Assembly: GCA_020849475.1 (NCBI GenBank)
Contig: JADLGE010000076.1
Span: 1 to 64,000, forward strand
Reading direction: 5' to 3'
DNA: 64,000 bases
Source of the DNA: Gammaproteobacteria bacterium
GTDB taxonomy: Bacteria; Pseudomonadota; Gammaproteobacteria; Ga0077536
Each line of letters opens with the position of its first letter. Position 1 is the stretch's first letter. The position numbers and the translations under genes were made by a program. Shown one piece after another: positions 1-64,000 of this stretch. The notes beneath the pieces are model-generated. The model searched no databases. It had not been told where the DNA came from and saw nothing but the letters and a program-made list of their open reading frames with translations.

Positions 1-4
1 AATT

Positions 5-81
5 TGGCGCGCCCGGAAGGATTCGAACCTCCGACCCCCTAGTTCGTAGCCAGGTACTCTATCCAGCTGAGCTACGGGCGC
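5..81 (-). tRNA. tRNA-Arg (anticodon ACG)
   Basis: Read on the minus strand this folds as a 77-nt cloverleaf. The acceptor stem GCGCCCG pairs with CGGGCGC, the T-arm contains GGTTCGAATCC, and the anticodon loop CTACGAA gives anticodon ACG (arginine, reads CGU/CGC/CGA after A34 deamination). A genomically encoded CCA lies at 5-7. The gene is complete and sits at the left edge, so its neighbours on that side are unknown. Confidence 0.96.
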
Positions 82-269
82 GTGTCTGCTGCGGAATTTC
101 GGCTTGGCCTCGGAGAGGCGGTCGGCTTCGGCAGGGCCGGCATTATCGTGGGCGGTCCTTGGGCTGTCAAATCAAAATGTGACAGCGCGGCTGCCGGCGG
201 TGGTTCGAAAGTGGTCGGGTGGGAGGGGCGGCGCTACACTCGCCCCTTCCGTTTGATGAGGACCGCGTG

Positions 270-1034
270 ATGCTTGCGTCTATTGATATCAATTGCGACA
301 TGGGCGAAAGCTTTGGCAACTGGCAGATGGGTAATGACCCCGGCATGATGCCGCTCATCACCACCGCCAATGTCGCTTGCGGCTTTCATGCGGGTGACCC
401 TGTGACCTTGCTCAATACCTGCAAGCTGGCCGGTCAGCATGGCGTGGTGGTGGGGTCCCATCCGGGCTTGCCGGACCTGTTGGGCTTTGGCCGGCGCGCC
501 ATGAACATCACGCCCGAGGACGCCTACGCCTACGTGGTCTACCAGACCGGGGCGCTGCAGGCGGCCTTGCGCGCCAATGGCATGAAGCTTCATCACATCA
601 AGCCCCATGGCGCCTTCTATTCGGTGTTGCGCACCAACGAGGCGCTGGCCGAGGCGGTGGCGGATGCCATCGTCGCGATTGCCGATAGTCCGATGCTGTA
701 CTGGCCGGCGCCGACCGATGCGGCCATGCCGGTAGCGGCGCGTAAGCGCGGCATCCGCGTGGTCGGCGAAATCTATCCGGATTTGACCTATGCGCCCGAT
801 GGTTCGCTGGTGCTGCAGCGGGCCAAGCATGTCACCGATACCGCCTTCGCCGCGGCGCAGGTCAAGCGCTATGTCGAGACCGGCAAGGTGCTGGCCAACG
901 ACGGTTCGCTGCTGGCGCTCGATGCCGAGAGCCTGTGCATTCATGGTGATGGCCCGAACGCCACCGAAGTGGGCGACGCGGTGCGTGCGGCGCTGAACGA
1001 GATTGGCTGCAAGATTGCGCCAGTCATGGCCTGA
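270..1034 (+). CDS. pxpA: 5-oxoprolinase subunit A (LamB/YcsF family)
   Basis: A 254-residue LamB/YcsF family protein, subunit A of the ATP-dependent 5-oxoprolinase (PxpABC) that opens pyroglutamate to glutamate in the cytoplasm. Family hallmarks are visible: the N-terminal IDINCDMGESFGNW, then ANVACGFHAGDP, GSHPGLPDLLGFGRR and HHIKPHGAFY. I chose the ATG at 270 because conserved sequence starts immediately after it; the upstream in-frame extension from 219 is not family-like. The usual partners pxpB and pxpC are absent from the window; the next gene, 11 bp downstream, is a flavin oxidoreductase. Without its partners the activity is inferred from the family alone. Confidence 0.9.
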   Translation: MLASIDINCDMGESFGNWQMGNDPGMMPLITTANVACGFHAGDPVTLLNTCKLAGQHGVVVGSHPGLPDLLGFGRRAMNITPEDAYAYVVYQTGALQAALRANGMKLHHIKPHGAFYSVLRTNEALAEAVADAIVAIADSPMLYWPAPTDAAMPVAARKRGIRVVGEIYPDLTYAPDGSLVLQRAKHVTDTAFAAAQVKRYVETGKVLANDGSLLALDAESLCIHGDGPNATEVGDAVRAALNEIGCKIAPVMA

Positions 1035-1045
1035 GGATAGCGAGC

Positions 1046-2083
1046 ATGGCGATGAAATTCGGTTTGATGTTTTCGCAGCAGGTGCCGCCCGGCAGTGGCA
1101 TTGCCTGGAGCGAGCCTTACCAGGATATGTTGAAGTGCCTGCCGCGCGCCGAGGAGTTGGGTTACAGCTCGGCGTTTCAGGTCTCCCATCACGCGCAGAA
1201 GGATGGCTTGTGCCCGGGGCCGCTGATCGCCTGTGCCGGTGCGGCGTCGGTGACCAAGACCATGCGTATCGGCACCGGTGTGTTGCTGGTGCCCCTGTAT
1301 GCACCTTTGAAACTCGCCGAAGACGTCGCCGTGCTCGACAACCTCTCCGGCGGCCGCTTCGTGTTCGGCGTGGCGCCGGGCTATGTGGCCAAGGAGTTCG
1401 AGGCCCACGGCATTCCGCGTGACGAGCGCGTCGGGCGCTTTGAAGAAGCGCTCGATCTCATGACGCTGGCCTGGACGGGCGAGTTCTTCGAGTTCGACGG
1501 CAAATATTACAAGGTGCCGCGCACGCAGCTGACGCCGCGCCCGGTGCAAGACCCGCATCCTCCCTTCTGGTACGGCGTATCCGCCACCGCTTCACTCAGG
1601 CGCGCCGCGCGCCGGCATGCGGTGCAAATCATGTCGCCGCGTCACGGGCCGGAAGAATTGCAGGCGCATTTCAAACCCTATGAAGAAACCGCCAGGGAAA
1701 TTGGCTGGACCATTCCCGAGCGGCCCATCATGCGTTCGGTGTTCGTGGCGCCGACCAAGGCCCAGGCCGAGGAGATTGCGGCGCCGGCCTTGAACTATCT
1801 GTTCCGTGAACTCTATGGCGCGGCCTCGGCGGCCGGCGATCGCGTGCTGCGCGCGGCCGATGGTTCGGTGATCACCGACAAGGACGATGTCGGCTTCGAG
1901 AACTTCAAGAACCGCTACATCATCGGCGACCCGGCGTTTGCCATTGAGCAGTTGTCGCTCTATCGCGATGCCGTGCAGCCAAGCGAAGTCATCTGCTGGA
2001 TGCATCTGCCGGGCTTGAGTGGCGCACAGGCGATGGGCTCGGTCGAGTTGTTCGCACGCGAAGTAATGCCGCATTTCCAATGA
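1046..2083 (+). CDS. LLM-class flavin-dependent oxidoreductase (luciferase-like monooxygenase)
   Basis: A 345-residue bacterial-luciferase-fold protein expected to use reduced FMN or F420 as cosubstrate; the substrate is unknown. It shows the N-terminal strand MKFGLMFSQQ, the motif RIGTGVLLVPLYAPLKLAEDVAVLD, which is typical of the family, followed by LSGGRFVFGVAPGY, and a C-terminal region consistent with a full-length TIM barrel. It lies 11 bp after pxpA and overlaps the next methyltransferase gene by 4 bases (ATGA), so the three are probably co-transcribed. A flavin reductase of the short-chain type exists at 48080 but is not adjacent, so pairing cannot be claimed. Confidence 0.85.
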   Translation: MAMKFGLMFSQQVPPGSGIAWSEPYQDMLKCLPRAEELGYSSAFQVSHHAQKDGLCPGPLIACAGAASVTKTMRIGTGVLLVPLYAPLKLAEDVAVLDNLSGGRFVFGVAPGYVAKEFEAHGIPRDERVGRFEEALDLMTLAWTGEFFEFDGKYYKVPRTQLTPRPVQDPHPPFWYGVSATASLRRAARRHAVQIMSPRHGPEELQAHFKPYEETAREIGWTIPERPIMRSVFVAPTKAQAEEIAAPALNYLFRELYGAASAAGDRVLRAADGSVITDKDDVGFENFKNRYIIGDPAFAIEQLSLYRDAVQPSEVICWMHLPGLSGAQAMGSVELFAREVMPHFQ

Positions 2084-2967
2084 CATCGCTTGCGGCCGCG
2101 CGCGCCACGCGCGATTGCGTGGTCTGCGGCGCGCCGCTCGTCACGCATCTTGCCGATTGGCTGTTGCGTTGCCCGCGCTGTGGGCTGCGTGTGTCGCGAC
2201 TCGGCGAAGAAGCCGTGACCGCGCGTACGCCCGGCGCCTGGGATGAACACAATGCCGCCGCGCTGACGGCCTTGCGTCAACACACCGCCACGCGTCTGCT
2301 CGATGCGCTGGCGGCGTTGCGTCTTTTGCATGAAACGCGCTTGCTCGACGTCGGCTGTGGGCCGGCGTGGTTTCTCGATGCGGCGGCGCTGCGTTGCCAA
2401 AGCGTGGCGGGGCTCGAGCCCGATGACGCGACCGCCGCCCAGGCGCGCGCGCGCGGTCTCGATGTCAGCACGGGTTATTTTCCCCACAGCGCGCCGCCCG
2501 GCCCGTTCGACGTGGTGAGTTTCAACGACGTATTCGAGCACCTGCCCGAGCCCTTGCAGGCAGCGATGAGCCTCGCCGGCCTGCTGAGTGAAGACGGCCG
2601 CGTGCTCATCACCGCGCCGTCACGCCGCGGCTTTTTCTATCGCCTCGCCGAAGGTCTCGCGCGCTGCGGGCTCAAAGCGCCGCTCGAACGCCTGTGGCAG
2701 CGTGGCTTCGTGAGCCCCCATCTTTTCTACTTCGAGCCCGCCAGTCTCGATGCGCTGTTTGCACGCTGCGGGTATCGCTGCGTACGCGCGCTGGAACTGC
2801 CAAGCGTGGCGCGGCCCGGTCTATGGGCGCGTATTCGTGAGGGCGGGCGCATGCCGCTGCCGCTCGCCGCGCTGATTTTTGTCGGCTGCTGGCTGCTGAT
2901 TCCGCTCTTGCACCGCCTGCCGGCCGACATCGTGGTGCGCATCTACCAGCGCGCGCCCGCGCCGTGA
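2080..2967 (+). CDS. class I SAM-dependent methyltransferase with N-terminal zinc ribbon
   Basis: A 295-residue protein with a zinc-ribbon-like start (CVVCG near residue 12 and CPRCG near residue 32). A Rossmann methyltransferase domain follows, with SAM motif LLDVGCGPAWFLDAA around residue 88 and FDVVSFNDVFEHLPEP around residue 147. The Cys4 ribbon plus Methyltransf_23-type core is common in methyltransferases of surface-glycan or lipid clusters. A hydrophobic stretch near the C-terminus (LAALIFVGCWLLIPLL) suggests membrane attachment. It overlaps the upstream oxidoreductase by ATGA and the downstream membrane protein by GTGA, indicating translational coupling. The acceptor is unknown; the glycan role is inferred from the neighbours. 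Confidence 0.83.
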   Translation: MTSLAAARATRDCVVCGAPLVTHLADWLLRCPRCGLRVSRLGEEAVTARTPGAWDEHNAAALTALRQHTATRLLDALAALRLLHETRLLDVGCGPAWFLDAAALRCQSVAGLEPDDATAAQARARGLDVSTGYFPHSAPPGPFDVVSFNDVFEHLPEPLQAAMSLAGLLSEDGRVLITAPSRRGFFYRLAEGLARCGLKAPLERLWQRGFVSPHLFYFEPASLDALFARCGYRCVRALELPSVARPGLWARIREGGRMPLPLAALIFVGCWLLIPLLHRLPADIVVRIYQRAPAP

Positions 2968-3977
2968 ACGAACCCGCATCGCAGGCAGCGCCCGCGCCGT
3001 CGTTGGCGAGCGCCCTGCGTTTTCTCGATCATCGCAATGCGTGGTGGGCGGCGGCGCTCGGCACGCTCGCGATGCTGGCGTTCTTCGTGCTGACGCTCGA
3101 CGCGGGCGCCGTGCACGATGCCTGGCAGGCGCTGACGCCGCGCCTGCTGGTGATTGTCGCGCTGCTCATCAGCATCAATGGCCTGCTCGATGCGATCTGG
3201 ATGACGGTCATCACGCGCGCGCCGCAGTCGCAGAGTTACCGCGTGGTCGCCTGGCACATGATGATGTCGTCGGTGCTGCCGGCGCGGCTGGGTGATGTCG
3301 GGCTCATGGTGTGCATGCACCGCTGGCTGGCGCAGCCGCCGGCGCGCGCGGTGTTCGTGACGCTGTATCACCGCCTGCAGGATTTCATCATCGTCAGCCT
3401 CATGCTGCTGCTGTCGCTGCTGGTGGCGCGCACGCAGTTGGGCGGCGTGCCGGTGCTGGTGGCCGCGCTTTTGATACTGCTGATGATGGGCGTGGTGTGT
3501 GGCAACCTCGGCCGCCTGCTCGGCGTGCTGGCGGCACTGGTGCTGCGCTTGCAGCGCCGTTTCCATCACCGCTGGCTGCGACAGGTGCTGACTCAGGTGC
3601 TGCACGTCCGCATCTGGTATCGCCATCGGCTCACGCGTCGCCAGGTGCTGTGGTCGTTCGTCGTCATCGTGCTGCGCTGGGTGACGATACTCGCGGCGTT
3701 GACGCTCGTCATCCGCAGTCTGGCAACGCAAGTCTCGGCGGGCGACAGTTTCCTGCTCGCCAATGCCTACGTGTATTTCGGCATCGTGCCGGTGCAGTCC
3801 ATCGGTGGTTTCGGCAGTGGCGAGGCGGGCCTCGCCTGGATGCTCACGCACTACGGTGTGCCGCTGGCCCATGCCAGCGCCGTGGGCTTGCTGCTCAGGC
3901 TCTCGATCAACCTCGTGCACATGGTGCTATGGGCGCTGGTGGTCGCGCTCCTGTGGCTGCGCGGGCAGCGCGCCTGA
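2964..3977 (+). CDS. flippase-like / lysylphosphatidylglycerol synthase TM-domain family membrane protein
   Basis: A 337-residue polytopic membrane protein of the LPG-synthase transmembrane (UPF0104) family. Multiple hydrophobic helices span the whole length. The family-typical SVLPARLGDVGLM near residue 96 and SIGGFGSGEAGLAW near residue 278 are present, the latter resembling the conserved Gly-rich/Glu motif of these proteins. The start is GTG at 2964, overlapping the previous stop codon (GTGA). Family members lie in glycolipid and polysaccharide clusters and are annotated as putative flippases; no transport has been shown for this one. Its 3' end overlaps the convergent GT2 gene by 51 bases. 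Confidence 0.82.
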   Translation: MNEPASQAAPAPSLASALRFLDHRNAWWAAALGTLAMLAFFVLTLDAGAVHDAWQALTPRLLVIVALLISINGLLDAIWMTVITRAPQSQSYRVVAWHMMMSSVLPARLGDVGLMVCMHRWLAQPPARAVFVTLYHRLQDFIIVSLMLLLSLLVARTQLGGVPVLVAALLILLMMGVVCGNLGRLLGVLAALVLRLQRRFHHRWLRQVLTQVLHVRIWYRHRLTRRQVLWSFVVIVLRWVTILAALTLVIRSLATQVSAGDSFLLANAYVYFGIVPVQSIGGFGSGEAGLAWMLTHYGVPLAHASAVGLLLRLSINLVHMVLWALVVALLWLRGQRA

Positions 3978-4976
3978 GGCGGCGTCGAATTCATCGGCGA
4001 ACAATTTTTGCAAAGGCACGCTCGGCACGTTCTGCACGTCGTAATTGATGGCCGACAACAGCATCTGCACGCCGACGATGATCGGCAGCGCCGCCACCAT
4101 TACCGTGCCGGCCGAGGCATAGGGCGCGCCATGGAAGGCCTGCAGCCAGTGCACGCCGCCGAACAGCACGCCGAACAGCAACGCCGCCAGACCGAGAGGC
4201 GCTTCGATGGAAGCAAGATTGAAATCGCGCAGGTAGTAGTTGTAGAGCACCCGCCGCGCGGCGTTGCGCACGTGCTTGACGGCGAACTGGGTAATCACAC
4301 GGTGGATGCGCAGGCTGCTCTGTTCATCGCCGTACACCGCATCCATGGGAATGTCGCGCACCACCGCGCGGGCGATGTTCAAGCGACACAGCATGTCCGA
4401 CTCGAAGAAATAGCCGCGATCGATGGCGTCCAGTGGCAACAGCCGCAGCGCACTGGCATGGATGGCGGTGTAGCCGTTGTTGGGGTCGAAGGTCTGCCAG
4501 TAACCCGACGACAGCTTGGTCAGGAACGACAACACCGCGTTGCCGAACAGTCGCGCGGGCGGCATGCCGACGAGGCTCGCGGGGCGATGAAAGCGGTTGC
4601 CCTTGCAATAGTCCGCCTCGCCCGCCAGCAGCAGGCGCACGAAGCGCGGAATGAGCGCCGGGTTCATCTGCCCATCGCCATCGAGCTTGACGATGATGGC
4701 CATGCCATCGGCCAGCGCCGCGCGATAGCCGCTCAGCATGGCCGCGCCGACGCCGCCATTGCGTACGTGGCGCAGCACCGTCACGCGCGGGTCCTGACAA
4801 TGGGCGCTAATATGATCGCCGGATTTTTCCGGACAGGCGTCATCGACGCAGTAGATTCTGCTGACCATGGGCGGGATGGCGGCAAGCACGTTCAACACCT
4901 GCGCGGCGACGCGATAGCAGGGCACCACCACCGCGATGCGCGCGGCGGCGGAATTCGAATCAATGCTCGAAGTCAT
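3927..4976 (-). CDS. glycosyltransferase family 2, polyprenyl-phosphate hexose synthase-like
   Basis: A 349-residue protein with an N-terminal GT-A domain and two C-terminal hydrophobic helices. Visible motifs are IAVVVPCYRVAAQV (nucleotide-sugar fold entry), YCVDDACPEKS and VKLDGDGQMNPALIP; the DGDGQ pattern is typical of dolichol/undecaprenyl-phosphate sugar synthases. The C-terminal region has GLAALLFGVLFGGVHWL and a second membrane segment, as in membrane-anchored GT2 enzymes. It is divergent from the deacetylase gene (66 bp apart) and convergent with the flippase-like gene. A sensible reading is transfer of a sugar from a nucleotide donor to a lipid carrier; donor and lipid cannot be read from sequence. 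Confidence 0.86.
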   Translation of the reverse strand: MTSSIDSNSAAARIAVVVPCYRVAAQVLNVLAAIPPMVSRIYCVDDACPEKSGDHISAHCQDPRVTVLRHVRNGGVGAAMLSGYRAALADGMAIIVKLDGDGQMNPALIPRFVRLLLAGEADYCKGNRFHRPASLVGMPPARLFGNAVLSFLTKLSSGYWQTFDPNNGYTAIHASALRLLPLDAIDRGYFFESDMLCRLNIARAVVRDIPMDAVYGDEQSSLRIHRVITQFAVKHVRNAARRVLYNYYLRDFNLASIEAPLGLAALLFGVLFGGVHWLQAFHGAPYASAGTVMVAALPIIVGVQMLLSAINYDVQNVPSVPLQKLFADEFDAASGALPAQPQERDHQRP

Positions 4977-5042
4977 GGGTGTGAGTCATGGAGCGCAAGG
5001 CTTGAACAACCGTCGTCATTCTAATTCGAAAGCACGCCAGCC

Positions 5043-5864
5043 ATGCGAGCAGCGCTGACCTTCACGCTCGATCTCGAAGACCACCGCGAGCACCGCGCGG
5101 CGCCGGCCCGTTATCCCGCCATCACCCGCGAGCTGTTGCCGTGGCTCGCGGAGCTCAAGGTGCGCGGCACGTTCTTCGTGGTCGGAGAAGTGGCGGCCGC
5201 CGAGCCGGCCTTGATTCGTGAAGTGGCGGCGGCCGGCCACGAGCTGGCGCTGCATTCCTGGGACCACACACCCTTGACCGCCATTACGCCGGCGCGCTTT
5301 CGCGACGACACCGTGCGTGGGCGCAGCGTGCTGGAAGATCTCAGCGGCAAACCCGTGCAGGGCTATCGCGCACCGATATTTTCCCTGACGCCGGCCTCGC
5401 GCTGGGCGGTCGGCATCCTGGCCGAGCTCGGCTTTCGCTATTCATCGAGCGTGCTGGCCGCGCCCCATCCTTTATACGGCTATCCCGGTTTGCCGTCGGC
5501 GCCGTTTCAGTGGCCCGAGGGGCTGCTTGAGATCCCCGCGCCCCTGGCGCGCCTTGGCGCGTGGCGCCTGCCTTACTTAGGCGGCTTCTACCTGCGCTAC
5601 CTGCCGCTGCCCTTGATCCAATGGCTGCGCACCTGCGCGCCGCGCGATGAACTGCCGTGGACCTACTGCCATCCCTATGACTTCGACGTCGATGAAGCTT
5701 TCACACCGATACGCGACGCGGCGCTGTGGGTGAGCGTGTTGCTATGGTGTCGTCGACGCGGCACGCGCGGCAAGCTCGCGCGTCTCATGGCCGATGGCTG
5801 CGCGCCGCCGTTTGCCGAGCAGTTGGCGCGCGGTGATTTTGCGCAGGCCAAGACTTTGCCCTGA
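5043..5864 (+). CDS. polysaccharide deacetylase (NodB-homology) family protein
   Basis: A 273-residue NodB-fold protein. The metal-binding motif I is LTFTLDLEDH near the N-terminus, motif II is seen as HELALHSWDHTPL around residue 72, and RGTFFVVGEVAA and GYRAPIFSLTP further support the fold. The sequence style (DLEDH, SWDHTPL, FRDD) matches the DUF3473-type deacetylases found in exopolysaccharide/exosortase loci, which remove N-acetyl groups from polysaccharide or lipid-linked sugar. No signal peptide is obvious, so it may act in the cytoplasm or be poorly predicted. It is flanked by GT2 and GNAT genes; the convergent GNAT stop codon abuts its own stop codon directly. Confidence 0.86.
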   Translation: MRAALTFTLDLEDHREHRAAPARYPAITRELLPWLAELKVRGTFFVVGEVAAAEPALIREVAAAGHELALHSWDHTPLTAITPARFRDDTVRGRSVLEDLSGKPVQGYRAPIFSLTPASRWAVGILAELGFRYSSSVLAAPHPLYGYPGLPSAPFQWPEGLLEIPAPLARLGAWRLPYLGGFYLRYLPLPLIQWLRTCAPRDELPWTYCHPYDFDVDEAFTPIRDAALWVSVLLWCRRRGTRGKLARLMADGCAPPFAEQLARGDFAQAKTLP

Positions 5865-6719
5865 TCAGAACGCGTCGAAGTCGAGAAAAGTGAACAGCAT
5901 GCGTTCCGCGTGCAGCGGGCGGTGACGCTCTTCATGGGCGAAATAGATGAGGCGCAATGGCGAGGGCCGAAAGCGCAGCGGAATGCTGACAGCGCCGCGC
6001 GCATGCAAGGCGCCATGAGGCGCGAGACCAATGACGACCGCCGGGCGCGGGACCAGCCATCGCGTCGGTGACAGCGACACACCGTCACGCGCAATCACGG
6101 CCCGCGCGCGCAGCAGCGGCATGCTCGATGCGCCTTCCACCACCAGGCTGTCGTGCGTGGCGCTCACCACGGCCAGTCGGTTGCTGGGATTGTTCATGCG
6201 CCAGGCAAGCGTCGCGTCGCTCCATTGATGGGCGAACTCGGCATCGTGCAAAGCACGCTCTGCGACTAGCCTGTGGGGCAGCCATTCAAGCCAGGCGTCG
6301 AGCCCGGCGATGTTCTGGAAGCCGAGCTTGTGCTCAAAAGCCGCCACGGAATTCTGGTTGGCAACGCCGATGACGCCAGCATGGCCTGCTTGTGCCGAGC
6401 GCGCGATGACCTGCTCGGTCAGCGTCTTGATCAGGCCCTGACCGCGATGCGCGGGATGCACGGCGATATTCATGATGACGGTCACGCAGCGCGCGACGCC
6501 GCGCAGGCGCACGGCGATGGGAATGCCGGTCAGATGGCCGACCAGTTGCGCGCCAGCCCACACATTGCAGATGAGCGGCGCACCCAAAGGATTCTCGTAA
6601 TACTGCCAGCGCAAAAAATCGACCGAGAACTTGGTCGCGCCAGGAAAGCCCAGCGCCATCAATTGCACGGTGGCGGCCAGGTCTTCGGGTTCGGCAGCGC
6701 GAATTGAAAGCGATGTCAC
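5865..6719 (-). CDS. GNAT-family N-acetyltransferase
   Basis: A 284-residue protein. The N-terminal half is a GNAT domain: SIRAAEPEDLAATVQLM opens it, and MNIAVHPAHRGQGLIKTL around residue 96 is the acetyl-CoA-binding motif A with the R/Q-x-x-G-x-G/A signature. VIGVANQNSVAAFEHKLGF follows. The C-terminal half is less conserved. I place the start at GTG 6719 because it overlaps the upstream stop (GTGA) and conserved sequence begins there; the longer in-frame extension is antisense-like. It is the second gene of a minus-strand pair with the GT-C-like transferase. The acceptor is unknown; in this context an amino sugar is plausible. Confidence 0.83.
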   Translation of the reverse strand: MTSLSIRAAEPEDLAATVQLMALGFPGATKFSVDFLRWQYYENPLGAPLICNVWAGAQLVGHLTGIPIAVRLRGVARCVTVIMNIAVHPAHRGQGLIKTLTEQVIARSAQAGHAGVIGVANQNSVAAFEHKLGFQNIAGLDAWLEWLPHRLVAERALHDAEFAHQWSDATLAWRMNNPSNRLAVVSATHDSLVVEGASSMPLLRARAVIARDGVSLSPTRWLVPRPAVVIGLAPHGALHARGAVSIPLRFRPSPLRLIYFAHEERHRPLHAERMLFTFLDFDAF

Positions 6720-8116
6720 GAAGCCGCCGCCTTGGGCTTGCCTCGCCGTCGCAGCGAGAAGCGCTCGAGTTGCATGCCCATGGCGAGCGCCAGCGGCGGC
6801 AGGAACAGGAGGTTGTAGCGCGGGATGCTGACCGACACGGCGGCCTGAAAGAAACACAGGAACAGCGCCGGCAACAGCAGCAGCAGAAAATCCGCCTGCC
6901 GTGCGCGCCAGCCACGCCATAGCGCGAGCGCGGCGCACAGCCACGCGACCAGGCCCCAGGTCTTGCCGATGAAGAAGCCGCGCCACGCCAGCGCCACGGT
7001 CGCACGCGCGTGGCGCACGGGGTGGCGCAGCACTTCATCGCGCAGCAGCGTATCGACTTCGGTCTTCACCACGCCGCGCCGCATGTCGGCGCGCATGTGC
7101 TTGACGCCCTGGCGATAGAAAGTTTGTTCGTCGTCCCAGCCGAGACGCACGAAGGACGAAGCCGGCAGCAAGCGACGCGCCAGCGAATCGCCAAAATCTG
7201 GCAGCCAGTAAATGAAGGCCGCGCCGAATTCGTCGAGACGCATGTCGTTGTAGGCAAGGCGCTGCAACAGCGCGCGGCCGCCGTAGTCGCCGCCCGACAG
7301 CGCCAGGCGATCAAATTCGATTTGATTGCGCACCAGCCACGGCAGTGTGACCAGTGCCGCCATCGCGCCCATCAACAACAGCGCGGCGCCACCCCGGCGC
7401 CAGCGTGGCACGCTCGTGCGCAGCAGGGCGAACGCGATGCAGGCCAGCAGCAGATACCAGAACGACGGACGCGTCAGCGCCAGGAGGCCCAGCGCCAGAC
7501 CCGCGACCAGCAGCGGCCAGGCCGTGCCATGGCGCTTGATGTAGAGCGCGAGGGCGAGCGTGAACAGGCCGCCGAGCGGCAAGGTCAGCGCTTCGGTCAG
7601 GATGACCGGCGCGAACTCCGGCACGATGCCGGCGCCAAGCGCCGCCAGCCACGCCGCCCACGCGCACAGCGGGCGCGCGGTCCAGATATACGCCGTCGCC
7701 CACAGCAAGGTCAGCGTCAGCATCAGCAACGCGCTCTGGGTGTGCACGAGGGTGTAGTAGCCGTGGGGGCAATGCGCGGCGCCGCGCTTGTCCTTAACGT
7801 CGAGCACACAGACCAGGGTGTCGCGCAGTCGGCTGTCGGCACGCATGAGCTGCGCGACGAACCACGGATACAGGGGCGCGACATCCATGGCCGGCATCGG
7901 CGCATGGCCGGCATCGCGATAACGCCCGAACACACCGAACTCATGCACCCCCAGCGCCAGCCGCGCATAGACCCGCGCATCGGACTGCGGCGCCGTGGCC
8001 GGCGGCTGTGCGGCCACCAGCACGAACAGCGCCAGCGTGCCGAGCAGGCAGGCGAGCGTGAGATGCACGGCGAGCGCGCCGCGCGACAGCGTCAAAGGGG
8101 AGGGCAGGCGGGTCAT
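6716..8116 (-). CDS. GT39/ArnT-like multi-pass membrane glycosyltransferase
   Basis: A 466-residue integral membrane protein with roughly ten hydrophobic helices. After the first helix there is an acidic loop (PQSDARVYARLALG), matching the first periplasmic loop Asp of GT-C enzymes. LTRPSFWYLLLA occurs in the middle and PRYNLLFLPPLALAMG near the C-terminus, as is usual for ArnT/PMT-like proteins. Such enzymes use lipid-phosphate sugars and act at the outer face of the inner membrane. It forms a GTGA-overlapping pair with the GNAT gene. Assignment to GT39 rather than another GT-C family is approximate, and donor and acceptor are unknown. Confidence 0.75.
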   Translation of the reverse strand: MTRLPSPLTLSRGALAVHLTLACLLGTLALFVLVAAQPPATAPQSDARVYARLALGVHEFGVFGRYRDAGHAPMPAMDVAPLYPWFVAQLMRADSRLRDTLVCVLDVKDKRGAAHCPHGYYTLVHTQSALLMLTLTLLWATAYIWTARPLCAWAAWLAALGAGIVPEFAPVILTEALTLPLGGLFTLALALYIKRHGTAWPLLVAGLALGLLALTRPSFWYLLLACIAFALLRTSVPRWRRGGAALLLMGAMAALVTLPWLVRNQIEFDRLALSGGDYGGRALLQRLAYNDMRLDEFGAAFIYWLPDFGDSLARRLLPASSFVRLGWDDEQTFYRQGVKHMRADMRRGVVKTEVDTLLRDEVLRHPVRHARATVALAWRGFFIGKTWGLVAWLCAALALWRGWRARQADFLLLLLPALFLCFFQAAVSVSIPRYNLLFLPPLALAMGMQLERFSLRRRGKPKAAAS

Positions 8117-8142
8117 TCGATTCGACGGTGGTGACGATGTGC

Positions 8143-8228
8143 GGCGTCATGACGCCACACACCGTTCACCTTCAGCCCCGCATCCCTGGCAGGTCGGGGC
8201 CCGGTGTGCGACTGCGCGTCGCACACCG
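8143..8228. repeat. cluster of inverted repeats between two minus-strand genes
   Basis: Within this 120-bp gap there is a loopless 14-base palindrome at 8143-8156 (GGCGTCATGACGCC). A short hairpin (GCCCCG/CGGGGC) spans 8175-8200. A perfect 11-bp stem at 8202-8212/8218-8228 has a 5-base loop. The last hairpin lies 10 bases past the stop of the alcohol dehydrogenase gene, so it may act as a transcription terminator or 3'-end stabiliser. No T-run follows it. Confidence 0.6.
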
Positions 8229-8237
8229 CGTGCTTCA

Positions 8238-9320
8238 TCAATACACGATTACGCCGCGTGCGTTGACACCCTTTTCCAGATCGGCGAACGCTTCTGGCGC
8301 TTCGTCGATGGTGTAGGTGCGGGTCACAAGGCGGTCGAGGTCGAGCTTCTTCTGGCGGTAGAGGTCGAGATACATCGGGAAGTCGACCTTGAAGTTGGCG
8401 CTGCCGTACATGCAACCGCGAATGGTCTTGGCGGTGAAGGGCACGATCATGGCGTTGAAGGAGAAGCGGTCGTCGGCGCGGCCGACACCCACCAGCACCG
8501 TCATGCCGCCCATGCGCGTGGCCTTGAAGCAGGCTTCGACGAGCTTGCCCATGCCGACCACTTCAAAGGCGTAGTCGACGCCGATGCCGTTGGTCATGTC
8601 CAGCACCTGCTTGAAGGCATCGGTCTTGGGATCGATGACATCGGTGGCGCCGAAAGCGCGCGCCAATTCCATGCGCTCGGCGGAAAGATCGACGGCGATG
8701 ATCTTGGCCGCGCCGGCACTGCGCGCGCCCTGGATGACGTTGAGGCCGACGCCGCCGCAACCGAACACCGCGACCGTCGAGCCGGGTTTGACTTCGGCGG
8801 TCTTGATGGCCGCGCCGACACCGGTGGTGACACCGCAGCCGACCAGCGCCGCGGCCTTGAAGTCATGGCTCTTGTCGATGGCCACCACGCACACCGAGGG
8901 CACCACGCAGTATTCGGCCATGTTGCCCAAGAAGGACATCACGGTGATTTCCTTGCCGTCGAGCTTGACGCGGCTGGTGCCGTCGATGAGGCCACCGTGC
9001 GGCTTGTTCTGCGCGCACAGGTGCGGTTCGTGGTGATCGCAGAAATAGCAATTACCGCAGTTGGGGACAAAGGACAGCACGACGTGGTCGCCGGGCTTGA
9101 CGTTGGTTACGCCTTCGCCCACTTCCTCGACGATGCCGGCGCCTTCGTGGCCGAGCACTGAGGGTAGCTTCCAGCGGATGGTGCCGTTGATGATGGAAAG
9201 ATCCGAATGGCAGATGCCGGTGGCCTTCATCTTGACCAGGACTTCGCCGGTCTTGGGCTTGTCGAGGGTGACATTGGCTACGGAAAATTCGTTGACTGCG
9301 TGTGCGACTACCGCCTTCAT
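8238..9320 (-). CDS. zinc-dependent alcohol dehydrogenase (MDR superfamily)
   Basis: A 360-residue medium-chain dehydrogenase. Catalytic zinc ligands are in GICHSDL (Cys near residue 37) and GHEGAG (His near 59). The structural zinc site CGNCYFCDHHEPHLC is intact near residue 89. VAVFGCGGVGLNVIQGA around residue 186 is the NAD-binding fingerprint, and AVDLS follows as expected for an NAD-preferring Asp. Length and motifs match class III/aryl-alcohol-type dehydrogenases, which oxidise alcohols or thiol-aldehyde adducts. The gene stands alone between a GDSL esterase and a GT-C gene. It could oxidise or reduce aldehydes from amine oxidation (see aauBEDA), but that is only proximity. Confidence 0.88.
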   Translation of the reverse strand: MKAVVAHAVNEFSVANVTLDKPKTGEVLVKMKATGICHSDLSIINGTIRWKLPSVLGHEGAGIVEEVGEGVTNVKPGDHVVLSFVPNCGNCYFCDHHEPHLCAQNKPHGGLIDGTSRVKLDGKEITVMSFLGNMAEYCVVPSVCVVAIDKSHDFKAAALVGCGVTTGVGAAIKTAEVKPGSTVAVFGCGGVGLNVIQGARSAGAAKIIAVDLSAERMELARAFGATDVIDPKTDAFKQVLDMTNGIGVDYAFEVVGMGKLVEACFKATRMGGMTVLVGVGRADDRFSFNAMIVPFTAKTIRGCMYGSANFKVDFPMYLDLYRQKKLDLDRLVTRTYTIDEAPEAFADLEKGVNARGVIVY

Positions 9321-9372
9321 AACGGTCGGACCTCCAAGAAAAGTGGAATGGGCTGGATGGAATCTTGGGAGG

Positions 9373-10407
9373 TTAGCATTTTTCGCCTGGCGCGGGCGGG
9401 CTTAAGGCCGCTGCGCGGCCAGCGTGGCGCGCGCGGCGTCGCGTAACGAGCCAGGCTGAGAGCGGCGCCATCAACAGCGCCCCGCCTGGCAACGGCACCG
9501 GGGCGGCGGCGAAGCTGTTCGTGAATACCTGCGCCATCACTGCATGCACACCGGTGGTGGGATGGATGTTGTCCCAGAACAGGTGGTCCTGGGGATTGGC
9601 GCAGGCCGTGCTGTCCAGCAGGCCGTCGACGCAGGACGTGGTGGTGTCGGTGTAGCCAAAATCGCCGGCATGGGCGAGCAGGAAGTTGAAGGGCGTGAAC
9701 ATGTCGACCAGGTGCACTTTCGCGCCGGCGCCGCCGACCAGGGCGAGCAGGCCGTTGTTGAAGTCGATGGTCGCGGCGCTGAGATCGGCCGCGCGCCCGC
9801 TGGCGATGCCGTCGGGCGTGCGACCGAGGTCGGGCAGGTTGCCGACGTAGACATCGTTGGCGCCCAGCGCCAGCAGCGTGCCGATGGCGTTGCCGACGTT
9901 GCTGAGTGAAGTCGGCACCACGTCGCGCGGATTGGCAAAGCCGATGTCGAGCGCGGAATTGATGTCGTTGGCGCCGATCCACAGCACGAATGACGTGCCG
10001 CTACCGCTGACGTTCGGCACCTGCGGCAACTGCGTGTTGAGACCGCTGACGGCGGTTTGCAGTGAGCTGCCGAAGAAGGGCACGGCGCCGAGTTCGTCGT
10101 CACCGGCATTGTCACGACCGTTCAAGACCCCCGAGAACGCGCCACCCATGGCGAAATCGACGACCGTGACGTCGGGGTGCGCGGCCGCGTAGTAGTCGAC
10201 CCACACCGGACCGTTGCTGAAGCGACCCGGAAAATAGGGCGCGCTCGGCACCGAAAACAGACCGAAGGTGGCGGCAGCCGTGGCCTCGGCCAGGCGGCCG
10301 TTATCGGACAGGCTGTCGCCGAGCACGGCCAGCGTGGTGAAGTCGGCGCGGGCGGGTTGCTGGAGCAGGGTGAGGAGCAGGGCGGCGGCAAACGCGCGAA
10401 ATTTCAT
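9373..10407 (-). CDS. SGNH/GDSL esterase with VPLP-type CTERM sorting tail
   Basis: A 344-residue secreted protein. The signal peptide is MKFRAFAAALLLTLLQQPARA. The SGNH blocks are AVLGDSLSDNGRL (nucleophile Ser), MGGAFSG, VLWIGANDINSAL (Gly/Asn) and WDNIHPTTGVHAVMAQ (Asp-His). The C-terminus reads VPLPGGALLMAPLSAWL followed by RRRAR, i.e. a VPLP motif, a hydrophobic helix and a basic cluster. This tripartite tail resembles VPLPA/PEP-CTERM sorting signals processed by exosortases, and is followed here by an extra ~20-residue extension. I prefer the ATG at 10407 because AGGA lies 8 bases upstream; the in-frame ATG at 10416 overlaps that site. No exosortase gene lies in the window. Confidence 0.84.
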   Translation of the reverse strand: MKFRAFAAALLLTLLQQPARADFTTLAVLGDSLSDNGRLAEATAAATFGLFSVPSAPYFPGRFSNGPVWVDYYAAAHPDVTVVDFAMGGAFSGVLNGRDNAGDDELGAVPFFGSSLQTAVSGLNTQLPQVPNVSGSGTSFVLWIGANDINSALDIGFANPRDVVPTSLSNVGNAIGTLLALGANDVYVGNLPDLGRTPDGIASGRAADLSAATIDFNNGLLALVGGAGAKVHLVDMFTPFNFLLAHAGDFGYTDTTTSCVDGLLDSTACANPQDHLFWDNIHPTTGVHAVMAQVFTNSFAAAPVPLPGGALLMAPLSAWLVTRRRARHAGRAAALSPPAPGEKC

Positions 10408-10597
10408 GGGGCTCATCCTTGTAAGTGACGGTTGGCCAACGATGGAAATATAGCACCGCCACCGCTCGCGAAGTTTCGCCTTCGCATAATCGTCTGGGGA
10501 TGATTAGAATGCCGCGAACCCCTGCAACCCGGTGGTGGACGGCGCCGGCCGTCGACTGGTCGCGGCTTCGGGCAATCTAAAGATGGAGGCGACGACG

Positions 10598-11752
10598 GTG
10601 ATTCGAGCAAGCAATATCCTGCGAGTCGGATTCGCGCTGGCCGTATGGTGCGGCGCAGCCCTGGCCGCCGACCCGCTGCCCCCCGAGAAAATAGGCGTCG
10701 CCACGGCGCCCGTGCCCACGCCCCATCGCCTGTACCTGACCGACCTGCAGATAGCCCACATCACCGACGGCGTGGTGCATATCGTCGACGGCCAGTCGTT
10801 CAAGTACCTCGGCATGTTCTCCACCGGTCTGTTCGGCATCACCGCCCTGACCAGCGACAGCTCGGAAATGCTGGTCGCCTCGACCTACTACACCAAGCGC
10901 AACCGCGGTGACCGCTTCGACCAGCTCGAAGCCTTCGACACCAAGACCTTCGCGCTCAAGAAAGAAATCCAGATCCCCGCCAAGCACGCCATGGCGCTGC
11001 CCTACAAGGGCACCATCGCGCCGTCGGTGGACGATGCCTGGGTGTTTATTCAAAACGCCACGCCACTGTCGTCGGTGACGGTGGTCGATCACAAGGCGTG
11101 GAAAGTCACCGCCGAGATCCCGACGCTCGGCTGCTGGATAGTGCTGCCGTCCCAGAGCAATCCGCGCCGCTTCGCGACATTGTGCGGCGACGGTACGCTG
11201 GTCACCGTGACCTTGAACGAGAAGGGCGACAGCGCCACCCAGGCACGCAGCGAGAAACTTTTCGATGCGGAGAAAGATCCGCTGTTCGTGCAGGGCGAGC
11301 GGGTCGGTGACAGCTACTACTTCGTGTCCTATGAAGGCAACGTCAAGGTCATCAATGTCGGCGGCGACGTGGCCAAGGTCGAAGACGCGTGGTCGCTGGT
11401 CGATGACGCCGACAAGAAGGCGGGCTGGAAGCCGGGCGGTTACCAGCTGCAGGCCGTGCACGCGGCCACCAAGCGTCTGTACGTCGGCATGCACGACGCC
11501 GCCAAGAACGGCAGCCACAAGAATCCCGCCAAGGAGATCTGGGTGTTCGATCTCGCGACCAAGAAGCGCATCCAGCGCGCGCCGGGCTCGAATTCGATCG
11601 CCATGGCGCTGACCAAGGAAGCCAAGCCCACGCTGTATGCCTACGACGGTATCAATCTGAATTTCGTGCGCTACGAAACCGCGCCGGAATTGAAGCCGGT
11701 CGCGAGCGGCGACAAGGTCGGCGATTTCGCGGGCCTCATCGAGACCCATTGA
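10598..11752 (+). CDS. aauB: aromatic amine dehydrogenase, large (heavy) subunit
   Basis: A 384-residue periplasmic beta-propeller subunit of a tryptophan-tryptophylquinone amine dehydrogenase (MauB/AauB family). A Sec-type signal peptide ends near GAALAADP. Family sequence includes RLYLTDLQIAHITDGVVHIVD, GLFGITALTSD, FIQNATPLSSVTVVD and YQLQAVHAATKRLYVGMH; the HAATKRLYV-MH stretch is characteristic. I prefer GTG at 10598, since GGAGG sits 8 bases before it; the ATG at 10583 actually contains that Shine-Dalgarno sequence. It is first in a B-E-D-A-cytochrome operon. The light subunit (12907) resembles the aromatic amine enzyme more than methylamine dehydrogenase, so likely substrates are tyramine, phenethylamine or tryptamine. 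Confidence 0.92.
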   Translation: MIRASNILRVGFALAVWCGAALAADPLPPEKIGVATAPVPTPHRLYLTDLQIAHITDGVVHIVDGQSFKYLGMFSTGLFGITALTSDSSEMLVASTYYTKRNRGDRFDQLEAFDTKTFALKKEIQIPAKHAMALPYKGTIAPSVDDAWVFIQNATPLSSVTVVDHKAWKVTAEIPTLGCWIVLPSQSNPRRFATLCGDGTLVTVTLNEKGDSATQARSEKLFDAEKDPLFVQGERVGDSYYFVSYEGNVKVINVGGDVAKVEDAWSLVDDADKKAGWKPGGYQLQAVHAATKRLYVGMHDAAKNGSHKNPAKEIWVFDLATKKRIQRAPGSNSIAMALTKEAKPTLYAYDGINLNFVRYETAPELKPVASGDKVGDFAGLIETH

Positions 11753-11756
11753 GCGC

Positions 11757-12302
11757 ATGACGCTGGACCCGGTAGTGACGCATCTGGTGGCCGCAGCCCT
11801 GGCCATGCTGCTGCTGGTCGGCGCGTGGCAGAAGATGCGCGATCAGATGGCGTTTCGCACCGCCCTCGAGGCCTATGACATCGTGCCGGCCAACAGCCTG
11901 TCCGCGCTGTTCGCGTGGCTGCTGCCGTGCGCTGAAGCGCTGGCGGCGGTGGCACTGGTGATCGACGGCACGCGTACCTACGGTGTCATGCTCGCCGCGC
12001 TGCTGCTGTGCGTGGTGACGGCGGCGGTCATCATCAATCTCCTGCGTGGACGCACCGATCTCGGCTGTGGCTGCGGCGGCATCGAAGACGAACAGACCCT
12101 GTCGTGGGCGCTGGTCGCGCGCAACGGCGTATTGCTGGGCCTGCTGGCGGTGGTGGCGGCCGAGCCCGCCGCACGCACGCTCAACTGGCTCGATTACCTG
12201 ACGGTGGCGCTGGGCGCCTGCGCGCTCTACGGCCTCTACGCCATGCTCAATCAATTGCTCGCCAACCAGCCGCGCCTCACGCGCCTGCGGAGCCTGGCAT
12301 GA
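11757..12302 (+). CDS. aauE: amine dehydrogenase maturation protein MauE/AauE family
   Basis: A 181-residue membrane protein with four to five hydrophobic helices. It has the MauE-type cysteine cluster RTDLGCGCGGIEDE in a loop near residue 100. MauE proteins belong to a DoxX/VKOR-like group of small membrane redox proteins and are needed for forming the six-disulfide light subunit of TTQ amine dehydrogenases. It starts 5 bp after aauB and overlaps aauD by ATGA. The position between the large-subunit gene and the thioredoxin-like gene is that of the known mauBEDA/aauBEDA order. Confidence 0.9.
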   Translation: MTLDPVVTHLVAAALAMLLLVGAWQKMRDQMAFRTALEAYDIVPANSLSALFAWLLPCAEALAAVALVIDGTRTYGVMLAALLLCVVTAAVIINLLRGRTDLGCGCGGIEDEQTLSWALVARNGVLLGLLAVVAAEPAARTLNWLDYLTVALGACALYGLYAMLNQLLANQPRLTRLRSLA

Positions 12303-12886
12303 ACGAAGCCCTGGCCGTCGCGGTGGTGGTGCTGTTCGTGCTGGTCATCGCGCTGGTGGTGGCGGTGTTCGCGCTGGCGCGCCAGATTGGCGTGCTCTAC
12401 GAGCGCGTCGCGCCGATGGGCGCGCTCATGATGGATGAAGGCCCCAAGGTCGGCGACGTTGCACCGGTGTTCAATCTCGCCACCCTCGCCGGCCCGCGCG
12501 TGCAGGTCGGCGCGCCCGGCACCCACAGCACCCTGGTGTTCTTCGTCTCGCCCACCTGCCCGGTGTGCAAGAAGCTCATCCCGGTGCTGCGCTCGTCGGC
12601 CAAGGTCGAAAGCGCGTGGCTGCGCGTGGTGCTGGCCAGCGACGGTGACGAAGCCCGTCAGCGTGCGTTTTACGAAAAGGCCGAGCTCAGTGATTTTCCC
12701 TACGTGCTGTCGACCGATCTCGGCATGGCCTACAAGGTCGGCAAGCTGCCCTTCGCGGTCTTGATCGACGAACAGGGCCGCGTGCGCGCCAAGGGCTTGA
12801 TCAATTCACGCGAGCAGTTGGAAAGCCTCTTCACGGCCAAAGATCTGGGCGTGGAGTCGATTCAGGAATATTTGCAGAAAGCATAA
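12299..12886 (+). CDS. aauD: membrane-anchored thioredoxin-like MauD/AauD maturation protein
   Basis: A 195-residue protein with an N-terminal membrane anchor (residues 4-27) and a periplasmic thioredoxin fold carrying the redox pair Cys87-Pro-Val-Cys90 in VSPTCPVCKKL. The later KLPFAVLIDEQG supplies the cis-Pro region. MauD is thought to oxidise or isomerise disulfides in the cysteine-rich light subunit encoded by the next gene. The start ATG overlaps the aauE stop (ATGA). All MauD hallmarks are present and the length is usual. Confidence 0.92.
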   Translation: MNEALAVAVVVLFVLVIALVVAVFALARQIGVLYERVAPMGALMMDEGPKVGDVAPVFNLATLAGPRVQVGAPGTHSTLVFFVSPTCPVCKKLIPVLRSSAKVESAWLRVVLASDGDEARQRAFYEKAELSDFPYVLSTDLGMAYKVGKLPFAVLIDEQGRVRAKGLINSREQLESLFTAKDLGVESIQEYLQKA

Positions 12887-12906
12887 CCTTCAGTGGGGAC
12901 TCGCTT

Positions 12907-13446
12907 ATGAAATGGTTCGACGAGTTTTTTGAGCGCCAGGCGCGCGCGGTCGCGCAAAAGACTTCGCGTCGCAGTGCGCTGACCAAAATCAGCCGCGCGC
13001 TGGTCGGAACCGCGTTCCTGTTGCCGGTGTTGCCGTTCGCGCGTGTCGCGCAGGCTGCCCATGGCGGCGGCGCCGCGCCCGACGCCAAGCTCGACCCGAT
13101 GAACGACACCCATTGCGAATACTGGCGCTATTGTTCGCTGGACGGTTTTCTGTGCACCTGCTGCGGCGGCTCGGTGACCAAGTGCCCGCCTGGCTCGCAG
13201 GCCTCGTCGGTGACCTGGATAGGCACCTGCCACAATCCCGATGACGGTCGCGATTACATCGTCAGCTATAACGACTGCTGCGGCATCGCGTCCTGCGGTC
13301 GCTGCTTCTGCAACGCCAACGAAGGTGAACGTCCCGGTTATCGCCTGTCGGTGCACAACGACGTCAACTGGTGCATGGGCAACGAAAGCAGCATCTATCA
13401 CTGCACGGTGTCGGTGGTGCTCGGTGTGTCGGGCGGCGCCGGCTGA
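12907..13446 (+). CDS. aauA: aromatic amine dehydrogenase, small (light) TTQ subunit
   Basis: A 179-residue precursor with a twin-arginine-type leader (TSRRSALTKI, then a hydrophobic core) and a cysteine-rich mature domain. The tryptophans that would form tryptophan tryptophylquinone are Trp104 (VTWIGTC) and Trp155 (VNWCMGN). Asp123 (YNDCCG) and Thr167 (HCTVSV) match the catalytic base and Thr of the Alcaligenes enzyme; all four are offset by five from its Trp109/Trp160/Asp128/Thr172 numbering. GFLCTCCGG, CHNPDDGRDYIVSY, ERPGY and HNDVNWCMGNESS are aromatic amine dehydrogenase-like rather than methylamine-dehydrogenase-like. There are 14 cysteines in the mature part. The subunit oxidises primary aromatic amines to aldehydes in the periplasm. 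Confidence 0.94.
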   Translation: MKWFDEFFERQARAVAQKTSRRSALTKISRALVGTAFLLPVLPFARVAQAAHGGGAAPDAKLDPMNDTHCEYWRYCSLDGFLCTCCGGSVTKCPPGSQASSVTWIGTCHNPDDGRDYIVSYNDCCGIASCGRCFCNANEGERPGYRLSVHNDVNWCMGNESSIYHCTVSVVLGVSGGAG

Positions 13447-13448
13447 GC

Positions 13449-13916
13449 GTGGCGCCGCGCCTGTCGCTGCGGGTCGCGGCCACGCTGGTCGCGGCTTTCG
13501 CCATCGCCGTCAGCGCTGAGCCTTCCCTGCAAACCGCGACGACCTCTCCCGCCGAACTCGATTACCTGCAATTCTGCTCTGGCTGTCATCAAAGCGACGG
13601 CAGCGGCAGCGTCAGCAATCATGTGCCGCGTCTGCCGGGCAGCGTCGGGCACTTCACCCGCTCGGCGAAAGGCCGCGCATTCCTGGTCCAGGTCGGCGGC
13701 GTGGCGCAGGCGCCGATCAGCGACGCCCAGGTCGCGGCGCTGCTGAACTGGATGCTGCCTGCCTTCGACCGCGCCAACCTGCCCGCCGACTTCACGCCCT
13801 ATACCGTCGACGAAGTGACGCGCGCCCGCGCGCACCGTCCCGGCGATATCGCGGCGGCGCGCGCGCAGGTGGTCGACACCCTCAAGGCACAAGGCATCGA
13901 GGTCGCGAAGTACTGA
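13449..13916 (+). CDS. periplasmic monohaem c-type cytochrome of the aau operon
   Basis: A 155-residue protein from GTG 13449, two bases after the aauA stop. An N-terminal signal peptide (LRVAATLVAAFAIAVSA) precedes a single haem site Cys43-Ser-Gly-Cys46-His47 (FCSGCHQSDG), with a Met axial-ligand candidate in LLNWMLPAF. A monohaem cytochrome follows aauA in the published Alcaligenes faecalis cluster. A role as electron acceptor of the dehydrogenase, or of its azurin-like partner, is a reasonable inference. A longer frame reaching into aauA exists, but its extra residues look like out-of-frame aauA sequence. Confidence 0.84.
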   Translation: MAPRLSLRVAATLVAAFAIAVSAEPSLQTATTSPAELDYLQFCSGCHQSDGSGSVSNHVPRLPGSVGHFTRSAKGRAFLVQVGGVAQAPISDAQVAALLNWMLPAFDRANLPADFTPYTVDEVTRARAHRPGDIAAARAQVVDTLKAQGIEVAKY

Positions 13917-14004
13917 CCATCGCAGGCATCGGTGCAGTTCGTTGCTACCTCAATAGATAGTGGAAATTCCCCCGTACATTTGCACATTTAGCGCATTTCA
14001 AAGC

Positions 14005-14034
14005 TTGGCAGGCCCGGACCATACGGCGTAGAAT
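14005..14034 (+). promoter_or_regulatory. candidate sigma-70 promoter for korCAB
   Basis: TTGGCA at 14005-14010 and TAGAAT at 14029-14034 are separated by 18 bases. They lie 66 bases upstream of the korC start in the 184-bp gap after the cytochrome gene. GGAGGAG just before the TTG start codon provides the ribosome-binding site. The match is by eye only. Confidence 0.5.
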
Positions 14035-14100
14035 CTCGGCCCGTTCTCGCATGTCGTACCCACCGGGATTGGTGAGCCATCCCGCACGGAGGAGTGGCGA

Positions 14101-15909
14101 TTGAAGCCCACAGATATCGGTAATCCCAACTACTTTCATAAAGTCGTTGACTGTCAGTGGGCCTGCCCGGCCCATACCCCTGTTCCCGAATACATTCGCC
14201 TGATCGCGGCCGGCCGTTACGCCGACGCGTACATGGTCAACTGGAAGTCGAATGTGTTCCCCGGCATTCTCGGCCGCACCTGCGACCGCCCCTGCGAACC
14301 GGCCTGCCGGCGCGGGCGCGTCGAGGAAGAGCCAGTCGCCATCTGCCGCCTGAAGCGCGTCGCCGCCGACTACAAGGGTGATGTCAGTGCGCGCATGCCG
14401 GCGCCCGCCGCGAGCAAGAACGGCAAGCGCGTCGCCTGCATCGGCGCTGGCCCGGCCTCGCTGACGGTGGCACGCGATCTCGCGCCGCTTGGCTACGACG
14501 TCACGGTCTATGACGGTTCGGAACGGGCGGGCGGCATGATACGCAGCCAGATTCCGAAATTCCGCCTGCCGGAGGAAGTCATCGACGAAGAAGTCGGTTA
14601 CATCCTGAACCAGGGCGTCAACTTCAAGAGTGGTACCTGGGTCAACTCGCTGAAGGACATCCTCGCCGAGAAATACGACGCGGTATTCGTCGGCACCGGC
14701 GCCCCGCGCGGTCGCGACCTGAATATCCCGGGTCGCAAGGAAGCCGCCGAACACATCCACATCGGCATCGACTGGCTGTCGTCGGTCGCTTTCGGTCACA
14801 TCGAAAAAATCGCCAAGCGCGTCATCGTGCTCGGCGGCGGCAACACCGCGATGGACTGCTGCCGCTCGTCCAAGCGTTTGGGCGGTGAGGAAGTGACGGT
14901 CATCGTGCGGTCGAGCTTCGAGGAAATGAAAGCCTCGCCGTGGGAAAAGGAAGACGCCCAGCACGAAGGCATTCCGATTCTGAACTTCATGGTGCCGAAG
15001 ACCTTCGAGCACGACAACGGCAAGCTGACCGGCATGACCTTCGAGACGGTGCGCGCCGAATACGACGCCAAAGGCCGTCGTTCGCTGGTGCCCACGGGCG
15101 AGCCGGACAAGTTCGTGGCCGCGGACGCGGTGCTGATTGCGGTTGGTCAGGAGAATGCTTTCCCCTGGATCGAACGCGACATCGGTCTCGAGTTCAACGA
15201 ATGGGACATGCCCAAGCTCAACGAAGAGACTTTCCAGTCGACCATCCCGAACGTGTTCTTCGGTGGCGACGCGGCGCTCGGTCCGAAGAACATCATCTGG
15301 GCCGTGGCCCATGGTCATGAAGCGGCGGTCTCGATCGACAAATTCCTGCACGCGGACTCGCTCGAAGAGCGCCCGCTGCCGCAGGTGTCGGTGACCTCGC
15401 AGAAGATGGGCATTCACGAGTGGAGCTATGACAACGATGTCTCCAACGATCATCGTTTCAAGGTGCCGCTGAAAGATCTGAAACTGGCGCTGGCCAACAT
15501 CAAGGTCGAAGTCGAACTTGGTTTCGATCAGAAGCTCGCGCTCGCCGAAGCCGAACGTTGCTTGAACTGCGACGTGCAGACGGTCTTCACCGACAAGCTC
15601 TGCATCGAATGCGATGCCTGCGTCGACATCTGTCCGGTGGACTGCATCAACTTCACCGCCAACGGCGAGGAAGTGGAAGTGCGCGCCACGTTGCGCGCGC
15701 CGTCCACCGACACCTCGCAGGATCTCTACGTGTCCGGTCCCTTGAAGACCGAGCGCGTGATGATCAAGGACGAGAACGTCTGCCTGCATTGCGGTCTGTG
15801 CGCCGAACGCTGCCCGACGGGCGCTTGGGACATGCAGAAATACTTGATGGAGATGGAGCACGCAGGACCCGGCTGCCGCAGCAAGCGTGCCGGTGCCCGC
15901 GCGGCCTGA
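14101..15909 (+). CDS. korC: KorC: FAD/NAD(P) oxidoreductase (GltD-like) fused to 2x[4Fe-4S] ferredoxin domain
   Basis: A 602-residue protein starting at TTG (the only start fitting the GGAGGAG site 8-14 bases upstream). The order is an N-terminal Cys-rich GltD-type iron-sulfur segment (CQWACPAHTPVPEY, then CDRPCEPACRRG), an FAD fingerprint at residue 111 (VACIGAGPASLTVA), an NAD(P) fingerprint at residue 241 (VIVLGGGNTAMDC) and FFGGDAALG near residue 396. Two [4Fe-4S] clusters follow at residues 501 (CIECDACVDICP) and 561 (CLHCGLCAERCP). It heads korC-korA-korB, which corresponds to the 2-oxoglutarate:NADP+ oxidoreductase of Azoarcus evansii, where this subunit passes electrons between ferredoxin sites and NADP+. 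The specificity here is inferred. Confidence 0.85.
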   Translation: MKPTDIGNPNYFHKVVDCQWACPAHTPVPEYIRLIAAGRYADAYMVNWKSNVFPGILGRTCDRPCEPACRRGRVEEEPVAICRLKRVAADYKGDVSARMPAPAASKNGKRVACIGAGPASLTVARDLAPLGYDVTVYDGSERAGGMIRSQIPKFRLPEEVIDEEVGYILNQGVNFKSGTWVNSLKDILAEKYDAVFVGTGAPRGRDLNIPGRKEAAEHIHIGIDWLSSVAFGHIEKIAKRVIVLGGGNTAMDCCRSSKRLGGEEVTVIVRSSFEEMKASPWEKEDAQHEGIPILNFMVPKTFEHDNGKLTGMTFETVRAEYDAKGRRSLVPTGEPDKFVAADAVLIAVGQENAFPWIERDIGLEFNEWDMPKLNEETFQSTIPNVFFGGDAALGPKNIIWAVAHGHEAAVSIDKFLHADSLEERPLPQVSVTSQKMGIHEWSYDNDVSNDHRFKVPLKDLKLALANIKVEVELGFDQKLALAEAERCLNCDVQTVFTDKLCIECDACVDICPVDCINFTANGEEVEVRATLRAPSTDTSQDLYVSGPLKTERVMIKDENVCLHCGLCAERCPTGAWDMQKYLMEMEHAGPGCRSKRAGARAA

Positions 15910-15927
15910 GCGGAGCTTTAAACACAC

Positions 15928-17775
15928 ATGAAGAAGCAACTCGCAGCGGTCAACGACTTCGTCGTCAAGTTCGCTAACGTCAACGGCTCGGGCTCGGCCT
16001 CTGCCAACACGCTGTTCGCCAAGTCCATCATGCGCATGGGCGTGCCGGTCAGCCCGCGTAACATCTTCCCGTCCAACATCCAGGGCCTGCCGACCTGGTA
16101 CGAAGTGCGGGTCTCGGAGCGCGGCTGGCTGGGGCGTCGCGGCGGCGTCGATCTCATGGTCGCCATGAATCCCCAGACCTGGAACGAGGACGTCAAGGAA
16201 ATCGCCGCCGGCGGTTACCTGTTCTACGATTCCACCAAGCCGATGCCGGCGTCGAAGTTCCGCGATGACATCACCGTCATCGGCATGCCGCTGACCCAGA
16301 TCTGCAATCGCACCTATACCGATGCGCGTCAGCGTCAGCTGTTCAAGAACATCATCTATGTCGGTGCGCTGTCGGCGCTGCTCGACATCGACCCGGAAGC
16401 CATCAAGAAGCTGATTGCCGAGCAATACCGCGGCAAGGAAGCGCTGCTTGATTCGAACATCAAGGCCTTTGAAATGGGTCGTGATTACGCCCGCGCCGAA
16501 TTCAAATGCCCGATTGGCCTGCGCTGTGAAGCGCGCGATGCGGTCGGCGACCAGGTGTTCCTGGAAGGCAACAGCGCGGCGGCATTAGGCGCGGTCTACG
16601 GCGGCGCCACGGTGTGCGCGTGGTATCCGATCACGCCGTCGTCATCGGTGGCCGAAGCCTTCGAGCGTCACTGCAAGAAATTCCGTCGCGAGCCCGAGAC
16701 CGGCGATGCGCGTTTCGCCATCATCCAGGCCGAAGACGAACTCGCGTCCATCGGCATGGTGATAGGCGCGGCGTGGAACGGCTCACGTTCCTTCACTGCG
16801 ACTTCCGGCCCGGGCATTTCGCTCATGCAGGAATTCATCGGCCTCGCTTACTTTGCCGAGATCCCGGCGGTCATCATCGATGTGCAACGCGGCGGTCCGT
16901 CTACCGGCATGCCGACCCGCACCCAGCAGTCGGACGTGCTGTCCTGTGCTTACGCCTCCCATGGCGATACCAAGCATGTGCTCTTGTTCCCGGAAGACCC
17001 GCGTGAAGCTTTTGAACTGACGGCGCTGGCGTTTGATTATGCCGACCGTCTGCAGACGCCCATCTTCGTGATGTCCGATCTCGACATCGGCATGAACGAG
17101 CGCCTGTGCAAGCCCCTGACCTGGGACGACAGCAAGGTCATTGATCGCGGCAAGGTCATGACCGCCGAGATGCTCGATGCCGGCACCGCTTTCGGGCGTT
17201 ACCTCGACGTCGACGGCGATGGCATTCCCTACCGCACCTATCCCGGCACGCATCCGAAGTCGGGCGCCTATTTCACGCGCGGCACCACCAAGGACCGCAT
17301 GGCGAAATACAGCGAGGCAGGCCCGGATTACATCGAGAACATGGAGCGCCTGCTCAAGAAGTTCGAGACTGCCAAGAGCATTCTGCCGGCGCCGATGCGT
17401 CACCAGAACCAGGTCGCGACCCGTATCGGTGTGATGTATTACGGCTCGACCTCGCCAGCCATGGAAGAAGCCTTCGAGCTGCTGCAGGAAGATGGCATCG
17501 TGGTCAACGGCCTGCGCATCCGCGCTTTCCCGTTCCATGAAGAAGTCGAGAAGTTCGTGGCCGCGCACGACGTGGTGTTCCTGGTCGAGCAGAACCGCGA
17601 TGCGCAGCTGCGCACCTTGCTCATGACCGAGTGCGAGATGGATGCGTCCAAGCTCACGCCGGTGTTGCACTATGATGGCACGCCGATCACGGCGCGCTTC
17701 ATCGCCGGCGCCATCGCCGTCAAGCTCGGCGCGAAGAACGCCCAGGCGCAACGCAGCGCCGCTGGTAACTCTTAA
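15928..17775 (+). CDS. korA: 2-oxoglutarate (2-oxoacid):ferredoxin oxidoreductase, fused gamma-alpha subunit
   Basis: A 615-residue protein. Residues about 1-190 are the gamma (Rossmann, CoA-region) domain, with NGSGSASANTLFAKSI near residue 18. Residues from about 205 are the alpha (pyrimidine-binding) domain, with GNSAAALGAVYGGATVCAW at 214, YPITPSSSVAEAF, TSGPGISLMQEF and RGGPSTGMPTRTQQSD. The gamma-alpha fusion is standard for two-subunit 2-oxoacid:ferredoxin oxidoreductases. With korB it oxidatively decarboxylates a 2-oxoacid to the acyl-CoA. It lies 18 bp after korC and 12 bp before korB, so it is one operon. Confidence 0.88.
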   Translation: MKKQLAAVNDFVVKFANVNGSGSASANTLFAKSIMRMGVPVSPRNIFPSNIQGLPTWYEVRVSERGWLGRRGGVDLMVAMNPQTWNEDVKEIAAGGYLFYDSTKPMPASKFRDDITVIGMPLTQICNRTYTDARQRQLFKNIIYVGALSALLDIDPEAIKKLIAEQYRGKEALLDSNIKAFEMGRDYARAEFKCPIGLRCEARDAVGDQVFLEGNSAAALGAVYGGATVCAWYPITPSSSVAEAFERHCKKFRREPETGDARFAIIQAEDELASIGMVIGAAWNGSRSFTATSGPGISLMQEFIGLAYFAEIPAVIIDVQRGGPSTGMPTRTQQSDVLSCAYASHGDTKHVLLFPEDPREAFELTALAFDYADRLQTPIFVMSDLDIGMNERLCKPLTWDDSKVIDRGKVMTAEMLDAGTAFGRYLDVDGDGIPYRTYPGTHPKSGAYFTRGTTKDRMAKYSEAGPDYIENMERLLKKFETAKSILPAPMRHQNQVATRIGVMYYGSTSPAMEEAFELLQEDGIVVNGLRIRAFPFHEEVEKFVAAHDVVFLVEQNRDAQLRTLLMTECEMDASKLTPVLHYDGTPITARFIAGAIAVKLGAKNAQAQRSAAGNS

Positions 17776-17787
17776 GGCATCAAAAGC

Positions 17788-18843
17788 ATGACCTACATCG
17801 CCAAACCCAAGCTCAATCATCCGCAGGCCGCGGTCAACACCCTAGGCTTCACGCGTCGTCACTACGAAGGCACGATTTCGACGCTGTGCGCCGGCTGCGG
17901 TCACGACTCGATCAGCGGCGCCATCATCCAGGCGTTCTTCGAACTCTCCATCGAGCCGCACCGCGTCGCCAAGCTGTCGGGCATCGGTTGCTCGTCCAAG
18001 ACCCCGACTTACTTCCTCGGCGGTTCGCATGGCTTCAACAGCGTGCATGGGCGCATGCCGTCGGTGCTGACCGGCGCCAATCTCGCCAACCGCGACCTGA
18101 TTTACCTCGGCGTGTCGGGCGACGGTGATTCGGCCTCGATTGGCTTCGGCCAGTTCGGGCACTCGATACGTCGCGGCGTGAACATGCTGTACGTGGTTGA
18201 GAACAACGGTGTGTATGGCCTCACCAAGGGCCAGTTCTCGGCGACGGCCGATCAGGGCTCGAAGTCGAAGAAGGGCGCCATCAACAGCGATTCGCCGATT
18301 GATCTCGTCAGCGTGGCCATGCAGCTCGGCGCGACTTTTGTCGCGCGCAGCTTCTCCGGTGACAAGACCCAGCTCGTGCCGCTGTTGAAGGCCGCCATCC
18401 AGCACAAGGGCGCGGCCTTCATCGACGTGCTGTCGCCGTGCGTGGCGTTCAACAACCACGGTGGTTCGACCAAGAGCTACGACTACCTGCGCGAGCACAA
18501 CGAAGCGGTCAATCGCCTCGACTTCATTCCGAAGCGTGACGAGATTACCACCGACTATGCGCCGGGCACGGTCGAAGATATCGAGCAGCACGATGGCAGC
18601 GTGGTGCGCCTGCACAAGGTCGCCGAGGATTACGATCCTTACGACCGCATCGCCGCCATGAACTACCTGCAGGCCCATGCCGCGGCGGGTGAACTGGTGA
18701 CCGGTCTGTTGTATCTCGACCGCGAGCCGGAAGACCTGCATGCCCACCTCGGCACCGTCAAAGCGCCGCTCAATTCGCTCGGCGACAAGGAACTGTGCCC
18801 CGGCGCGAAAGCGCTGGACGCCATCAACGCCAGCTTGCGTTGA
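17788..18843 (+). CDS. korB: 2-oxoglutarate (2-oxoacid):ferredoxin oxidoreductase, beta (TPP) subunit
   Basis: A 351-residue thiamine-diphosphate subunit. LCAGCGHDSISGAI and GIGCSSKTPTYFLGGSHGF supply the cluster-proximal cysteines. GDGDSASIG at residue 111 with NNGVYGLTKGQFSAT about 30 residues later is the TPP/Mg motif. SPCVAFNNHGGSTKSYDY is typical of OGOR/KOR-type beta subunits. The subunit has the usual length. It ends the korCAB operon and is followed by GC-rich hairpins and a REP pair. Substrate choice between 2-oxoglutarate and another 2-oxoacid cannot be settled by eye. Confidence 0.88.
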   Translation: MTYIAKPKLNHPQAAVNTLGFTRRHYEGTISTLCAGCGHDSISGAIIQAFFELSIEPHRVAKLSGIGCSSKTPTYFLGGSHGFNSVHGRMPSVLTGANLANRDLIYLGVSGDGDSASIGFGQFGHSIRRGVNMLYVVENNGVYGLTKGQFSATADQGSKSKKGAINSDSPIDLVSVAMQLGATFVARSFSGDKTQLVPLLKAAIQHKGAAFIDVLSPCVAFNNHGGSTKSYDYLREHNEAVNRLDFIPKRDEITTDYAPGTVEDIEQHDGSVVRLHKVAEDYDPYDRIAAMNYLQAHAAAGELVTGLLYLDREPEDLHAHLGTVKAPLNSLGDKELCPGAKALDAINASLR

Positions 18844-18851
18844 TTGAGAAG

Positions 18852-18902
18852 GGCACGGGCGCTGCGCCCGTGCCTGACACTGCGGCGACGTCTGCGTCGC
18901 AG
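18852..18902 (+). terminator. two GC-rich hairpins downstream of korB
   Basis: A perfect 10-bp stem (18852-18861 with 18865-18874, 3-base loop) starts 9 bases after the korB stop. A second stem with a one-base bulge follows at 18880-18902. They probably form the 3' end of the kor transcript. There is no clear T-run, so factor-independent termination is not certain. Confidence 0.55.
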
Positions 18903-18924
18903 GTGACCCAACGCATCCTCTCTG

Positions 18925-18995
18925 AATGTCAGACTGAAGTCTGACCCACAATGGATTGCACTCGCACTGTGTGGGTCAAACTTCAGTCTGACATT
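18925..18995. repeat. REP pair, family A (copy 1), heads facing inward
   Basis: Two 26-base arms at 18925-18950 and 18970-18995, in inverted orientation, together 71 bp. Each arm, read from its GTGG head, is GTGG followed by a hairpin with GTCAGAC/GTCTGAC stem and TTCA loop (one mismatch in the right arm). The same element recurs at 26065-26135 and 48597-48668. GTGG plus hairpin is the format of REP sequences mobilised by RAYT transposases. The rest of the 18844-19088 gap shows no coding sequence. Confidence 0.85.
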
Positions 18996-19088
18996 CCAGC
19001 TCGATACGCTGGCCTTCGCCGCTGGGGTCGAATGCAAATGCATTCAAAACCACAACGCGAATTCGTCTTTGCATGAAAGGAAGACATC

Positions 19089-20249
19089 ATGGGACTGACT
19101 TGCGAACAACTCATCGGCCGCGCCCATGAACTCGCGCCCGGCTTTGCCGAGCGCGCACAACGCACTGAAGACGCCCGCGCGCCGCTCGACGAAAACGTCG
19201 CAGCGATGATCGATGCAGGCATCCTCGCCTGCCTCACGCCGCGCTGCTATGGCGGCCATGAGCTGCCGATCGCGACCATGTCGCGCATCGTCGCCATCCT
19301 GAGCGCCGCCTGTCCGTCGACGGGCTGGGTGTCGGCGTTCTACATGGGCGCGGCGTGGCGCGCCATGATCTTTCCCGAGCAGACCCAGCGCGAACTGTTC
19401 GCCGACAAACCCTATCTGTTGAACGCCGGTCAGGCGGCGCCGCTCGCCAAAGTCGAACGTGTCGCGGGCGGCTATCGCTTGAGCGGCCAGACGCCATGGA
19501 GTTCGGGCTCGGTGCATGCCGAGTGGGTGACGTTCATGGGCGTGGCGCAGGGTGGCGACGCGCCGCCTGAACCGCTGGTGTTCATGGTGCCGCGTGCCGA
19601 GGCTGAACTCATCGACACCTGGCAGGTGGCGGGCATGCGTGGCACCGGCAGCAACGACATGCGCGTCGACGAGGTGTTCGTGCCCGCCCATCGCGCGACC
19701 TCGTTCGTCGCCGCGCTGGAAGGCAAGGCGCCGGGACAGGCCTTGCACGCCGCGATGTATCGCCAGCCCTTCATTCCATTCCTCATGTGCGAAGTGGTGC
19801 CGGTGCTGGTCGGCGCACTGCGAGGCGCAAGCGCGGCGTTCATCGCACGCACCCACGCGCGGCATTCGACTTTCACCGGCGCCAAGGCCGCCAGTCGTCA
19901 GGCCGCGCAGATGCGCATCGGTCGAGGTCTCGCCGCCGCCGATGCCGCCGAGACCTTGCTCGACGCCTATCTCGAACGCTACATGCACGTGCGTGCGGAG
20001 CAGAATGACATTGCCGACCGCGCGCACATGAAACTGAAAGCGGCCTTCATCACCGACGTGTGCCGCAATGCCATTAACGATCTCGCGCGTGGCTTCGGTG
20101 GCGACGGCTTTCGCGAGCAGTCACCGCTGCAACGCTACTTTCGCGACATCAACATGCTGGCCGTGCATGCCTTTCTTGATATCGACACCGCCGCCGAGAC
20201 GGCCGGCCGCCTGGCCTTGGACCTGCCGCCGGACGATCCCCTGCTGTAA
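19089..20249 (+). CDS. flavin-dependent monooxygenase of the acyl-CoA dehydrogenase fold (HsaA/indole oxygenase type)
   Basis: A 386-residue protein with the acyl-CoA dehydrogenase fold but the signature of two-component group-D hydroxylases. The N-terminal helix reads MIDAGILACLTPRCYGGHE, the mid-domain has STGWVSAFYMGAAW and GYRLSGQTPWSSGS, then MRGTGSNDMRVDEVFVP. C-terminal helices end in NDLARGFGGDGFREQSPLQRYFRDIN. HsaA, C2-hydroxylase and related enzymes share these blocks and use FMNH2 from a reductase. The flavin reductase at 48080 is a possible but unlinked partner. An acyl-CoA dehydrogenase role is less likely because the catalytic Glu region does not match. Substrate unknown. Confidence 0.8.
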   Translation: MGLTCEQLIGRAHELAPGFAERAQRTEDARAPLDENVAAMIDAGILACLTPRCYGGHELPIATMSRIVAILSAACPSTGWVSAFYMGAAWRAMIFPEQTQRELFADKPYLLNAGQAAPLAKVERVAGGYRLSGQTPWSSGSVHAEWVTFMGVAQGGDAPPEPLVFMVPRAEAELIDTWQVAGMRGTGSNDMRVDEVFVPAHRATSFVAALEGKAPGQALHAAMYRQPFIPFLMCEVVPVLVGALRGASAAFIARTHARHSTFTGAKAASRQAAQMRIGRGLAAADAAETLLDAYLERYMHVRAEQNDIADRAHMKLKAAFITDVCRNAINDLARGFGGDGFREQSPLQRYFRDINMLAVHAFLDIDTAAETAGRLALDLPPDDPLL

Positions 20250-20395
20250 TTCTCCGCGTGGCTCTCGGCGCTTGATCCTGGTCAAGCGCGCCCTCCAACT
20301 ATCCCTTACCAATAAGCCTGTGCGGGCGTGCCTGCGCAGAACGATGGTAACGAGGCGGAGCGCTGCGGCCGCGGCGCGCAAAAGGGGAGAGGCGC

Positions 20396-22084
20396 ATGGC
20401 GATCAACGCTCGAATTGGATGGCTGTCACTGCTGGTGGCAACCGGCGCGGCGCAGGCCGCTACGCTGGAAGGCAGCGTGCGCGTCGCCGACAAGGCGCTG
20501 GCTGGCGCCATGCTGAGCATCACCAATGGCCAGGGCATGACCGACTCGGTGTACAGCGACGCGGCCGGCCACTATGTCTTGAGCACCCGCCTTAAGGGCG
20601 CACTCAAGCTGCGCGTGCGCAAGCGCTATCACAGGGACGAGGTGCGCGATGTGGCCTTGGGCGCCGATGCGCAAAGCACGCTCGACGTCACCTTGACGCC
20701 GCTCACCGACGCCAAGGAATTGTCCGACGACCATCCGTCGTTGTCGCATTTCGCGCAGATTGATTTTGATAAAGACGAGAAGGCGCCGTTCTCGCGCGCC
20801 AATTTCACCCGCGATTGCCTGAGCTGCCATTCCATCGGCAATCTCACCACGCGCTGGCCGCGGCCGCCGGAGGGCTGGGTGCCGACCGTGCAGCGCATGC
20901 ACGGCTATCTCGGCAATGCCGACATGAATCTGATCAAGCAGCGCGCCGAGCGTCTGTCCAAGGCGCTCGATGGGCGGCTGGTGAATTCGCGTCCCGAAGT
21001 GCCCTACGATGCCTTGCTCGCACAGGCCAAGGTGCATCAATTCCGCCTGCCCAACACCGTGGTGCCGCACGACGCTGAATACTCCCCGACCTATGACAAA
21101 GTCTTTTCGTCCGAGATGTTCGCCGGCGAAGTGCTGGAGACCGATCTCAAGAGCGGCCAGACCCTGCATTTCAAACTGCCGGACGATGGCGAAAAGCCGG
21201 GCGGCGAATTCACCCGGCGCGGTCTGCCGGCGCCCTATGGCCTGACCATCGCGCGCGCCCCCCACAGTCTGGCCGAAGGGCCGGACGGCAAGATTTATCT
21301 CACCGATTCGATAGGCGCCGGCATCACGGTGTTCGATCCCAAGAGCCACGCCATGCAGTCCTACCAGGTCGGCGGCGGTGCGCTCTATCCCCACACCGTG
21401 CGCGCGGCGCAAGACGGCATCATCTGGTTCACCATCGCGATGTCCAACCAGGTCGGACGCTTCGACCCCAAGACCCATATCAGCCAGGTCATCACCTTGC
21501 CGGCGACGCCGTCACTGAGTGCATCCGGCGGGCCGATACCCTATGGCATCGACGTCAGCCCGACCGATGGCAGCGTGTGGTATTCGAAGCTCGCCTCCGA
21601 CAAGATTGGTCGCATCGACGCCAAGACCCTCGAAGTGAAGGAGTTCGATTCACCGGTGCGCGGACCGCGTCGCCAGCGCTTCGATGCGCAGGGCCGCTTG
21701 TGGGTGACGGGCTTTTCCGAGGGCGCGATCGCGTGCATCGATGTGGCGAACTGGAAGGCCGATATTTATCCCTTGCCGCGCTACGCGCCGAACGAGATCC
21801 CGGCGCCCTATGCGCTGGCCATCAATCCCGTCACCCAGGAAGTGTGGGTGAACGACACCATGCTCGATTTGGCGTGGCGCTTTCTGCCCAAGGAGCAGCG
21901 CTTCGTCGCCTACCCGATGCCGCTCAAGGGCACCTACACCCGTGACTTCAGTTTCACGCCCGACGGCTGGGCCTGCACCGCCAATAATCCGATTCCGGCC
22001 GCGGCGCTCGAAGGCGGCACGCCGGAACTGGTGTGCATCGATCCCGGCAAGCCCACGAATGCCGTCGCGGTGAGCGCGCGTTGA
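20396..22084 (+). CDS. secreted Vgb/streptogramin-lyase-like beta-propeller with haem-binding CxxCH
   Basis: A 562-residue exported protein. The signal peptide is MAINARIGWLSLLVATGAAQA. A carboxypeptidase-regulatory-like beta domain follows at about residues 25-105 (TLEGSVRVADKALAGA). A single c-haem motif Cys141-Leu-Ser-Cys-His145 comes next, then a virginiamycin B lyase-like propeller from about 280, with repeats such as GPDGKIYLTDS, AQDGIIWFT, DGSVWYSKLASDKIGRID and DAQGRLWVTGF. A haem site in front of a Vgb-type propeller is unusual and suggests an electron-transfer or oxidising periplasmic enzyme rather than an antibiotic lyase. The next gene overlaps by TTGA. Confidence 0.78.
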   Translation: MAINARIGWLSLLVATGAAQAATLEGSVRVADKALAGAMLSITNGQGMTDSVYSDAAGHYVLSTRLKGALKLRVRKRYHRDEVRDVALGADAQSTLDVTLTPLTDAKELSDDHPSLSHFAQIDFDKDEKAPFSRANFTRDCLSCHSIGNLTTRWPRPPEGWVPTVQRMHGYLGNADMNLIKQRAERLSKALDGRLVNSRPEVPYDALLAQAKVHQFRLPNTVVPHDAEYSPTYDKVFSSEMFAGEVLETDLKSGQTLHFKLPDDGEKPGGEFTRRGLPAPYGLTIARAPHSLAEGPDGKIYLTDSIGAGITVFDPKSHAMQSYQVGGGALYPHTVRAAQDGIIWFTIAMSNQVGRFDPKTHISQVITLPATPSLSASGGPIPYGIDVSPTDGSVWYSKLASDKIGRIDAKTLEVKEFDSPVRGPRRQRFDAQGRLWVTGFSEGAIACIDVANWKADIYPLPRYAPNEIPAPYALAINPVTQEVWVNDTMLDLAWRFLPKEQRFVAYPMPLKGTYTRDFSFTPDGWACTANNPIPAAALEGGTPELVCIDPGKPTNAVAVSAR

Positions 22085-22704
22085 GCGACCTGCGATCGCG
22101 CGTTGCCCTGGGCGCGGCGCTGCTGTTGGCGAGCGCCACGCTTGAGGCCGCGCCGCCTTACACGGCGCTCGATGCCAATGGCCACAGTGTGGCGGATGCC
22201 ACCGCACCGGCCTGCCTGCGCGACAACGCCAGCCAACTGGTCTGGGCCATGAAGCGCCACGACGGCGGCCTGCACGACCGGCGCTGGACCTACACACCCT
22301 ATGACGGCAACCCGGCCACCAATGGCGGCTATGCCGGCTATCGCGATACCACCAGCGGTGACTGTCCGCGCACGCGCATGCAGGGCGGTTCGTGCAATAC
22401 CGAAGCCTTGGTGGCCGCCGTCAATGCCAGCGCGCTGTGCGGCTACACCGATTGGCGCCTGCCGACCTATACCGAACTCGCGGCCATTGCTGCCCACACC
22501 AGCAGCGCGGCCACGCCAACCGCCGAGCTGGTCTTCTCCGATATTGAAGAAGGCTGGTATTGGACGGCGGTGGCCAAGGTCGGCGTCACCTCGTTCTCGC
22601 GCGTGGTGCTGTTGCCGCCGCGCGCACGGCCGCGTTTCTATGACGGCAGCTACCTCGTGATAGTGGTGCGCGGACCGTCAAGATTCTCATCCGGGGGCCG
22701 TTAA
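22081..22704 (+). CDS. DUF1566 (Lcl-like) domain secreted protein
   Basis: A 207-residue protein starting at TTG 22081, overlapping the previous stop codon (TTGA). A signal peptide is visible (VALGAALLLASATLEAAP). The mature part is the DUF1566 fold: LVWAMKRHDGGLHDRRWTY, then NTEALVAAVNASALCGYTDWRLPTYTEL, then GWYWTAVAKVG. The GYTDWRLPT block is the family hallmark. DUF1566 domains occur in surface and FGE/lectin-like proteins of unclear activity. Coupling to the Vgb-like protein suggests the two work together. Confidence 0.8.
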   Translation: MSDLRSRVALGAALLLASATLEAAPPYTALDANGHSVADATAPACLRDNASQLVWAMKRHDGGLHDRRWTYTPYDGNPATNGGYAGYRDTTSGDCPRTRMQGGSCNTEALVAAVNASALCGYTDWRLPTYTELAAIAAHTSSAATPTAELVFSDIEEGWYWTAVAKVGVTSFSRVVLLPPRARPRFYDGSYLVIVVRGPSRFSSGGR

Positions 22705-22712
22705 ACGGAGCT

Positions 22713-24845
22713 ATGGAAGTCTCTTCGTCGCGCGTCGTCTCGGACGATGTTTTGCCGTCCAACGTTGCCAGCGCACCTGCCGCCGGCAGCGACAGAAGCC
22801 GCGTGACGCGCCTGCACGTCAAGCGTTACGCGCTCTTGCACTCCCAGCTGCCGGGCACGGTGGTCGGCTCGCTGGTGGCCGCCGGGCTCGTCACCCTGCT
22901 GCTGTATTCACACGACCCCGGCCTGCCGCTTTGGCCGTGGCTGGCGGCGATGTTGGGCGTCACGCTACTGCGCATCTCGCAGTTGCTCTGCTATCGGAAT
23001 ATCCGCATCACGCCGTCCAATTCAGCCTACTGGCGCAGGGCTTACATCGTCTGCAACATGGTCGCCGGGGCGGCTTGGGGTACGCTGGTTTTCGTGCCGG
23101 ATATCCACGAGTTCCGCCAGGCCATGCCGGTACTGGTGGTGCTATGCGGCGTGATGGCCGCTGCGGGCGTGCTGTACGCCGCATCGCTGCGCGCCTTCAT
23201 CGCATTTGCCGTACCCATCATGGGCGCGATTCTCATCAAGCTCTGGGGCCATCCCGAGCTTCGCGAGCTGGTGCCGCTGATGCTCGCCTATTCCCTCATG
23301 GTTGGCGGTGGCGCCCTGCGCACGGCGCGCGCCCTGTCCGAGTCGTTGGCAGTGCAACTCGAGAATGTCGAACTGCTCGATTCCCTGCAGGAGGAGCGCG
23401 ACCGCTTCCGTCTGCTCAATGCCGAGCTCGAATCCCGCGTCAGCGATCGCACCACCGAACTTTCCACCAGCAACGAATTGCTGCAACAGGAGATCGCCGA
23501 GCGCGATCGCGTGCAGCGCAAGCTCCTCTACCAGGCCAGCCACGATGCCTTGACCTCGCTGGTCAATCGCACCGAATTCGAATCGTGCCTGCGCAAGATA
23601 GTGTCCGACCGGCGTCGCACGCGTCGGCCGCATGCGGTGTGCTGCATGGATCTCGATCAGTTCAAGCTGGTCAACGACACCTGTGGTCACGGCGCCGGCG
23701 ACGAACTTCTGCGGCGCCTGTCAGGCATGATGCAGAGCCAGGTGCGTACCGGTGATGTGCTGGCGCGCCTCGGCGGCGACGAGTTCGGCATCCTGCTGTA
23801 CGACGCCGGCCTCAACGAATCCATGCAGCTCATCGAACGGCTGCGCGACATGATTGAGAACTTCACTTTCCTGTGGGAACGCCGCCAGTTCAAGGTCACC
23901 GCAAGCTTTGGCGTCGCCATCGTCACCGACGACTACGACTCGGTGACCGATGTGTTGCGCGATGCCGATACCGCCTGCTTCCTGGCCAAGGATCGTGGCC
24001 GCAACTGCGTGCACGTGCACGTGCAGGACGACGCCACGGTGTCCGAAAGACGTCAGCAGATGGCCTGGATCAACCGCCTCGACGCCGCCATGGCCGATGG
24101 CCGCCTGCTGCTCGCGCGCCAGCCCATCGTGCATGGCGCCGGTCAAGGCGCGCCGCACTGGGAAGTGCTGCTGCGCCTGCGCGACGAAGACGGTGACATT
24201 GTCACGCCGGGTTTCTTCCTGCCGGCCGCCGAACGCTTCGGCATGATGCCGCGCATCGATCGCTTCGTGGTCGAGCGCATCACCGATTACCTGGCTGACG
24301 ATAGCGAGGGCGTCGATTGCTATGCCATCAACCTGTCGGGCGCATCCCTGGGCGATGAGCGCCTGATTGCGTTCCTGGTGGAGCGCGTCAAGCGTTGCGC
24401 GAATCCGGCGCGCCTGTGTTTCGAGATCACCGAAACCTCGGCCATTTCCAATCTAACCCAGGTGCGCGAGATCATCGGTGAACTGCGCGGTCTCGGTTGC
24501 CAGTTCTCGCTCGACGATTTCGGCACCGGCATGGCTTCGTTCGACTACCTGCGCTCACTGCCGGTCGACTTCCTGAAAATCGACGGCAGCTTCATTCGCG
24601 ACATCGCCGAAAATCCGATTTCTCTGGCGATGGTGCGCGCCGTCAACGACATCGCCCATCTGATGGGCATGCGCACGGTGGCCGAGTTCGTCGAGAGCCA
24701 CGAGATAGCCAGCGTGCTACGTGGCATCGATGTCGACTACCTGCAGGGCTACGCCTTCGGTCGTCCGTGCTTCTTCATGCCCGGCGACAGCGACCATGAA
24801 GTTGTGTCCCATATCGACACCGTGCAGTTCGTGGTCAACGCCTGA
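22713..24845 (+). CDS. membrane-bound GGDEF-EAL cyclic-di-GMP protein
   Basis: A 710-residue protein. About five to six hydrophobic helices (residues 45-210) form a MASE-like sensor. A coiled segment of roughly residues 215-275 (ESRVSDRTTELSTSNELLQQ region) leads into a GGDEF domain with intact GGDEF at 354-358. An EAL domain follows in which the signature is EVLLRL instead of EALLR. Other phosphodiesterase residues are present: NLSG, FEITETS, DDFGTG, LKIDGSF, AEFVES and YLQGYAFG. Both synthesis and hydrolysis of c-di-GMP therefore look possible. It lies 8 bp after the DUF1566 gene and could belong to that transcript. Confidence 0.9.
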   Translation: MEVSSSRVVSDDVLPSNVASAPAAGSDRSRVTRLHVKRYALLHSQLPGTVVGSLVAAGLVTLLLYSHDPGLPLWPWLAAMLGVTLLRISQLLCYRNIRITPSNSAYWRRAYIVCNMVAGAAWGTLVFVPDIHEFRQAMPVLVVLCGVMAAAGVLYAASLRAFIAFAVPIMGAILIKLWGHPELRELVPLMLAYSLMVGGGALRTARALSESLAVQLENVELLDSLQEERDRFRLLNAELESRVSDRTTELSTSNELLQQEIAERDRVQRKLLYQASHDALTSLVNRTEFESCLRKIVSDRRRTRRPHAVCCMDLDQFKLVNDTCGHGAGDELLRRLSGMMQSQVRTGDVLARLGGDEFGILLYDAGLNESMQLIERLRDMIENFTFLWERRQFKVTASFGVAIVTDDYDSVTDVLRDADTACFLAKDRGRNCVHVHVQDDATVSERRQQMAWINRLDAAMADGRLLLARQPIVHGAGQGAPHWEVLLRLRDEDGDIVTPGFFLPAAERFGMMPRIDRFVVERITDYLADDSEGVDCYAINLSGASLGDERLIAFLVERVKRCANPARLCFEITETSAISNLTQVREIIGELRGLGCQFSLDDFGTGMASFDYLRSLPVDFLKIDGSFIRDIAENPISLAMVRAVNDIAHLMGMRTVAEFVESHEIASVLRGIDVDYLQGYAFGRPCFFMPGDSDHEVVSHIDTVQFVVNA

Positions 24846-24945
24846 CGAATCTCCGCGCAAGCCACCGCGCTGCCGCGATATCATGACGATTGCTCGTTGC
24901 GCTACCGGCGCGCGGCAGATCATCGGTATCCCGGAGCGCGTTTTC

Positions 24946-26010
24946 ATGTCAGGTCAGTTCAGCAATTCATCCACCGACATCCTCGAGGACGTCAACGTCA
25001 CCGCTGTCGCGCCCCTGCCGGCGCCGGCGGTCATGCATGCGCGCCTGCCGCTTTCGACGCAGGCGCACGCCACGGTCGCCGATACGCGCCGCGCCATCAA
25101 GGCCATCATCGAGGGTCTTGATGCGCGCCTGCTGGTGGTGGTCGGGCCTTGTTCCATCCACGATTTGACCGCCGCCCGCGATTACGCCGCGCGCCTCACC
25201 GCGCTGGCCGCCGAAGTGTCGGAGCATTTGCTGATAGTGATGCGCGTCTATTTCGAGAAGCCGCGCACCACCACCGGCTGGAAGGGCTATATCAACGATC
25301 CGCACCTCGACGACAGCTTCGACATCGAGCACGGCCTGACCCACGCGCGTGCCTTCCTGCTCGAATTGGCCAAGGCCGGCATGCCGACCGCCACCGAGGC
25401 GCTGGACCCGGTGGTGCCGCAGTACCTGGGCGATCTCTTGAGCTGGTATGCGATCGGCGCACGGACCACCGAATCCCAGACTCACCGCGAAATGGCCAGC
25501 GGCCTGTCGGCGCCCTGTGGCTTCAAGAACGGCACCGACGGCAGCATCGACGTCGCCATCAATGCGATTCTGGCCGCGCGCAGCCCGCATCATTTCCTCG
25601 GCATAGACTCCGATGGCCGCACCGCCGTCATTCGCACCCGCGGCAATGCCGATGCGCATCTCATCCTGCGCGGCGGCACGCAGCCCAACTATGGCAGCGA
25701 CGTGGTGGCGGCGTGCCGCGAGCGCCTCGCCGCGCAAGGGCTGCCGGGCGCCATCATGATTGATTGCAGTCACGGCAATTCAGCGAAGGACCCGGCGCGC
25801 CAGGTGACGGTCGCGCGCGAAGTGGTGAGCCGCCGCGCGCAGGGCGAGGCCGGCATCATGGGACTCATGATCGAAAGCCACCTGGGCTGGGGCAACCAGC
25901 CCTTCAAGACCGGCGCGGCGGATCTCAAATATGGCGTGTCAGTCACCGATGCATGCATCGACTGGGCGACCACGGCAGCGTTGTTACGGGAGTTGAACGA
26001 GGCCTTGTAG
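24946..26010 (+). CDS. class I 3-deoxy-7-phosphoheptulonate (DAHP) synthase
   Basis: A 354-residue AroF/AroG/AroH-type DAHP synthase, joining PEP and erythrose 4-phosphate at the entry of the shikimate pathway. Motifs are VVVGPCSIHD, RVYFEKPRTTTGWKGY, KNGTDGSIDVA, RGGTQPNY, MIDCSHGNS and MIESHLGWGNQP. The start ATG 24946 has GGAG about 10 bases upstream and begins the family's regulatory N-terminal segment. Which aromatic amino acid inhibits it cannot be told with confidence, so I give no isozyme letter. Its TAG stop codon lies inside the head of a REP repeat. Confidence 0.92.
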   Translation: MSGQFSNSSTDILEDVNVTAVAPLPAPAVMHARLPLSTQAHATVADTRRAIKAIIEGLDARLLVVVGPCSIHDLTAARDYAARLTALAAEVSEHLLIVMRVYFEKPRTTTGWKGYINDPHLDDSFDIEHGLTHARAFLLELAKAGMPTATEALDPVVPQYLGDLLSWYAIGARTTESQTHREMASGLSAPCGFKNGTDGSIDVAINAILAARSPHHFLGIDSDGRTAVIRTRGNADAHLILRGGTQPNYGSDVVAACRERLAAQGLPGAIMIDCSHGNSAKDPARQVTVAREVVSRRAQGEAGIMGLMIESHLGWGNQPFKTGAADLKYGVSVTDACIDWATTAALLRELNEAL

Positions 26011-26174
26011 GTGCGAATTCATCCGCACATTCATGCCGAGGTTGAGACTCTGGAGTAAGGCTCGAATGTCAGACTGAAGTCTGACCCACAGAAACTCGCT
26101 CTTCTTCTTTGTCGGTCAAACTTCAGTCTGACATTCACAGTCGCTGCGCCATGTGCGAATGAATTCGCACCTAC
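26007..26174. repeat. nested composite repeat: REP family A pair inside REP family B pair
   Basis: Outer family B units occupy 26007-26028 and 26153-26174, each a GTAG head plus a hairpin of the type GTGCGAAT/ATTCGCAC, heads outward. Inside lies a family A pair at 26065-26135 (71 bp, same length as copy 1, heads inward). The composite fills the whole gap between the convergent DAHP synthase and oxidoreductase gamma-subunit genes. The TAG stop codons of both genes (26008-26010 plus strand, 26173-26171 minus strand) are formed by the GTAG heads. Confidence 0.9.
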
Positions 26175-26707
26175 AGGGCTTTCGCCAGGCGTTGCCCTTC
26201 ACGCAATGCCGCGATGTTCAAATCGCGAAACTTGGGCGGTGTCGAGCGTGACACCGCCTGCTCCAGTGTTTCGAAATCACATAGCGACGACAGACTCACC
26301 AGCGCGCCGAGGCTTACGACATTGGCGACGCGCGGATTGCCAAGCTGGCGCGCGCTGGCGGTCGGATGCAGGGCATGCATGGCGAAGCCGCCTTGCGGCG
26401 GCGCCGGCACGCGGTCGGCGTCGATGATGACCAGCGCATGGGGATCGAGTAATTCGTCGGCGTCTTCCAGCGCCGACTGGTCGAGCAGCACCAGGTAGTC
26501 GAGACGCGTCACCAGCGGATAGTCGACGCTGTCGCGCGCCACCACCAGATCCGAGCGGCTCGCGCCGCCGCGCGAGGTCGGTTCATAGGTCTGTGATTGC
26601 GCCACGCGCATGCCTTGCGCGACCAGCGCGTCGGCGAGCAGACGGCCGGCGAGGCCCAGACCCTGGCCGCCGGTGCCGGCCAGGCGAATCTGACAGTCTT
26701 CCTTCAT
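26171..26707 (-). CDS. 2-oxoacid:acceptor oxidoreductase, gamma subunit
   Basis: A 178-residue POR/KOR gamma-type Rossmann protein that begins QIRLAGTGGQGLGLAGRLLADAL and contains QSQTYEPTSRGGASRSDLVV. It is the last gene of a five-gene minus-strand operon, and its ATG overlaps the preceding beta-subunit stop (ATGA). In separate-subunit enzymes this chain shapes CoA and cluster access. The TAG stop lies in the family B repeat. The partner alpha and beta genes are immediately upstream in the operon. Confidence 0.87.
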   Translation of the reverse strand: MKEDCQIRLAGTGGQGLGLAGRLLADALVAQGMRVAQSQTYEPTSRGGASRSDLVVARDSVDYPLVTRLDYLVLLDQSALEDADELLDPHALVIIDADRVPAPPQGGFAMHALHPTASARQLGNPRVANVVSLGALVSLSSLCDFETLEQAVSRSTPPKFRDLNIAALREGQRLAKAL

Positions 26708-27546
26708 GGTGCGACTCCGCCGCCGTGTTGGGCGCAATGGCTGCGCCACGCCGCGCCGTATTCCACGCGTTCGTCGCGCGCCAGGATGCCGGTCTGCCAC
26801 GGGCCGGGGCGGAACGGCCGCTCGACCTGGTTGCCGTAGGATTCCGGTCGTACATCGTGCTTCTGGCGCAGGACCATTTCCGGCGACGAACCGAGTTCAT
26901 TCTTGCGACCGTAGATCTCGGTACAGTCCGACATCACCTCGACGAAAGAAAAGCCCGCATGGGCGATGCCTTCACGAATGAGGTTCTTCAGCGCCGGCAA
27001 CTGCAGCGTCACTTCGCGCCCGACGAAACTCGCGCCGGCTGCCTGCGCCAGTTTGCAGGCATCGAAGCGCGGCTCGTGATTGCCGAGCGGCGTGGTGGTG
27101 GTATAGCGGTCGGCGCTGGTGGTGGGCGAGGCCTGGCCGCCGGTCATGCCATAGACCTCGTTGTTGAGCATGAGACAGGTCAGATCGAGATTGCGTCGGC
27201 AGGCGTGAATGAGGTGGTTGCCGCCGATGGCGAGACTGTCGCCGTCGCCAGTGATGACGACGACAGTGAGATCGGGTCGTGCCAGCTTCAAGCCGGTCGC
27301 AAACGCCAAGGGTCGACCGTGGGTGGTGTGATAGGTGTTGGCGTCGACATAGGCCGACAAGCGCCCCGAGCAGCCGATGCCGCTCACCACCGCGAGCTTG
27401 TCCTTGTTGAGATCAAGCTCATGGATGGCCCACAGCAGCGCGCGTAGCGCGATGCCATGGCCGCAGCCCGGACACAAAAAGTGCGGCATGCGATCGAGGC
27501 GCAGGTAGTCGCGAATGTCGAAGTCCTTGCTCACGGGTCGATTCAT
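26704..27546 (-). CDS. 2-oxoacid:ferredoxin oxidoreductase, beta (TPP) subunit, second locus
   Basis: A 280-residue TPP subunit: HFLCPGCGHGIALRALLWA, VVSGIGCSGRLSAYVDANTY, GRPLAFATGLKLARPDL, TPP motif GDGDSLAIGGNHLIHACRRN and NNEVYGMTGGQASPTT. It differs in style from korB at 17788 (NNEVYGMTGGQ here, NNGVYGLTKGQ there), so the two loci are different subfamilies and not a recent duplication. The closest relatives by motif are the VOR/KOR-type enzymes with separate subunits. It sits 12 bp after the alpha-subunit gene. The substrate is unknown. Confidence 0.86.
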   Translation of the reverse strand: MNRPVSKDFDIRDYLRLDRMPHFLCPGCGHGIALRALLWAIHELDLNKDKLAVVSGIGCSGRLSAYVDANTYHTTHGRPLAFATGLKLARPDLTVVVITGDGDSLAIGGNHLIHACRRNLDLTCLMLNNEVYGMTGGQASPTTSADRYTTTTPLGNHEPRFDACKLAQAAGASFVGREVTLQLPALKNLIREGIAHAGFSFVEVMSDCTEIYGRKNELGSSPEMVLRQKHDVRPESYGNQVERPFRPGPWQTGILARDERVEYGAAWRSHCAQHGGGVAP

Positions 27547-27558
27547 TGCAGCTCTTCC

Positions 27559-28737
27559 TCAGGCACTGTCGCCGACGCGGCGCATGCGCGGCTTCGATGC
27601 CGCCAGGCGCTCGATGTCGGCGAGGATCTGGGCGGGCGTCAGGGTCTCGCCATCGAGGCGATGGAGACCATGCACGGCCGGGTTGTGAGCGCACAGCCGC
27701 TCTATTTCGAGGCGCAACTGTCCGGCATTCAGTTCCGGCACCAGCACTGTGTGCGCGTGGCGCGTCGCGTGCGCGAATGCTCTTTCCGGAAACGGCCACA
27801 GCGTGATGGGGCGGAACAGCCCGGCGGCGATGCCGCGTGCGCGCGCCGTATGCACCGCGTGAGTCGCGGCACGCGCGCTGATGCCGTAGGCCACCACCAG
27901 CACTTCGGCGTCGTCGCATTCGATGCAGTGCCATTGCTCGATGGCATCGCGATGCCTGTCGGTCTTGCCGAGCAGGCGCTCCATGATGCGCGCCACGCGC
28001 ACCGAATCCTGGGTCGGGAAGCCATTGGTGTCGTGGGTGAGGCCGGTGGTGTGGGTGCGGTAGCCATCACCGGGACGCGCCATCACCGGTATGCCGTCTT
28101 CGTCGGGCGCATAGGGTTGATAGCTGTCACGCGCGGCGCGGGTGTAGCGTCGTTCGACCGGCGTCACTGCACCCGTGGCGCCGAGCTCGACGGTCTCGAC
28201 CAGGTGCCCCAGCACTTCGTCGTACAACACCACCACTGGAATGCGAAAACGCTCCGACAGTTCAAAAGCCTTGCGCGTCTGCGCATGAATCTCGGGCACC
28301 GAGGCCGGCGTCAGCACGATGATCGGATGATCGCCATGGGTGCCCCAGCGCGCCTGCATCACATCGCCCTGCGCAGGACGTGTCGGCATGCCGGTGCTCG
28401 GCCCACCGCGCATCACGTTCACCACCACGCACGGAATCTCGGCGGCGCTGGCGTAGCCGAGATTCTCCTGCTTGAGTGAAAAGCCCGGCCCGCTGGTGGC
28501 GGTCATGGCAATGGCGCCGCCCATGGCCGCGCCGACCACCGCCGCCATCGACGCGATTTCGTCTTCCATCTGGATGAACACGCCGCCGAGCTTGGGTAAC
28601 TCGGCGGCCATGGTCTCGGCGATCTCAGTCGACGGCGTAATGGGATAACCGGCGTAGAAGCGGCAGCCGGCCGCGATGGCGGCCAGCGCACAGGCGCGGT
28701 TGCCCTGCAGGTTGACCAGTTGCGTGGATGTATTCAT
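27559..28737 (-). CDS. 2-oxoacid:ferredoxin oxidoreductase, alpha subunit, second locus
   Basis: A 392-residue alpha subunit without the fused gamma domain seen in KorA at 15928. NRACALAAIAAGCRFYAGY opens the pyrimidine domain, followed by PITPSTEIAETMA, QMEDEIASMAAVVGA, TSGPGFSLKQENLGYA and RGGPSTGMPTRPAQGD. The C-terminal transketolase-C-like part ends at ILADIERL. The ATG overlaps the IorB stop (ATGA). With the next two genes it forms a complete alpha-beta-gamma enzyme lacking its own ferredoxin delta subunit; the ferredoxin domain fused to the upstream IorB may serve both enzymes. Confidence 0.87.
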   Translation of the reverse strand: MNTSTQLVNLQGNRACALAAIAAGCRFYAGYPITPSTEIAETMAAELPKLGGVFIQMEDEIASMAAVVGAAMGGAIAMTATSGPGFSLKQENLGYASAAEIPCVVVNVMRGGPSTGMPTRPAQGDVMQARWGTHGDHPIIVLTPASVPEIHAQTRKAFELSERFRIPVVVLYDEVLGHLVETVELGATGAVTPVERRYTRAARDSYQPYAPDEDGIPVMARPGDGYRTHTTGLTHDTNGFPTQDSVRVARIMERLLGKTDRHRDAIEQWHCIECDDAEVLVVAYGISARAATHAVHTARARGIAAGLFRPITLWPFPERAFAHATRHAHTVLVPELNAGQLRLEIERLCAHNPAVHGLHRLDGETLTPAQILADIERLAASKPRMRRVGDSA

Positions 28738-29660
28738 GCGTGCTGCGCCTCTGCTGTCGGCAGCAGGTTGACCTTGATGGCGAAGTCCGGGCACAGCCAT
28801 TCGCAGATATGGCAGCCGGTGCAGAGCGCGGCGTCGGTCAACTCGGCCTTCTGGTTTTCATTCAAGCGCAGGCACAGCTCCGGACACATCTTCACGCAGA
28901 TGTCGCAGCCCTTGCACCAGGCCGGGTTGATGTCGAGCGCGACGCTGTCGACGACCGCGGCGGCGGGCCGCGCTTGCGGCAGATTGAGTGGCGCGGTGAC
29001 GGCTTCGCCTTCATGCACGCGCCGCGCCCACTTGCGACCGACTTCCAATGCTTCGAGATTGGTGCTGACGGTGGCGGCCGGCACGAATTCGGCAATCACG
29101 CGCCGCCATTCCTCGGCCGGGAAATCGAGGGTGGTCGACAACACGCCGAGCAGCACGGTGTTGGCCACGCGCGGATTGCCCAGTGCCTCGGCCATGCCTT
29201 CAGCGTCGAGCGCATAGAGATTCGGCACGTGCGCGGCGACTTCGGCGATACGCGTATCGGGATAGGCGAGCGTCGCGCCGCGGCGACGGTCTATGCAGCC
29301 AAACGGCGGCACGATGCGCTTGGTATCGACAATCAGGCTGCCGCTGACGGGATTCAGATACGGCAGCCAGCGCAAACCTTCGGCCCACTCCAGCGCCACC
29401 ACCACATCCGCTTCGCCGAGCGCGATGGTCGGCGCCCACACTTCGGCGCCGAAGCGCACATGGCTGAACACCGAGCCGCCGCGCTTGGCCATGCCATGCA
29501 CTTCGCTCTGTTTGATTTCACGGCAGTGCAGTTGCGCGATGCGCGCCATGACTTTCGACACCATGATCACGCCTTGCCCACCAACGCCCACCACCAGCAC
29601 ATTGGTCGGGCGCGTGGCGTCGACATTCGCGCCGAACACCGGCTCAAGCGTCGCGCTCAT
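28734..29660 (-). CDS. iorB: indolepyruvate ferredoxin oxidoreductase beta subunit fused to 2x[4Fe-4S] ferredoxin
   Basis: A 308-residue protein. Residues about 15-210 form the IorB/gamma-type domain (NVLVVGVGGQGVIMVSKV, SEVHGMAKRGGSVFSHVRFG, GNPRVANTVLLG). The C-terminal region has two cluster motifs, CKGCDICVKMCP and CTGCHICEWLCPDFAI. Typical IorB is about 200 residues and has no ferredoxin, so this is a fusion. The start ATG 29660 overlaps the iorA stop. IorAB oxidises aryl-pyruvates from Trp, Tyr and Phe transamination to arylacetyl-CoA. The added ferredoxin probably collects electrons for this enzyme or for the alpha-beta-gamma enzyme encoded downstream. Confidence 0.88.
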   Translation of the reverse strand: MSATLEPVFGANVDATRPTNVLVVGVGGQGVIMVSKVMARIAQLHCREIKQSEVHGMAKRGGSVFSHVRFGAEVWAPTIALGEADVVVALEWAEGLRWLPYLNPVSGSLIVDTKRIVPPFGCIDRRRGATLAYPDTRIAEVAAHVPNLYALDAEGMAEALGNPRVANTVLLGVLSTTLDFPAEEWRRVIAEFVPAATVSTNLEALEVGRKWARRVHEGEAVTAPLNLPQARPAAAVVDSVALDINPAWCKGCDICVKMCPELCLRLNENQKAELTDAALCTGCHICEWLCPDFAIKVNLLPTAEAQHA

Positions 29661-31486
29661 GCGCCGGCCTCGATCGCGCCGCAAGCCAGGCCGTCGGTCG
29701 GGCACACCTGCACACACATCGAACAGCCAATGCACAAGGACTGATCGATTTGCACCTTGTGCCGGCCTTCGAACAATTCATCGCTCCAGGTGATGGCCGG
29801 GCAGCCGAGATTCATGCACGACTGACAGGCGGTGCAGGCCTCGGCGCGCACGCGGAACGGCGTGCCTTTAATCTTGACCGGATCCAGCACACAGGGCCGA
29901 TCGGAGATCACCACCGCCACGCCGTCGTACTCCATCGCTTCGCGCAAGGTCTGGTGACCGACAGCGAGATCGTAGGAATCGATACGTTTGATCCAGCTGA
30001 CGCCGGCCGCGCGGCAGATGGCTTCGTAATCGACCTTGTGGGTCTTGTCGCCGCGCAGGGTCTTGCCGGTGCCGGGATGATCCTGGCCACCGGTCATGGC
30101 CACCGTGCGGTTGTCGAGCAACAGCACGGTGATGTTGGCCTGGTTGTAGACCGCGTCTATCAAGGCCGGGATGCCGCCGTGCAGGAAGGTCGAATCGCCG
30201 ATGGTGGCGACGATGGGTTTGCGCTCGGCGCGTGACAGCGACATGCCGACCGCGTTGCCGATGCTGGAGCCCATCGATACACAGGTGTCCATCGCTGCCA
30301 ACGGTTTCAAGGCCGCGAGGGTGTAGCAGCCGATATCGCCGGTCACGCGCGCATCGTCGCCGCGCAGGCCGTGGTAACTGCCGATGTGCGGGCAGCCGGC
30401 GCACAGCACCGGCGGCCGCACCAGCGGCGTGAACGGCGCGGGCGGCATGGCGGGCCGCGCCGCGAGAATGCCGGCGGCGACGAAACCTTCACGCACGTTC
30501 TCGGCCGACAGCTCGCCGATACGCGTGAAGAATTGCTTGCCGTGGGCGTCAATGCCCATGGCGCGCACTTCGGTCTCGACGATGGCTTCCAGCTCCTCGA
30601 CCACGAACACCCGTTCGACGCTCGCGCAGAACTCACGTATCGCATCGCGCGCCAGCGGATAGGACGACGGCAGTTTCAATACGCTCGCTTCGGGCAGCAC
30701 TTCCTTCACGTACACATAGGCCATGCCGACCGTGATCACGCCGATCTTGGCGCTGCGCATTTCGCGACGGGTGAGCGCTGAGGCGCTGAACCACGCTTCG
30801 AGATTCTTTTCACGCGCGATGATGCGCGGCCGCTGACGCCGCGACAGGCTGGGCATGATCACATTGCGCTCGGGCTCTTCGCGAAACGGTTTGGGCGGCA
30901 CTTCCTGACGCGGCCCGACGCGCACCGGCGCGCGGGTATGGGACAGGCGCGTGGTGCTGCGCACGATCACCGGCGTGTCGAATTCTTCGCTCAAGTCAAA
31001 AGCGAGACGCGTGTATTCCAGTGCTTCCTGGGCGTCGGCCGGCTCCAGCACCGGCACCGTCGCCAGGCGGGCGTAAAGGCGGGTGTCCTGTTCGGTCTGC
31101 GAGCTGTGGATGCCGGGGTCGTCGCAGATGGCCAGCACCAGGCCGCCGTGCACGCCGATATAGGCCTGTGAGAGCAAGGCATCGGCGGCGACATTGAGAC
31201 CGACGTGCTTGGCGGCGGTCAGGGCGCGCACGCCGCAGTAGCTCGCGCCGATGGCGACATCGAGCGCGACTTTCTCATTGGTCGACCACTGCGCGTGCAG
31301 GTCTTCGCGCGGGTAGAGGGCGAGGTTTTCGAGAATCTCGGTCGAGGGCGTGCCGGGGTAGGCACTGGCCAGGCGCACGCCCGCTTCCCAGGCGCCGCGC
31401 GCGATGGCCTCGTTGCCGGTCATGGGTCGCACTTCGAGGCCCCCTGCCGCGTCCGCCGTCTCCACCACCTTCGCCACGCTGCTCAT
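29657..31486 (-). CDS. iorA: indolepyruvate ferredoxin oxidoreductase, alpha subunit
   Basis: A 609-residue fused alpha/beta TPP enzyme with C-terminal ferredoxin clusters. Domain marks are GNEAIARGAWEAGVRLASAY, YPGTPSTEILE, a CAGCPH motif near residue 365, the TPP motif GDSTFLHGGIPALIDAVYN with NRTVAMTGGQDHPGTG, and C-terminal CTACQSCMNLGCP and CIGCSMCVQVCP. I chose ATG 31486 because GGGGAG lies five bases upstream; a 14-residue longer frame lacks such a site. It heads the five-gene operon, with a FNR-like palindrome upstream. The enzyme converts indolepyruvate or phenylpyruvate plus CoA to arylacetyl-CoA and reduced ferredoxin. Confidence 0.92.
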   Translation of the reverse strand: MSSVAKVVETADAAGGLEVRPMTGNEAIARGAWEAGVRLASAYPGTPSTEILENLALYPREDLHAQWSTNEKVALDVAIGASYCGVRALTAAKHVGLNVAADALLSQAYIGVHGGLVLAICDDPGIHSSQTEQDTRLYARLATVPVLEPADAQEALEYTRLAFDLSEEFDTPVIVRSTTRLSHTRAPVRVGPRQEVPPKPFREEPERNVIMPSLSRRQRPRIIAREKNLEAWFSASALTRREMRSAKIGVITVGMAYVYVKEVLPEASVLKLPSSYPLARDAIREFCASVERVFVVEELEAIVETEVRAMGIDAHGKQFFTRIGELSAENVREGFVAAGILAARPAMPPAPFTPLVRPPVLCAGCPHIGSYHGLRGDDARVTGDIGCYTLAALKPLAAMDTCVSMGSSIGNAVGMSLSRAERKPIVATIGDSTFLHGGIPALIDAVYNQANITVLLLDNRTVAMTGGQDHPGTGKTLRGDKTHKVDYEAICRAAGVSWIKRIDSYDLAVGHQTLREAMEYDGVAVVISDRPCVLDPVKIKGTPFRVRAEACTACQSCMNLGCPAITWSDELFEGRHKVQIDQSLCIGCSMCVQVCPTDGLACGAIEAGA

Positions 31487-31567
31487 CAAGACTCCCCCTG
31501 TCACCGACATCGCGTCCGCGGCCGACATGCCGCGTCGCCAATGTCGCCCGCGATCCCTGGCATCGAC

Positions 31568-31581
31568 TTGATGTGCGTCAA
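31568..31581 (-). promoter_or_regulatory. FNR/ANR-like half-palindrome upstream of iorA
   Basis: TTGAT-N4-GTCAA matches the FNR/ANR box TTGAT-N4-ATCAA at nine of ten positions. It is centred 88 bases upstream of the iorA start. If the weak hexamer GACATT (minus strand, 31545-31540) is the -10 element, the box would centre at -41.5, the classical activating position. Chance occurrence is possible. Confidence 0.42.
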
Positions 31582-31606
31582 CCGGGCTTGGCCTTGCGGC
31601 CCATCT

Positions 31607-31628
31607 GAGCCCTAAGGGAGCCCTAAAG
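31607..31628. repeat. tandem 11-bp direct repeat upstream of the HTH-receiver gene
   Basis: GAGCCCTAAGG (31607-31617) is followed directly by GAGCCCTAAAG (31618-31628), one mismatch in eleven. An 11-bp period places both copies on the same DNA face, as for a dimeric or tandem-binding regulator. The site lies 48-69 bases before the ATG at 31676 and may be an operator for that gene's product. Confidence 0.5.
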
Positions 31629-31675
31629 AATCAACCGCTCGAACCGCTATATGATTTCCACCCTACAAGGCAGCC

Positions 31676-32272
31676 ATGATGGTCGAACAAAACGAGGATT
31701 TCCTGACCCCCGCCGAGGTCGCCCACCTGCTCGGTGTCGCGCCGGTCACGGTGCGTGCCTGGGCCAACAAGGGCCTGTGCGCCGATCGCATCACGCCCGG
31801 CGGCCACCGACGCTTCGCCCGTCACGAGGTTGAGCGCTTTGCGCGCGAGCGTGGCATTCCCTTCGTCAGCGCCCAGGGCAGTGGCCAGGCCCGCACCCTG
31901 GTGGTCGACGATGACCCGCAGATCCGGCGCCTGCTGTGCGATTTCCTCAGCACCCACGGTGTCGAGACGGAGATTGCCGGCGATGGCTTCGAAGCCGGCT
32001 TCAAGGTCGCCACCTTCCACCCCACGGTGGTGCTGCTTGATCTCAAAATGCCGGGCTTGGACGGCCTTGAAGTCTGCCGCCGTATCAAAGCCGACCCCTC
32101 CACCCGCGCCACCCGCGTGGTGTTCCTGTCGGGCTACATGAACAGTGAAACCCGTGAGGCGATGCGTGTCGCCGGCGCCGATCTGTGCCTGGAAAAACCT
32201 TTGGACATGGCGTTGCTGGCCAGCCACCTGGAATTGGGTGACGCCGCACTCGTGGCCGAGCAAAGCCGATGA
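31676..32272 (+). CDS. MerR/excisionase-type HTH fused to a response-regulator receiver domain
   Basis: A 198-residue protein. Residues 9-57 are a winged HTH of the MerR/excisionase type (LTPAEVAHLLGVAPVTVRAW, then GGHRRFARHEVERF). Residues about 74-190 form a receiver domain: acidic pair VVDDDP, phospho-acceptor Asp122 in LLDLKMPGLDG, conserved Ser/Thr in FLSGYM and Lys in LEKP. The order, with the DNA-binding domain first and receiver second, is the reverse of classical response regulators. It is 24 bp before the giant hybrid kinase gene, its likely partner. Target genes are unknown; the tandem 11-bp repeat upstream is a candidate site. Confidence 0.87.
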   Translation: MMVEQNEDFLTPAEVAHLLGVAPVTVRAWANKGLCADRITPGGHRRFARHEVERFARERGIPFVSAQGSGQARTLVVDDDPQIRRLLCDFLSTHGVETEIAGDGFEAGFKVATFHPTVVLLDLKMPGLDGLEVCRRIKADPSTRATRVVFLSGYMNSETREAMRVAGADLCLEKPLDMALLASHLELGDAALVAEQSR

Positions 32273-32296
32273 ACAAGCTTAGATGTCCCCCGCACG

Positions 32297-35200
32297 ATGA
32301 CTGAGTACACAGCGCCCCTGCCGACGTGGCGACCCGCGCTGGCGCTTTACCGGCTTCTGGCGCGCTATCCGCTGCGTGTGACCTTTCCCGCGATCATGGC
32401 GGTCGGCTTCGCGCTGCTGCTCATCGACACCTACGTGCACGAATTCGACGCCAACCGTCGTCATGCCCTGGCGCAGATGGCGACGCGCGTGGTGTCGACC
32501 TCGAACGAGATGACCGCGCAGCTCGCGCACTCCCTGCTCAAGCATCATGCCGGCGATGTCACGGCGGCGTTCGAGGCGCTGACGCTCGATCCGGATTTCG
32601 AGGCTGCGGTGCTGGTGGATACCGCCGGCAATGTGCTGGCGGCCAGCGGTGCGCAGGAAACCGGCGCCAGCTTCGACAAGTCGCATTTTGGTCTCGTCGA
32701 TGGGCGTGAGCCGGCGGCGGGTGGCGAGGTCCGTGGCTCGCGTTTCTATGCGGTGACGCCGGTCATGGCACCGGCGGCCGATGGTCAGCCGCCACGGGAA
32801 ATCGGACGTCTCTACCGACGCGACCGCACCGAGGCCGCGCTGGCCGCCGCCAGTGTCGTCGCGCGCAGGGAAGCGACGCGCCATGGTCTCGAGTTCGCCG
32901 TGGTGCTGTTGCTGCTGTGGTGGGTGGGTGATCGTGTCTACCGTGCGCGGCTCGGCACCATCGAGGCCGCGGCCCAGGCCGTCAGTGGCGGCGAATTCGG
33001 CGTGCGCGTCACCTTGAACGGCGAGGACGAGCTCGCCAATCTCGCGCAGGCTTTCAATCATATGGTGGCGCGCCTCGAAAGCGACAAGGGCATTTTACTC
33101 GAACAGTCGCAGACCCTCGCCACCACCAACGCCGAACTCGATTCCCTGCGCAAGGCGCTCGACGCCCATGCCATCGTTTCCATCACCGATGAGTTCGGAG
33201 ACATCGTGCATGCCAACGACAAATTCTGCGAAATCAGCGGTTACTCGCGCGCTGAACTACTGGGGAATAACCATCGCCTCTTGAAGTCCGACGCCCATGG
33301 CGAAGAAGCCTATCGCCAACTGTGGAACACCATCCTCGATGGTCAAGCCTGGCACGGCGTATTGCAGAACCGGCGCAAGGACGGCGCGCCCTACTGGGTA
33401 CAGTCGAGCATTCTGCCCTTGGTCGGCAGAGGCGGCCGGCACGGCGGATACATTTCGCTGCGCACAGATATCACCGAGAGAGAACGCCTGCGCCTCGCGC
33501 TCGACCGCCTCGCGCGCATCGATGTGCTGCACGACCCGTTTGATTTGTTCGCCGAGGCCCTCGCCTACGGCATCGATGCCAGCGCCGCCGGCGTGGTGCG
33601 CTTCGTCGAGAACAACCAGCGCCAGCGTCTGCTCGGCAGTTGGCCGCAGCGCGCGGAATTCGAAGAAAGCGAAGTGCTGGGCAGCGCCGCCGCCATCCGT
33701 GATGGCGCGCCAGGCTTCAGTCAATGCGCCTGCCTGAACAGTCTGTTTCCCGACGACCCGCTGTTGGCCGGTCACGATCATGAATGCCTGTATGCCGAAC
33801 CCATCATCGACCTGGCCGGCAAACCCATCGGCATGCTCTATGCGCTGCGTCGCTGTCGCCCGACCGACGAGGCCAGCACCCGCGCGCTGCTCGGCACGGT
33901 GGCGCGACGCGCCGCGGCCGAAATACAACGTCAGTCCATGGAACGCGCGCAGGCACGCCAGCAGGTGTGGCTGGAGTTCGTGATCCAGGGCGCGGCGGCC
34001 GGCGTGTGGGATTGGGATCTCACCACCGACGCCGTGCAGTACAACGAGACCTGGGCGCGCATGCTCGGCTACGAGCTCAGCGAGCTCAGGCATCATGTCG
34101 ACACCTGGAAGAGCTTCATTCATCCCGACGACATCGAGCATGCGATTGCCGCGGTGGCAGCGCATATCGCCGGCAATTGCGAGCATTACGAATCCGAGCA
34201 TCGCCTGCGCAAGAAGGACGGCAGCTACATCTGGGTGCTGGACCGCGGCACCGTCACCGTGCGGACGCCGGAAGGCCGGGCTTTGCGCATGTCTGGCGTG
34301 CACATGGATATCACGCGGCTCAAGAACGTCCAGGATGCGCTGGTGGCCGAGCAGGAGCGCTTGCAGCTGGTGCTGGATAACGTGCCGATAGGTCTGTGGG
34401 AGCTCGACCTGGAGTCGGGTGCCGCCACCACCTCCAGCCAATGGCTGACGCGTCTTGGTTTCAGTGCAGCCGCGCATCCCCATTCGCGAGATGATTGGGC
34501 GAACATTATCCATGTCGATGACCGCGAGCGTGTGCGTACGGCATTCGGCGCCTACCTGCATGGCGAGACCGCGGGCTACGCGGTCGAATTCCGTATTTCC
34601 TCCGGGAATGGCAAATGGCACTGGGTGTTGAGCCGTGGCGTGGTGACAGCGCGTGGTGAGGATGGTCGCGCGCTGCGCCTGATCGGTATCCATCTCGACA
34701 TCAACGACAAGAAGCGCACCGAAGCCGCGCTCATCGACAGCGAAGCGCGCTTGCGTGCAGTGCTCGACAATTCACCGATCGGCATTTTCTGGACCGACAG
34801 CGCAGGCGCCCTGCAGTACCTGAACGCCTCGCTGCGCAAGAATTTCGAACTGGACGCCGAGCAAGGCATGGGCGACAGCTGGAGGGAATTCATTCATCCG
34901 GAAGATCGCCCAAGGGTGATTGCAAGCTGGAACGACTATGTCAGCAGCGACGCGCCGGTATGGGAAATCGAATATCGGGCGGTATTTCCCAAGGTCAGTA
35001 TGCGTATCGTGCATGTGCGCGTGGCGCGTACTCACGGCGCCGGCAGTTCGCTCGGCTTTGTCGGCGCGCTGGAAGACATCACCGAAGCGCGCACCCAGGA
35101 AGTCGAGCACGAACGCCTGCGCCTGCAGATTCAGCAGGCGCAGAAAATGGAAGCGGTGGGGCAGCTGGCGGGCGGCATCGCCCACGACTTCAACAACATT

Positions 35201-36265
35201 CTTGCCAGCGTGATTGGTTTCGGCACCCTCGCGCGCGACCGCTTTGCACAAGATCCGAGCAGCAAGCTTGCCGAATATCTCAACGCGGTGGTGACGGCCG
35301 GTGAACGCGGTCGCGACGTGGTGGCCAAGATGCTGGCCTTCAGCCGTGCCGCGCCCAGCGGCCAGAGCCAGGCCATCGAGCCGGTGGCGGTGGCGCGCGA
35401 AGTGGCGCACCTGCTCAGCACCATCATTCCATCCAGCATCGAATTCAAGCTCGAGGTGCGCGAGCCAGTGCCACCGATAGCGATGGACGCCGTCGACTTG
35501 CACCAAGTGCTGGTCAATCTCGTGGTCAACGCGCGTGACGCGGTCGACAGCCATGGCCACATCGTGATCCGCATTGATGATGTCGCGACGTTTCATGATC
35601 GCTGCGCTGCCTGCCAGATGCCGGTGGACGGCGACTACGTGGCCATCTCGGTCAGCGATGATGGCGCCGGCATGGACGCGGCGACCCTGACGCGCATCTT
35701 CGACCCGTTCTACACCACCAAGGAAGTGGGCAAGGGCAGCGGCATGGGCCTGTCGGTGGTGCACGGCATCATGCATCGCGCAGACGGCCACATCCTGGTC
35801 AGGTCCGAGCCCGGTGTGGGCACCGAATTCGTGCTGCTGTTCCGTCCGGCCCATGCCTTGCTGGAAGGCACGGCCGTGGCAGAACAACGCGCGGTGGCGG
35901 TCACTGGATTGCGTGTGCTGGTGGTGGACGACGAACCCTTGATACGCAACTTCGTCAATGAACTGCTACTCGGCGAGGGCGCCCATCCTACGCTGGTCGC
36001 CAATGGCCTCGAAGCGCGCACACTGTTCGCCGCCCATCCCGAGAACTTCGACGTGGTGTTCACCGATCAGACCATGCCAGGCCTCACCGGCCTCGAACTG
36101 ACCGCGAAGCTGCGCGAAGTGCGCGCCGATGTGCCGGTGGTGCTGTACAGCGGTTACACCGATACGGTCACGCGTGAAGTGGCGCGCGCCGGCGGCGTGG
36201 TGTTCCTCGGCAAGCCGGCCGAACCGCAGGCCTTGCTGAGCGCGCTGCAGACGGCGGCGGCCTGA
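32297..36265 (+). CDS. large membrane hybrid sensor histidine kinase (HAMP, PAS, GAF, HisKA, HATPase, REC)
   Basis: A 1322-residue kinase. A helix near residues 28-48, an extracytoplasmic sensor of about 150 residues and a second helix near 197-215 are followed by HAMP. PAS follows near 290-400 (HANDKFCEISGYSRAELLG), then a GAF-like region about 405-545 and three more PAS/PAC modules between 555 and 945. HisKA comes next, with His963 in GGIAHDFNNILASV. HATPase_c has NLVVNARDAVDSHG and GSGMGLSVVHGIM, and the C-terminal receiver has Asp1257 in VVFTDQTMPGLTG. A Cys pair (DRCAACQMP) inside the ATPase lid region is unusual. The signal is unknown; the HTH-receiver protein just upstream is the obvious partner. 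Confidence 0.88.
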   Translation: MTEYTAPLPTWRPALALYRLLARYPLRVTFPAIMAVGFALLLIDTYVHEFDANRRHALAQMATRVVSTSNEMTAQLAHSLLKHHAGDVTAAFEALTLDPDFEAAVLVDTAGNVLAASGAQETGASFDKSHFGLVDGREPAAGGEVRGSRFYAVTPVMAPAADGQPPREIGRLYRRDRTEAALAAASVVARREATRHGLEFAVVLLLLWWVGDRVYRARLGTIEAAAQAVSGGEFGVRVTLNGEDELANLAQAFNHMVARLESDKGILLEQSQTLATTNAELDSLRKALDAHAIVSITDEFGDIVHANDKFCEISGYSRAELLGNNHRLLKSDAHGEEAYRQLWNTILDGQAWHGVLQNRRKDGAPYWVQSSILPLVGRGGRHGGYISLRTDITERERLRLALDRLARIDVLHDPFDLFAEALAYGIDASAAGVVRFVENNQRQRLLGSWPQRAEFEESEVLGSAAAIRDGAPGFSQCACLNSLFPDDPLLAGHDHECLYAEPIIDLAGKPIGMLYALRRCRPTDEASTRALLGTVARRAAAEIQRQSMERAQARQQVWLEFVIQGAAAGVWDWDLTTDAVQYNETWARMLGYELSELRHHVDTWKSFIHPDDIEHAIAAVAAHIAGNCEHYESEHRLRKKDGSYIWVLDRGTVTVRTPEGRALRMSGVHMDITRLKNVQDALVAEQERLQLVLDNVPIGLWELDLESGAATTSSQWLTRLGFSAAAHPHSRDDWANIIHVDDRERVRTAFGAYLHGETAGYAVEFRISSGNGKWHWVLSRGVVTARGEDGRALRLIGIHLDINDKKRTEAALIDSEARLRAVLDNSPIGIFWTDSAGALQYLNASLRKNFELDAEQGMGDSWREFIHPEDRPRVIASWNDYVSSDAPVWEIEYRAVFPKVSMRIVHVRVARTHGAGSSLGFVGALEDITEARTQEVEHERLRLQIQQAQKMEAVGQLAGGIAHDFNNILASVIGFGTLARDRFAQDPSSKLAEYLNAVVTAGERGRDVVAKMLAFSRAAPSGQSQAIEPVAVAREVAHLLSTIIPSSIEFKLEVREPVPPIAMDAVDLHQVLVNLVVNARDAVDSHGHIVIRIDDVATFHDRCAACQMPVDGDYVAISVSDDGAGMDAATLTRIFDPFYTTKEVGKGSGMGLSVVHGIMHRADGHILVRSEPGVGTEFVLLFRPAHALLEGTAVAEQRAVAVTGLRVLVVDDEPLIRNFVNELLLGEGAHPTLVANGLEARTLFAAHPENFDVVFTDQTMPGLTGLELTAKLREVRADVPVVLYSGYTDTVTREVARAGGVVFLGKPAEPQALLSALQTAAA

Positions 36266-36323
36266 GCGACGGGCGACACATCGCGGCGCCCGCGGCGAGC
36301 TGCGCGTGGGGCGCGGCCCGCCG

Positions 36324-37637
36324 TCAGCTGCCGTTGGCCGGCATGTCCGACGCCAGACGCAGCGGATTTTCCAGCTCGGCCACCAACGCGCTCAGGAAAT
36401 TTGCGGCATCGGCGCCGTTGATGACACGGTGGTCAAAGCCCAAGGTCAGCGACAGGCATTGACGCACGACAATCTGCCCGGCAAGCACACACGGGGTTTC
36501 CTGCAGCGCGCCGACGCCGAGTATGGCGAGCTCCGGCCAATTCACCAGCGGTTGCAAGGTCTCGACCTTCATTCCACCGAGATTTGAAATCGTGAAGCCG
36601 GCGCCCTGGTAGGCGCGCAATGGCAGCCGCTGTTCGCGCGCGCCGCGTATCAATTCATCGAGTTGGGCGGCGAGACCGGCGAGATCATGGGCGAGTGGTT
36701 CACGCGCTACCGGCACCACCAGGCCGCGCGGCGTTGCCACGGCGAGTCCCACGTTCACGTATTCGCGAAACACCAGGGCGTGATGTTCGGCGTCGTAGGC
36801 AGCATTGAACAGCGGCTGTGCACGCAGCAGCTTGGCCACCGCGCGCACCATGAGCACACTCAGGGTGATGGGCGCTGCTCCTTCGCGATGGGATTTGCGC
36901 AGATCGCGCCGCGCTGCTTCGAGGGCAGTGACGTCGGCGCGCGCCTGAATCCATGCGTGTGGAATGAGGCTCGCCGAGCGCGCCATGTTCCTGGCCGTGG
37001 TGCGCGCGATGCGCGGCAGCGCCTGCGTATGCACGGCGCCAAAGGTCGCGAGATCGGGCAGCGTTTCAAATGCGGGCGTTGCAAGGGGAGTGCTCTTGAA
37101 GTGCTGTTGCACATGCCGCCGCACATCCTCGCGACTGATGCGCTGGCGCGGCCCGGTGCCGCGCACCTGCGCAAGATCAACGCCGAGTTCGCGCGCTTCG
37201 CGCCGCGCCGCCGGGCCGGCCGGGATCATGGGCGCGGTGGTGCGCGGCGCGCGCGGAACATCCGCGGGTGGCATTGCGAATAGCGACGCAGGCGCTGGCG
37301 AGTCATCGACAGGAACGGCTGACAATGCGCTTTCCGGTGTCGCTGTCGCCGCGTCGCCGGCGCGCGGCAAAGTAACCGTTGACGGCGCATCGCTCGCCGC
37401 GAGGGTTGCGAAACGCGTACCGGCAGACACCGTTTGCCCGACTTCAACCGCAACTTCCATGATGCATCCGGCGCACTCGGCCGGCACTTCCAGGGTGACC
37501 TTGTCGGTTTCGATTTCAAGCAGACTCTGGCCTGCCGCGACCATCGCGCCGACGCCGAACAGCACGGCCACCACCGTGCCTTCCGCCGCGCCTTCGCCCA
37601 AGTCCGGGATCATGAGCGCTGTGCTGTGTGCACCCAT
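36324..37637 (-). CDS. aceF: dihydrolipoamide acetyltransferase (pyruvate dehydrogenase E2)
   Basis: A 437-residue E2 with one N-terminal lipoyl domain (lipoyl Lys in EIETDKVTLEVPAE), an Ala/Pro-rich linker, a peripheral subunit-binding domain (PAARREARELGVDLAQVRGTG, then RISREDV), and a catalytic domain ending with DHRVINGADAANFL, whose His is catalytic. E. coli AceF has three lipoyl domains, so this is the short one-lipoyl form. The Asn in DHRVING replaces the Asp of the E. coli enzyme, a variation known in other AceF proteins. The gene starts one base after the aceE stop, so the pair is one operon. Transfers acetyl from lipoyl-lysine to CoA. Confidence 0.93.
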   Translation of the reverse strand: MGAHSTALMIPDLGEGAAEGTVVAVLFGVGAMVAAGQSLLEIETDKVTLEVPAECAGCIMEVAVEVGQTVSAGTRFATLAASDAPSTVTLPRAGDAATATPESALSAVPVDDSPAPASLFAMPPADVPRAPRTTAPMIPAGPAARREARELGVDLAQVRGTGPRQRISREDVRRHVQQHFKSTPLATPAFETLPDLATFGAVHTQALPRIARTTARNMARSASLIPHAWIQARADVTALEAARRDLRKSHREGAAPITLSVLMVRAVAKLLRAQPLFNAAYDAEHHALVFREYVNVGLAVATPRGLVVPVAREPLAHDLAGLAAQLDELIRGAREQRLPLRAYQGAGFTISNLGGMKVETLQPLVNWPELAILGVGALQETPCVLAGQIVVRQCLSLTLGFDHRVINGADAANFLSALVAELENPLRLASDMPANGS

Positions 37638-37638
37638 G

Positions 37639-40314
37639 TCAGTGCTCGGCCGCCGCGCTCGCTTCGGTATCGAGGGCGAACTCGCGGATGACGTCGCTCA
37701 TCTCCGCCGCGCGGGCTTCACCGCGACGCTTGAGTCCATCCAGGGCGGCCAGCACGATGTGCGCCGCGTCGACTTCAAAGTAACGCCTGAGCGCCTGCCG
37801 TGTATCGCTGACGCCAAAGCCGTCGGTGCCGAGCGCGGTGAACTCGCCCGGTATCCACGCTGCAATCGCGCCGGCATAGCTCTTCATGTAATCCGACACC
37901 GCGACGAACACGCCGCTCTCGCCCGCCAGCATTTGTGCAAGGTAGGGCGTGCGCGGCGGCGCTTCGGGATGCAGACGGTTCCAGCGTTCGCAGGCCAGTG
38001 CATCGCGCTGCAGGGCGTTGTAGCTCGTCACGCTCCACACATCGACCGCGCAGCCCCGTGCTTCGAGGAGCGGCACGGCGGCGAGCGCCTGTTGCATGAG
38101 ACTGCCGCTCGCGAGCAGGTGCACGTGGCGGCTCGCGCCGTCGGTGGCGGCATGTCGACGCAAACGATAGAGACCGCGCAGAATGCCTGCGCTGGGGTCG
38201 TCCTGCGGCAATGGCGGCATGGGGTAGCTTTCGTTGTACACCGTCAGGTAATAGAACACCTTCTCGCCCTCGCCATACATGCGGCGAATGCCATCGCGAA
38301 TGATGATGGCGAGCTCATAGGCAAAGGCCGGGTCATAACTCATGAGGTTGGGCACGGTGCTCGCCACGAGCTGCGAGTGCCCGTCCTGGTGCTGCAGCCC
38401 TTCACCGTTGAGGGTGGTGCGGCCGGCGGTGCCACCGAGCAGAAAGCCGCGCGCGAGCATGTCGCCACACGCCCAGATCATGTCGCCGACGCGTTGAAAG
38501 CCGAACATCGAGTAGAAGATATAAAACGGGATGGTCGGCACGCCGTGCATCGCGTAAGCGGTGCCGGCCGCCAGGAACGAGGCCATGGCGCCGGTTTCGC
38601 AGATCCCTTCCTGCAGAATCTGACCGTCGACGGCTTCCTTGTAGGGTAGCAGCGAGCCGGCATCCACCGGTGTGTAGTGCTGACCTTCGGGCGCATAGAT
38701 GCCGGCCGCCTTGAACAGCGCGTCCATGCCGAAGGTGCGCGCCTCGTCGGGCACGATGGGCACCACGTAGCGGCCGATATCCGGATCCTTGAGGAGCTTG
38801 GTGAGCAGACGCACCGCCGCCGCGGTGGTCGACACCGGGCGCTCGTTCGAACCCTGCAGAAATTCCGCGAAGCGTTCGCGCGGCGGCGTGGGCAGCGCCG
38901 GGCAGTCGACTTCGCGCGTTGGCAGGCTGCCGCCCAGGGCCGCGCGCCGCGTTTTCAGATATCGCATTTCCGCACTGTCGTCGGCCGGCCGATAGAATTC
39001 GGCGCGCATCACCGCCTCGGCACTGAGTGGCACACCGTAGTCGCGTGCACAGCGCTCACGTTCCTGCGGTTTCAGATTCTTCTTCTGATGTACGGTGTTG
39101 GTGCCCTGCACCGCGCCGAGGCCGTCACCTTTGACCGTCTTCACCAGGATCACGGTCGGCTGATCTTTCGAGCGCAGCGCGCGCTGATAGGCGGCAAAAA
39201 TTTTCTTGGGATCCTGGCCGCCGCGCTTGATCAGCCGCACTTCGTCATCGGTCAGCGATTCCATGAGGCGTCGCAGTTCGGGATTGTTCTCCACCCAGTG
39301 TTCGCGCTGGCGGTCGCCCGGCAGCACCGAGTAATACTGGTAGTCGCCGTCGAGCGCGTTTTCCATGCGCTTGCGCAGCGTTCCCGCGTGGTCCTGGGCC
39401 AGGAGCGCGTCCCAACCGCTGCCCCAGATCACTTTGAGCACGTTCCAGTCCGCGCCACGGAAGCGGCGTTCGAGTTCCTGGATGATTTTGCCGTTGCCGC
39501 GCACCGGGCCGTCGAGGCGCTGCAGATTGCAGTTGACGACCAGAATCAGGTTGTCGAGTTTCTCGCGCGCGGCAATGGAAATGGTGCCCAGCACTTCCGG
39601 CTCGTCCGCTTCACCGTCGCCGATGAAACACCAGACCTTGCCGCCGTTGCGCGGCTTGAGCCCGCGATTCTCGAGGTATTTGGCGAAGCGCGCCTGGTAG
39701 ATGGCGGTCGGCGTCGACAAACCCATGGAGGCACAGGGCACGGCCCAGAAGTCCGGCATGGCGCGCGGGTGGGGATAGGACGACAGTCCGCCGCCGGGCG
39801 CCAGCTGACGACGGAAATTGCCGAGCTGGTGCTCGCTCAGTCGGCCTTCAAGAAAGGCGCGGGCATAGACGCCGGGTGCGGCGTGCGGTTGGAAGATAAC
39901 CGTGTCGCCGCCATAGTCGCTGCCCTTGTTGCGAAAGAAATGCTGAAAGCCGACTTCCATCTGCGTGGCGGCCGACGCATAGGTGGCGATGTGACCACCG
40001 ACGCCATGACCGGCATCGGCTGCCTGCAGCACCATCGCCATGGCATTCCAGCGAATGAGATTCTCGATGCGTTTTTCAAGCTCGATGTCACCGGGGTAGG
40101 GCGGCTGCTCAGCCACGGCGATGGTGTTCACATAGGGCGTGTTGAGCGGCGCCTCGTTGATGGGCACGCCGATACTCGTTGCATGCCCGAGCACCGCGTG
40201 CAGCAGCGCATGGGTGCGCTGCGGCCCGTAGGTCGCGCACAGATAGTCGAGCGAGTCCAACCATTCGCGCTCTTCGAGCGCGTATCCATCGTCAGCATTG
40301 TCGGGCTTGTTCAT
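37639..40314 (-). CDS. aceE: pyruvate dehydrogenase E1, homodimeric type
   Basis: An 891-residue AceE-type E1, close to the usual length. Motifs are REWLDSLDYLCATYGPQRTHALL, the TPP region FIGDGEADEPEVLGT with NCNLQRLDGPVRGNGKIIQELE, GHSQLVASTVPNL, and IPFYIFYSMFGFQRVGDMIWA. It decarboxylates pyruvate and acetylates the lipoyl group of AceF. The ATG 40314 is preceded by GGAAAG; an in-frame GTG sits directly before it. The divergent Lrp-type gene begins 131 bases away and may regulate it. E3 could be supplied by the lpdA copy at 62661, or by another copy outside the window. Confidence 0.95.
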   Translation of the reverse strand: MNKPDNADDGYALEEREWLDSLDYLCATYGPQRTHALLHAVLGHATSIGVPINEAPLNTPYVNTIAVAEQPPYPGDIELEKRIENLIRWNAMAMVLQAADAGHGVGGHIATYASAATQMEVGFQHFFRNKGSDYGGDTVIFQPHAAPGVYARAFLEGRLSEHQLGNFRRQLAPGGGLSSYPHPRAMPDFWAVPCASMGLSTPTAIYQARFAKYLENRGLKPRNGGKVWCFIGDGEADEPEVLGTISIAAREKLDNLILVVNCNLQRLDGPVRGNGKIIQELERRFRGADWNVLKVIWGSGWDALLAQDHAGTLRKRMENALDGDYQYYSVLPGDRQREHWVENNPELRRLMESLTDDEVRLIKRGGQDPKKIFAAYQRALRSKDQPTVILVKTVKGDGLGAVQGTNTVHQKKNLKPQERERCARDYGVPLSAEAVMRAEFYRPADDSAEMRYLKTRRAALGGSLPTREVDCPALPTPPRERFAEFLQGSNERPVSTTAAAVRLLTKLLKDPDIGRYVVPIVPDEARTFGMDALFKAAGIYAPEGQHYTPVDAGSLLPYKEAVDGQILQEGICETGAMASFLAAGTAYAMHGVPTIPFYIFYSMFGFQRVGDMIWACGDMLARGFLLGGTAGRTTLNGEGLQHQDGHSQLVASTVPNLMSYDPAFAYELAIIIRDGIRRMYGEGEKVFYYLTVYNESYPMPPLPQDDPSAGILRGLYRLRRHAATDGASRHVHLLASGSLMQQALAAVPLLEARGCAVDVWSVTSYNALQRDALACERWNRLHPEAPPRTPYLAQMLAGESGVFVAVSDYMKSYAGAIAAWIPGEFTALGTDGFGVSDTRQALRRYFEVDAAHIVLAALDGLKRRGEARAAEMSDVIREFALDTEASAAAEH

Positions 40315-40445
40315 CACGGCTTTCCGCGTTTCTAAACGGGCGCGAAAAGTCTAATGGGCAGGCATCGCAATTAGCTGCCAAAATCGCGTCAGTGTCGGGC
40401 GCGCGCGCAATCCATACCAAGCAATAGTGAGATTTGAGGTCATTT

Positions 40446-40973
40446 ATGCCAACGCAACCCTTGGACCGCATGGACTACCGAATCCTGAGTCACCTGCAGA
40501 ACGACGCGCGTTTGACCAATCTGCAACTGGCGGAGGACGTCGGGTTGTCGCCCTCTCCCTGTCTGCGGCGGGTCAAGGCGCTGGAGGACAGTGGCATCAT
40601 CCGGCGCTACGTGGCGATTCTCGATGCGGTCGCCGTCGGTCTCCCGATCAGCGCCTTCATCAACGTTTCATTGCGCAGCCAGGAGCGCGAAGCCCTGGAG
40701 CAGTTCCAGTCGCGCATCACGGCTTGTCCGGAAGTCATGGAGTGCTATCTCATGACCGGCAATTCGGATTACCTGCTGCGCGTGGTGGTGCCGGACCTTG
40801 AGTCCTACGAACGTTTTCTCGGTGACAAACTGACGCGCATTCCTGGCGTCGGCAACATCCAGACCAGCTTTGCATTGAAGCCGGTGGTGTATCGCACCGA
40901 GCTGCCGCTCGGCGAGTCGAGTGGCAAGACCGTGAAGCACAGCGCCAAGGCGAAGGCGAACAAACGACGCTGA
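40446..40973 (+). CDS. Lrp/AsnC-family transcriptional regulator
   Basis: A 175-residue regulator. The HTH is near the start (LDRMDYRILSHLQNDARLTN, then LQLAEDVGLSPSPCLRRVKAL) and the RAM effector domain follows (VMECYLMTGNSDYLLRVVVPD). A Lys-rich tail of about 20 residues (KHSAKAKANKRR end) extends past the usual fold and may add nonspecific DNA affinity. GAGG lies 7 bases before ATG 40446; an in-frame TTG at 40434 is less likely. It is divergent from aceE, so control of pyruvate dehydrogenase is plausible. Family members respond to amino acids such as leucine; the effector here is unknown. Confidence 0.9.
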   Translation: MPTQPLDRMDYRILSHLQNDARLTNLQLAEDVGLSPSPCLRRVKALEDSGIIRRYVAILDAVAVGLPISAFINVSLRSQEREALEQFQSRITACPEVMECYLMTGNSDYLLRVVVPDLESYERFLGDKLTRIPGVGNIQTSFALKPVVYRTELPLGESSGKTVKHSAKAKANKRR

Positions 40974-40989
40974 AGCGCGCCGCCAGGTT

Positions 40990-43900
40990 TCACCCCGCCA
41001 TGCGCGCTTCGACCACCGGCGTCAGACTGCTCACCAGCGTGCCGAGCGCTTGGCGAAATTGCGCCAGCACCGCTTCGACTTCGTGGCTATCGGCGCCGTC
41101 GCCGAGCATCTTCTCCAGGCGCGCCGCCAATTCGCGCGCCTGCTCCGCACCGACATAACCGAGTACGCTCTTGGCGGTATGGGCGTGGCGCACGGCCGTG
41201 CTTTGCTCGGCGTCGGCGAGGCTCTGAGCGATGTCATCGGCGGTGCCGGCGCCGCGCGCCAGAAACTGCTGCAGGGTGCGCAGGTACAGACTCTCGCGTC
41301 CGCCCAGACGGCGCAGGGCGGTGGCGACATCGACGCCGGGAATGTCGAGCGTGGCGAGCGGCGGCAGGCTGTCGTTGGCGGGTGTCGTGGGCGCGGGGCT
41401 GGCCGTCACACTGGCCGGCGCGGACGCGGTCGCATTGACCAGGGCCGCGATGGTCGCCAGAAACTGCTGCGGGTCGATGGGTTTGACCAGGTGTTCGTTC
41501 ATGCCAGCGGCCAGACACAGACTGCGCGCCTCGGCCATGGCGTGAGCGGTCATGGCAATGATTGGCAGTTGCTGGAAGTCGGGCCATGCACGGATGCGAC
41601 GCGTCGCTTCGTAGCCGTCCATCTCCGGCATCTGCAAGTCCATCAGCACGCAGTCGAAAGCACGCGCGCCGCGCGCTTCGAGATATTCGACAGCGATGCG
41701 GCCATTGGCGGCGCATTCAACCTGCGCACCGGCATCGCTCAACAGGCTCAAGGCTATCTGTCGATTGATTTCGTTGTCTTCGACCAGCAGCACGCGCACG
41801 CCGGCCAGCGCGCTGGCGCTGGCCTCGGCACCGACGACCTGCGCCGCCTGCGCCACTGGCGACTGGTCGTACAGGGCCAGCATCTGGCCGAGCAGATCAT
41901 TGGTGCTCAAGGGCTTGAGCAGGAAGCCATCGAGCCCGGCGCGGGTCGCACGTTCGCGCAGATCCGGATCGTCGAACGCCGTCAGCATGACGATGCGGGT
42001 GTGCGCCGCCAGCGCGGCCTCGCCGCGAATGAGGGCGCTGGCCTCAAGGCCGTCGATGTCCGGCATGCGCCAATCCATCAACACCAGGTCGTAAGGCTTA
42101 TGGGCCAAGGCCTCACGCATCATGGCCAGCGCTTCGCGCGCATCGGCGGCGCTGTCGGCGCTCGCGCCGAGTGCACGCATCATGTCGCACACCACCTGGC
42201 GACACAGTGCGTGATCGTCGACCACCAGTACGCGCAGCGCCCGCAGCCACGCCGGCGCTAGCTCTGGCGTCTGTTGCTCGCCGAGTGTCAGGCGCACATC
42301 GAAGCGGAACGTGCTGCCCACGCCCTCGCTGCTGGTGCAGTCGATGGCGCCACCCATCATGCCGACCAGCCGTTTGCAGATCGCGAGTCCAAGGCCAGTG
42401 CCGCCATAGCGACGGGTATGGGAGGAATCGGCCTGGGAAAAGCTCTGGAACAGCGCGGCCTGCTGCGTGGCGCTGAGGCCGATGCCGGTATCGCTGACGG
42501 CGATTTCGAGGTGCGCCTGGCCGTGGTCCGCCTGCCGCGCACGGACCTTGATGAGCACCTCACCCTGGCGCGTGAACTTGATGGCATTGCTCATGAGATT
42601 GAGCAGCACCTGTTGCAGGCGCAGCGGGTCGCCCCGCAGGCACTGCGGCACCGAGGCCGGATTGTCGACCACCAGCAGCAAGCCTTTTTCGCGAATGCTC
42701 ATGCTGACCATCGCCACCACATTGGCCATCACGGTGTCGAGACGGAAGGGCACGTCTTCGAGTTCAAGCTTGTCGGCTTCGATTTTCGAGAAATCGAGAA
42801 TGTCGTTGACGATGCCGAGCAGGGCGCTGCCGGCGCTGTGTATCTTCGTCAGGTAATCGCGCATCTCGGGCGACGGATTCTTGCGCAGCGCAAGATGTGC
42901 GAGACCGATAACGGCGTTCATGGGGGTGCGAATCTCGTGGCTCATATTGGCCAGGAAATCGGCCTTGGCGCGGCCCGCCGCTTCAGCGTGCTCACGCGCT
43001 TCGATGAGCAGCGCTTCGTTGTGCAGACGCTGGGTGGCGTCGCGAACGACGGCGGTCAGCAGTGTGACGCCCTCGCTTTCGCCACGGCTGATGGTGACGT
43101 CGACCGTAATCTCGCTGCCGTCGGCGCGGCGCGCGCTCACTTCGCTGATGCGGCCTTCGCGGGTCGCCACTTCCACCGCCTGAAAAATGAAATTGGCGGT
43201 GTCGTGCACCAGCTCCGCCACATTGTGGCCGAGCAGTTGGCCTTCGGCGTAGCCGAAGATGCGTTCGGCGGCGGGATTCGCCGCGATCACGGTGCCATCG
43301 GTGTGGGTGACGAGAATGCCGTCGCTGGCGGTCTCGAACATCAGGCGCGAGCGCAGCTCGGCGTCGGCGCGTTGTCGCTCGGCCTCGCGTTGCGCGCTCA
43401 AATCGCGGCCCACGCCACGATAGCCGCGGAAGATGCCATCGACATCAAAGGTCGGCACGCCGCTGACCTGCAGCGCCATCGCGCGGCCGTCGCGATGGGT
43501 GAAGTGCACTTCGAAATTCTGGAACGGCTGGCGCGCGGTCACCAGCGCGCGCTGTGCGCGCCAGGCGGCATCGGTGGCTGGTACGTCGGGCGGTGGCACC
43601 AGGTAGTTGCACACCTGTCCCAGCAAGGCCGAGGCCGGCAGGCCGATGACCGGCGCGCAGCCCTCGGACATGAACGTGTAACGCAGATCGGCGTCGGTTT
43701 CCCACAGCATCTCGGTGGCGGCCGCGACGAAATCCCGAAAGCGCTGCGAAGCGGCGCGGCTGCGGCCCATCTCGGCCTTGAGTTCGGCGGTGCGCTCGGC
43801 GACGCGCTGTTCGAGTTCATCGTTCAGACGTGCGATCTCGGCTTCTCTGTCCTGGCGCTCACCGAGCCGGGCGCGTAGCACGTCGAGCTCGGCAAACACG

Positions 43901-45036
43901 CGGGTGAATTCGCTGTCACGCACCGCCTCGTGATCGAGCGGCGCAAGATTGTTTTCCGCCATGCGTTTGACCGCGGCGCGGGTGGCGTCGATAGGCTGCA
44001 TGAGACGGCGGCTCAACTGCAGCGCAGCCGCGGCCAGCAGCACCATGGTCGCGAGCAGCGTGAGCCGCACATTGCGGGTCGCCGACTCGATGGCGGCAAA
44101 GGCGTTTTGGTGCGGCGCCGCCAGCACCACGCTCCAGCCCGTCACCAACCGGGCGTGCTGGTGCTGGTCACTGAGTGCACGACTGGCGGCGATGCCATAG
44201 ACCGGCCTTTCACCGTCGACGCTGGCCGCCGTCGCGCGCCGTTCTCTGTGCGCGGTCAAAAGCTCGGTCAGTGCGCCACCCGTGGCGGAGGGCGGCGCAC
44301 CGTCGCCCGCTGCGTCGCTGTACAAAAGGCGCTGGTCAGCATCGACCACGGCTACCTCAAGCTGGTGCCTGTGCACGGTGTTCCACGCCGCCTTGGCGTC
44401 GGCAATGATGCTTTCCACGCATTTGAAATCAATCAGCCGCAGGATCACGCCGATGGGGCGGGCATCGCTGTCGAGCACGCCATGAGCGAGCAATATCCCT
44501 TGCGACTGCGATGTGTCGTCGCCCACCAGACCACGTTGCGGGCCGAACATATGCGTCGTGCCGGGATTGCGCAGCGGGGCCTTGAACCACTCCTGCTGCA
44601 CGACGGTCGCGGCGTCCACCGACGGCGTGACCGCGCCGCTGTCGACGCGCGCCAGCACCGCACCGTCGTTGGCAAAGAATACCGAGCTTTCGGACACGTT
44701 TTTGGCGTATTGATGCGCGGCCAGTTCGGCTTCGAACAGTGGCCGCCGTTGCTGCGCATCCTCGTGGGCGGCGAGACTCGCGAGCTCGGCCGCCACCGTA
44801 TCAAGGTCGCGCAGCCACTGCAGGACGGCGTGATCGAGATCGTCGATGAGGTTGCGCGCGCCGACATCGAAATAGGCCTGCGTCTCGGCGCTGTAGACGG
44901 CGCCGAGGTCGCGATAGCTGTAGAGCGTCACCAGGCCCGGCAACAGACCGAACACGCCCAGTGCAAGAACGATGCGTAATCGAAAATTCATGCCAGTGTG
45001 GCGGCCTGCGCGGCTCGAAGCTGAAGTTCCGCTCAT
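40990..45036 (-). CDS. multi-domain hybrid histidine kinase (dCache-like, PAS x2, HisKA, HATPase, REC x2, HPt)
   Basis: A 1348-residue phosphorelay kinase. TM1 at about 17-37, a periplasmic sensor of about 280 residues, TM2 near 325-345 and HAMP precede a coiled coil (LNDELEQRVAERTAELKAE). PAS modules near 445-560 and 575-690 follow, then HisKA with His700 (NMSHEIRTPMNAVIGL) and HATPase_c (NLMSNAIKFT, then GGTGLGLAICKRLV). Two receivers (VLMDWRMPDIDG; VLMDLQMPEMDG) and a C-terminal HPt (AHTAKSVLGYVGA) complete it. All phosphorelay residues are present, so it is a self-contained H-D-H relay. It is divergent from the receiver-ATPase gene at 45133 (96 bp gap), a possible downstream partner. Confidence 0.9.
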   Translation of the reverse strand: MSGTSASSRAGRHTGMNFRLRIVLALGVFGLLPGLVTLYSYRDLGAVYSAETQAYFDVGARNLIDDLDHAVLQWLRDLDTVAAELASLAAHEDAQQRRPLFEAELAAHQYAKNVSESSVFFANDGAVLARVDSGAVTPSVDAATVVQQEWFKAPLRNPGTTHMFGPQRGLVGDDTSQSQGILLAHGVLDSDARPIGVILRLIDFKCVESIIADAKAAWNTVHRHQLEVAVVDADQRLLYSDAAGDGAPPSATGGALTELLTAHRERRATAASVDGERPVYGIAASRALSDQHQHARLVTGWSVVLAAPHQNAFAAIESATRNVRLTLLATMVLLAAAALQLSRRLMQPIDATRAAVKRMAENNLAPLDHEAVRDSEFTRVFAELDVLRARLGERQDREAEIARLNDELEQRVAERTAELKAEMGRSRAASQRFRDFVAAATEMLWETDADLRYTFMSEGCAPVIGLPASALLGQVCNYLVPPPDVPATDAAWRAQRALVTARQPFQNFEVHFTHRDGRAMALQVSGVPTFDVDGIFRGYRGVGRDLSAQREAERQRADAELRSRLMFETASDGILVTHTDGTVIAANPAAERIFGYAEGQLLGHNVAELVHDTANFIFQAVEVATREGRISEVSARRADGSEITVDVTISRGESEGVTLLTAVVRDATQRLHNEALLIEAREHAEAAGRAKADFLANMSHEIRTPMNAVIGLAHLALRKNPSPEMRDYLTKIHSAGSALLGIVNDILDFSKIEADKLELEDVPFRLDTVMANVVAMVSMSIREKGLLLVVDNPASVPQCLRGDPLRLQQVLLNLMSNAIKFTRQGEVLIKVRARQADHGQAHLEIAVSDTGIGLSATQQAALFQSFSQADSSHTRRYGGTGLGLAICKRLVGMMGGAIDCTSSEGVGSTFRFDVRLTLGEQQTPELAPAWLRALRVLVVDDHALCRQVVCDMMRALGASADSAADAREALAMMREALAHKPYDLVLMDWRMPDIDGLEASALIRGEAALAAHTRIVMLTAFDDPDLRERATRAGLDGFLLKPLSTNDLLGQMLALYDQSPVAQAAQVVGAEASASALAGVRVLLVEDNEINRQIALSLLSDAGAQVECAANGRIAVEYLEARGARAFDCVLMDLQMPEMDGYEATRRIRAWPDFQQLPIIAMTAHAMAEARSLCLAAGMNEHLVKPIDPQQFLATIAALVNATASAPASVTASPAPTTPANDSLPPLATLDIPGVDVATALRRLGGRESLYLRTLQQFLARGAGTADDIAQSLADAEQSTAVRHAHTAKSVLGYVGAEQARELAARLEKMLGDGADSHEVEAVLAQFRQALGTLVSSLTPVVEARMAG

Positions 45037-45132
45037 CCTGCCCTCAAGTCGCTGGCGGCCGCGCCGCTATGCAGGGATCGCCACGCGGTGTGTGCGATGT
45101 CGCTGCATCGAACAAGAACAAAGAGAATCGCC

Positions 45133-46065
45133 ATGAACTCCACCCCACGCATCCTGGCCCTCGACGACGAACCACTGTTCCTGGAAATCATCGCCGGGCT
45201 GCTCGATGACAGCGGCTATGAGATCGAGACCGAAAGCAGCAGTGTGACCGCCTGGGAGCGCTTGCAGCGCGAGCCGCAGGCGTTCGACATCCTGCTGCTG
45301 GACTGGCAGATGCCGGACATCGATGGGCTCGAACTGCTGCGTCGAATCAAGGCCGACGCGAGCCTGCGCCACCTGACGGTGATCATGCAGACCGCGTTCG
45401 CGGACAAGGCGCATGTTGCCGAAGGTATTGCGGCAGGCGCCTTCTACTACCTCACCAAGCCGTTCGAACAACAGGAACTGCGCGCTATTGTCCATGCCGC
45501 GGTGGCCGATCTGCGCCGCCAGCACGAGCTCACACTACGCCTGGCGGCCAAACGCCGCGTGCTCGGCACTTTGCAGCATGCCGAGTTCCGCATACGCACG
45601 CTGGACGAAGCGCGCGAACTTGGCGTGTTCATTGCCAACGCCTGCCCGCAACCGCAACGTGTGGTGATGGGCCTGACCGAGTTGCTGATCAACGCGGTCG
45701 AACACGGCAACCTGGAGCTGAGTTATGCCGACAAGAGCCGTCTCATGGAGAGCGGCCGGTTACACGATGAAATTGCCGCCCGCCTTGGCGACCCGCGCTT
45801 TGCGGCGCGGGTGGTGGCGGTCGATTACCGACGCCTGGACGCCGAGGTTGAGATCACGGTGACAGACCAGGGGCCGGGGTTTGATTGGCGCGGCTATCTC
45901 GATTTCGATCCCGAACGTGCTTTCCATGCCCATGGTCGTGGCATCGCCATGGCCAATAAATTGAGCTTTGACGCGCTTGCCTACCGCGGGCGCGGCAATG
46001 AAGTGGTGGCGACGGTGCGCATGGCCGCCGCCGAACTGACGCTGCCGGCGGCGCATGCTGCCTGA
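45133..46065 (+). CDS. response regulator with C-terminal HATPase (RsbW-like) output domain
   Basis: A 310-residue protein. The N-terminal receiver has acidic residues ALDDEP, phospho-acceptor Asp57 (LLLDWQMPDIDG), and YLTKPF with the conserved Lys. The C-terminal half is a histidine-kinase-like ATPase fold (GLTELLINAVEHGNLEL N-box; VTDQGPGFDW G1-like; HGRGIAMANKL) without a HisKA region. This arrangement resembles anti-sigma serine kinases of the RsbW/SpoIIAB type coupled to a receiver, and not a DNA-binding regulator. The start at 45133 is chosen because the receiver begins there. It is divergently paired with the hybrid kinase at 40990. Confidence 0.85.
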   Translation: MNSTPRILALDDEPLFLEIIAGLLDDSGYEIETESSSVTAWERLQREPQAFDILLLDWQMPDIDGLELLRRIKADASLRHLTVIMQTAFADKAHVAEGIAAGAFYYLTKPFEQQELRAIVHAAVADLRRQHELTLRLAAKRRVLGTLQHAEFRIRTLDEARELGVFIANACPQPQRVVMGLTELLINAVEHGNLELSYADKSRLMESGRLHDEIAARLGDPRFAARVVAVDYRRLDAEVEITVTDQGPGFDWRGYLDFDPERAFHAHGRGIAMANKLSFDALAYRGRGNEVVATVRMAAAELTLPAAHAA

Positions 46066-46175
46066 GCGCCAGCCGTCGCTTTGAAGCCGGCGCGCATGGT
46101 CGCGCCGATGCCGCTTAGAATCCTGCACTACGGTGACCGCCATGCGCGGCGTCACGCAGCCGTGGAGAATTTCTG

Positions 46176-47006
46176 GTGGCGAACGAGCAAACCCATCCCT
46201 GTGCCGACCTTGCACCCGGCGACACCTTGCCGAGCTGGTCGGTGACGGCCGTCAACGACGCGCGCGACAGCGGCAATCCCATCCATGAAGACGACGGTGC
46301 GCAGCGCTACGGATTTGGCGCGGGGCTGGTGGCAGGCGTCACCACCTTCGGCTATCTGCTGCATCCCGTGGTGGCGGCCCTTGGCTCGGACTTTCTGCGT
46401 GATGGCACGAGCAGTATTCGATTGCGCAGTCCGGTCTACGCGGGCGAGGTGCTGACGGTCACCGCGCGCCTCGCGGCGCGCGATGCCGGCGGGCTGCAGT
46501 TCGAACTCGAAGTGCGCAATCCACAGCAGGCTCTGTGTGCGGTCGGCGCCGCGCAGTGGCCGGCGCCGGTGCTGGCGGGCACGCCATTGCCGCCCAATGC
46601 GCCGCTGCCATCGACGCGTCGCGCAGCCACGCCCGAAGCCTTGCGCGCGGCGCCGGTGCTCGGCACTTTGCAGGTCACGCAGAGTGCGGAAGAAGCGCGG
46701 CAATTCGCCGACGCGGCGGCCGACAAGCTCGATGCCTATGCTGGCCTCGTGCATCCTGCGTGGCTGTTGCGGCAGGCCAATATTCTCGTCGATCGCAGTG
46801 TCGCGGTCGGCGCCTGGGTGCACACCGCGAGCGAAGTGCAACACCTCGGCACGGCGCAAGCGGGCGAAACTGTCACCGTGCGCGGCCAGGTGGTGGCGCT
46901 GTTTGAACGCAAGGGTCACGACTACGCGGACATCGATGTCTTCATCGAAGCCCGGCAGCCGCTGATGCGTGTCAGGCACACGGCCATCTTTCGCATGGCG
47001 AGTTGA
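46176..47006 (+). CDS. MaoC-like (hot-dog fold) dehydratase family protein
   Basis: A 276-residue protein beginning at GTG 46176, with GGAG about 8 bases upstream. SGNPIHEDDGAQRYGFGAGL, followed by VAGVTTFGYL, resembles the MaoC hydratase-2 motif, with Asp/His candidates in the NP-x-H-x-D block. The length fits a double hot-dog protein; the second half (SEVQHLGTAQAGETVTVRGQ) looks like a second, degenerate repeat. Family members hydrate enoyl-CoA or act as thioesterase-like proteins. No fatty-acid genes are adjacent, so the substrate is open. Confidence 0.75.
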   Translation: MANEQTHPCADLAPGDTLPSWSVTAVNDARDSGNPIHEDDGAQRYGFGAGLVAGVTTFGYLLHPVVAALGSDFLRDGTSSIRLRSPVYAGEVLTVTARLAARDAGGLQFELEVRNPQQALCAVGAAQWPAPVLAGTPLPPNAPLPSTRRAATPEALRAAPVLGTLQVTQSAEEARQFADAAADKLDAYAGLVHPAWLLRQANILVDRSVAVGAWVHTASEVQHLGTAQAGETVTVRGQVVALFERKGHDYADIDVFIEARQPLMRVRHTAIFRMAS

Positions 47007-47074
47007 AGCGCGGGGCTTGACCTCGCGACTGATTGCCCGCCGAATAAGCGCCCTTACCTCATAAGGACCGCGCC

Positions 47075-48016
47075 GTGCCCGCAGGCAGCCTGTTGGCTTT
47101 ACTCGATGACATCACGACCGTGCTCGATGATGTCAGCCTCATGACCCAGATGGCGGCGAAGAAGACCGCTGGCGTGCTGGGTGATGACCTGGCCTTGAAC
47201 GCACAACAGGTGGCGGGCATCGCCGCCGAGCGCGAGCTGCCGGTGGTGTGGGCGGTGGCCAAGGGTTCGTTCCGCAACAAACTCATCCTGGTGCCGGCCG
47301 CGCTGGCCGTGAGCGCCTTCGCGCCGTGGGCCGTCACACCGTTGTTGATGGTGGGCGGCGCGTATCTGTGTTTCGAAGGCTTCGAAAAGCTCGCTCATCG
47401 TTTTCTGCACAGCGCCGGAGAAGATCACGTCGAACATGCCGAGCTCATGCAGGCGGTCGCCGACCCGTCAGTCGACATGCTGGCGTTCGAGCGCGACAAG
47501 ATAGTCGGCGCGGTGCGCACCGATTTCGTGTTGTCGGCCGAGATCATCGTCATCGCGCTCGGCACGGTGGCCAGCGCGCCGTTCATGCAACAGCTCTCGG
47601 TGCTGTCGGCGGTGGCCATCCTGATGACGGTGGGTGTGTATGGCTTCGTCGCCGCCATCGTCAAGCTCGACGATGCGGGTTTTTATCTCAGCGCCAAGTC
47701 GTCATCGGCGGCCCGCGCCTTCGGCCGTGCGCTGCTGGTCGCGGCGCCGGCGCTGATGAAATTCCTGTCGGTGGCCGGCACTGTGGCGATGTTCATGGTC
47801 GGTGGCGGCATTGTCATGCATGGCGTGCCGGCGCTCGGCCATGTCGGACACGCGCTCGGCGCATGGGGCGCAAGCGTGGCCACTGTCGGCCCGCTGCTGC
47901 ATGTGCTGCTGCCCTTGCTATGCGATGCGCTGGCCGGCGTCGTGACGGGCGCTTTGACCCTGGCCTGTGTAACGCTTGCGACGCGCGTCGTCGCGCTGCT
48001 GCGCGGCCGCTTCTGA
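47075..48016 (+). CDS. DUF808 (YedI family) membrane protein
   Basis: A 313-residue inner membrane protein starting at GTG 47075. The N-terminus is LLALLDDITTVLDDVSLMTQMAAKKTAGVLGDDLALNAQQV, a DUF808 hallmark (cited as family feature; positions 5-45). GAYLCFEGFEKLAHRF follows, then several hydrophobic helices from about residue 155 onward (LSAEIIVIALGTVASAPF and others). The family is widespread, conserved and of unknown function; E. coli yedI is a member. It stands alone between the MaoC-like and flavin reductase genes. Confidence 0.88.
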   Translation: MPAGSLLALLDDITTVLDDVSLMTQMAAKKTAGVLGDDLALNAQQVAGIAAERELPVVWAVAKGSFRNKLILVPAALAVSAFAPWAVTPLLMVGGAYLCFEGFEKLAHRFLHSAGEDHVEHAELMQAVADPSVDMLAFERDKIVGAVRTDFVLSAEIIVIALGTVASAPFMQQLSVLSAVAILMTVGVYGFVAAIVKLDDAGFYLSAKSSSAARAFGRALLVAAPALMKFLSVAGTVAMFMVGGGIVMHGVPALGHVGHALGAWGASVATVGPLLHVLLPLLCDALAGVVTGALTLACVTLATRVVALLRGRF

Positions 48017-48079
48017 TTTTCGTGGGGTGTCGCTACGCAGGCGCCCGCATCATCTCAACCATCAAACGAGGAAATAGCC

Positions 48080-48583
48080 GTGGATGAAGCTGCCAAGAAA
48101 ACCGCGCTGCGCATGATCCCTTATGGTCTGTATGTTCTGACCAGTGCCAACGCCGAGGGCGAAGTCGCCGCCGCCACCGTCAACTGGGTGACCCAGACCG
48201 CTTTCAAGCCACCGCTGGTGGTGGTGGGCGTGAAGACCGATTCCGGCGCCCATGAGATCATCAAACAGTCGCGCCACTTCGCCTTGAACGTGCTCGGCAA
48301 GCAGCAGTCAGGACTCGCCTTCGCGTTCTTCAAGCCGGCCGAGCGCGATGGTCACACCGTCAACGGCGAACACTTTCATTTTGGTGTCAGCGGCGCGCCC
48401 TTGCTGGACAGCGCCGCCGCCACCATCGAATGCCGCCTGACCGACACGGTCGAGAACGGCGACCACTCGGTGTTCATCGGTGAAGTCATCGACGCCAGCG
48501 TCAAGGACGCGCCGGCCGGACGGCCAGACGATGTCACGCTGACCTTGAAAGACCTTGGCGACAAGGTTTTTTACGGCGGCTGA
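48080..48583 (+). CDS. flavin reductase-like domain protein (short FMN-binding)
   Basis: A 167-residue protein with the split-barrel flavin reductase domain: IPYGLYVLTSANAEGEVAAATVNWV, then PLVVVGVKTDSGAHEIIKQSRHFALNVLG, and a C-terminal IGEVIDASVKD. Start GTG 48080. Members supply reduced FMN to monooxygenases or form part of rubredoxin-linked reductases. It could serve the two flavin-dependent oxygenases in the window (1046, 19089), but no linkage supports this. A family A REP pair follows 13 bases after its stop codon. Confidence 0.86.
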   Translation: MDEAAKKTALRMIPYGLYVLTSANAEGEVAAATVNWVTQTAFKPPLVVVGVKTDSGAHEIIKQSRHFALNVLGKQQSGLAFAFFKPAERDGHTVNGEHFHFGVSGAPLLDSAAATIECRLTDTVENGDHSVFIGEVIDASVKDAPAGRPDDVTLTLKDLGDKVFYGG

Positions 48584-48596
48584 TAGTAGAGGTTTC

Positions 48597-48668
48597 TGTG
48601 GGTCAGACTTCAGTCTGACATTCTCGAAGTGGCAATGCATTCAATGTCTGACTCAAGTCTGACCCACA
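48597..48668. repeat. REP pair, family A (copy 3), heads facing outward
   Basis: Arms at 48597-48622 and 48643-48668, 72 bp in total, each GTGG plus the GTCAGAC-type hairpin. The orientation is opposite to copies 1 and 2: here the GTGG heads point outward. The right arm stem has one change. It fills the gap between the convergent flavin reductase and DUF2167 genes. Confidence 0.85.
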
Positions 48669-48680
48669 AATCATCCCGAT

Positions 48681-49550
48681 TCATTGCTTGCGTGCGAACA
48701 GCTTGCGCACGGCGGCAAACACCGCCACCACCGCCAGCACCAGGAATTTCTTCAACGCGATGGCGACCGCGATGAGCTTGGCGAACAGCCCGGCCTTGGC
48801 GGCGGCGCCGCCCGCCACCAGCGCGGCGAGGCCGTAGGCGGCGGTCTTGTCGATATCGGGATCGAAATCCGCATAGCCATTGCCCGGGCTGAACTCGGTG
48901 TAGGCCAGCACGTCTTTCATGCGCTCTTGTATGGTCGGTAACTGGCTCATTCCCGACACTGCGTTCAACACCAGCACGCCTTTGCGCCCGAGGATGCGGA
49001 TGTTGTAGTTGAGCGTGTTCTCGCTGGCGCTGGGCACCCGCAGTTCCTTGGCCCAGTGCAATTTGTGCGCGGCCTTGTCGTAATAGGGGCGCGCCGCCCA
49101 GCCCACCAGGTCCAGCGTTGGCTGACCTTGCTTGGCACGCTCGGTGTTGTCGGCGGTGGTCGCCTCCTGCATTTCTTTCATGAGCTTGTCGTAATCGATG
49201 CCGTCGGCGTCGTCGTCCGACACGTGACCGTCTTCTTCGTAGGTGATGACCACGCCCCAGCCATGGGCATCGAGCGGGCCGACATCACTCGGGAACAACA
49301 TGCCGAGCGTGCCGCCACCCTCGGGGTTGCCCCACGCCTGTTCCAGCACGCGCCGCGTGTCCTCGGGGTTGAGATAGCGAAAGCCCGCCGGCAGCTTGAG
49401 CACGGCGACGCCATTGGGCAGCGTCACTGCACCTTGCTGATATTCGAGGCTGGCTTCGAAGGCTTCGCGCGTGATCGGCGCGGCATCTTCTTCGGCGGCG
49501 CCGACCGTGATGGCGCCCGTCAGGCACAGCAGCAGCAATAACAATCGCAT
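48681..49550 (-). CDS. DUF2167 domain exported membrane protein
   Basis: A 289-residue protein. The signal peptide is LLLLLLCLTGAITVGAAEE. The DUF2167 core includes LPAGFRYLNPEDTRRVLEQAWGNP (positions about 54-77), GWGVVITYEEDGHVSDDDA and LVGWAARPYYDKAAHKLHWAK. Near the C-terminus there is one hydrophobic helix (AGLFAKLIAVAIALKKFLVL) and a basic end (RKLFARKQ). This layout is usual for the family, whose function is unknown. It lies 52 bases after the M50 protease gene on the same strand and is probably co-transcribed with it. Confidence 0.88.
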   Translation of the reverse strand: MRLLLLLLCLTGAITVGAAEEDAAPITREAFEASLEYQQGAVTLPNGVAVLKLPAGFRYLNPEDTRRVLEQAWGNPEGGGTLGMLFPSDVGPLDAHGWGVVITYEEDGHVSDDDADGIDYDKLMKEMQEATTADNTERAKQGQPTLDLVGWAARPYYDKAAHKLHWAKELRVPSASENTLNYNIRILGRKGVLVLNAVSGMSQLPTIQERMKDVLAYTEFSPGNGYADFDPDIDKTAAYGLAALVAGGAAAKAGLFAKLIAVAIALKKFLVLAVVAVFAAVRKLFARKQ

Positions 49551-49602
49551 GGTCAGGAGGTTTCCTTCCTTGGGTGATGAATAATGAGGCGTCGCGTGGC
49601 CC

Positions 49603-50310
49603 TCACGCGCCGCGCAAAGCGCTGTGCAGTTCGAAAGTCAGCAAGGCCAGGATCGCGAGCAGGCCCAGGTACCAGCAGCCGTAATTGATGCGCGTGGCGA
49701 GCGGAATGTCGTAATACCCGGCAGGCCGACCCTGGTCACCGCGCAGGCTGGCGAGCAGCTGCGGCGCGGCCATGATGGCAATCAGGATCAGCATCGGGCT
49801 CGGCCGCCACATGAACAGCGCAATCAGCAGCGGCGCGCCTATCCACCAGATTTTCGGCGACACCACACCAACGATGCGACCGCCATCCAAGGGCGAAATC
49901 GGCAGCATGTTGAACAGGTTCAGCATGAAGCCCGCGTAGGCCAGCGCCATCAACAGCTCGCTGTCCTGGGAGCGGGCCAGGAAATAACAGGCGAAGGCGC
50001 CGAGCGTGCCGGCCACCGGACCGCCGAGGCCCACGTAGGCCTCGGTCTCGGCGTCATGGGGCAGTGACTTCATTTCTATCCAGGCGCCGACGAAGGGAAT
50101 GAAAGTCGGCGCGCCCACATCGAGTCCACGCTGGCGTGCGGCGATGTAATGGCCCATCTCGTGAATGAAAATGAGGACGACAAAGCCCGCCGCGTAGGGC
50201 CAGCCGAATACGAACGAGTAGGTGATGACGGACAGCAGCATGGTGCCGGACGTGAGCAGGACCTTGCCGAGCTTGCCGGCCCCGAGCAGCAGCATGAGCG
50301 CTTTGATCAA
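49603..50310 (-). CDS. site-2 protease family (peptidase M50) membrane metalloprotease
   Basis: A 235-residue polytopic protein. The zinc motif His50-Glu51-xx-His54 is in FIHEMGHYIAARQ within a membrane helix. The third ligand lies in NMLPISPLDGGRI near residue 143. GGPVAGTLGAFACY is the conserved central helix. This is the compact M50 form without a PDZ domain. M50 enzymes cut transmembrane substrates such as anti-sigma factors; the DUF2167 protein encoded next could be a partner or substrate, which is only a guess from adjacency. Confidence 0.87.
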   Translation of the reverse strand: MIKALMLLLGAGKLGKVLLTSGTMLLSVITYSFVFGWPYAAGFVVLIFIHEMGHYIAARQRGLDVGAPTFIPFVGAWIEMKSLPHDAETEAYVGLGGPVAGTLGAFACYFLARSQDSELLMALAYAGFMLNLFNMLPISPLDGGRIVGVVSPKIWWIGAPLLIALFMWRPSPMLILIAIMAAPQLLASLRGDQGRPAGYYDIPLATRINYGCWYLGLLAILALLTFELHSALRGA

Positions 50311-50462
50311 GTGATGACTCTGCGTGATGGGAATGCCGGCACTGTGCCGAGCGTGGCTGGGCGCGTCAATCGCCGCACCGCCGCCACCCTTGATCGGGCG
50401 GGGCGGCGGCGCGCAGTGCGCGGTTATACTCCGAGACCTGTTGCATCTACCCGAGTATCGAC

Positions 50463-53400
50463 ATGACGAGCCGCCGACTTCTTATCGTCAACCGTGGCGA
50501 AGTGGCCTTGCGCATCATGCGCAGCGCCGCCGAGATGGGCTATCACACCGTCGCGGTGTACAGCGATGACGATGCCGACAGTCTGCATGTGACGCGTGCC
50601 GACAGCGCGCTGCGCATTGCCGGCCGCGGCGCGGCGGCCTATCTCGATGCGGGGGCCATCGTCGAACAAGCGCTCGCCGCGCAGTGCTGGGGCGTGCATC
50701 CGGGTTACGGATTTCTTGCCGAACAGGCGCGCTTCGGCGCGGCCTGTGAAGCGGCGGGCCTGGTGTTCGTCGGCCCGACACCGACGCAGCTCGCACTGTT
50801 CGGTAACAAGCTCGCGGCGCACGACCTCGCGCGGCAATGCAAGGTGCCGACCTTGCCCGCGTCCAATGCCCTCGCGTCCGCCACGGCGCTGGCGGATTTC
50901 CGCGCGGCGCAGGGTGCCCTGGTGGCCGTCGTGATCAAGGCCGCGGCCGGCGGTGGTGGGCGCGGCATGCGCGTGGTCGCGCCGGGTGTCGATGGAGCGC
51001 CGCTGTGGTCAGCCTGCACTTCGGAAGCCCTCGCGGCTTTCGGTGACGGCAGCGTGTATGCCGAGCGCTACATCGCCAATGCGCGGCACATCGAAGTGCA
51101 GGTGCTGGGCGACGGCCGCGGCGCGGTCACGCATCTGTGGGAGCGGGATTGTTCAACCCAGCGCCGACATCAGAAGCTGATTGAAATCGCGCCGGCGCCG
51201 CATCTCGACGCCGAGACCCGCGATGCGCTGCTGGATGCCGCGCTGCGCATGGCGCGTCATGCCAATTATCGTGGTCTTGGCACCTTTGAATTCCTGCTCG
51301 ATGCCGACAATGGCGCATGGTTCTTCATCGAGGCCAATGCGCGCCTGCAGGTCGAACACACCGTTACCGAAGAAGTGCTGGGGCTCGATCTCGTGGCGCT
51401 GCAGCTCGCGGTGGCCAACGGTGCGAGTCTCGCCGAGCTCGGCATGGATCAGCCGCCCGCCGCGCCGCGCGGCTACGCGGTGCAGGTGCGCATCAACGCC
51501 GAAGTGCTGGGTGAAGATGGCACGCCGCGTCCGGCCAGCGGCCGCATTACGCGTTTCGAACCGGCCACCGGCCCTGGCATCCGCGTCGACAGCGCGGCGC
51601 GCCGCGGTTATGCACCGAGCCCGGCGTTTGATTCGCTGCTGGCCAAGCTCATCGTGCATACCGCCGGTGATTTCACCCAGCTGCTGGCGCGTGCGCGCCG
51701 CGCGGCTGGCGAATTCGTGATTGAAGGCATCGCCACCAACCTGCCGCTGCTGCAGGCGGTGCTGGCCGAGCCGGTGCTCGCCGTCGGCGAACTCAACACC
51801 ACCTATGTCGAACAGCATGGCGCGGCCTTGATGCGTGCCGCCGCTGCGTTTGAAGTCGCCGAGAGCGCCACGACAGAAGTGAGTGGCAGTGCGCGCAGCG
51901 CGGTGACCGTGCCGGCCGGCTCGACGTTGGTGGCGGCGCCGATGCGCGCCAGTGTCGTCAGTGTCGACGTGACGCCGGGGATGACGGTCAAGCGTGGCCA
52001 GCAACTCGCGGTGCTGGAAGCGATGAAGATGCATCACGTGGTGTCGGCCGGCGCCGCCGGCACCATCACCGGCATCGTGGTGGCGGTCGGCGATGTGTTG
52101 GACGAGGGCGAGGCGCTGGCCTTTCTGGCCATCGACGCCAGCGCCGATGATAGCGAAGAAGTGCAGCGCGATATCGATCTCGACGCGACCCGCGCCGATC
52201 TCGAAGAAGTGCGCGCCGCCCACGCCTTGACGCTGGACGCCGCGCGACCCGAGGCAGTGGCCAAGCGCCGCAAGCTCGATGCACGCACCGCGCGTGAGAA
52301 TGTCGCGGACCTGTGCGACCCCGACAGCTTCATCGAATACGGTGCGCTCGCCATCGCCGCCCAGCGCCGGCGCCGCAGCGTCGACGATCTCATGAAGAAC
52401 ACGCCAGCCGACGGCATGATTGCTGGCTTCGGCACCGTCAACGCCGATCAGTTTGGCGCCGACAATACGCGCTGCGCGGTGATGGCCTACGACTACACCG
52501 TGCTGGCCGGCACCCAGGGCCATCACAATCACAAGAAGAAAGACCGGCTGTTCGAGATCGCGGCGGAATGGAAGACGCCCATCGTGTTCTTCACCGAGGG
52601 CGGCGGCGGCCGTCCGGGTGATGTCGACACCGATGAGCTGTGCATGAGCTGGCTCGATCTGAAAACGTTCGCGACCTGGCCCAAGCTGTCAGGCGTGGCG
52701 CCGCGCATTGCCGTCAATGCCGGGCGTTGTTACGCCGGCAATGCCGTGATCTTCGGCTGTGCCGACGTCACCATCGCAACCGCCAATTCCAATATCGGCC
52801 TGGCCGGCCCGGCCATGATCGAAGGCGGTGGCCTGGGCAAATTCAAACCCGAGGACATCGGCCCCATCGAAGTGCAGACCGCCAACGGCGTGGTCGACAT
52901 CGCCTGCGCCGATGAGCGCGAAGCAACCGCCGCCGCGCGCCAGCTGCTCGGTTATTTCCAGGGCGTGGCGCCGCACTGGACAGCGGTTGACCAGCGGCGC
53001 CTGCGCCACCTCATTCCGGAGAACCGACTGCGCGTCTACGACGTGCGCACCGTCATCCACGCGCTGGCCGATGAAGGCTCGGTGCTGGAACTGCGGCCGC
53101 ACTATGGCGTGGGCCTGCTCACCTGTTTCATCCGTATCGAAGGTCAGCCTTTCGGACTCATCGCCAACGATCCGCGCCATCTCGGTGGCGCCATCGATGG
53201 CGACGGCGGCGAGAAGGGCGGGCGCTTCCTGCAACTGTGCGATGCCTACAACGTGCCGGTGATTTCACTGTGCGACACGCCCGGCTTCATGGTCGGCCCC
53301 GACAGCGAGAAGACCGCGGCAGTGCGCCGCGGCTCGCGCCTCATCATCGCCACTGCCAACCTGCGCGTGCCCTTGTTCTGCATCGTGTTGCGCAAGGGCT

Positions 53401-53741
53401 ATGGCCTCGGCGCGCAGGCCATGTGCGGCGGCAGCACCCATCAGTCGTTCTTCACCATCGCCTGGCCGACCGCCGAGATGGGCCCCATGGGCCTCGAAGG
53501 CGCGGTCGAACTCGGCTTTCGCAAGGAGCTCGAGGCGACTCCCGATGCCGCCAGCCGCAAGGCCTTGTTCGATGAACTCGTCGCGCACATGTACACCAAG
53601 GGCAAGGGCGTGTCGGTCGCATCGGTGTGTGAGATAGACGCGGTCATAGACCCCGCCGAGTCGCGCACCTGGCTGCTGCGGGGCTTACGCGCCGCCGGCA
53701 AGGAACGGCGCGAGCCGCGACGCTTCGTGGATGTGTGGTAG
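50463..53741 (+). CDS. single-chain biotin-dependent acyl-CoA carboxylase (BC-BCCP-CT)
   Basis: A 1092-residue fusion. Biotin carboxylase occupies residues 1 to about 450 (LLIVNRGEVALRIMRSA; Lys159 of the ATP-grasp KAAAGGGGRGMRVV; EANARLQVEHTVTEEVLG). The biotinyl domain is at about 490-560 with biotinyl Lys522 in VLEAMKMHH. The carboxyltransferase is at about 580-1092, N- and C-lobes together (FIEYGALAIAAQRRR; FFTEGGGGRPGD; LCDTPGFMVGPDSE; GYGLGAQAMCGGS). Most acyl-CoA carboxylases split BC-BCCP and CT over two genes; the one-chain form is like long-chain acyl-CoA carboxylase (LCC). The TAG stop codon is formed by a REP head. The acyl-CoA substrate is unknown. Confidence 0.9.
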   Translation: MTSRRLLIVNRGEVALRIMRSAAEMGYHTVAVYSDDDADSLHVTRADSALRIAGRGAAAYLDAGAIVEQALAAQCWGVHPGYGFLAEQARFGAACEAAGLVFVGPTPTQLALFGNKLAAHDLARQCKVPTLPASNALASATALADFRAAQGALVAVVIKAAAGGGGRGMRVVAPGVDGAPLWSACTSEALAAFGDGSVYAERYIANARHIEVQVLGDGRGAVTHLWERDCSTQRRHQKLIEIAPAPHLDAETRDALLDAALRMARHANYRGLGTFEFLLDADNGAWFFIEANARLQVEHTVTEEVLGLDLVALQLAVANGASLAELGMDQPPAAPRGYAVQVRINAEVLGEDGTPRPASGRITRFEPATGPGIRVDSAARRGYAPSPAFDSLLAKLIVHTAGDFTQLLARARRAAGEFVIEGIATNLPLLQAVLAEPVLAVGELNTTYVEQHGAALMRAAAAFEVAESATTEVSGSARSAVTVPAGSTLVAAPMRASVVSVDVTPGMTVKRGQQLAVLEAMKMHHVVSAGAAGTITGIVVAVGDVLDEGEALAFLAIDASADDSEEVQRDIDLDATRADLEEVRAAHALTLDAARPEAVAKRRKLDARTARENVADLCDPDSFIEYGALAIAAQRRRRSVDDLMKNTPADGMIAGFGTVNADQFGADNTRCAVMAYDYTVLAGTQGHHNHKKKDRLFEIAAEWKTPIVFFTEGGGGRPGDVDTDELCMSWLDLKTFATWPKLSGVAPRIAVNAGRCYAGNAVIFGCADVTIATANSNIGLAGPAMIEGGGLGKFKPEDIGPIEVQTANGVVDIACADEREATAAARQLLGYFQGVAPHWTAVDQRRLRHLIPENRLRVYDVRTVIHALADEGSVLELRPHYGVGLLTCFIRIEGQPFGLIANDPRHLGGAIDGDGGEKGGRFLQLCDAYNVPVISLCDTPGFMVGPDSEKTAAVRRGSRLIIATANLRVPLFCIVLRKGYGLGAQAMCGGSTHQSFFTIAWPTAEMGPMGLEGAVELGFRKELEATPDAASRKALFDELVAHMYTKGKGVSVASVCEIDAVIDPAESRTWLLRGLRAAGKERREPRRFVDVW

Positions 53742-53821
53742 CTGCGAATTCATTCGCACATCAAGACCAGCCGCACGAACGGCGAGCCGCGCCATCAAGG
53801 TGCGAATGAATTCGCACCTAC
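53738..53821. repeat. REP family B pair spanning a convergent gene junction
   Basis: Units at 53738-53759 and 53800-53821, heads (GTAG) outward, with hairpin stems TGCGAAT/ATTCGCA and GTGCGAAT/ATTCGCAC. The pair makes up the entire intergenic region. The TAG stop codon of the carboxylase gene (53739-53741) and that of dprE2 (53820-53818, minus strand) lie inside the GTAG heads. Confidence 0.9.
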
Positions 53822-54555
53822 AGGTTCATGCGTTTGAAGATTTTTTCTGGAATCGCGCGGATGATCATCATGATGGCGCGCCAGAACCACGGCAGGTAAA
53901 CCACGTCGCGCTTGTTTTCGATGGCCGCGATGATGCCGTCGGCAATGGTCGCGGGTGTGGTCCACAGCGGGCCTTTCTTGAAGGCCGCCGTCATCGGTGT
54001 GTCGACGAAGCCGGGCTTGATGGTCAGCACTTGAACGCCATGTTTGCACAGGCGATTGCGTAACCCCGACAAGAACACCTCCAGCGCGGCCTTGCTGGCG
54101 CCGTAGACATAATTGCTCTGCCGACCGCGATCACCGGCCACTGAACCTATCACCGCGATGCAGCCGCGCCCTTGGGCCTGCATGACATTGGCGAGCGCCG
54201 TCAGCAAGCTCGTGGTCGACAGCGTATTGACCTCGAACGCAGCGCGCAGCGCGGCCAGGTCCTGTTCGCAGCGGGTCTGATCGGGCAACACGCCGTGTGC
54301 GAGCAGCGCCACGTCGAGTCCTTCGAGTGCAGTGTTGGCGCTGTCGAGCAGGGCCGCGGCGTCGAAGGGGCTGGCGAAATCGCACACCGCTGTTGTCACC
54401 GAGGTTGCGCCGCGCACTTCAAGGTCGCGCGCCATGGTCGACAGCCGTTCGCTGTCGCGGGCGACGAGATGGAGGCGCGCGCCTTGTGCCGCGTAACGAC
54501 GCGCGGTCGCTTCGGCTATCGCGGAAGTGGCGCCCAACAGCAGGACTTTCAACAT
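53818..54555 (-). CDS. dprE2: DprE2-like decaprenylphosphoryl-2-keto-ribose reductase (SDR family)
   Basis: A 245-residue short-chain dehydrogenase. The NAD(P) motif is LLLGATSAIAEATARRYAAQ, with AHG near residue 95, catalytic Ser in IGSVAGDRG and YxxxK in YVYGASKAALEVFL. The C-terminus IMMIIRAIPEKIFKRM closely resembles the end of Mycobacterium Rv3791 (YVMMVLRHIPRSIFRKL). Together with DprE1 it epimerises polyprenylphosphoryl-ribofuranose to the arabinofuranose form; DprE2 performs the reduction. It lies 3 bases downstream of dprE1 in the same orientation, the same functional pair order as Rv3790-Rv3791. Confidence 0.88.
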   Translation of the reverse strand: MLKVLLLGATSAIAEATARRYAAQGARLHLVARDSERLSTMARDLEVRGATSVTTAVCDFASPFDAAALLDSANTALEGLDVALLAHGVLPDQTRCEQDLAALRAAFEVNTLSTTSLLTALANVMQAQGRGCIAVIGSVAGDRGRQSNYVYGASKAALEVFLSGLRNRLCKHGVQVLTIKPGFVDTPMTAAFKKGPLWTTPATIADGIIAAIENKRDVVYLPWFWRAIMMIIRAIPEKIFKRMNL

Positions 54556-54558
54556 GGC

Positions 54559-55860
54559 TTACAAACCCAGTCTTTGTGATTGCAGTGAGGCGAAGCGGCC
54601 GAGCGCGCGGTATTTCTCGCGGACTTCCTGAAAGCGTTGCCAGTGCGGATAGCCGGCGCGAAACGTGGCGGCGGACATCGCGGCGTCCTTGGCGAGATAC
54701 AGGCGACCGCCATGGGCGACCACGATGTCGTCGAGCCGCACGCACAGTGCGAGGCTGTCGGCGCTGTGGGCGAAGTCCATGGTCAGCGTCAGTCCGTCCT
54801 GCGGAAAGGATAAGAGGTTGTCGTTGCCCGCGCCGAAACCCTTCAACACCGCGAGCGGCGAGACCAGGCCGCTGGCGGTCACGCTGCGCAGTATCTCGCC
54901 CAGCGCTTCACGGGCGCCGGCGGGCGGCAATACGCATTGATGCTGCAGGAAGCCGCGCCGGCCATAGAGGCGGTTCCAGTCGTTGAGCGCGTCGAGCGGA
55001 AAGAAATAGTTCGCGTAATGCACGCGATGGCTGTCGGCATTGCGCGCGCCGCGTGCGTAGTACAAGGCGTTGAAGGCGCGCGTGACAGGCCGCCCCAGCA
55101 GCCAGGCTGGCATGTCGAGTGGCACGCTCAATGGTCGACGGCAGTCGGTCTCAAGGCCGCCAGTGGCGGCGTGTTCGCCCAGCATCACGATGCCGCGACC
55201 GCGTCGCGCGCCGCTTTGATTGACGTCCAGCCACGCCACCACATAGGTGCTTTGTTCGTGTTGCGTGAGCAGGGCGAGGGTGGTGTCGAGATCGGGCGCG
55301 GCCAACAGGCGCTCATCGATATAGCTGTTGGTGATCGCGCGCAGGCGCAGGCGCGCGGCGACAATGATGCCGGTCAGGCCCATGCCGCCGGCGCTGGCGT
55401 GGAAAAGGTCGGCGTGCTCATGGCGTGAACAGCGCAGTATCGAACCGTCGGCCAGCAGCAGGGTGATGTCATCGACGTACTGGCTGAAGCTGCCGTCGTG
55501 ATGGTGGTTCTTGCCGTGCACATCGGCGGCGATGGCGCCGCCCAAGGTGACGAAACCGGTGCCGGGCAAGACCGGCAGGAACCAGCCGCGCGGCACCACC
55601 ACGGCAAGGATGGCGGACAGTGTCACCCCGGCGCTGCATTCGAGCGTGCCGGCCTCGGCGTCGAAAGCGATGAAGTGATCGAGGCGCGTCATCACCACGC
55701 TGTGGGCGGCGAGGCTCGCGTCACCGTAGCTGCGGCCCATGCCGCGCGCGATGAGGGACGCTGGCGTTGAAGCGAGCACACGGCACAAGGCCGTGCGCGT
55801 GGCCGGCTGGTGCGCCGTGGTTTCGATGCCGGGGTAACGTCCCCAACCGCTGCTTAGCAT
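54559..55860 (-). CDS. dprE1: DprE1-like decaprenylphosphoryl-ribose 2'-oxidase (FAD)
   Basis: A 433-residue VAO-type flavoenzyme resembling Mycobacterium Rv3790 (461 aa). Aligned blocks are IARGMGRSYGD (Tyr45), PVLPGTGFVTLGGAIAADVHGKNHH (positions 96-120; His115 and Lys117 equal His132 and Lys134), GGMGLTGIIV, WNRLYGRRGFLQHQ and RLYLAKDA (Lys391 equals Lys418). The site of Mycobacterium Cys387, the benzothiazinone target, is Thr360, and Asn385 is Thr358. The oxidase makes the 2-keto intermediate that DprE2 reduces. The start ATG 55860 is where homology begins; a longer frame runs into the divergent promoter region. It is co-directional with dprE2 and divergent from the AftB-like gene. Confidence 0.9.
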   Translation of the reverse strand: MLSSGWGRYPGIETTAHQPATRTALCRVLASTPASLIARGMGRSYGDASLAAHSVVMTRLDHFIAFDAEAGTLECSAGVTLSAILAVVVPRGWFLPVLPGTGFVTLGGAIAADVHGKNHHHDGSFSQYVDDITLLLADGSILRCSRHEHADLFHASAGGMGLTGIIVAARLRLRAITNSYIDERLLAAPDLDTTLALLTQHEQSTYVVAWLDVNQSGARRGRGIVMLGEHAATGGLETDCRRPLSVPLDMPAWLLGRPVTRAFNALYYARGARNADSHRVHYANYFFPLDALNDWNRLYGRRGFLQHQCVLPPAGAREALGEILRSVTASGLVSPLAVLKGFGAGNDNLLSFPQDGLTLTMDFAHSADSLALCVRLDDIVVAHGGRLYLAKDAAMSAATFRAGYPHWQRFQEVREKYRALGRFASLQSQRLGL

Positions 55861-55914
55861 GACAGTGCTCTGGCCCTTCGCTGCTGGCCGCGACGAGAGT
55901 GGTCGAGGCGCGGC

Positions 55915-55920
55915 TATAAT
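55915..55920 (+). promoter_or_regulatory. candidate -10 element for the aftB-like/ubiA transcript
   Basis: A perfect TATAAT lies 86 bases before the ATG at 56006, in the 145-bp gap between the divergent dprE1 and aftB-like genes. No good -35 hexamer is visible at the right spacing, so it is only a candidate. Confidence 0.35.
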
Positions 55921-56005
55921 AGCGGCTTGCCTTCCTGCGGATGTATGTGAGCGCGCCTCAAGCGGGGCGGCGGAGGATGGCGCACAGCAGCCCAGGACCC
56001 AAGCC

Positions 56006-57742
56006 ATGAGTTCAATGGACACATCCGCCGCAGCGCCCATCCGCGGTGGCGTCGACCGCCGCCTGGTAGTCCTGGCGGTGTGCGTGGTGGGCGTGGCGTG
56101 CGTGGCGCGCGCCCTGCAGCTCGCCTGGCTGTCGGACGACGGCTTCATTTCGTTTCGTTATGCGCAGAATCTCGCCGAAGGGCGGGGCCTGGTCTACAAC
56201 GCCGGCGAGTATGTCGAGGGCTACACCAATCTCTTGTGGACGGTGCTGCTGGCGGCTTTCATGCGCATCGGTGCGCAACCCGAGATCATGTCCCATGTGC
56301 TCGGCATCGGTTGCTGGCTTGCGCAGGTGTCGGTGCTGGCGTGGTGGTCATGGCGTCGCGCCGCCATCGAGGGCACACGCTTCCTGCCGCTGGCCGCGGC
56401 GCTGACCTTGATACTCGAAGATCAGCAGCGTTGGGCTACTGGTGGGCTCGAGACCAGCATGTTCGGGCTCTTTTCGAGTTGGGGCTTGCTGCTGCTGGCG
56501 GTCGAGACACCCAATCGTCGTCGCCAGTTGCTGGCGGCATTGCTGTTGGGACTGGCCACCCTCACGCGGCCCGATGGCGTGCTGTTCTGCGCGCTCGGCG
56601 TGGCCTATGGGTTTTGCGCGGCGCCGCGCGCAAGCCTGCGCCAGCGGCTGGCCGACAGCGCCACCGTGGCGGTGCCATTGGCCGCGATTGGCGCGGGCCT
56701 GGTGGCTTTCAAGCTCAGCTACTACGGCGATATTTTTCCCACCGCGTTCTACGCCAAGTCGGCGCTCGATGAGTACACCAGCCAGGGGCTGTATTACGTC
56801 GGTCTGTTCGCGCAGCGCAACTGGTTCATGGCGCCGTTCCTGGTGCTGGTGATATGGCCGGCGCGTGCGCGCCTCGCACGCCTGCTGACGCCCGTGCATG
56901 GTCTGCTGCTGGTGGCGTTCGCGATGTTCACGTTCTACGTCATCCACAGCGGTGGCGACTTCATGTATGCGCGGCGCCTGATGCCGGCGCTGCCGTTCCT
57001 GTGGCTGTTGTTCGAAGCCCTGCTCCTGTGCATCGAACGCCAGGCCGTGGCCCTCGCGCTGTTTCTCCTGACCTTGCTGGCCGGCGTGCTGCCGGCCAAT
57101 CCGTTTGGCGACACGCCGCGCACCTTGCTGCGCGGCATCGCCAACGAATGGACGTTCTATCCCAAGGACTACGTGGCCTTCTGCCGTAACCGCGGCGAGT
57201 TTCTGCATCGCGTGCTCGGCGAGCGCCCGGTGCGCGCGGTGTACAGCAATTCGCTGGCGATGCTGGCCTATTACAGTCGTCTGCCTTATCTGGTCGAATA
57301 CTCGGGTCTCACGCAGTACTCGGTGGCCAAGAAGCAGGTCGGTGAACGCGGTCGCGTCGGTCACGAGAAAGCCGTCAACAAGGAATGGATGACGGCGCAC
57401 GGCGTCGAGATGTATCTGTTCCTGGACAAGGATCCGCTGGTGAAAAATGGTGCGCGCCGCTACGACTATGCGCGCCTCGGCGGGCGGCTCACCGCGCTCA
57501 TCTGGATCTACCGCGACGAAGTGGTGGATGCCTTTCGCAATGAGGAAGAAATCGACTTCGTGCCCATCGAGGCGGTGATGCCCGGCATCGAAGCGAGCCT
57601 CGCGCGCCAGCCCTATGCCGAGGCCCGCGCCACGCTCGACCTGTTCGAAAGCTATTACCTCGGTCACGCGGCGCCCCAATGGGCCGACACCGCGGCGCGC
57701 ATGCGGCGCATCGTCGCCGACAAAGCACCGGCGCAACCATGA
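56006..57742 (+). CDS. AftB-like GT-C arabinofuranosyltransferase
   Basis: A 578-residue membrane protein with about ten helices followed by a soluble C-terminal domain of about 190 residues. Sequence blocks run parallel to mycobacterial AftB (Rv3805c). SDDGFISFRYAQNL (Asp44/Asp45 in the first outer loop) is followed by GRGLVYNAGEYVEGYTN, ATGGLETSM, LTRPDG, YYGDIFPTAFYAKSAL and GGDFMYARRLMP. VGHEKAVNKEWM in the C-terminal domain matches IGHDKN of AftB. This predicts transfer of D-arabinofuranose from a lipid-phosphate donor at the outer face of the inner membrane. It is 40 bases before the ubiA-like gene, which makes the donor precursor. The acceptor is unknown: pilin, LPS and exopolysaccharide are all possible. 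Confidence 0.8.
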   Translation: MSSMDTSAAAPIRGGVDRRLVVLAVCVVGVACVARALQLAWLSDDGFISFRYAQNLAEGRGLVYNAGEYVEGYTNLLWTVLLAAFMRIGAQPEIMSHVLGIGCWLAQVSVLAWWSWRRAAIEGTRFLPLAAALTLILEDQQRWATGGLETSMFGLFSSWGLLLLAVETPNRRRQLLAALLLGLATLTRPDGVLFCALGVAYGFCAAPRASLRQRLADSATVAVPLAAIGAGLVAFKLSYYGDIFPTAFYAKSALDEYTSQGLYYVGLFAQRNWFMAPFLVLVIWPARARLARLLTPVHGLLLVAFAMFTFYVIHSGGDFMYARRLMPALPFLWLLFEALLLCIERQAVALALFLLTLLAGVLPANPFGDTPRTLLRGIANEWTFYPKDYVAFCRNRGEFLHRVLGERPVRAVYSNSLAMLAYYSRLPYLVEYSGLTQYSVAKKQVGERGRVGHEKAVNKEWMTAHGVEMYLFLDKDPLVKNGARRYDYARLGGRLTALIWIYRDEVVDAFRNEEEIDFVPIEAVMPGIEASLARQPYAEARATLDLFESYYLGHAAPQWADTAARMRRIVADKAPAQP

Positions 57743-57782
57743 GCGACTCGCGCCCCGCCCACCGACAAGGGACAATCGCGCC

Positions 57783-58664
57783 ATGAACGACAGCCTGGCC
57801 ACCCCTGGTCGCTCAACGATGGGCGCCATCTTCGCGCTGCTGCGGCCACGTGAGTGGACCAAGAACATTTTCGTGCTGGCGCCGCTGGTGTTCGCCGGCG
57901 CCTTCAGCCACGACACCGCGCTCTATCACGCCGGCCTCGCCTTCCTGCTGTTCTGCGTGGCGGCCTCGGCGGTCTATATCGTCAACGACATTCACGACAT
58001 CGATGAAGACCGCGCTCATCCGCTCAAGCGTCGCAAGCGGCCCTTGGCGGCGGGCGAACTGAGTCCACGCGCCGCGCTGGTCTTGCTGGTGGGCCTGTAT
58101 GGCCTGCTAGCGGTCGGTTATTGGCTCATGCCGCGCGCCGGCATGATCGTCATCGGTTATGTGCTGCTCAACATCGCCCACACCTATCTGCTCAAGCTGC
58201 AGCCGGTCATCGATATCTTCTCCATCGCGATTGGCTTCATGCTGCGCGTGTATGCCGGCGCCGAGGCGATTGCGGTGCCGGTGTCGTCGTGGATGTTCGT
58301 CACCACCTTGTGCCTGGCGCTGTATCTCGCGTCGATCAAGCGTCGCCAGGAATTGAACTGGGCTGGCGGCACCGGGCGCGCGGTGTTGCAGCACTACACC
58401 GCGCCCTTGCTCGATCGCTTCGCGCAGACCGCCGCCACCGGCGCCCTGATCTTCTACAGCCTGTTCGTGATGTCGACGCGTCCGGAGCTGGTGGCCAGCA
58501 TTCCCTTCGTATTGTTCGGCCTGTTCCGCTATCAATGGCTGGTGGAAGTGCGCGAACTCGGCGAGTCACCCGCCGATACCTTGCTCGGCGACTGGCAGTT
58601 GATGTTGACCGTGCTGTTCTGGTTGGGGATGTGCGCTTACGCGGTGGGGCATCGTGTGAGCTGA
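57783..58664 (+). CDS. UbiA-family decaprenyl-phosphate phosphoribosyltransferase-like protein
   Basis: A 293-residue polytopic prenyltransferase-superfamily protein similar to Rv3806c (DPPR synthase). RPREWTKNIFVLAPL opens it (RPRQWVKNVLVLAAPL in Rv3806c). NDIHDIDEDRAHP at 68-80 carries the Asp-rich motif, followed by KRRKRPLAAG, matching the mycobacterial KRFRPIAAG. VIDIFSIAIGFMLRVYAG marks the second conserved loop. This subgroup transfers phosphoribose from PRPP to a polyprenyl phosphate, the committed step toward the arabinofuranose donor. ATG 57783 is 40 bases after the AftB-like stop. The mycobacterial phosphatase partner (Rv3807c-like) is not present here. Confidence 0.87.
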   Translation: MNDSLATPGRSTMGAIFALLRPREWTKNIFVLAPLVFAGAFSHDTALYHAGLAFLLFCVAASAVYIVNDIHDIDEDRAHPLKRRKRPLAAGELSPRAALVLLVGLYGLLAVGYWLMPRAGMIVIGYVLLNIAHTYLLKLQPVIDIFSIAIGFMLRVYAGAEAIAVPVSSWMFVTTLCLALYLASIKRRQELNWAGGTGRAVLQHYTAPLLDRFAQTAATGALIFYSLFVMSTRPELVASIPFVLFGLFRYQWLVEVRELGESPADTLLGDWQLMLTVLFWLGMCAYAVGHRVS

Positions 58665-58756
58665 GCGCGTCTGCGCGCAGGCTTCATTCGCAGGGGCGTG
58701 CTGGTGTATGGTCGCCCTTGAGTGACACCGCGCTTCATACCTTCAGGAAGGCTTCG

Positions 58757-59278
58757 ATGAAATATTGTCCGCAATGTGGAAAACCGTTGATGCGTCTGCC
58801 GCTGGGTGGTCGTGAACGTCCGGCCTGTCCCGATGCCCGCTGCGGATTCGTGCACTGGAACAATCCCATTCCGGTGGTCGCTGCCATCGTCGAACATGAT
58901 GACCATGTGGCGCTGGTGCGCAACGTCGGCTGGCCCGAACATTGGTATGGCTTGGTGACGGGCTTTCTCGAATCGGGCGAGATGCCCGAGGAAGCGGTGC
59001 TGCGTGAAGTGCAGGAAGAACTGGGCCTCGCCGCCGAGCTCAAGTCCTACATCGGCATGTACGAGTTCTATCGTAGCAACCAGCTCCTGATCTGCTACCA
59101 CGTCACGGTGGCCAGCAAGGAGGTCAAGCTCGACCGTCACGAAATCGCCGACAGCAAGTGGGTGCATGTCGAAGAGGTCAAACCGTGGACCGCCGGCACC
59201 GGCAAGGCGCTGCGCGATTGGCTGCGCCAGCGCGGCATCGAGCGTGACCTGGTGGATTTCGATCGGGTCAGGTACTGA
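58757..59278 (+). CDS. NUDIX hydrolase with N-terminal zinc ribbon
   Basis: A 173-residue protein. A zinc ribbon begins it (YCPQCGKPL, then CPDARCGF) and the NUDIX box follows: GFLESGEMPEEAVLREVQEELGL, residues about 74-96, fitting Gx5Ex7REUxEExGU. AGGAAGG lies about 6 bases before ATG 58757. Zinc-ribbon NUDIX proteins act on nucleoside diphosphate derivatives such as NADH or sugar nucleotides. It follows the UbiA gene by 92 bases in the same direction and may be transcribed with it, but a metabolic link is not shown. Confidence 0.88.
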   Translation: MKYCPQCGKPLMRLPLGGRERPACPDARCGFVHWNNPIPVVAAIVEHDDHVALVRNVGWPEHWYGLVTGFLESGEMPEEAVLREVQEELGLAAELKSYIGMYEFYRSNQLLICYHVTVASKEVKLDRHEIADSKWVHVEEVKPWTAGTGKALRDWLRQRGIERDLVDFDRVRY

Positions 59279-59290
59279 CCGGTTGCCGCC

Positions 59291-59316
59291 GTAGGTGCGA
59301 ATGAATTCGCACCTAC
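59291..59316. repeat. REP family B, single perfect palindrome between convergent genes
   Basis: A 26-base inverted repeat with 12-bp arms (GTAGGTGCGAAT and its complement) around a GA centre. It is the same element as the outer units at 26007-26174 and 53738-53821, here as one symmetrical copy. It lies 12 bases after the NUDIX stop and 10 bases before the end of yidD, so it could end both transcripts. Confidence 0.87.
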
Positions 59317-59326
59317 ACAGGAACAA

Positions 59327-59593
59327 TCAAGGTGCCTCGCGCGGTGGCACTGGGTCGAGGCCCGAACCGCCCCAGGGATGACAGCGCAGGAGTCGCGCCA
59401 CGGCCAGGCGCCCGCCTTTGATCAGGCCATGCAGTTCGACCGCTTCAGCGGCATATTCTGAACAACTCGGCAGGTAGCGGCAGCGCGGGCCGAGCAGCGG
59501 CGACAGCGCGACCTGGTAGCCGCGAATCAGCACCAGCACGGCGCGCACCGGCCAGCGCCGCGACGACCCCCCGCCCTCAGGCGTGATGGGCAT
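59327..59593 (-). CDS. yidD: YidD membrane protein insertion efficiency factor
   Basis: An 88-residue YidD protein: [35 protein letters not shown] (positions about 17-51), then [30 protein letters not shown]. Cysteines of the family ([17 protein letters not shown]) are present. YidD assists YidC-dependent insertion of inner membrane proteins. The usual neighbours rnpA, rpmH and yidC are absent, so this copy is detached from its normal operon. The ATG 59593 is preferred: an upstream extension exists but overlaps the zinc-finger gene in another frame. Confidence 0.9.
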
Positions 59594-59771
59594 CCGACGA
59601 TTCGTAGCCCGACTTGGCGAAACGCTGACCGCAGTAATAGCAGTCCACGTGGCGCCGACCTTCGAACGGCAGATAGACCCTGGGATGGCCGAGGGCGCCA
59701 CCCCCCCCATCACAGCCAATCTCTTCGGATTTGTCGTCGACAATCTTGATTTCGCGGGGCCTGGTAGTCAC
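59577..59771 (-). CDS. small zinc-finger (zf-CHCC) domain protein
   Basis: A 64-residue protein from GTG 59771, or 70 residues if translation begins at TTG 59789; the start is uncertain. It contains [20 protein letters not shown] and [14 protein letters not shown], the CHCC zinc-finger pattern related to the mitochondrial complex I 13-kDa subunit. The final His residues are SSDAHHA. It overlaps yidD by 17 bases. Members are small, abundant in proteobacteria and of unknown function. Confidence 0.8.
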
Positions 59772-59919
59772 GAATGCGCGGAGCCTCAAGGAGCGGTTGG
59801 AAGATGATGCCGCTTAGAGCGGCATGCGTTCGTATTCTATAGTATCAGTCAGCCGTGCATGGAAGCCCTGCACGGTGCCGGCCGTGTGCGCCGGTACATC
59901 CCATTCCGGAGGTCGAATC

Positions 59920-60333
59920 ATGGCAAAGGTCTCAATGAATTCAGCGGTCAACATGAGCGCTGACGAAGTATGGAAAATGATTGGTCAGTTCAATGCGCTG
60001 CCGGACTGGCACCCGGCGGTGTCGAGCAGCAAGCTCGAGGACGGGGGCAAGTTGCGACGCCTGTCGCTGCTCGGCGGCGCTGAAATCGTCGAGCGACTGG
60101 AGAAAATTGACGACAACGACCGCTTGTACCGCTACAGCATCGTCAGCGGCCCGCTGCCGGTGGCCAATTACACCGCCACCATCCGCGTCAAGGACGATGG
60201 CAAGGGTAAGGCGACCATCGAATGGTCCAGCGAATTCGACCCGGCCGGCGCCACCGAGAGCGATGCCACCAGCGCCATCCAGGACGTCTACAAGATGGGC
60301 CTCGATAACCTGCGCAAAATGTTTGGCGGCTGA
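59920..60333 (+). CDS. SRPBCC (START/MxaD-like) family protein
   Basis: A 137-residue helix-grip protein. VSMNSAVNMSADEVWKMIGQFN opens it, then ALPDWHPAVSSSKLEDG; ATIEWSSEFDPAGA lies in the middle and MGLDNLRKMFGG forms the C-terminal helix. The GGAGG ribosome-binding site is 7 bases upstream of ATG 59920. Members bind small hydrophobic ligands or act as polyketide cyclase-like enzymes; MxaD-type versions are periplasmic, but no signal peptide is visible here. The GcvH-like gene follows 36 bases later and is likely in the same transcript. Confidence 0.82.
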   Translation: MAKVSMNSAVNMSADEVWKMIGQFNALPDWHPAVSSSKLEDGGKLRRLSLLGGAEIVERLEKIDDNDRLYRYSIVSGPLPVANYTATIRVKDDGKGKATIEWSSEFDPAGATESDATSAIQDVYKMGLDNLRKMFGG

Positions 60334-60368
60334 GGCCGCTAACGCGGGGAGTCTTAAGCGGTGAGTGA

Positions 60369-60755
60369 ATGCCAGTGAATGATCTTCGATATTCCAGTGA
60401 CCATATGTGGGTGCGCCTCGACGACGAAGGCGTGGCGACCGTCGGCGTCACCGACTATGCCCAGGCCGAGCTGGGCGACGTAGTTGCGGTCGAGGCTCCC
60501 GAGGTCGAGAGCGATATTGTCGTCAACGAAGAAATCGGCATGCTGGAGGCCGATGACGGCAACTTTGAACTGAAGGCGCCGACCAGCGGCAACGTCATCG
60601 AAGTCAACGAGGCGGTGCTGGAAAAACCCGAACTCATCAACGAATCACCGTTGGACGATGGCTGGATTTTCCGCATGCGCGTCGACGATGACGAAGCGCT
60701 GGACGACCTCATGGACGAGGAAGCCTACGCCGATTATCTCGATTCGTTGAGCTGA
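60369..60755 (+). CDS. GcvH-like protein lacking the lipoyl-lysine
   Basis: A 128-residue glycine-cleavage H-protein homologue. DLRYSSDHMWVRLDDEGVATVG, followed by VTDYAQAELGDVVAVEAPEV, and the later TSGNVIEVNEAVLEKPELIN and DGWIFRMR align with GcvH. The lipoylation site is lost: aligned with E. coli ESVKAASDIYAP the sequence is EADDGNFELKAP, so the modified Lys is Asp63. It cannot carry lipoate at the usual position. An acidic C-terminal helix (residues 106-121) is present as in GcvH. It is not near gcvT or gcvP. Possibilities are a structural or regulatory paralogue, or a binding partner of lipoate metabolism. Confidence 0.85.
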   Translation: MPVNDLRYSSDHMWVRLDDEGVATVGVTDYAQAELGDVVAVEAPEVESDIVVNEEIGMLEADDGNFELKAPTSGNVIEVNEAVLEKPELINESPLDDGWIFRMRVDDDEALDDLMDEEAYADYLDSLS

Positions 60756-62143
60756 GGCGCCGGCGCCACGGACGGCTGCCAGTCGCGCAGATGGCGGGCG
60801 ATGTTCTCGCCCACCCAGATCTGCGGTTTCGAAGGCTCTTTCATTTCGCGCTTCTCACGCGCCGCGATGGCGGCGGCGGCTTCGTTGAAGGCCGCCACGA
60901 AATCGGTGGTGCGCGTGAGTGCGTCGGCGAAATAGGCCTGGCCGAAATAGGTCCAGTCGCGTTCGGCGCTGCAGCCGAAAGACGCGCGGTCACGCGCCGA
61001 GGCGGTGATGACGATGCTGTCCGGTGATTTCAAACCGTCGATGAAGCCGCCCGAATAGCAGGCGGAAATGATGATCACCCGGTAGCGGATGCCGGCCTGG
61101 TCGAAGCTGCTGCGGATGTCTTCGGCGTAAATGTCATTCAAGCCCAAGGGGCCGAATTCCACCGCCAGTGACGAATCCTCGTAGCCGTGCGAGGTCAGGA
61201 ACAGCACCGCTACATCATCGTCGACATCCATCACATGGCCGAGGCCGGATGCCACCCGCGCAAGGTTGTGGCGGTTGGCGAGCGGGTAGTCGTCGACGGT
61301 GCTGCGGTTGTTGATGAGGGTCAGCGTGCGGCCCGCGAGGCGGAGGCGCTTGACCACGATATCGCGCACCGCCAGTACTTCACGCATGAACACATCCTGC
61401 TCGGCATAGGTCGCCATGCCGACGAAATAAAGGTCGGTCGTGAAAGGCGTCTGTGGCCGCAGTTGCACCATCTCGGCGTCAAGCATCTGCTGCTGCTGGT
61501 AATAGACGGTCTCGACGTCGACACCGGGTTCATCACTTTCGGCGCGGTAGAAGACCGGCGAGTCCGGCAACCATTGATGCATGGCGGCCAGCACCGCGCC
61601 CAGGCACAGCACCGCGAGCGCACGGCGCCACGCCGCACTGTGCAGCGGCGGCAAGGCCAGTGCACGCCACAGCAGCGTGCAGTACCACAGCAACATGCTG
61701 CCGTAGAAGACCAGGGTGTAAGGCGTGTCGATATCGAGCGCGAAGGCCTTGGCGAGGTATTCGATGGCACGGCACAGCGCCCACACCGGCAAGCCGGCAC
61801 TGCATTGCACGACAATGAGATAGGCGAGCCCGCCGCGGCCGACGCACAGCCACGCAGCGAAGGCCAGGGCCGCCAGCCACACATACATGCGTGTCGCTTC
61901 GGCCATCGCGCCCCAGATCCAGAACGTCGCGCCGTCGCCGGCCGCCAGCCATTCGACCGACAGGGTCGCGCACCACACCAGCACCAGCATCAACAGCGCC
62001 TGGCCGAGGCTGGCGTCGAAGGCGTCCGCCTGCGGCGCATGACCGCGCGCGACGCGCGCGCCGGCGAGGATGTTGCGCGTCAGCGCCGTCAATGTGCCAT
62101 GGCGCGCCGGGGCGGACTCATGCGCGGGAAAGAGATCGCTCAT
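60734..62143 (-). CDS. membrane-anchored C13 family (caspase-like) peptidase
   Basis: A 469-residue protein. The N-terminal half has five or six hydrophobic helices (residues about 50-215). The C-terminal half is a caspase-fold peptidase domain of the C13/legumain type. The catalytic dyad is His319 in FLTSHGYEDSS and Cys362 in ISACYSGGF; FVGMATYAEQDVF precedes them. The domain probably faces the periplasm or cytoplasm depending on helix count, which cannot be settled by eye. It begins near ATG 62143 and overlaps the convergent GcvH-like gene by 22 bases. The target is unknown. Confidence 0.83.
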   Translation of the reverse strand: MSDLFPAHESAPARHGTLTALTRNILAGARVARGHAPQADAFDASLGQALLMLVLVWCATLSVEWLAAGDGATFWIWGAMAEATRMYVWLAALAFAAWLCVGRGGLAYLIVVQCSAGLPVWALCRAIEYLAKAFALDIDTPYTLVFYGSMLLWYCTLLWRALALPPLHSAAWRRALAVLCLGAVLAAMHQWLPDSPVFYRAESDEPGVDVETVYYQQQQMLDAEMVQLRPQTPFTTDLYFVGMATYAEQDVFMREVLAVRDIVVKRLRLAGRTLTLINNRSTVDDYPLANRHNLARVASGLGHVMDVDDDVAVLFLTSHGYEDSSLAVEFGPLGLNDIYAEDIRSSFDQAGIRYRVIIISACYSGGFIDGLKSPDSIVITASARDRASFGCSAERDWTYFGQAYFADALTRTTDFVAAFNEAAAAIAAREKREMKEPSKPQIWVGENIARHLRDWQPSVAPAPQLNESR

Positions 62144-62299
62144 GCGGTTGGATTCAAGCCTCGATGAAGGGCGGCCGCCGCGCGCCGCGGGCGCGCAAGT
62201 CGTGGAAGTCCAGGCGCCGGCGCGCGCAGCGTGCCTGCCGCGCAATAGCCGGCATTTTGTGGAATCATGCGCCCTCACCTCGACTCACGGAATTGCACC

Positions 62300-62671
62300 A
62301 TGTTGACCGCCGAAGGTAAACGCAGTCTGCGCGCCCAAGCACATCATTTAAAGCCAGTGGTATTGATCGGCCAGCACGGAGTGACCGACGCCGTGATCGC
62401 GGAGATCAGCATCGCGCTCGATGCCCACGAGCTGATCAAGATTCGCTTCCGCGGCGCCGAGCGCGAAGCGCGCCAGGCCGACATCGAACGGATTTGCGAG
62501 CAGCTCGGCGCCGACTTCGTTTCCAGCATCGGCGGCACCGCGGTGTTGTTCCGTCATCGACCCGAACCGAAACCCAAGGCCCGTGCCCGCGCCAAGAAGC
62601 AGGTCAAGCCACGTTCGCGTCCAGGCGCGGTGCGCAATCGCAGCAGGGGGCGTGATCGTGATGAACTGTGA
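62300..62671 (+). CDS. yhbY: YhbY/CRM-domain RNA-binding protein
   Basis: A 123-residue protein starting at ATG 62300. The CRM domain covers LTAEGKRSLRAQAHHLKPVV (positions 2-21), then LIGQHGVTDAVIAEISIALDAHELIKIRFRG and GTAVLFRHRP. The tail of about 30 residues is highly basic (KARARAKKQVKPRSRPG, then RNRSRGRDRDE), longer than in E. coli YhbY. YhbY associates with the 50S ribosomal subunit precursor. The lpdA start overlaps its last codons. Confidence 0.93.
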   Translation: MLTAEGKRSLRAQAHHLKPVVLIGQHGVTDAVIAEISIALDAHELIKIRFRGAEREARQADIERICEQLGADFVSSIGGTAVLFRHRPEPKPKARARAKKQVKPRSRPGAVRNRSRGRDRDEL

Positions 62672-64000
62672 TCTGGCGGTGCTCGGCTCGGGGCCGGGCG
62701 GTTATTCGGCGGCGTTCAGGGCGGCCGATCTCGGCATGAACGTGGTGCTGGTGGAACGCGATGCGACGCTCGGTGGTGTGTGTCTCAACGTTGGCTGCAT
62801 TCCGTCCAAGGCATTGCTGCACGCGGCCAAGGTCATCGCCGATGCGCGCGACATGGCGGCGCACGGCGTGCATTTCGGTGAGCCGCGTATCGAACTCGAC
62901 GCGCTGCGCAACTGGAAGGGCCGGGTGGTCGGGCAATTGACCAAGGGTCTGGAAGGCCTCGCCAAGCAGCGCAAGGTCACGGTGCTGCGCGGCACGGGCA
63001 GTTTCACATCGCCCAACACCCTCGAAGTGCGCGGCGAGTCGGGCGACACCACGCTTGAATTCAAACAGGCCATCATTGCGGCGGGTTCGGAACCGGTGCG
63101 CTTGCCGGGCCTGCCGGACGATCCGCGCGTCATGGATTCCAGCGGCGCGCTGGCCTTGGCGGACATTCCCGCGCGTCTGCTCGTGATCGGCGGTGGCATC
63201 ATCGGTCTCGAGATGGCGACCGTCTACATGGAACTCGGCGCCGACGTCACGGTGGTCGAGCTCATGCCCGAGCTCATGGCAGGCGCCGACCGCGACCTGG
63301 TCAAACCCTTGGAGAAACGCCTCAAGAGCGGCCTCGTCGGCGTCATGACCGCCACCAAGGTGGTGAAAGTCGAAGCGGGCGACAAGGCGCTGACGGTGTA
63401 TTTCGAAGGCGCGGGCGCGCCGGCCAAGGCCGACTTCGAACGCGTCCTGGTGGCGGTCGGACGCCGGCCGAATGGCGATCGCATCGGCGCCGAGCAGGCC
63501 GGCGTGGCGGTCGATCAGCGCGGCTTCATCGCTGTCGACAAGCAGATGCGCACCAACGTGCCGCACATCTTCGCCATTGGCGACCTCGTTGGCCAGCCGA
63601 TGCTCGCGCACAAGGCGGTGCATGAAGGCAAAGTCGCGGCCGAGGTCGCGGCGGGCCACAAGGCGGCCTTCGACGCGCGCGTCATTCCGTCGGTGGCGTA
63701 CACCGATCCGGAAGTGGCGTGGGTGGGTGTGACCGAGACCGAGGCCAAGGCGCGCGGGTTGAAGGTCGAGAAAGGCGCATTCCCGTGGGCGGCGAGCGGC
63801 CGCGCCTTGTCACTCGGGCGCAGCGAAGGCATGACCAAGCTCATCATCGACCCCGAAGACGGCCGCGTGATCGGGGCGGGCATCGTCGGCCCGGGCGCAG
63901 GCGACCTCATCGCCGAAGTGGCGCTGGCCATCGAGATGGGCTGTGATGCCGAGGACATCGGTCTCACCATCCATGCCCATCCGACCCTGTCGGAGACCGT
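62661..64000 (+). CDS. lpdA: dihydrolipoamide dehydrogenase (E3), 3' end cut by the window
   Basis: The first 446 codons of a pyridine nucleotide-disulfide oxidoreductase; no stop codon is reached. The FAD fingerprint is LAVLGSGPGGYSAAFRAADLG, the redox disulfide is GGVCLNVGCIPSKALL, and the NAD fingerprint is LLVIGGGIIGLEMATVY. FAD second site: VPHIFAIGDLVG. The dimer-interface HAHPTLSETV, with the catalytic His, is at the window edge. Translation may start at ATG 62661 or GTG 62658 or 62652; AGGGGG lies just upstream. No N-terminal lipoyl domain is fused. It can regenerate lipoate for AceEF; its position next to yhbY is separate from aceEF. Confidence 0.94.
   Translation, partial: MNCDLAVLGSGPGGYSAAFRAADLGMNVVLVERDATLGGVCLNVGCIPSKALLHAAKVIADARDMAAHGVHFGEPRIELDALRNWKGRVVGQLTKGLEGLAKQRKVTVLRGTGSFTSPNTLEVRGESGDTTLEFKQAIIAAGSEPVRLPGLPDDPRVMDSSGALALADIPARLLVIGGGIIGLEMATVYMELGADVTVVELMPELMAGADRDLVKPLEKRLKSGLVGVMTATKVVKVEAGDKALTVYFEGAGAPAKADFERVLVAVGRRPNGDRIGAEQAGVAVDQRGFIAVDKQMRTNVPHIFAIGDLVGQPMLAHKAVHEGKVAAEVAAGHKAAFDARVIPSVAYTDPEVAWVGVTETEAKARGLKVEKGAFPWAASGRALSLGRSEGMTKLIIDPEDGRVIGAGIVGPGAGDLIAEVALAIEMGCDAEDIGLTIHAHPTLSET

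Follow-up and report, generated by a model that had tools for sequence, protein, structure and literature searches.

Between two convergent genes of the window, the whole stretch of 64,000 nucleotides analysed here, positions 26007-26174 carry two REP units of one class (A) enclosed by two of another (B). The arrangement raises the question of whether one repeat family inserted itself into a copy of another, or whether all four units belong together. Mosaics of this kind are known, and the present one seems to stem from a single repeat system and not from one family that jumped into another. We consider it probable that the array is hybrid and BIME-like, its units being drawn from stem classes A and B of a single REP/RAYT system.

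Three genomes of the genus were compared: the present one (a draft, 95.8% complete), that of a sister species (a draft, 92% complete) and a third genome. The sample from this genome covers 1,947,724 bases with 199 A and 162 B units, counted at up to seven mismatches and joined into clusters when at most 60 bp apart. That from the sister species covers 650,061 bases with 83 A and 91 B units and is enriched, about half of it having been chosen because it contained matches.

Anatomy of the array

A motif search finds the four units B-A-A-B where the earlier note on this DNA had placed them, in the gap between the convergent genes, and 100 shuffles of the window gave no match to either the A or the B motif. 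From left to right they are B+ (26007-26032, plus strand, head GTAG at 26007-26010), A- (26064-26089, minus strand, head GTGG), A+ (26111-26136, plus strand, with a degenerate head, GTCG) and B- (26149-26174, minus strand, head GTAG). They depart from their consensus sequences by 1, 0, 2 and 2 bases, respectively, A- being an exact match. A tail-to-tail B/A spacer of 31 bp (26033-26063), a head-to-head A/A spacer of 21 bp (26090-26110) and a short tail-to-tail A/B spacer of 12 bp (26137-26148) separate them; the first two lengths fall within the main spacing modes of this genome and the last outside them. The perfect symmetry once claimed for the array does not hold, as the B-to-A spacers differ in length (31 and 12 bp), GTCG stands in place of GTGG in the A head on the right and the units have diverged unequally.

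The locus had also been described as a GTGG pair of one family within a GTAG pair of another. The families are not unrelated, since 19 of 26 positions are identical between the two consensus sequences. The key point behind the description is one of orientation, the heads of B pointing outward and those of A inward. The inner pair does match in length a copy near 18925 that has no B unit within 60 bp, though this length is 73 bp (18924-18996) and not the 71 bp given previously.

The REPs alternate in orientation (B+ A- A+ B-) and represent more than one class, as those of a hybrid BIME do. Tandem repetition of a basic module is absent, and a search for further units next to the array found none, so that a single four-unit array is better called BIME-like than a multi-module BIME. 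Nor is it a REPIN, the inner A pair having its heads inward and the outer B pair spanning 168 bp with other units inside. The units themselves are GT(A/G)G REPs, with a GTAG or GTGG head 5' of a palindrome and a high copy number. As RNA the complete array forms a single long hairpin whose B arms close at the stop codons of the flanking genes (-85.9 kcal/mol, z -10.7); the DNA fold has a z of -10.3 and the reverse strand reaches -92.1 kcal/mol.

Two stems on one frame

The consensus sequences are GTGGGTCAGACTTCAGTCTGACATTC for A and GTAGGTGCGAATTCATTCGCACATTC for B. Read from the profiles, they have in common a frame of 26 bp made up of the head GTRGGT, a seven-pair stem, the loop TTCA and the tail ACATTC. 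Seven of the 26 positions set them apart, one in the head (its third base) and six in stem pairs 7-20, 8-19 and 11-16, so an exact A unit scored as B shows seven mismatches. At each of these three pairs the change affects both sides and is compensatory, and standard pairing is found there in 353, 347 and 342, respectively, of the 361 units sampled from this genome. Since compensatory stem changes and one head base are the only differences, B is an A unit in which the stem and one head base have been exchanged.

Both classes are abundant. The 5.4 Mb of this genome contain 284 A and 289 B matches with at most two mismatches, near-perfect palindromes being counted on both strands, against none for a reversed-pattern control. 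Among 58 genomes searched, this one included, A (a 19-mer with at most one mismatch) was found only here and in the sister species. B (at most two mismatches) gave 289 matches here, 346 in the sister species, none in the third genome of the genus and 1, 1 and 5 in three others. The third genome has a sister class of REPs, GTAGGTCGGACTTCAGTCCGACATTC, which differs from A by three bases and shares the GTAG head of B (record L229, 1024-1049; record L230, 860-885 and 905-930). The occurrence of several stems on one frame across the genus fits the orthoswitch model (Nunvar, 2013; PMC3686654).

In mixed clusters of the sister species B diverges from its consensus by 0.48 of 18 positions and A by 1.29, a figure that is inflated by a G-C variant at pair 10-17. 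The lower divergence of B does not favour the idea that B is simply the older class.

One RAYT gene found in each of two genomes

It had been suggested that two RAYT genes should be sought. Whole-genome searches with Pfam Y1_Tnp and a 13-row RAYT profile found one in this genome (contig C79, 96785-97231) and one in the sister species (contig C487), each with A units, and no B, adjoining. With the 13-row profile no second RAYT appeared in this genome, and in the sister species only hits with E values of 0.002 and 0.07. Both genes exceed the NCBIfam REP_Tyr_transpos cut-off, that of the sister species by way of an identical RAYT in a public record (L251; CAMCBY010000487.1). This record is titled Klebsiella pneumoniae, though the sister species is listed in the genus of the present genome, and is probably a mislabelled MAG.

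The RAYT has TPMT and cinA as neighbours in all three genomes, with argC on the other side in this genome and the sister species, and this common neighbourhood indicates one inherited locus. In this genome A units flank the gene on both sides. In the sister species two A units lie on the 3' side and none was found within 932 bp on the 5' side at up to nine mismatches; the REP-RAYT-REP layout is therefore complete only in the present genome. Palindromes near the RAYT of the third genome have other stems, GTAGGGCCGATTTCAATCGGCC and GTAGGGCGGGTTTCAACCCGCC. No B units were found near the RAYT of either this genome or the sister species; as both assemblies are drafts, a B-specific RAYT could be missing, and the single-RAYT result is strong and not final.

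A rule of orientation

The sample from this genome contains seven clusters of the order B+A-A+B-, 14 of A-A+B-, 20 lone A-A+ pairs, 25 lone A+A- pairs and two one-sided B+A+A- clusters. That from the sister species contains six B+A-A+B- arrays, four A-A+B-, two one-sided B+A+A- and one A+A-B-B+. Further B-A-A-B composites, for which the earlier note had proposed a search, thus exist in both genomes. The order B+A+A-B- is absent from both samples (1.95 and 0.65 Mb, respectively). Inner and outer pairs do not always occur together; A and B often stand apart in this genome, so that the array is not the basic unit.

Among 53 A-B neighbours at most 50 bp apart in this genome, 39 are tail-to-tail, one is head-to-head and 13 point in the same direction. 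When B blocks were placed at random in non-gene DNA (200 runs), the respective means were 2.1, 2.2 and 4.2 and the maxima 6, 6 and 12. By eye, at least five of the 13 same-direction joints involve A units tailed at both ends, the direction of which is ambiguous. The sister species has 20 tail-to-tail, three head-to-head and three same-direction joints, against 1.7, 1.5 and 3.2 expected. Head-to-head joints in this genome are 43 A/A, six B/B and one A/B. This rule of joints alone places B outside and A inside. Moreover, the 43 A-A+ pairs have 86 sides in all and B adjoins 28 of these, from which 4.6 two-sided arrays are predicted and seven are observed, so that a fixed unit is not needed to account for the arrays of this genome.

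Spacing is regular in places. Head-to-head A/A units lie 17-23 bp apart in 37 of the 43 pairs of this genome, and tail-to-tail spacers of 30-33 bp make up 14 of 18 A/A, 15 of 20 A/B and 18 of 20 B/B spacers in the sister species. Tail-to-tail A/B spacers in this genome have modes at about 0, 18-20 and 30-31 bp, which are roughly multiples of a helical turn, and are mostly without sequence likeness. The spacers of the arrays of this genome are likewise mostly unrelated to one another. Elsewhere in the window an A+A- pair (48598-48667) with its heads outward and an 18-bp spacer lies between convergent genes (48080-48583 and 48681-49550); measured to the first base of each TGA stop, the starts of its heads are at distances of 17 and 16 nt.

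The array of the window consists of two tail-to-tail B/A joints that meet at a head-to-head A/A joint. We propose that the RAYT, or its ancestor, would have spread both classes in trans. A would be the class now cognate to the RAYT, and B a sister class or an older one that remained when the REPs adjoining the RAYT changed class, a change for which the other stems beside the orthologous RAYT of the third genome offer a parallel. Arrays would arise by the joining of units and occasionally be copied whole. The present one may have settled between two genes with its B heads as both stop codons, and each transcript would then meet a long hairpin right at the end of translation. As A and B are one head base and three stem pairs apart and one RAYT was found, the part that the RAYT reads, be it head, loop or stem, becomes testable, as does the serving of two classes by one enzyme.

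Whole-array copying in the sister species

Three arrays of the sister species (C149, 6539-6736; C189, 4958-5155; C70, 7241-7438) align over their full length. Spacers of C149 and C189 agree at 22 of 31, 28 of 31 (the middle spacer) and 20 of 32 positions, and the two are 83% identical over 206 bp; C70 is more distant. With both flanks compared, the homology of C149 and C70 ends at most four bases from both B heads. For C189 the comparison of the right flank covered no more than four bases, and the outer B units of this array are worn. Common spacers mark the three as copies, and whole arrays can evidently be duplicated.

These copies are an argument for the view that B+A-A+B- moves as a single element of about 198 bp bounded by the B heads, of which the window array would be a worn copy. 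The G-C variant of A at pair 10-17 is concentrated in clusters with B in the sister species (17 of 34 A units there, one of 49 elsewhere), where two-sided arrays also outnumber one-sided ones, six to four. This genome shows the reverse, with one-sided A-A+B- clusters twice as common (14 against 7), two-sided arrays at the number that independent joints allow and A/B tail-to-tail spacings that vary. The spacers of the window array have no specific likeness to the copies either. Comparison of its left spacer with those of the sister-species arrays gave lowest shuffle p values of 0.0005, 0.0025 and 0.0075 in 24 comparisons. Homology of the 31-bp spacer with those arrays was nevertheless rejected, since unrelated A/A and B/B spacers of this genome exceed their shuffles equally (the A/B list, in which some spacers had been entered twice, in both directions, was excluded from this comparison). 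The likeness is unspecific and the window array is not tied to the copies. We therefore regard a fixed composite as an unlikely account of the array, and prefer that of joined units of two classes, with some arrays copied whole in the sister species.

B heads as stop codons

The gene on the left (24721-26010, plus strand) encodes a 3-deoxy-7-phosphoheptulonate synthase of the aroFGH family that scores above the TIGR00034 cut-off. Its protein match covers the sequence from residue 85-90 onward, and translation probably starts downstream of 24721. The gene on the right (26171-26800, minus strand) resembles the gamma subunit of 2-oxoacid:ferredoxin oxidoreductases; its best NCBIfam E value is 2.2e-32 with no model above cut-off, and the best full-length matches start at residue 35-37. 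Both end on the TAG of a B head, at 26008-26010 (plus strand, B+) and 26171-26173 (reverse strand, B-).

This is a common situation for B. Among genes facing a B head in the sample from this genome, 44 of 84 stop on its codon (43 on TAG and one on TAA), 36 stop before it and four beyond it. None of the 41 genes facing an A head stops on it; 39 stop before and two beyond. Genes for both counts were called by GC content at third positions and not by a gene finder, and a second rough gene caller gave 37 B-head stops among 1588 genes of this genome. In the sister species 7 of 15 genes facing B and none of three facing A stop on the head, and in a larger sample 10 of 506 genes end on a B head. By eye, the B consensus can be read through in two of its three frames, and random insertion in gene ends should therefore produce about two read-throughs for each TAG; four were seen against 44. 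Two gaps in the sample have B-head stops on both sides, and both lie in the window (26010-26171 and 53741-53818). The second holds a B+B- pair (53738-53821) with a 32-bp spacer, the heads of which supply both stops of the convergent genes 50463-53741 (plus strand) and 53818-54555 (minus strand). In the third genome the aroG orthologue (contig C319 near 15933; record L228) seems, by eye, to stop on the TAG of the GTAG head of a REP with another stem.

Six of 155 orthologue pairs have the B-head stop in one species only. Their partners stop on TGA (three), TAG (two) or TAA (one), the unaligned C-terminal tails measure 0-8 residues and in three of the six cases the partner's stop is itself followed, after 8-37 nt, by a REP unit. 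Since the partners end within 0-8 residues, the B unit replaces the natural gene end. Among other genes TAG is the stop in 14.5% in this genome and in 19.4% in the sister species. Six pairs are too few to settle whether B units fell on TAG stops already present; a pre-existing TAG is, however, not needed.

GTAG REPs are reported often to supply the TAG of flanking ORFs (Di Nocera, 2013; PMC3733652). Our literature search, as far as the accessible text of the papers extends, found no published comparison of two head types within one genome. The head base decides whether a REP can end a gene, and A and B are thereby mutual controls for the study of REPs at stop codons. Ribosome stalling has been reported for E. 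coli REPs at most 15 nt from a stop codon (PMC12306157, citing earlier work). Taken with the long hairpin at the two stops, this makes a local effect of the array on both transcript ends plausible. Scans for terminator-like sites and promoters in 25700-26500 found none.

Another view is that the units are kept as a protein-binding site or as a 3'-end structure of RNA, with selection setting their spacing and place. The units are indeed conserved while most spacers are not, gaps in this genome gather around two lengths, 20 and 31 bp, that differ by about one helical turn, and the B heads on stop codons, the low z of the hairpin and the stalling reported in E. coli all agree with a role at gene ends. 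The lack of a terminator-like site at the array speaks against it, as do the A REPINs of the sister species, which have common spacers and flanks and occur in a mobile element. We are doubtful that selection for such a site explains the array.

A related reading takes the contrast of the heads further. One RAYT would serve two stem classes whose head base sets their task. GTAG would dock exactly on gene ends, where its head turns into the stop codon and a hairpin comes to lie immediately downstream, and GTGG, unable to form a stop, would fill the interior. The placing of B on stop codons would in that case be directed, by target choice or positive selection, and not the remnant of random insertion. 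The scenario strikes us as improbable.

The question of nesting by insertion

The remaining proposal, that a B REPIN came first and an A pair was transposed into its spacer, is very unlikely, because an inserted A REPIN has its heads outward and predicts the order B+A+A-B-, whereas the heads of the inner pair point inward, opposite to those of an A REPIN, and that order is unseen in both samples. Empty B pairs do exist, 12 of the 16 tail-to-tail B/B gaps in this genome measuring 30-33 bp. The B/A gaps of one array (C10, 154726) are 1 and 31 bp and sum to the spacer of an empty B pair, and one-sided B+A+A- clusters occur. The B/A gaps of the window array, however, sum to 43 bp. An empty B pair at the matching site, which the earlier note had suggested looking for, was not found. 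In the third genome the aroG orthologue is followed directly by REP-like sequences with other stems, and no matching oxidoreductase gene lies within about 4 kb beyond it. A match on contig C21 of the sister species was rejected as the orthologous site, being a 57% relative and probably a paralogue. Of the two origins first offered for the array, insertion of an A REPIN into a B REPIN is thus unsupported, and a single composite unit holds in part, for the copied arrays of the sister species.

The sister species does contain an example of real nesting. An inverted repeat, GGGTGYAGGTCTSAAACTGA, has 63 ends there (at most two mismatches) and none in this genome or the third. It bounds a MITE-like element of 168-260 bp with 20-bp inverted ends, of which six two-ended copies were read (L226, 1101-1360; L223, 5695-5862; L225, 4207-4428; L236, 9051-9309; L234, 174-433; L210, 205-461). 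All six enclose an A+A- REPIN, and all six are inserted in the centre of a B unit or a variant of it. The 8-bp target duplication is perfect in four copies (AATTTATT twice, AATGAATT and AATAAATT) and matches at 7 of 8 and 6 of 8 positions in the others. A is thus the cargo of this MITE-like element and B its target. The window array has none of these marks of nesting with target duplication. Insertion sequences that enter REPs at the symmetry axis have been described (PMC1525189); our literature search found no REPIN-carrying element that does so.

Comparison with known systems

The closest parallels are the hybrid BIMEs of Stenotrophomonas maltophilia (Nunvar, 2010; PMC2817692), in which inverted REPs of more than one class alternate, spacers are non-homologous and palindromes are kept by complementary changes. 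There the classes belong to different RAYTs and several basic modules follow one another head-to-tail, whereas here one RAYT was found, with A beside it, and the array is a single one of four units. With REPINs (Bertels & Rainey, 2011; PMC3116915) our units share the habit of forming inverted doublets of near-constant length that fold into hairpins. The A+A- and B+B- pairs of the sister species, of about 83-84 bp, fit this pattern, and its spacer-sharing A pairs are A+A- with a 31-bp spacer. REPINs have their heads outside, unlike the inner A pair of the window, and the outer joints of the array pair two classes.

The GTAG REP dimers (Di Nocera, 2013; PMC3733652) offer further likenesses in their hybrid dimers, in spacers that are alike in length and not in sequence and in the TAG that they lend to ORFs. 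Hybrid dimers of two GTAG families are reported there to form about 10% of the dimers of S. maltophilia. The accessible portion of that report contains no count by head type, whereas GTAG and GTGG heads are compared here (44 of 84 against none of 41). Finally, the orthoswitch model (Nunvar, 2013; PMC3686654) describes related species whose orthologous RAYTs have REPs of different classes on their flanks, and abundant REPs without a RAYT of their own, both of which have counterparts in this genus. Unlike the cases described there, the two classes considered here also occur together within single arrays, where their orientation is strongly biased.
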